Below the pieces are notes generated by a model that ran no database searches, was not told the origin of the DNA, and worked only from the letters and a program-made list of their open reading frames with translations. Positions 1 to 16,121 of a DNA stretch of 16,121 nt are shown piece after piece. Every line of letters starts with the position of its first letter. The first letter of the stretch is position 1. This DNA is from an uncultured Phaeodactylibacter sp. Lineage in GTDB: Bacteria > Bacteroidota > Bacteroidia > Chitinophagales > Saprospiraceae. The stretch covers positions 1 through 16,121 of the forward strand of contig CAJXXJ010000014.1 of the NCBI GenBank assembly GCA_913062745.1. Direction: 5' to 3'. The translations under genes and the position numbers were made by a program.

Positions 1-1
1 T

Positions 2-2302
2 GGCAAATCGGCCAGTAATGACATGACCCTGGCTGATGTGCTGCGCCCTTACCTGGAAAAGCGTGAGCTGCAGCTGATTTTGATTGCCACCCCGGAAGAA
101 TGGAAGACGGTGCAGGAAAGAGGCCGCCGCTTCAGCAACCTCTTCCGCGTCATCCGCATGGAGCCACCGCCGCTCGAAACGGCCATTGACATCATCCTGG
201 AAAAGCGCCGCCGCCTGGAGCAGGAACACGATACGGAGATCAAGCTGCAGGCCCTGCACCAATTGCTGGATATACAGCGCAACTTCCTGCGGGATAAGCC
301 GCTCCCGGGCAGTGTGCTGCGCCTGCTCGAACAGCTCTGCGTCAAGTACCGGCAGGGCGTGGTGGATGCGCCGGAGGTACGGCAGGAGTTCATGGCGTAC
401 AGCGGGCTGCAGGAACAGATTTTTGACGTCTCAGCCGCTGAAGAAAAGGAAGAGACCGCCCGGCTGATCGCCCGGGAACTGGTCGGGCAGCCGGAAGCCG
501 TTCGGGCCCTTTCTGATGTTATCCATCTGGTGAAAGCCAAGCTGAACAACCCGCAGCGCCCCCTGTCCTCCTTTCTGTTCGTGGGGCCCACCGGAGTAGG
601 CAAGACGCAAGCGGCTAAAGTGCTGAGTAAGTTCCTAAAGGGTAGTGAGGATCAGTTGCTGCGCTTTGATATGAACGAGTACATCGACAGCGGCAGCCTG
701 GAACGGCTGGTGGGCGGGCCCGGGCAGCCGGAAGGGCAGCTAACCGGAGCGGTGCGGTATCAGCCCTTCAGCATATTACTGCTGGATGAGATTGAGAAAG
801 CCCACCCGATGGTGCACGACCTGCTGCTGCAGTTGCTGGATGATGCCCGCCTGACGGACAGCCTGGGGCGGACGGTCAATTTTAGCAACACCATTATCAT
901 CATGACCTCTAATATCGGTGCCTCCGAAGCGGGCCATCAGCTCGGCTTCGGCTCCGATAATAGTCGGCTGGCAGATACCTACCGCCGGGCAATGGAACGG
1001 TTCTTTCGGCCTGAGCTGCTTAACCGTATTGATCAGACGATTATTTTCAACCCGCTGCAGCCGGAGCACATCCTCGGCATTGCCCGCCTGCAGATACAGG
1101 AACTGCTCAAACGCGATGGCTTTGTACGCCGCGCCACGATTCTGAATATCGAGCAGCCTGCCCTGCAGTGGGTGGCGCAGCGGGGCTTCGATGCCCGTAT
1201 GGGTGGTCGGGCACTGAAACGGCAAATCGAGAAAGACCTTACCGCTCTGTCCGCTGAGCAATTGGTCCACACGCATACGGATGTGCCGCTCCTGATGGAC
1301 ATTTACCTGCAGGATCAGTCGCTGCGCCCGAAAATCCGCCCGCTTTCTTTCGCCAGCCGGCTTGATAACGGCTGGCTGCCGGCTACACCGGAGGAAACCC
1401 GGGGCAAACCCTTCTACCTGCGCCTGCTGCGTGCCCTGGAGCATGTGCGCGAGCGACTGGAGCGCTACGAAGCAGACTACAGCAGCGCCGGCCCGGTAGT
1501 GTTTACCGATGGAGCATCGAGCAGTGAGCTGGGGTGGGAATACTACGATTACAAGGCGAAGGTAGCTCAGGTGCAGGAGGAAACGCAGAATATCAGCCTG
1601 GGCTTCCGGGACCGTTATTACAAAATTGGCCCGGCCATCCCTCTGCGCCTAAAGGCTGTGAAGCTGGTGCCGCGGCGGGAAGATTTTGCAAAAGGCATCC
1701 GGGAAAATATTCGGGACCTGTTATTTCAGCAGGAAGGCATAGAGGAAATCAGCGATGCCTACCGGTACGCGAATGTGCAGTTTGACAGCCTGAAGACGGA
1801 GTTTTATAACTATTTCCTGAAGGTAGCTTTCCTGGAGCTGCAGCTCCGGGCGCTTCTGGCAGAAGAACCAATGCAGGTAAGGCTCACCATAACTTCCAAT
1901 GTGGAAGGCATGGGCGGGGAAGAAATAACTTATCTACTGGAATTGTACGCCCGCATACTGGCCGAGCTTGACTTTTCACACAAGGTACTGGAAGAGGAGC
2001 AGGCTATAGAAATCAAAGGGCTGGGCGTGAGCAGCCTGATGAGCGGAGAGGCAGGCATGCATCTGTTCTACCGGGGCAACCGCAATCCGGTGCCGATTCA
2101 GGTGCGCCTGAATGAGGAGCCATCCGAACTGGCCGTTATCCGGTTGTATTACGAAGGCAAAACGCTGACGGACCTGCGCACGGGCTTTTCAAATGACAGC
2201 AATATCACTACGAATGAGTTTTCCATGCTACTGTACGCAGGCTTGCCGGCGCATATCCGCAAAGCGGTCAACCCGTTTCGTCATGCCCCGACGCAGCACT
2301 GA
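2..2302 (+). CDS. ClpB-like AAA+ ATPase with a release-factor-like C-terminal region (5' end outside window)
   Basis: The frame is open to the window edge, so the N-terminus is missing; residues below count from the Met at 23. The start matches the end of a Clp first ATPase domain (after Walker B), with sensor-1-like ATPEEW (23-28) and an arginine-rich RGRRF (34-38). The second AAA+ domain is complete: Walker A GPTGVGKT (188-195), Walker B ILLLDE (251-256), sensor 1 TSN (295-297), arginine finger in NRID (R335), sensor 2 GGRALKR (395-401). ClpB would end soon after; here some 330 more residues follow. Residues about 617-693 resemble the PCRF domain of release factors RF1/RF2 (GMGGEEITYLLELYARIL against their GTGGDEA...MY.R). 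Residues about 705-745 (VIRLYY, TDLRTGF, LYAGLP) resemble the RF1 tail with its TDHR motif. No GGQ catalytic loop lies between them. Inference: an ATP-driven unfoldase or remodeller that recognises ribosomes or stalled translation products. The AAA+ assignment is firm; the release-factor homology comes from motif reading only. Confidence 0.88.
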   Translation, partial: GKSASNDMTLADVLRPYLEKRELQLILIATPEEWKTVQERGRRFSNLFRVIRMEPPPLETAIDIILEKRRRLEQEHDTEIKLQALHQLLDIQRNFLRDKPLPGSVLRLLEQLCVKYRQGVVDAPEVRQEFMAYSGLQEQIFDVSAAEEKEETARLIARELVGQPEAVRALSDVIHLVKAKLNNPQRPLSSFLFVGPTGVGKTQAAKVLSKFLKGSEDQLLRFDMNEYIDSGSLERLVGGPGQPEGQLTGAVRYQPFSILLLDEIEKAHPMVHDLLLQLLDDARLTDSLGRTVNFSNTIIIMTSNIGASEAGHQLGFGSDNSRLADTYRRAMERFFRPELLNRIDQTIIFNPLQPEHILGIARLQIQELLKRDGFVRRATILNIEQPALQWVAQRGFDARMGGRALKRQIEKDLTALSAEQLVHTHTDVPLLMDIYLQDQSLRPKIRPLSFASRLDNGWLPATPEETRGKPFYLRLLRALEHVRERLERYEADYSSAGPVVFTDGASSSELGWEYYDYKAKVAQVQEETQNISLGFRDRYYKIGPAIPLRLKAVKLVPRREDFAKGIRENIRDLLFQQEGIEEISDAYRYANVQFDSLKTEFYNYFLKVAFLELQLRALLAEEPMQVRLTITSNVEGMGGEEITYLLELYARILAELDFSHKVLEEEQAIEIKGLGVSSLMSGEAGMHLFYRGNRNPVPIQVRLNEEPSELAVIRLYYEGKTLTDLRTGFSNDSNITTNEFSMLLYAGLPAHIRKAVNPFRHAPTQH

Positions 2303-2516
2303 CCTGCTGCTGCAGGTAGCTGCAGAGCCGTACCACATCTGAAAATTGCTGTTCCGTTTTTTCGCCAAGCTGCAATGCATACACCTCCTTCGCAGCGAGG
2401 GTACGTATTTTGTATCCGCCCGCTACTTCTACTGCAGTCCCGTCTGAATTGGTAACGGGTATGCCAAAGTGCTGCAAGGCGCACAGCAACAACGCATATT
2501 GGTTAGAAGCGTCCAT
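2268..2516 (-). CDS. Small hypothetical protein, 82 aa
   Basis: A short minus-strand frame starts with ATG at 2516 and overlaps the end of the Clp-like gene tail to tail by 35 bases. The product is soluble, with no signal peptide or membrane segment. It has a helix-like N-terminus, a central stretch with several small and beta-favouring residues (VTNSDGTAVEVAGGYKIRTL) and a Gln-rich helical end. I do not recognise a family. The balanced amino-acid composition and position in an otherwise empty gap favour a real gene. I found no TAnnTTTG promoter upstream. It could be a chance frame. Confidence 0.55.
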   Translation of the reverse strand: MDASNQYALLLCALQHFGIPVTNSDGTAVEVAGGYKIRTLAAKEVYALQLGEKTEQQFSDVVRLCSYLQQQVSAASGHDETG

Positions 2517-2700
2517 AATTGAAAAATCATTTTATTGATATATTCCAACATGGTGTACTAAGGCTGCGGCGCACAACCGCAAAAAGGGAAGCGTACAAAA
2601 GGCGAGACGGTTATTTGCTAATGTTTTTGTTTGTTTGTCTATGCACTTTTGGGGCACGTCGTGAAACCCACCGCCCCCTTGGTACCTGCAATATACAAAT

Positions 2701-2725
2701 CTGCGGCCACATATGAAAGCCGCAG
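2701..2725 (-). terminator. Hairpin downstream of the 2736-3260 gene
   Basis: A perfect 7-bp inverted repeat, CTGCGGC (2701-2707) and GCCGCAG (2719-2725), encloses an 11-base loop containing CATATG. It begins 10 bases past the stop of the minus-strand gene. Read on the minus strand it is followed by an AT-rich but not pure T tract (ATTTGTAT), so termination may be weak. Confidence 0.5.
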
Positions 2726-2735
2726 GGTTATTTTA

Positions 2736-3260
2736 TCAGGACAAATGTGCGGCCGCTTCCTTCTTAATAGCGAGCAGGGCTTTTTCGACGGCCAGGGACT
2801 CGCGCTCGTTGAGCAGTTTGAAAATCTGCTGAGCCAGCTCCCGGGCATCTGCTTCCTTGCTGACATCCTGTGCGGCAATCGAGATGAGGTCTATGCTCTC
2901 TTCGCGGGCAATCTTGATGATTTCCCAGAGCTGGGAGGAGACGTATACCTGCTGCGTGATGTTGTGCTCGTATTCCTGTTGCAGGTCCAGCAGCATCCCC
3001 AGGCGCAGCGTGCCGGCATTCATACCGTCTTTGCGCACCCGCAGCAGCAAGTTGGGCAGGGTAATGCGCTCGCAGAACATCGACAGGCGCTCGTAGGCCT
3101 GCAGTTTTAGCGGAAGCGTAGCCTCCCGGCGCTCGCGCTGCAGCTTGATCTCCTCGCGCCGCAGCTGACTGTCGAGATAGGTTTTCAAAACGTAGTAGGC
3201 GGCCAGAAAGACCAGCAGGCCCGGTATCGTCAGTTTAAGCAGTTCCAGCAAAAATTCCAT
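2736..3260 (-). CDS. Membrane-anchored coiled-coil protein of unknown function (174 aa)
   Basis: The N-terminus MEFLLELLKLTIPGLLVFLA and the next residues form a single transmembrane helix (about 6-24). It is followed by a charged helical segment rich in Arg, Glu and Lys (about 30-60) and a mostly helical cytosolic body. I associate this architecture with a short protein family common in Bacteroidota (DUF7935 as I recall, not checked); its function is unknown. I chose the ATG at 3260 rather than the in-frame ATG at 3335. The longer start would add 25 residues ahead of the membrane helix, and it lies upstream of the consensus promoter at 3281-3313, whose transcript should begin near 3275. The gene is divergent from the Fe-S carrier gene, with promoters overlapping; a functional link is not established. 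Confidence 0.8.
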   Translation of the reverse strand: MEFLLELLKLTIPGLLVFLAAYYVLKTYLDSQLRREEIKLQRERREATLPLKLQAYERLSMFCERITLPNLLLRVRKDGMNAGTLRLGMLLDLQQEYEHNITQQVYVSSQLWEIIKIAREESIDLISIAAQDVSKEADARELAQQIFKLLNERESLAVEKALLAIKKEAAAHLS

Positions 3261-3271
3261 GTTAGCTGTTT

Positions 3272-3301
3272 TTGAGCCCCCAAAGGTAGGGCTTATATTT
3301 G
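3272..3301 (+). promoter_or_regulatory. Bacteroidota-type promoter for the Fe-S carrier gene
   Basis: TTG (3272-3274), a 19-base spacer and TATATTTG (3294-3301) match the Bacteroidota primary sigma consensus in full, at the preferred spacing. The predicted start near 3308 leaves a leader of roughly 113 bases before the ATG at 3421. The element overlaps the opposing promoter at 3281-3313, so the two probably cannot be occupied together. Confidence 0.7.
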
Positions 3302-3313
3302 TACTGTAGTCAA
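3281..3313 (-). promoter_or_regulatory. Bacteroidota-type promoter for the 2736-3260 gene
   Basis: On the minus strand the -7 element reads TACCTTTG (3288-3281), a full match to TAnnTTTG. A TTG (3313-3311) lies 22 bases upstream, within the 17-23 range. Transcription should start near 3275, giving a leader of about 15 bases before the ATG at 3260. This supports the shorter start of that gene. Confidence 0.65.
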
Positions 3314-3420
3314 GCCGCGTGCTTTTAAAAACCAAACGCTATTCCGGGCTGTTGACTTAGGAAGTGGTGCCAATCATCCGCCCACTGTAAGAGCAAAACT
3401 CTAAAAACACATTTACCAGT

Positions 3421-3774
3421 ATGAGCGAAGTGATCACTCAAAAGGAAGCTCCTATCAAATTGACAGAAGGTGCAGTAAAGGCGCTGCAGCAAATCCGCAG
3501 AGATCAGAAAATCGATGAGGCACACGGGCTGCGCATCGGAGTGAAAGGCGGCGGCTGTTCGGGCTTTTCCTATATGCTGGGCTTCGATGTGCCGAAAGAG
3601 AATGATGAGGTGTACGAAGTTTCAGGCATCAAGGTACTGATGCAAAAGTCGCACGGCATCTACCTGCTGGGCATGGAGATCGACTGGGAAGAAGGGCTCA
3701 ACAACCGGGGTTTTTCCTTCAACAACCCGAATGCTACGGACACCTGTGGCTGCGGCACTTCTTTTTCTGCCTGA
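3421..3774 (+). CDS. Iron-sulfur cluster A-type carrier, IscA/HesB family
   Basis: The 117-residue protein is typical of A-type carriers, which receive Fe-S clusters from the scaffold and pass them to target apoproteins in the cytoplasm. The three conserved cysteines are present: C46 in GGGCSGF, and C109 and C111 in the C-terminal TCGCGTSF. The block NNRGFSFNNPNATDTCGCG is diagnostic. No suf or isc scaffold, desulfurase or regulator gene lies beside it, so it is a stand-alone unit. The sequence does not settle whether it is functionally IscA, SufA or ErpA. It has its own consensus promoter (3272-3301) and a fairly long leader. Confidence 0.95.
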   Translation: MSEVITQKEAPIKLTEGAVKALQQIRRDQKIDEAHGLRIGVKGGGCSGFSYMLGFDVPKENDEVYEVSGIKVLMQKSHGIYLLGMEIDWEEGLNNRGFSFNNPNATDTCGCGTSFSA

Positions 3775-4214
3775 TACTTACTACCTTTAGCCGGAAGACG
3801 GCGCAGTGCGCTTATGCATTGCCCGCTCTGCTTCGGCAGGAAACAGATGGGGCATCCCACTCCATCTACCGGTTTACTGATAAAAATCAGCATAAGTAAG
3901 CTGACCTCTGTTTTTCGGGCTAAAGTACGTATCCCCGACACAAAGCAGGCATTACTGACTGATTCAGACCGAAAACCGCCCAGTCGTTGGTTTGTCTGTT
4001 CAGGCATCCTCGTTTTCCACCCCAGATTTTCGCCAAAGCCAATATACGACTGAGCTGTTTGTTCAGTACGTTTATGGCTGTACCCTGCTTTTGTTGTACG
4101 GTAGACCAAACAGAATTCTTTTTGGCGGGAAGCCTTTCGGGCATGGAAATTAATTTTACATTTACATTTCACATTCACTGTTAACATACAATTTATTTAA
4201 CCAATTAGCTATCT
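3775..4214 (+). other. 440-base intergenic region, no gene recognised
   Basis: Short frames here on both strands have poor composition and no recognisable motif. Just after the Fe-S carrier stop there is a weak 4-bp hairpin (GCCG/CGGC, near 3788-3801) without a T tract. The last 65 bases (about 4150-4214) are very AT-rich and carry stacked TTTACA-like units that include TACATTTA (4157-4164) and TACATTTC (4163-4170), each one base from TAnnTTTG. This is probably the promoter/leader of the T9SS cargo gene, but I found no properly spaced TTG. Confidence 0.5.
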
Positions 4215-6092
4215 ATGAAAAAATTGTTACTTACCCTGTTGCCTGTGCTGGCGCTGGCATTTTCAGTCAATGCTCAGGACACTCTGTTCGTGGAAGAATT
4301 CGACGGCGGTATTCCGGAAACCTGGGAAGTTGGTCCTGGCGACCCGGAAGGCGCAGTCTGGCAATGGACTCCGGACGGACTGGCAGACAGCGTACAGATT
4401 GACGGCGTACCCACTCCGGCTCTGTTCTGGGGCACCCGCGGGCCGATTGGCTCCGCTACTGCTTCTAACGGTGCAGCTATGTTCAACTCTGATGCCTATG
4501 ACAACGGTGGCGTGGCTATCGGCGAGGGTCCGTTCCCGGCGCCGCAGACCGCTACCCTTACTTCCCCTATCGTTGACTGCTCCGGCCAGGAGTTTGTCTT
4601 CCTGAAGTGGAATCAGTATTTCCGCTACTTTGACGCAGCGGCTATTCTGGAGGTTTCTGCAAATGGTGGCCAGGACTGGGTGACAGTACCTGTACCACTT
4701 AATGATGATCTCGCTGCAGACGCTAACGTTACTTCCGGCCCGGACGACGTTCAGTTTATCGATGTTTCGGAATGGGCTGCCAATAACGAAGACTTCCGTT
4801 TCCGTTTCGTATGGGGCGGCGGTGGCAACTACTACTTCTGGATCATCGATGATGTAGTAATACAAACGCCGGTATCACAGGAGCTGAGCATCCCGGATTA
4901 TTACTTCTACCCTCCGGCAAGCTTCGCACAGCCTGAGTCTCAGATCGACCAGGATACCTTCGGCTTTACCGTTTCTGTTGAGAACATCGGCAAAGATACC
5001 GTACAGGAGTTTGTAGCGCTGGCGCGCATCCTGCAACTGGATGAAACTTCCGGTGACTTTGTAGAAATATTTGCCGACAGCATCACCGGACAGTTCCCAC
5101 CGTTCACTAAAGACACGCTGACGTTCGAAAACCTGTTTGTACCGGACGAGTTGGAAATTGGTGAGTACCGCGTGGTGTACAACGTACTTTCCCGCAGTGC
5201 TGATGACTTCAACCCGAACAACAATCAGATTGCCAGAGCTTTCTTCGTAACCGAAAATCTCTTCTCCAAAGAGAACGGGCCGACTATTGGCTTCCAGCCT
5301 GCCGGTGGCGGCGACTACGAAATCGCCAACTACTACCGCATGGGCCCTGCTCCGGCTGATGGCGTGGAATTCACCGTAGGCCCGATTACTTCCGGTGCAG
5401 TTCTGAACGAGCCAGCAAACCTGCCAGGCAGCGAAATCGACCTGCTGGTGTACAAAGTACGTGATGGCGTAGCTGAAGACTTCTCCAACTTTGCCATCAA
5501 CAACAAGGATAGCCTTGAAGTACTTGGCTTCGGTGCGTTCACCTACCCGGACGATGCTGAAAACTTCGACCTGGTAACGACCACACCGACCAGCTTCACG
5601 CTGGAGCCGATTGCACTCGAGCCGAACGGCCGTTACTTCATCTCCTGCCTGTACGCAGATGATACCAACGTCTTCTTCCAGACGTTCAACGAGAGCATCG
5701 ACTACTACCAGATTAGCACCGTGCTGTATCAGCCGGACAATCAGTGGTTCCTCGGTGGCTTTGGGCCGGAGCCGGCTGCGGTAATCCGTATGGAGCTGGA
5801 TGTTGCCGTATCTGCTGATGCTCAGCAGCTGCCGGAGAACAGCCTGAAGGTATTCCCGAACCCGATCAAGGCAGGCAACCAGATTTCTGTAGGCCTGCAG
5901 CTTGAGCAGCCGCAGGAAGCTCAGGTGGTTATTGCCAACATGGATGGCCGCGTAATGGGTGTCCGCCAGTTTGACAGCCTGAAGAACGAACTGATCCAGA
6001 TGCCGACCACTAACCTGCCGGCTGGTAACTACCAGATGATTCTGATGACCAACGAAGGCGTTGCTACCAAGCAGTTCATCGTTGTTCAGTAA
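4215..6092 (+). CDS. Secreted protein with T9SS type A sorting domain (625 aa)
   Basis: A classic Sec signal peptide (MKKLLLTLLPVLALAFSVNA, cleavage before or after Gln21) is followed by a beta-rich N-terminal region (about 22-220) that begins LFVEEFDGGIPETW. That opening and the Trp/Gly-rich sandwich are typical of jelly-roll/MAM-like domains in Bacteroidota exoproteins. The middle (about 240-350) resembles an Ig/CARDB-like beta domain and is followed by another beta-rich region. The last 85 residues (541-625) are a type A C-terminal sorting domain: KVFPNP, then DGRV, LPAGNYQM, and a final KQFIVVQ. Such domains send proteins through the type IX system for release or attachment to surface lipopolysaccharide. 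No catalytic motif is visible, so the role may be adhesive or structural. The gene stands alone and ends at the shared terminator 6141-6180. Confidence 0.88.
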   Translation: MKKLLLTLLPVLALAFSVNAQDTLFVEEFDGGIPETWEVGPGDPEGAVWQWTPDGLADSVQIDGVPTPALFWGTRGPIGSATASNGAAMFNSDAYDNGGVAIGEGPFPAPQTATLTSPIVDCSGQEFVFLKWNQYFRYFDAAAILEVSANGGQDWVTVPVPLNDDLAADANVTSGPDDVQFIDVSEWAANNEDFRFRFVWGGGGNYYFWIIDDVVIQTPVSQELSIPDYYFYPPASFAQPESQIDQDTFGFTVSVENIGKDTVQEFVALARILQLDETSGDFVEIFADSITGQFPPFTKDTLTFENLFVPDELEIGEYRVVYNVLSRSADDFNPNNNQIARAFFVTENLFSKENGPTIGFQPAGGGDYEIANYYRMGPAPADGVEFTVGPITSGAVLNEPANLPGSEIDLLVYKVRDGVAEDFSNFAINNKDSLEVLGFGAFTYPDDAENFDLVTTTPTSFTLEPIALEPNGRYFISCLYADDTNVFFQTFNESIDYYQISTVLYQPDNQWFLGGFGPEPAAVIRMELDVAVSADAQQLPENSLKVFPNPIKAGNQISVGLQLEQPQEAQVVIANMDGRVMGVRQFDSLKNELIQMPTTNLPAGNYQMILMTNEGVATKQFIVVQ

Positions 6093-6140
6093 TCAATACT
6101 GTTCTATCCTGACCTTCTGATATAAAGAGGGTAAAAAAAC

Positions 6141-6180
6141 AAGCCCGCTGCGATACACTCGCAGCGGGCTTTGTTTTTTT
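6141..6180. terminator. Strong bidirectional intrinsic terminator between the T9SS cargo gene and icd
   Basis: A perfect 12-bp stem, AAGCCCGCTGCG (6141-6152) with CGCAGCGGGCTT (6160-6171), has a 7-base loop. It is flanked by a run of seven A on the left (6133-6139) and a T-rich run on the right (6171-6180). It lies 48 bases past the cargo gene stop and 34 bases past the icd stop, so it can end both convergent transcripts. Confidence 0.93.
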
Positions 6181-6205
6181 TGCTTTACGCTTTTCGCGAA
6201 AGCGC

Positions 6206-7471
6206 TTACATATTCTCGATGATCTCGGTACCGAATTCAGAGCACTTCAGCAGCGTAGCTCCTTCCATCAGGCGCTCAAAGTCGTAGGTGACGCGCTTTT
6301 TGGAGATAGCGCCTTCCACGCCCTTAATTACCAGCTCGGCAGCTTCGTTCCAGCCCATGTAGCGCAGCATCATCTCACCGGAGAGGATGACAGAGCTGGG
6401 GTTGACTTTATCGAGCCCGGCGTACTTGGGTGCCGTACCGTGGGTAGCCTCAAAGATAGCACGGCCGGTCGTGTAGTTGATATTCGCACCCGGAGCGATA
6501 CCGATGCCGCCTACCTGTGCGGCCAGCGCATCAGATACGTAGTCGCCGTTCAGGTTGAGCGTAGCGATAACGGAATACTCAGACGGGCGGGTCAGGATCT
6601 GCTGCAGGAAGGCATCCGCGATGGAATCCTTGATCAGCAGCGCGCCATTATCCAGTGCTTCCTGCTGTGCCTTATTGGCTGCCTCCTTGCCTTTTTCCGC
6701 TACCAGGCGGTCGTACTGTGCCCAGGTCCATACCTTTTCGCCGTACTCACGCTCTGCCAGTTCGTAGCCCCAGTCCTTGAATTTCCCTTCTGTAAACTTC
6801 ATGATGTTGCCCTTGTGTACCAGGGTAACCGATGGCAGCTTCTGGTCGAGCGCGTACTCGATCGCCGAGCGTACCAGGCGCTCCGTGCCTTCCACAGATA
6901 CCGGCTTGATGCCGAGAGAGACCGTGTCCGGGAAACGGATCTGCGTGACGCCCATCTCGTCCATCAGGAATTGCTTCAGTTTGTCGACTTCTTCCGTGCC
7001 GTTCAGGTATTCGATGCCGGCGTAGATGTCTTCAGTATTTTCGCGGAAGATGACCATGTCAATAGCGCCGGGGTTTTTCACCGGGGAGGGCACCCCTGTG
7101 AACCAGCGCACCGGGCGCACACAGGCGTATAGGTCCAGCTTCTGGCGCAGCGCAACGTTCAGGGAGCGGATACCGCCGCCTACCGGGGTGGTCAGCGGGC
7201 CTTTGATGGCCACGAGGTATTCCTTAATAGCTTCGAGCGTAGCATCCGGCAGCCATTCGCCGGTCTCGTCAAAAGCTTTCTGGCCAGCCAGTACTTCCTT
7301 CCAGTGAATCTTGCGCTCGCCGCCGTATGCTTTCTCTACCGCAGCATCGAGCACACGCTCGGCAGCCGCCCAAATATCCGGACCGATGCCGTCACCCTCG
7401 ATGTAGGGCAGAATAGGGTCATTAGGTACGGTCAGTTTTCCGTTTTCAATCGTTACTTTAGTTCCACTCAT
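6206..7471 (-). CDS. icd: Isocitrate dehydrogenase, NADP-dependent
   Basis: The enzyme oxidises isocitrate to 2-oxoglutarate and CO2 in the TCA cycle with NADP+. The 421-residue sequence is collinear with the E. coli enzyme (416 aa). The substrate loop [13 protein letters not shown] contains S103, equivalent to the E. coli phosphorylation site Ser113, plus R109, R119 and R122. [12 protein letters not shown] and NLNGDYISDALAAQ-like segments are present. HGTAPKYAG...KV and TYDFER hold the lysine, tyrosine and arginine positions that select NADP over NAD. The C-terminus [13 protein letters not shown] is nearly identical to that of E. coli. A region around 240-265 differs from E. coli. No aceK gene is visible nearby, so phosphorylation control is not supported. 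Monocistronic, with a leader of up to about 180 bases. Confidence 0.97.
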
Positions 7472-7495
7472 TTTTAATGATCTTGTTTTGTATAG

Positions 7496-7640
7496 TTACT
7501 TGGTGACGCAGTTTGAGGCACGAGCTGCCCGAAAGCCAAAGATTGCTGCTGTAGTTGGAGAACAGATTGGTGGAAGGGCCGCCGGAGCGTCGCTGCCGGG
7601 GCACCCCAATTGATCTATCCCCGCCCGGGGCAGATGTAGG
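7496..7640 (-). pseudogene. Possible remnant of a SUMF1-like (formylglycine-generating enzyme family) C-terminus
   Basis: On the minus strand one frame ends FGFRAARASNCVTK and then a stop at 7496-7498. GFR followed by AR is a typical end of SUMF1-domain proteins, which are common in Bacteroidota. Just upstream, a second frame reads RSGGPSTNLFSNYSSN, composition typical of the strand before that ending. The two can be joined only by a frameshift near 7540. No start or catalytic part remains. The match is short and could be chance. Confidence 0.25.
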
Positions 7641-7656
7641 AGCTTGTCAAACTGTC

Positions 7657-7664
7657 CAAAGGTA
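7657..7664 (-). promoter_or_regulatory. Candidate -7 element for icd
   Basis: On the minus strand 7664-7657 reads TACCTTTG, a full match to TAnnTTTG and identical to the element at 3281-3288. No TTG lies 17-23 bases upstream, so the -33 element is poor. If used, transcription starts near 7650 and the icd leader is about 180 bases. Confidence 0.4.
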
Positions 7665-7738
7665 AGGAATTCTGCCATTCCTGCCGAAGAAACACGACGC
7701 AATCCCCCCTGGACTTTCACGCCTGCCTTTTGCCGCAA

Positions 7739-7758
7739 CGGAGCGAACATGCGCTCCG
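7739..7758 (+). other. Stem-loop in the leader of the flavin reductase gene
   Basis: CGGAGCG (7739-7745) pairs perfectly with CGCTCCG (7752-7758) across a six-base loop, ending 34 bases before the ATG. No T tract follows, so it is not an intrinsic terminator. It could be an mRNA-stability hairpin or an operator; its role is unknown. Confidence 0.4.
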
Positions 7759-7792
7759 GGGCTTCCGTTCCCACTAAAAAAGATCTTAAGCA

Positions 7793-8317
7793 ATGAGCGT
7801 AACTGAATTGAAAGAGGACGTACTCGAAAAAATCACCTACGGATTCTATATCCTGACTACCCGCGTAAGCCGCACAGAGCTCTCCACCCGCGAAAAGGAT
7901 TATATCGCTGCCGGCACCATCAGCTGGTTGATGCAGACTAGCTTTGAGCCGCCGATGGTTACCGTGGCCGTGCACAAAGACAGCGACCTGAATGAAACCA
8001 TTGGCAAGGCGGGCGCTTTCGCCGTCAATGTGCTGGGCAAGGACGACCGCAGCCTCGTGGATGACTTTGCCGGAGATAGCAAGATCGACGGGGAGAAGAT
8101 CAATGGATACCACTTTTTGAAAGGCACGGAAACCGGCGCGCCGGTACTTGACCGCGGGCTGGGTTACCTGGAATGCAAACTGATGGACACCATCAGTAAC
8201 GAGGGCGATCACGTACTTTTTATCGGCAAGGTGGTCAACTCTCAGCTGAAGGAGCCGGAACACCAGCCACTGCACGAGTGGGAGACCGGCAAGCACTACG
8301 GTGGTTTCGCAGAGTAA
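7793..8317 (+). CDS. Flavin reductase-like, FMN-binding split-barrel protein (174 aa)
   Basis: The protein begins with the pattern of flavin reductase-domain proteins: a short helix, then YGFYILTTR, and AAGTISWLMQTSFEPPMVTVAV, where the strand and following loop normally contact the FMN isoalloxazine ring. HKDSDLNETIGKAGAFAVNVL continues the family signature (in kin often 'T...I...G.F.VN.L'), and GDHVLFIGKVV is the late barrel strand. Such proteins use NAD(P)H to reduce flavin, or carry flavin as small redox proteins; the physiological partner is not visible here. No signal peptide. Length matches the family. It is divergent from icd and ends in a strong terminator (8345-8382). An A-rich stretch (ACTAAAAAAGATCTTAAG) precedes the ATG. 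Confidence 0.88.
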   Translation: MSVTELKEDVLEKITYGFYILTTRVSRTELSTREKDYIAAGTISWLMQTSFEPPMVTVAVHKDSDLNETIGKAGAFAVNVLGKDDRSLVDDFAGDSKIDGEKINGYHFLKGTETGAPVLDRGLGYLECKLMDTISNEGDHVLFIGKVVNSQLKEPEHQPLHEWETGKHYGGFAE

Positions 8318-8344
8318 CCGAAACACTCATCTCAAAAGCGACAG

Positions 8345-8382
8345 CGGCGGGCGGATTTTTTTCCGGCCGCCGTTTTCATTTT
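8345..8382 (+). terminator. Intrinsic terminator of the flavin reductase gene
   Basis: CGGCGGGCGG (8345-8354) pairs with CCGGCCGCCG (8363-8372) through nine G-C pairs and one G-G mismatch. The loop is an A followed by seven T, and TTTTCATTTT follows. It sits 27 bases past the stop at 8317. Its end touches the stop codon of the convergent acetyltransferase gene, so it may also act, less efficiently, in the other direction. Confidence 0.9.
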
Positions 8383-8930
8383 CAGATCATCGGCCCCATA
8401 AGGTCCACCAGGCCTTCCCGCCAGCGCTTATCGCCGAGGGGCTTGACCATAAGTGCCTGATCGATGCTGCGCTGAGCGATGCCCAGGGTTTCTTCCCGGT
8501 GCAGCAGCAGCCAGCGGCAGGTGTTGGATACCGGCTCAAAGCCGTGCCGGCGGTAAAAGGCAGGCTCAGATGCCATCAGCAAAATGAAATCACAGGCAGA
8601 CTCGCGGCCCAGCGCATCCAGCCGCTCCAGCAACTGGGAGCCCAGTTGGCGGTGTTGATGCTCAGGCGCGACGCACAAATCAGCGATGCCGAACACCCGC
8701 AGCAGTTGGCCGCCGTTATTGACCAGGCGGTAGGCTACACTCATTTGCGCAAGCAGCTCCTCCCCTTCCCATACCAAATAACGGAAATCAGGCAACTGCC
8801 GGAAGTAAGTGCGTTCCGGGTAGACCGAATACGCAGCTTTTAGCAGTTGTTGAATGGCTTCCTCCTCCTTACGGGAAAGCCGGAACTCCTCCACCCGCTC
8901 CCACCTTAATGATTCACTAGTAGTACTCAC
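8382..8930 (-). CDS. GNAT-family N-acetyltransferase (182 aa)
   Basis: The GNAT core is recognisable: a strand LLRVFGIADLCVAPEHQHRQLGSQLLERL (about 76-104), with the acetyl-CoA pyrophosphate loop at R94-x-x-G97 after V87-A-P, then FILLMASEPAFYRRHGFEPV, the motif B strand and helix ending in Y-x-x-x-GF. The N-terminus (LLKAAYSVYPERTYFRQLPDFRYLV) is typical of the GCN5-like branch acting on small molecules. The substrate cannot be read from the sequence. The ATG at 8930 lies 14 bases inside the end of the diadenylate cyclase gene, so the two are translationally coupled and probably cotranscribed with the prolyl oligopeptidase gene. No link to c-di-AMP is known to me. Confidence 0.88.
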   Translation of the reverse strand: MSTTSESLRWERVEEFRLSRKEEEAIQQLLKAAYSVYPERTYFRQLPDFRYLVWEGEELLAQMSVAYRLVNNGGQLLRVFGIADLCVAPEHQHRQLGSQLLERLDALGRESACDFILLMASEPAFYRRHGFEPVSNTCRWLLLHREETLGIAQRSIDQALMVKPLGDKRWREGLVDLMGPMI

Positions 8931-9711
8931 TCAGCAGACTCTTTATCTCTTTTTCGTCTAATTTGCGCCGCAGGTTCCCCTCCACGGCGATGGAGACGGT
9001 GCCCGTTTCTTCACTCACCACAAAAGCCGCCACATTGGCCCGCTCTGTGATCCCCACTGCTGCCCGGTGGCGCAGGCCGGCACTGCTCGGGAGGTTGGGG
9101 TTTTCAGAAACCGGGAGCACGCAGCTGGCTGACTTCACCTTGCCGTTGCTGATGAGCACCGCACCGTCGTGCAGCGGGCTATGCTTGTTGAAAATACTTT
9201 CCAGCAGCGGTTCGCTGATTTCCGCATCCATATCCACCCCGGAGCTCACCAGGCCGTCGAGGCTGAGGTTGCCCGAAAGCACAATCAGTGCCCCGGTCTT
9301 GCGTTTGCTCATCCGCAGCAGCGCCGAGCGGATCGCCCGCAGCTGGCGCGCCTTTTCTTCCGTATTCTCCAGGTTGCGGTCTATCATCCGCCCCAGAAAA
9401 TTGGAGCGCTGCCGCAAAGTGGTATTGCCCAGAAACAGCAGAAAGCGCCGTACCTCCGGCTGGAAAATAATGATAATGATAATCACTCCGACACTGACAA
9501 ACTGATCGAGCACCGCCGAAAGCAGGTCCATTTCCAGCTGATTGACCAGCCACCACACCACGTACAGAGTCAGCACGCCAATAAAGATGTTGAAGGCGAT
9601 ATTCCCCCGCAGCAGTTTGTAAATCTGGTAGATCAGATAGCCGACAATCAGGATATCAAGGACATCCCAAATGCGGACCGGCAAAAAACCAATGTCAAAA
9701 AGATAGATCAT
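8917..9711 (-). CDS. cdaA: Diadenylate cyclase, CdaA type, membrane-bound
   Basis: The enzyme condenses two ATP into cyclic di-AMP, which controls potassium and osmolyte transport and cell-wall homeostasis in bacteria that make it. The N-terminal 90 residues hold three membrane helices (about 9-33, 38-56, 62-83; the last contains six consecutive Ile). A linker leads to the DAC domain (about 110-250) with both signature motifs: DGA at 182-184 (HDGAVLIS) and RHR at 214-216 (GLRHRAAVGI). Length 264 fits CdaA (about 270). The usual Firmicutes partners cdaR and glmM are absent. Here the gene follows a prolyl oligopeptidase by 9 bases and overlaps a GNAT gene by 14, implying one transcript. Confidence 0.96.
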   Translation of the reverse strand: MIYLFDIGFLPVRIWDVLDILIVGYLIYQIYKLLRGNIAFNIFIGVLTLYVVWWLVNQLEMDLLSAVLDQFVSVGVIIIIIIFQPEVRRFLLFLGNTTLRQRSNFLGRMIDRNLENTEEKARQLRAIRSALLRMSKRKTGALIVLSGNLSLDGLVSSGVDMDAEISEPLLESIFNKHSPLHDGAVLISNGKVKSASCVLPVSENPNLPSSAGLRHRAAVGITERANVAAFVVSEETGTVSIAVEGNLRRKLDEKEIKSLLSEYY

Positions 9712-9720
9712 TCCATTTTT

Positions 9721-11892
9721 CTATTCCTCCCCTTCGCTCAGGCGGATTGGCGTTTCCGTATGGTAAAACATAAACGCCAGCATATCCGCTGCTTGTTCAA
9801 TCAGGCTGGCTGTTGACTGCCCGGCACCGTGCCCGGCGCTTTTTTCCACCCGCAGCAGTACCGGCTCTTCCCCCTGCTGATGGTACTGCAGTGCGGCTGC
9901 AAACTTGAAGGAATGCGCCGGTACCACCCGGTCGTCGTGGTCAGCCGTGGTGATCAGCGTAGCGGGGTAAGCCTGCTTGCTTACGTTGTGCAGCGGCGAG
10001 TAGGCATAGAGATAATCGAAGTCTTCCTCCTCATCCGCGCGCCCGTAGTCAGAAGCCCAGGCCCAGCCGATGGTAAACTGATGGTAGCGCAGCATATCAA
10101 GCACGCCCACTGCCGGCAGGGCTACCGCGTACAGATCGGGGCGTTGTGTCAGGCAGGCACCTACGAGCAGCCCGCCGTTCGAGCGGCCGTGTATAGCGAG
10201 CTTGGAAGCGCTGGTGTATTTATTGGCGATCAGGTACTCGGCGGCCGCCTGGAAATCGTCAAAAACGTTCTGCTTGTTATGCTTGGTGCCGGCTTTGTGC
10301 CAGGCTGTACCAAATTCGCCTCCTCCGCGGATATTGGCCACAGCGCACACTCCGCCATTTTCCAGCACCAGCGGGAACAGCATGGAACGGGTACGGTTGA
10401 AAGCCGGAGTAATGGGGATATTGAAGCCGCCGTAGCCGTAAAGCAGTGTGGGGTGGCTGCCATCCAGCGTCAGCCCCTTCTTGCTGATGATAAACATAGG
10501 GATGGAAGTGCCGTCGTAGCTCTGGTAAGTCACCTGCCTGACTTCATAGTATTCCTGGTCGAAGTCCAGTTCTGGCTGTTTGTACGGCAGCAGGCTTTCC
10601 TCCTGCAAATCCAGCCGGTAGATGGTGCCCGGAGAAAGGAAAGTCGTATAGCTCAGAAAAGCTTCCGTGCTCCCCGCTTTGCCTTCGGTTTGCGTTACGG
10701 TGCCCATGCCCGGCAGCGACAGCCGTTTTTCTATTTTGCCATCCGTACTGTAAAGAGCAAGGGCGCTGTGGGCATCCGTCAGGTAATTGGTCAGGAATTT
10801 GCCGCCGATCATCTCTACCGACTGCAGCATATTTTCTGTTTCGGGCAGTACTTCTTTCCAGTAGCGTTCCTCGGGCTGCCGGGTATCCACCTGAATCAGG
10901 CGGCGGTTAGGCGCGCCGTAGTTGGTCAGCAGGTACAGGAAGCGGCCTTCGTTGCCCACCAGCTCAAAGTCGTGCTCAAAGCGCTCCACAACCGGCTCAA
11001 AGAACAGCCCGTCCTCCGTAAGGTCCCGGAAGTAAAGCGCATTGCCGCTCGTGCTTTCGGACTGGCTGAGCACCAGAAAGCGCTGATCGTCAGTCACTGA
11101 GGCGTACACATTGCGGCGCGGGTTGATGCGGTCGGCAAAAACCAGTTCGTCCTCTTCCTGTGCCGTGCCTACCTGATGGTAGTAAAGCTGGTGGAACTGA
11201 TTGCTGCCGGAGTAAGCTTCTCCTTCTTTAGGCTTGGGGTAGCGGGAATAGAAAAACCCATCTTTATACCAGGCGATATTGGAAAACTTCACCCAGCGCA
11301 CCGTGTCCGCAAGGTGCCGCCCGCTTTCCAGGTCTTTGACAAAGATGGTTTTCCAGTCGGAGCCCGCCTCGGAGCGCTGGTACGCCATCAGGGTGCCGTC
11401 ATCGGAAAAAGCGTAGCCACTCACCGACACAGAACCATCCCGGGAGAAGGTGTTCGGGTCGAGCACGAGCTCTTCTGCCCCGTTCAGCTCCGTTTGCCGG
11501 TAGAGCACATCCTGGTCCTGCAGGCCGTCGTTTTTGAAAAAGTAGTAAAAATCGCCGGCCTTAACCGGTGCCGTGTAGCGCTCGTAGTTCCAGAGCTTTT
11601 TCAGGCGGCTGCGCAGCTCAGCCCTGCCCGGGAGCGCGTTCAGGTAATTTTCGGTCACCCGCTGCTGCCGGCTCACCCAGGCTTCCACCGCTTCGGCGCG
11701 GTCGTCTTCCAGCCAGCGGTAGGGGTCGGCAACGCTTATACCGGAGAAGGTATCCCGGATGCTGGTATCGCGCTCCGTTTCCGGGTACTCCACAGGAATG
11801 GTTTTAAAATCCGCTGTATCGGCGGTGTCCGTGTTGTTGGCGCAGCCCCAGGCCAGGGCAGCGAGTACAAACAGAAAAAGGGTAGCTCTCAT
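9721..11892 (-). CDS. Prolyl oligopeptidase family serine peptidase (S9A), predicted lipoprotein
   Basis: The enzyme cleaves short proline-containing peptides on the carboxyl side of proline. A signal peptide (MRATLFLFVLAALAWG) leads to C17, a plausible but non-ideal lipobox (AWGC), followed by Asn/Asp/Thr-rich linker, so the protein is probably anchored in a membrane facing the periplasm. SVADPYRWLEDD (about 53-64) is the family N-terminal motif. A beta-propeller fills about 100-430, and the alpha/beta-hydrolase domain follows. The triad is intact: S571 in GRSNGG, D653 in ADHDDRVVP, H688 in SAGHGAG. LLYGYGGFNI and ANIRGGGEFG are also classic S9A segments. Length 723 fits. It is first in the operon with cdaA and the GNAT gene. 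I found only an imperfect -7 match upstream on the minus strand (AATATTTG at 11963-11956). Confidence 0.96.
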   Translation of the reverse strand: MRATLFLFVLAALAWGCANNTDTADTADFKTIPVEYPETERDTSIRDTFSGISVADPYRWLEDDRAEAVEAWVSRQQRVTENYLNALPGRAELRSRLKKLWNYERYTAPVKAGDFYYFFKNDGLQDQDVLYRQTELNGAEELVLDPNTFSRDGSVSVSGYAFSDDGTLMAYQRSEAGSDWKTIFVKDLESGRHLADTVRWVKFSNIAWYKDGFFYSRYPKPKEGEAYSGSNQFHQLYYHQVGTAQEEDELVFADRINPRRNVYASVTDDQRFLVLSQSESTSGNALYFRDLTEDGLFFEPVVERFEHDFELVGNEGRFLYLLTNYGAPNRRLIQVDTRQPEERYWKEVLPETENMLQSVEMIGGKFLTNYLTDAHSALALYSTDGKIEKRLSLPGMGTVTQTEGKAGSTEAFLSYTTFLSPGTIYRLDLQEESLLPYKQPELDFDQEYYEVRQVTYQSYDGTSIPMFIISKKGLTLDGSHPTLLYGYGGFNIPITPAFNRTRSMLFPLVLENGGVCAVANIRGGGEFGTAWHKAGTKHNKQNVFDDFQAAAEYLIANKYTSASKLAIHGRSNGGLLVGACLTQRPDLYAVALPAVGVLDMLRYHQFTIGWAWASDYGRADEEEDFDYLYAYSPLHNVSKQAYPATLITTADHDDRVVPAHSFKFAAALQYHQQGEEPVLLRVEKSAGHGAGQSTASLIEQAADMLAFMFYHTETPIRLSEGEE

Positions 11893-11942
11893 GATATTGG
11901 TTTTTTCGTTCTTGCCCTTATGTGCTGAAACTTAACATGCAT

Positions 11943-11974
11943 TTGTGACGTATAGCAAATATTCCGTACTTTAG
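11943..11974 (+). promoter_or_regulatory. Candidate promoter for the 12093-13256 gene
   Basis: TTG (11943-11945), a 21-base spacer and TACTTTAG (11967-11974) match seven of eight bases of TAnnTTTG. The predicted start near 11981 gives a leader of about 110 bases that contains the stem-loop at 12033-12069. The surrounding 200 bases (11893-12092) separate two divergent genes and hold no coding sequence. Confidence 0.35.
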
Positions 11975-12032
11975 TGTCTCACTTTGCGCAGCACTTCCAG
12001 ACAAGATAGTAATCATCTTAAGAATTCAGGTA

Positions 12033-12069
12033 CGGGCCGCTACGGATACCTGCCAACAGGTGTGGCCCG
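12033..12069 (+). other. GC-rich stem-loop in the leader of the 12093-13256 gene
   Basis: An outer stem CGGGCC (12033-12038) pairs with GGCCCG (12064-12069). An inner 7-bp stem (12046-12052 with 12057-12063, one G-T pair) closes a CCAA loop. The two stems stack with a 7-base bulge on the left side. It ends 23 bases before the ATG and has no T tract. A folded leader element is likely; I do not recognise a riboswitch class. Confidence 0.45.
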
Positions 12070-12092
12070 CATAATTCCAAAACGCTTCGGAT

Positions 12093-13256
12093 ATGCAAAA
12101 TAAACTATTTTTTTTGGCTCTGGCGCTGCTATCGCTCTGCGCCTTCTCTCAAAAGCTGATTGCCCAGGAAATCCGCATGGATGAAAACGGCCGTGCCATC
12201 ATCGTCAATGAGGATGGCACCATCACCCCCTGGGGCGCTCAAAAACAGGAAGACGGCAGCAGCAATTCCTACCCGGTACTGAAGGTGGAGATCGACCCGC
12301 TGCCCGGAGATATTGACGTCACCACGGAAGACCTGCGCCGAATCGCTGAGCGCAAAGCACAGCTGGCCAAGGAAGCCGCCCGCATTGCCGAGGAGCGGGC
12401 AGAAGAGGCCCGCCTGCAGCGCATTGCACTGGAAAAGGAATATAAGGTAGCTGCCAACGGAGACAGCAACGAGGAGCTGCTCCGCCGTATCGAAGAACGG
12501 CTGAAGTCGGCCCGCGAAATGGAAACGGAGACCCGTCAGGAGGCTACGCTTGCGCACAACGAAGCGAGCGCGGCGGAACAAATTACCGAGCGTGGCACTT
12601 ACGTGGAAGATTATCTGCGCGAACAGGAGCTTAAGAAAAAACAAGTCCAACAGTACGAAGACGTGGACATTCTGGCCGGCGACTCCTACGAGAATATTAT
12701 TCTGGACGACAACTATGCACCGTTTGCCCATACCCATCAGGTGATACAGGCACCGCCCGCCGAGCGCTGCGCGGTCGCTTACAAGGGGATCAACGAAAAA
12801 GGCCGCTATCAGAAAGACCTGCGCAAGGAAATCCTGTTCACGTTTACCGATGAGCGGCTGCGCCCTTATCTGGAAGATCAGGAATACCTGACCTGCAAAG
12901 CGTCCCTTACACAGCTGGGCGGCTACCGCCTGCTCTCGCTCGACCTCACTTTTGCCTACCCCAACGCCAGCGAAGCGTACGGTTTTATCGAAAAAGGCAG
13001 CTACCTGATGGTTAAAATGCTCAACAACCAGTTCATTACGCTCTACTCCGGCGAAATGGTAAAGGGCACTTATGATACCACCACCAAACTGCTGACGTAC
13101 CGGGTGCACTACCCCATCAGTCAGGGGCAGTTCAATTCCCTGCGCCGCAATGAAGTGAACAGCGTGATTGTGTCCTGGAGCAGTGGGTACGAAGAGTATC
13201 AGATTTACGACCCCGGCTTTTTCATCGATCAGGTGAATTGCCTGGAACAGGATTGA
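12093..13256 (+). CDS. Exported coiled-coil protein of unknown function (387 aa)
   Basis: A signal peptide (about 1-25, ending LIAQ) is followed by a short motif-like segment (MDENGRAIIVNEDGTITPWG) that resembles a beta-hairpin. A long charged alpha-helical region (about 78-185), rich in Glu, Arg, Ala and Lys, is a probable coiled coil. The C-terminal part (about 225-387) alternates hydrophobic and polar residues, looks like a beta-sandwich, and carries C226, C268 and C383, two of which could form a disulfide. There is no T9SS sorting domain and no lipobox, so the protein is probably periplasmic or bound to the envelope. I do not recognise the family. miaE follows 37 bases downstream and may be partly cotranscribed. 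Confidence 0.85.
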   Translation: MQNKLFFLALALLSLCAFSQKLIAQEIRMDENGRAIIVNEDGTITPWGAQKQEDGSSNSYPVLKVEIDPLPGDIDVTTEDLRRIAERKAQLAKEAARIAEERAEEARLQRIALEKEYKVAANGDSNEELLRRIEERLKSAREMETETRQEATLAHNEASAAEQITERGTYVEDYLREQELKKKQVQQYEDVDILAGDSYENIILDDNYAPFAHTHQVIQAPPAERCAVAYKGINEKGRYQKDLRKEILFTFTDERLRPYLEDQEYLTCKASLTQLGGYRLLSLDLTFAYPNASEAYGFIEKGSYLMVKMLNNQFITLYSGEMVKGTYDTTTKLLTYRVHYPISQGQFNSLRRNEVNSVIVSWSSGYEEYQIYDPGFFIDQVNCLEQD

Positions 13257-13269
13257 TTTTGTATCTTCG
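13238..13269 (+). promoter_or_regulatory. Candidate promoter for miaE
   Basis: TTG (13238-13240), a 21-base spacer and TATCTTCG (13262-13269) match seven of eight bases of TAnnTTTG, in the TTTTGTATCTT context that is common in Bacteroidota promoters. It overlaps the end of the preceding gene (stop at 13254-13256). Transcription would start near 13276, leaving a leader of about 18 bases before the ATG at 13294. Confidence 0.5.
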
Positions 13270-13293
13270 GCCTTTCTAAAAAATCTGGATATC

Positions 13294-13917
13294 ATGAACG
13301 TACGCAGCCGGGAAGAAGAATTGAGAGCCGTGCAAATGCTTGGGCTTAAACTGCCGACGGACCCACGCTGGGTGAATATGGCAGAAATGGACCTGGAAGA
13401 GATCCTGACCGACCACGCTTACTGTGAGCAAAAAGCGGCGACGGCCTGCATTTCCCTGATTCAGGCCTACCCGGAGCACGAAGAGCTGGTGCGTGACCTG
13501 GCACCGATCGTTACCGAAGAGTGGGGCCACTTCCGCATGGTGCTGAAGGAACTCGACAAGCGGGGGCTGAAGCTGGGCCGGCAGCGTAAAGACGAGTATG
13601 TCAACAAACTGCTGGCTTTCCAGAAAAAAGGGTCGAGCCGCGAGGAGCGCCTGCTGGAACGCCTGCTGACCTGCGCGCTGATTGAGGCCCGCAGCTGTGA
13701 GCGCTTCCGCCTGCTTTCCCTCAATATCAACGATGAAGACCTGAAAGAGTGGTACCATAAATTCATGGTAGCGGAGGCTGGCCACTACCGGCTGTTCCTG
13801 GACCTGGCAAAAGCCTACTGCCCGGAGGATAAAGTCCGGCAGCGCTGGAAAGAATACCTGCAGCGGGAAGCTGAAATCATGGAGGAACTGGAGCTGCGGG
13901 GAGACCGGATGCATTAG
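13294..13917 (+). CDS. miaE: tRNA-(ms2io6A)-hydroxylase MiaE-like diiron protein
   Basis: MiaE hydroxylates the isopentenyl group of ms2i6A at position 37 of tRNAs reading U-starting codons, using O2 and a diiron centre. The 207-residue all-helical ferritin-like protein has the expected ligands: E45 (AYCEQKAA), E76 and H79 (EEWGHF), E131 (LIEARSCERF), E161 and H164 (VAEAGHYRLF). The N-terminal LGLKLPTDPRWV and the middle RQRKDEYVNKLL are also characteristic. Length is close to the Bacteroidota members and somewhat below the Salmonella enzyme (about 270). The upstream modification enzymes MiaA and MiaB are not in this window. Probably driven by the promoter at 13238-13269. Confidence 0.93.
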   Translation: MNVRSREEELRAVQMLGLKLPTDPRWVNMAEMDLEEILTDHAYCEQKAATACISLIQAYPEHEELVRDLAPIVTEEWGHFRMVLKELDKRGLKLGRQRKDEYVNKLLAFQKKGSSREERLLERLLTCALIEARSCERFRLLSLNINDEDLKEWYHKFMVAEAGHYRLFLDLAKAYCPEDKVRQRWKEYLQREAEIMEELELRGDRMH

Positions 13918-13946
13918 TGGTTTACGCTTGTAATATCAGCGAACCA
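13918..13946 (+). other. Hairpin directly after the miaE stop codon
   Basis: TGGTT (13918-13922) pairs with AACCA (13942-13946), and CGCT (13925-13928) with AGCG (13938-13941), with a 2-base bulge and a 9-base loop. No T run follows, so it is either a weak terminator or a 3'-end stabilising hairpin. The rest of the gap to 14134 shows nothing I can name beyond a T run at 14016-14021. Confidence 0.35.
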
Positions 13947-14134
13947 GGCCATTCCCGACACCAATAAGCCGGAATAATCCTGCATACCCGAGGTGGATTC
14001 CCGAACCCATCCCTTAGTTTTTTCCTTGAATAGTTGTATATAAGCTTAACAGAGCGGCTTGCAATACCACTGCAGGTCGCATGTATGCCGAATGATTGGC
14101 ATACCTGGGAACCTCACAAATACGACTATACGAA

Positions 14135-16121
14135 ATGCCGGAAAACGACCTCCACCTGGATCAGGACCCACTGTGGTTCAAAGACGCAATTATTTACGAA
14201 TTACACATCAAAGCCTTTCAGGACAGCAATTCTGATGGCATTGGTGATTTTAACGGGCTGATTGAAAGGCTCGACTATCTGCAGGAACTGGGCGTCACTG
14301 CAATCTGGGTGCTCCCCTTCTACCCTTCTCCGCAGCGCGATGGCGGGTACGACATATCTGACTATTACTCGATCAATCCGGACTACGGCGACGTACGGCA
14401 GTTTAAAACGCTGATGCAGGAGGCCCACAAGCGCGGGCTGCGCGTCATCACAGAGCTGGTCATCAACCACACTTCCGATCAACACCCGTGGTTTCAGCGG
14501 GCACGCCGGGCACCGGTAGGCAGCCCGGAGCGGGACTACTATGTCTGGAGCAAAACCACCGAGCGCTACAAAGATGTACGCATCATTTTCCAGGATTTTG
14601 AGAAATCAAACTGGACCTGGGACGACGAGGCTGGTGCCTACTACTGGCACCGTTTCTACAGCCATCAGCCGGATCTCAATTTTGACAACCCGCGGGTGCA
14701 GGAGGAAATTTTCAAAATCATCGACTTCTGGGTAGATATGGGTGTGGACGGCTTCCGGCTCGATGCCATCCCCTACCTGTTTGAGCGCGACGGCACCAAT
14801 TGCGAGAACCTGCCGGAGACCCATACTTTCCTGAAGAAGCTACGCGCCCGGGTGGAAAAACGGGCACCGCATGTGATGCTTTTGGCGGAAGCCAATATGT
14901 GGCCGGAAGACTCGGCCTCCTACTTTGGAGATGGGGATGAGTGCCATATGAATTACCACTTCCCGATCATGCCGCGCATGTTTATGTCAATCAAGATGGA
15001 AGACCGCCACCCGATCATTGACATCATCGAGCAGACGCCGGAAATTCCGGAGAACTGCCAATGGGGGATATTCCTGCGCAACCACGATGAGCTGACGCTG
15101 GAGATGGTGACGGATGAGGAGCGCGACTATATGTACCGGGCCTACAACAAGGATGCCTCCTCCCGGATCAACCTCGGCATCCGCCACCGGCTGGCCCCGC
15201 TGCTGGATAACAACCGGCAGCAGATCGAACTGATGAACTCCCTGCTGTTCAGCCTGCCCGGCACGCCGGTGCTGTACTACGGGGACGAGCTGGGCATGGG
15301 CGACAACGTGCACCTGGGCGACCGCGATTGTGTACGGACGCCGATGCAGTGGTCGCCCGACCGCAACGCCGGGTTCAGCCGCGCCAATCCGCAGGAACTC
15401 TACCTGCCGACGATCATGGACCCGATCTACGGCTTCGAGACCGTCAACGTCGAAGCCCAGACCCGGTCGTCGTCGTCGCTCTTGAACTGGATGAAGCGGC
15501 TGATCTCGGTGCGGCGGGCCCACAAGACCTTCGGGCGCGGCTCGCTCGAGTTCATCTATCCCGGCAACCGCAAGATCTTCGCGTACAGCCGGGCGCATCA
15601 GGGCGAGGTCATCCTGTGCGTGGTGAACCTGTCGCGCCACGCCCAGCCGGTGGAGCTGGATCTGGCGGTCTATGCCGGGCGCGTGCCGGTGGAGCTGCTG
15701 GGACGCACGCCGTTTCCCCCCATCGGCGAGTTGCCGTATCTGCTGACGCTGCCAGCCTACGGCTTCTACTGGTTCCTGTTGGCGGAGGAGGCCGAAGTGC
15801 CGAGCTGGCATCAGACCATCCCCGAGCCGCTGCCGGACTTCGTCACCGTGGTCATGCGCGACGGGTGGTCGGCGCTGGACGATCCCACCAACCGGCGCTC
15901 GCTGGAGCGCCAGGCGCTCGTGCCGTTCGCCCGCAACCAGCGCTGGTTCGCCGCCAAGGACGCCGCCGTCGCGCGCATCGGGATGGGGCCGACCGCGGTC
16001 CTGCGCGAGGGCGCCGAGGGCCTGTGCCTGCAGATCCTCGAGGTCGAACTCGCCGACGGCAGCGCGCACCGCTACGTCCTGCCGCTCGCGGTCGCGTGGG
16101 GCGAAGAGAACGTCCACACCG
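14135..16121 (+). CDS. treS: Trehalose synthase (maltose isomerase, GH13) with maltokinase-type extension, 3' end outside window
   Basis: The enzyme interconverts maltose and trehalose by an intramolecular double-displacement reaction. The frame stays open from the ATG at 14135 to the window end (662 codons). DPLWFKDAIIYELHIKAFQDSNSDGIGDF opens a GH13 barrel; the catalytic residues are D210 (FRLDA), E252 (LLAEAN) and D318 (LRNHDEL). NHTSDQHPWFQ (111-121) and PGTPVLYYGDELGMGDN (375-391) are TreS signatures. The barrel C-terminal sheet ends near 550 (YGFYWFLL). After a linker, residues 596-609 (PFARNQRWFAAKDA) begin a maltokinase cap domain, as in fused TreS-maltokinase proteins of about 1,100 residues. 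Such a fusion would phosphorylate maltose to feed glycogen synthesis through GlgE. From about residue 400 the codon use and protein type change sharply, so the two halves may not come from one organism. ATG at 14135 is chosen because an in-frame stop lies at 14093-14095. Confidence 0.93.
   Translation, partial: MPENDLHLDQDPLWFKDAIIYELHIKAFQDSNSDGIGDFNGLIERLDYLQELGVTAIWVLPFYPSPQRDGGYDISDYYSINPDYGDVRQFKTLMQEAHKRGLRVITELVINHTSDQHPWFQRARRAPVGSPERDYYVWSKTTERYKDVRIIFQDFEKSNWTWDDEAGAYYWHRFYSHQPDLNFDNPRVQEEIFKIIDFWVDMGVDGFRLDAIPYLFERDGTNCENLPETHTFLKKLRARVEKRAPHVMLLAEANMWPEDSASYFGDGDECHMNYHFPIMPRMFMSIKMEDRHPIIDIIEQTPEIPENCQWGIFLRNHDELTLEMVTDEERDYMYRAYNKDASSRINLGIRHRLAPLLDNNRQQIELMNSLLFSLPGTPVLYYGDELGMGDNVHLGDRDCVRTPMQWSPDRNAGFSRANPQELYLPTIMDPIYGFETVNVEAQTRSSSSLLNWMKRLISVRRAHKTFGRGSLEFIYPGNRKIFAYSRAHQGEVILCVVNLSRHAQPVELDLAVYAGRVPVELLGRTPFPPIGELPYLLTLPAYGFYWFLLAEEAEVPSWHQTIPEPLPDFVTVVMRDGWSALDDPTNRRSLERQALVPFARNQRWFAAKDAAVARIGMGPTAVLREGAEGLCLQILEVELADGSAHRYVLPLAVAWGEENVHT
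15335..16121 (+). other. Segment of foreign composition inside the trehalose synthase gene
   Basis: From about 15,335 to the end GC is higher: 60-base rows I counted give 65-73%, against 48-58% for rows between 14,641 and 15,180 (the rows at 15,181-15,300 are already 65-70%). Ten of 14 serines use TCG here, against 2 of 17 earlier in the same gene, and GTA valine codons, present before the point, do not occur after it. The encoded protein (for example ELLGRTPFPPIGELPYLLTL) looks like proteobacterial TreS. The change falls in a strongly conserved block (VRTPMQWSPDRNAGFS). Exact breakpoint uncertain by roughly 100 bases. Confidence 0.7.

Follow-up and report, generated by a model that had tools for sequence, protein, structure and literature searches.

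A Clp-type ATPase of the Saprospiraceae carrying a release-factor-like module without the GGQ domain

The gene at positions 2-2302 (+) of the stretch of DNA analysed here (the window, 16,121 nucleotides from an uncultured Phaeodactylibacter sp.) encodes a Clp-type ATPase that continues into a module almost certainly homologous to domains 2 and 4 of the release factors RF1 and RF2, with the GGQ domain missing between them. Residues typical of release factors are conserved in this module, and the gene is restricted to one family in the sampled genomes. Our best explanation, to which we assign a probability of roughly 45%, is that an atypical Hsp100-type ATPase uses the release-factor 2/4 superdomain, minus GGQ and most of the codon loop, to dock on ribosomes for the action of its motor. 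The preliminary description of this sequence had proposed a Clp-type ATPase with a GGQ-less release-factor-like module, and that reading is supported.

Domain layout and distribution

The open reading frame covers 766 residues as read and is open at its 5' end; because the window begins at base 1 of its contig, the gene is without its 5' part. Residue 1 of the window matches residue 336 in P0010, a relative of full length, so that about 335 N-terminal residues lie outside the window. (Residue numbers in the preliminary description start instead at an internal ATG, nucleotide 23.) In P0010 an N-domain (residues 1-225) precedes a first AAA+ module, D1 (226-485), a second, D2 (486-765), and a C-terminal extension (766-1096). 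The N-domain, beyond the contig edge here and seen also at L045:5685-6380, has no Pfam match, Clp_N included, in the two relatives scanned. Mean pairwise identity, taken over 1,500 pairs from 84 sequences, is 39% for the N-domain, 56% for D1, 72% for D2, 45% for the linker and helices, and 46% for the release-factor-like part.

Within the window, all on the forward strand, the 3' part of D1 occupies 2-451, truncated at the contig edge with the D1 Walker B itself upstream, and D2 occupies 452-1291, with AAA_2 at 557-1036 and ClpB_D2-small at 1055-1270. The structure model places two antiparallel strands after D2 (1289-1342) and then three long helices (1394-1861), which stand at the place of release-factor domain 1 as a candidate equivalence. 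The helical part contains a conserved segment, LGFRDRY..PAIPLRLK....RENxKDxLFQ (1598-1729), where model confidence is about 60 in part; lying between helices that precede the release-factor-like module, this segment around PAIPLRLK could be a binding loop. The part resembling release-factor domain 2 (PCRF) follows at 1862-2116, delimited by structure model and profile comparison as b-a-b-b-a-b-b. It carries a GxxE at a helix tip (GGEE in the window, 1913-1924), aligned with GGDE of RF1, and a GExGxHLFY motif (2045-2071), aligned with the ExGVHR motif of release factors. A tail resembling domain 4 (2126-2269) contains VIRxY and TDLRTGF, the latter at 2168-2188.

Querying with the last 331 residues of the protein found 90 proteins at E <= 0.001 among 8000 candidates scored, 84 of them 1,077-1,157 residues long and the other six 704-894. 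The matches listed bear database names of three kinds, Clp ATP-binding subunit, AAA family ATPase and molecular chaperone, and no name among them refers to a release factor. Three matches of 292-368 residues were considered as stand-alone C-terminal proteins; they look like fragments, one being labelled partial.

With homologues gathered and their spread mapped, the gene proves to be confined to one family in the sampled genomes. It occurs in one of 395 genomes of the phylum, which is its own genome, and in 19 of 298 genomes of the order, all 19 from the window's own family. Within that family it is found in 107 of 298 genomes and 47 of 112 genera, four of the 107 matching at E values of 1e-13 to 1e-3; all six genomes of the genus have it. 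Scanning genome records for the single pattern TDLR[TS]G[FY][ST]N, which other forms of the motif would escape, returned 41 stretches and 38 relatives. All record titles read Saprospiraceae, Saprospirales, Lewinella, Aureispira, Phaeodactylibacter, Flavilitoribacter, Chitinophagales, Bacteroidia or Bacteroidota/Bacteroidetes. Plasmid records gave no match to the ATPase. A cultured relative, Flavilitoribacter nigricans DSM 23189, has the gene (L075). One genome, MAG-30, has two copies, L063 and L076, on contigs JAHDFV010000125.1 and JAHDFV010000004.1.

Relationship of the C-terminal module to release factors

Pfam recognizes the complete second AAA+ domain of the preliminary description (AAA_2 at residues 186-345, E 3.5e-46; ClpB_D2-small at 352-423), and the roughly 330 residues beyond it are, as described, without any Pfam match above cut-off. 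The strings quoted from this region, GMGGEEITYLLELYARIL, VIRLYY, TDLRTGF and LYAGL, are all in frame. They are not chance occurrences, since the residues counted in the motifs concerned (G973, Y984, GExGxHLFY, PxP, RxY, TDLR and N1068 in P0010 numbering) are each kept in 82-91 of 91 aligned sequences.

The comparison set of release factors was drawn from 20 genomes of the class, our own included, plus E. coli prfB. Its 33 loci yielded 24 usable sequences, 16 without and eight with SPF; nine loci without a usable sequence were left out, and two loci encoding an identical protein were counted once. In profile-profile comparison the last 190 or so residues scored 38.1 against the full release-factor profile (probability 55.9). 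After removal of the GGQ domain from that profile, the score rose to 54.8 (probability 93.8, E 1.8e-7). Controls stayed far lower, at no more than 22.1 for 60 column shuffles, 19.3 for the reversed profile and 9.9-19.8 for 12 unrelated families from neighbouring genes. A sliding excision of 92 residues, made at 26 places in a profile in which GGQ is residue 226, gave scores of 45.6-56.0 for starts at 180-220 and 38.3 or less elsewhere. The resulting alignment joins PCRF to the tail and skips the GGQ domain, exactly as had been suggested. Alignment by hhalign against smaller sets of ten and two release factors gave a weak signal (probabilities 24 and 16.5), which the larger sets and the excision strengthened. 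Measured directly, 41-55 residues separate ExGxH from TDLR in 84 family sequences, compared with 139-140 in 21 release factors, leaving the module about 94 residues shorter between these motifs.

Structure comparison points the same way. The C-terminal model aligns to RF2 and RF1, not to some other fold with no PCRF match, and 46 of the 50 chains among the matches listed are RF1, RF2, mitochondrial release factor or PrfH. Three designed binders and one flagellar chain also appear among the 50 and are taken as chance arrangements. The idea that a small alpha/beta fold resembles release factors by mere coincidence was already disfavoured, and we consider it hardly credible. An ancestral release factor predating insertion of the GGQ domain was considered as well, and dropped because the genomes sampled show the gene in a single family.

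When the single sequences of a 41-member alignment were compared with Pfam, PF03462 (PCRF) was the family with the largest number of matching members, though these were just three, with a best E of 0.01. No release-factor family appears in NCBIfam for the 41 members among the matches listed (25 of 63 families). A single C-terminal sequence found nothing above cut-off in Pfam or PDB, a 12-member profile found no match in PDB, and the whole 766-residue protein matched Clp families of NCBIfam below their cut-offs. A profile search of our own genome was dominated by two full-length sequences and is uninformative on release factors. The suggestion that residues of about 470-620 correspond to release-factor domain 1 fares unevenly: some structural alignments cross the region, and in sequence the helices reach a probability of 1.2 against 1.4 for the reversed control.

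What the module keeps and what it loses can be counted over the 91 aligned sequences. The glycine at the helix tip is conserved in 86 and the glutamate in 71; in GExG, E and G are invariant, and the histidine after the motif's GExG is kept in 87. Also invariant are the second proline of PxP, the arginine of IRxY and the asparagine N1068, while T, D, L and R of TDLR are found in 90, 91, 82 and 90 sequences. In release factors, a histidine and a threonine after the PxT/SPF loop read codon bases two and three. That loop, together with the following His/Thr, is absent from the family, a short H-x-N-P-x-P stretch standing in its place. The GGQ domain is absent too; the letters GGQ occur in four of the 91 extensions, each time within a variable linker or loop. 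With the motifs kept, the insert missing and the loop replaced, the scaffold has been retained, the hydrolase is gone, and so is most of the codon reading. As described in PMC3974865, Gly116 and Glu119 of RF1 (T. thermophilus numbering) bond the first stop-codon base; their assignment to letters of the GGDE motif is by our own count. Net charge of the module averages -2.7, similar to domains 2 plus 4 of 20 release factors, which range from 0 to -7.

The ATPase motor and the neighbouring genes

The two AAA+ modules were identified by Pfam for D2 (AAA_2, ClpB_D2-small) and by alignment to four Hsp100 proteins of the same genome for D1. D2 has its catalytic motifs intact: Walker A is found in 91 of 91 sequences, and Walker B, sensor 1, arginine finger and sensor 2 motifs are present in variants. 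The D1 Walker B is degenerate, reading DN in at least 90% of 84 relatives. Neither pore loop is of the usual kind: D1 lacks the KYxG tyrosine and has a SIVG-type sequence instead, and D2 lacks GYVG, unlike the Hsp100 proteins L003, L004 and L005 of the same genome. At the place of VGF in the ClpC-like paralogue L004, a tripeptide [ALVI]G[FY] is found in 89 of the 91 sequences (LGF in the window, 941-949); we take it to be a putative ClpP-docking site. The preliminary description went on to suggest a ribosome-directed unfoldase, and a part in ribosome rescue or nascent-chain quality control; as a proposal from sequence such a role may hold, and the word unfoldase is uncertain because both pore loops are atypical.

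The best other match in the genome is L002 (G000:C657:677-2965), a 763-residue reading frame with 39% identity over residues 13-422. L002 likewise lacks GYVG, has VGF and a degenerate D1 Walker B, and stops after D2 with no release-factor module. With L002 as query, 944 proteins were retrieved, the 120 matches listed being 751-767 residues long; of 148 genomes of the phylum, just one, our own, had it at E <= 1e-100. We infer that an ATPase of the L002 sort acquired the release-factor module.

The recurrent neighbour is another AAA+ protein. In 16 of the 38 pattern-scan loci a two-module CbbX/SpoVK-like protein of up to 913 residues is encoded upstream on the opposite strand, immediately adjoining in 11 of the 16 by our own ORF calling. 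Examples are L045:2825-5563 (-) and, in our own genome, L096 (G000:C413:1779-4406), each with two AAA+ modules and an N-terminal part. The NCBIfam model of stage V sporulation protein K matches the protein above its cut-off; to our knowledge, its carriers in this family are not spore formers. PADLOC gave nothing beyond generic AAA+ matches for this ATPase or for the release-factor-bearing one.

Co-occurrence of the two genes is uninformative because 272 of 298 family genomes have the CbbX-like double AAA+ gene, and only position informs. Both positions, one place per gene per genome, were obtained among the matches listed for 94 of the 107 family genomes with the release-factor-bearing ATPase. 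Among these matches, the genes lie on different contigs in 50 genomes, our own included (C14 and C413), and on one contig in 44. With distances measured from estimated gene starts, 37 of the 44 listed same-contig genomes have the pair head-to-head within 8 kb, 29 of them within 1.5 kb, and the remaining seven have the genes more than 60 kb apart.

This arrangement bears on a reading that we regard as rather unlikely, in which the release-factor-derived fold serves just as a structural or protein-binding module, for oligomer contacts or as an adaptor for the CbbX/SpoVK-like protein, and binds no ribosome. The head-to-head pairing with another AAA+ protein and the loss of both functional elements of a release factor, GGQ domain and codon loop, favour such a module, but the helix-tip, ExGxH and TDLR residues remain conserved. 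Its adaptor form must also accommodate the counts of 272 versus 107 genomes in 298, from which the CbbX-like partner does not need the release-factor-bearing ATPase.

Among neighbour families common to at least four of the 38 loci there is no translation gene, as far as the families could be named. In some relatives the adjoining divergent gene encodes a giant secreted protein that has 10 to 14 stretches of DUF4397 together with a sorting tail of the T9SS type (L043:1917-5489, L048:665-5422, L056:84-5417). Ordinary downstream neighbours in the window are genes for a DUF7935 protein (2736-3335, -), a CdaA-type diadenylate cyclase (8917-9711, -) and a MiaE-like tRNA hydroxylase (13294-13917, +).

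Proposed function and comparison with known systems

Starting from a release-factor-derived fold, we infer each step of the ribosome-docking mechanism. The GGQ-less module would anchor the protein at the decoding centre and hydrolyse nothing, docking in or near the A site while reading no codon and releasing no peptide. Docking would be codon-independent, as for Balon, because the codon loop is gone. The helices ahead of the module might form an outward arm, and the ring of D2, with ClpP possibly joined at the LG[FY] loop, would work on the ribosome so docked, or on material bound to it, in rescue or nascent-chain quality control. Such an arrangement would parallel eukaryotic Vms1 and Cdc48, using unrelated parts combined into a single chain.

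Several results count against ribosome docking. Part of the ribosome-contacting surface went with the codon loop, and threading may not occur because KYxG of D1 and GYVG of D2 are absent. The 38 loci have no recurrent translation neighbour, the helices have no sequence match to release-factor domain 1, and the single-sequence, 12-member PDB-profile and listed NCBIfam searches were null.

By analogy with Balon, the module could instead fill the A site of an idle ribosome as a hibernation or occlusion factor, with the ATPase ring removing or loading it. PMC10901736 describes Balon as an aeRF1 relative that has neither GGQ nor the codon motif and occupies the A site; our module, from the other release-factor superfamily, is likewise without both kinds of feature. 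However, Balon keeps its middle domain (PMC10901736), whereas the module has no domain reaching the peptidyl-transferase centre, and the 38 loci, clustered by family rather than searched for stress genes specifically, have no stress-gene context. We hold hibernation to be improbable. Ribosome binding in some form, by docking or by occlusion, has somewhat better than even odds.

If ribosome binding is true, bacteria have an ATP-driven A-site factor that is directly testable, and one that converges with eukaryotic ribosome quality control. Even without ribosome binding, the family would be a clean case of a translation fold reused elsewhere. In its fullest form the proposal, which we put forward tentatively, is that deletion of the GGQ domain turned a release factor into a codon-blind, hydrolysis-dead ribosome anchor, which was welded to an Hsp100 motor. 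The outcome would be an AAA+ machine directed to ribosomes and contained in one protein, convergent with eukaryotic Vms1-Cdc48 and possibly working with ClpP and the divergent CbbX-like double ATPase.

Open-access titles and abstracts, the scope of our literature search, mention no Clp-release-factor fusion and no bacterial release factor without its catalytic domain. The word 'Clp' is absent from the release-factor survey PMC6514570. The protein varies on known kinds and possibly represents a new class of machine.

With ClpA and ClpC the family shares two AAA+ modules, an intact D2 and [ALVI]G[FY] at the VGF place of L004; it differs in the missing Clp_N (two N-domains, Pfam), the degenerate D1 Walker B, the lack of GYVG and the added module. 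Hsp100 proteins of about 755 residues of the L002 type also lack GYVG, but have no release-factor module after D2. Eukaryotic ribosome quality control pairs a release-factor-like protein, Vms1/ANKZF1, with an AAA+ ATPase, Cdc48 (PMC6514570); Vms1 belongs to the aeRF1 superfamily and the two are separate proteins, so the likeness is one of putative function. Balon, too, is an aeRF1 relative, with three domains and no ATPase fusion, and shares with the module the lack of GGQ and codon motif (PMC10901736). RF1 and RF2 (PF03462 PCRF plus PF00472 RF-1) agree with the family in how domain 2 and the domain-4 tail are folded and ordered, and in GxxE tip, ExGxH, IRxY and TDxR, whereas the family protein lacks the GGQ domain, has the PxT/SPF loop replaced and is fused to an Hsp100 ATPase. 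Reduced relatives of RF1 and RF2 are described in section 2.4 of PMC6514570: PrfH, chains of which are among the listed structure matches, is without the helical domain and ArfB without the decoding domain, and both keep the GGQ hydrolase that the family protein does not. The present protein is the inverse of these, with the hydrolase domain missing and the decoding scaffold conserved on an AAA+ motor.
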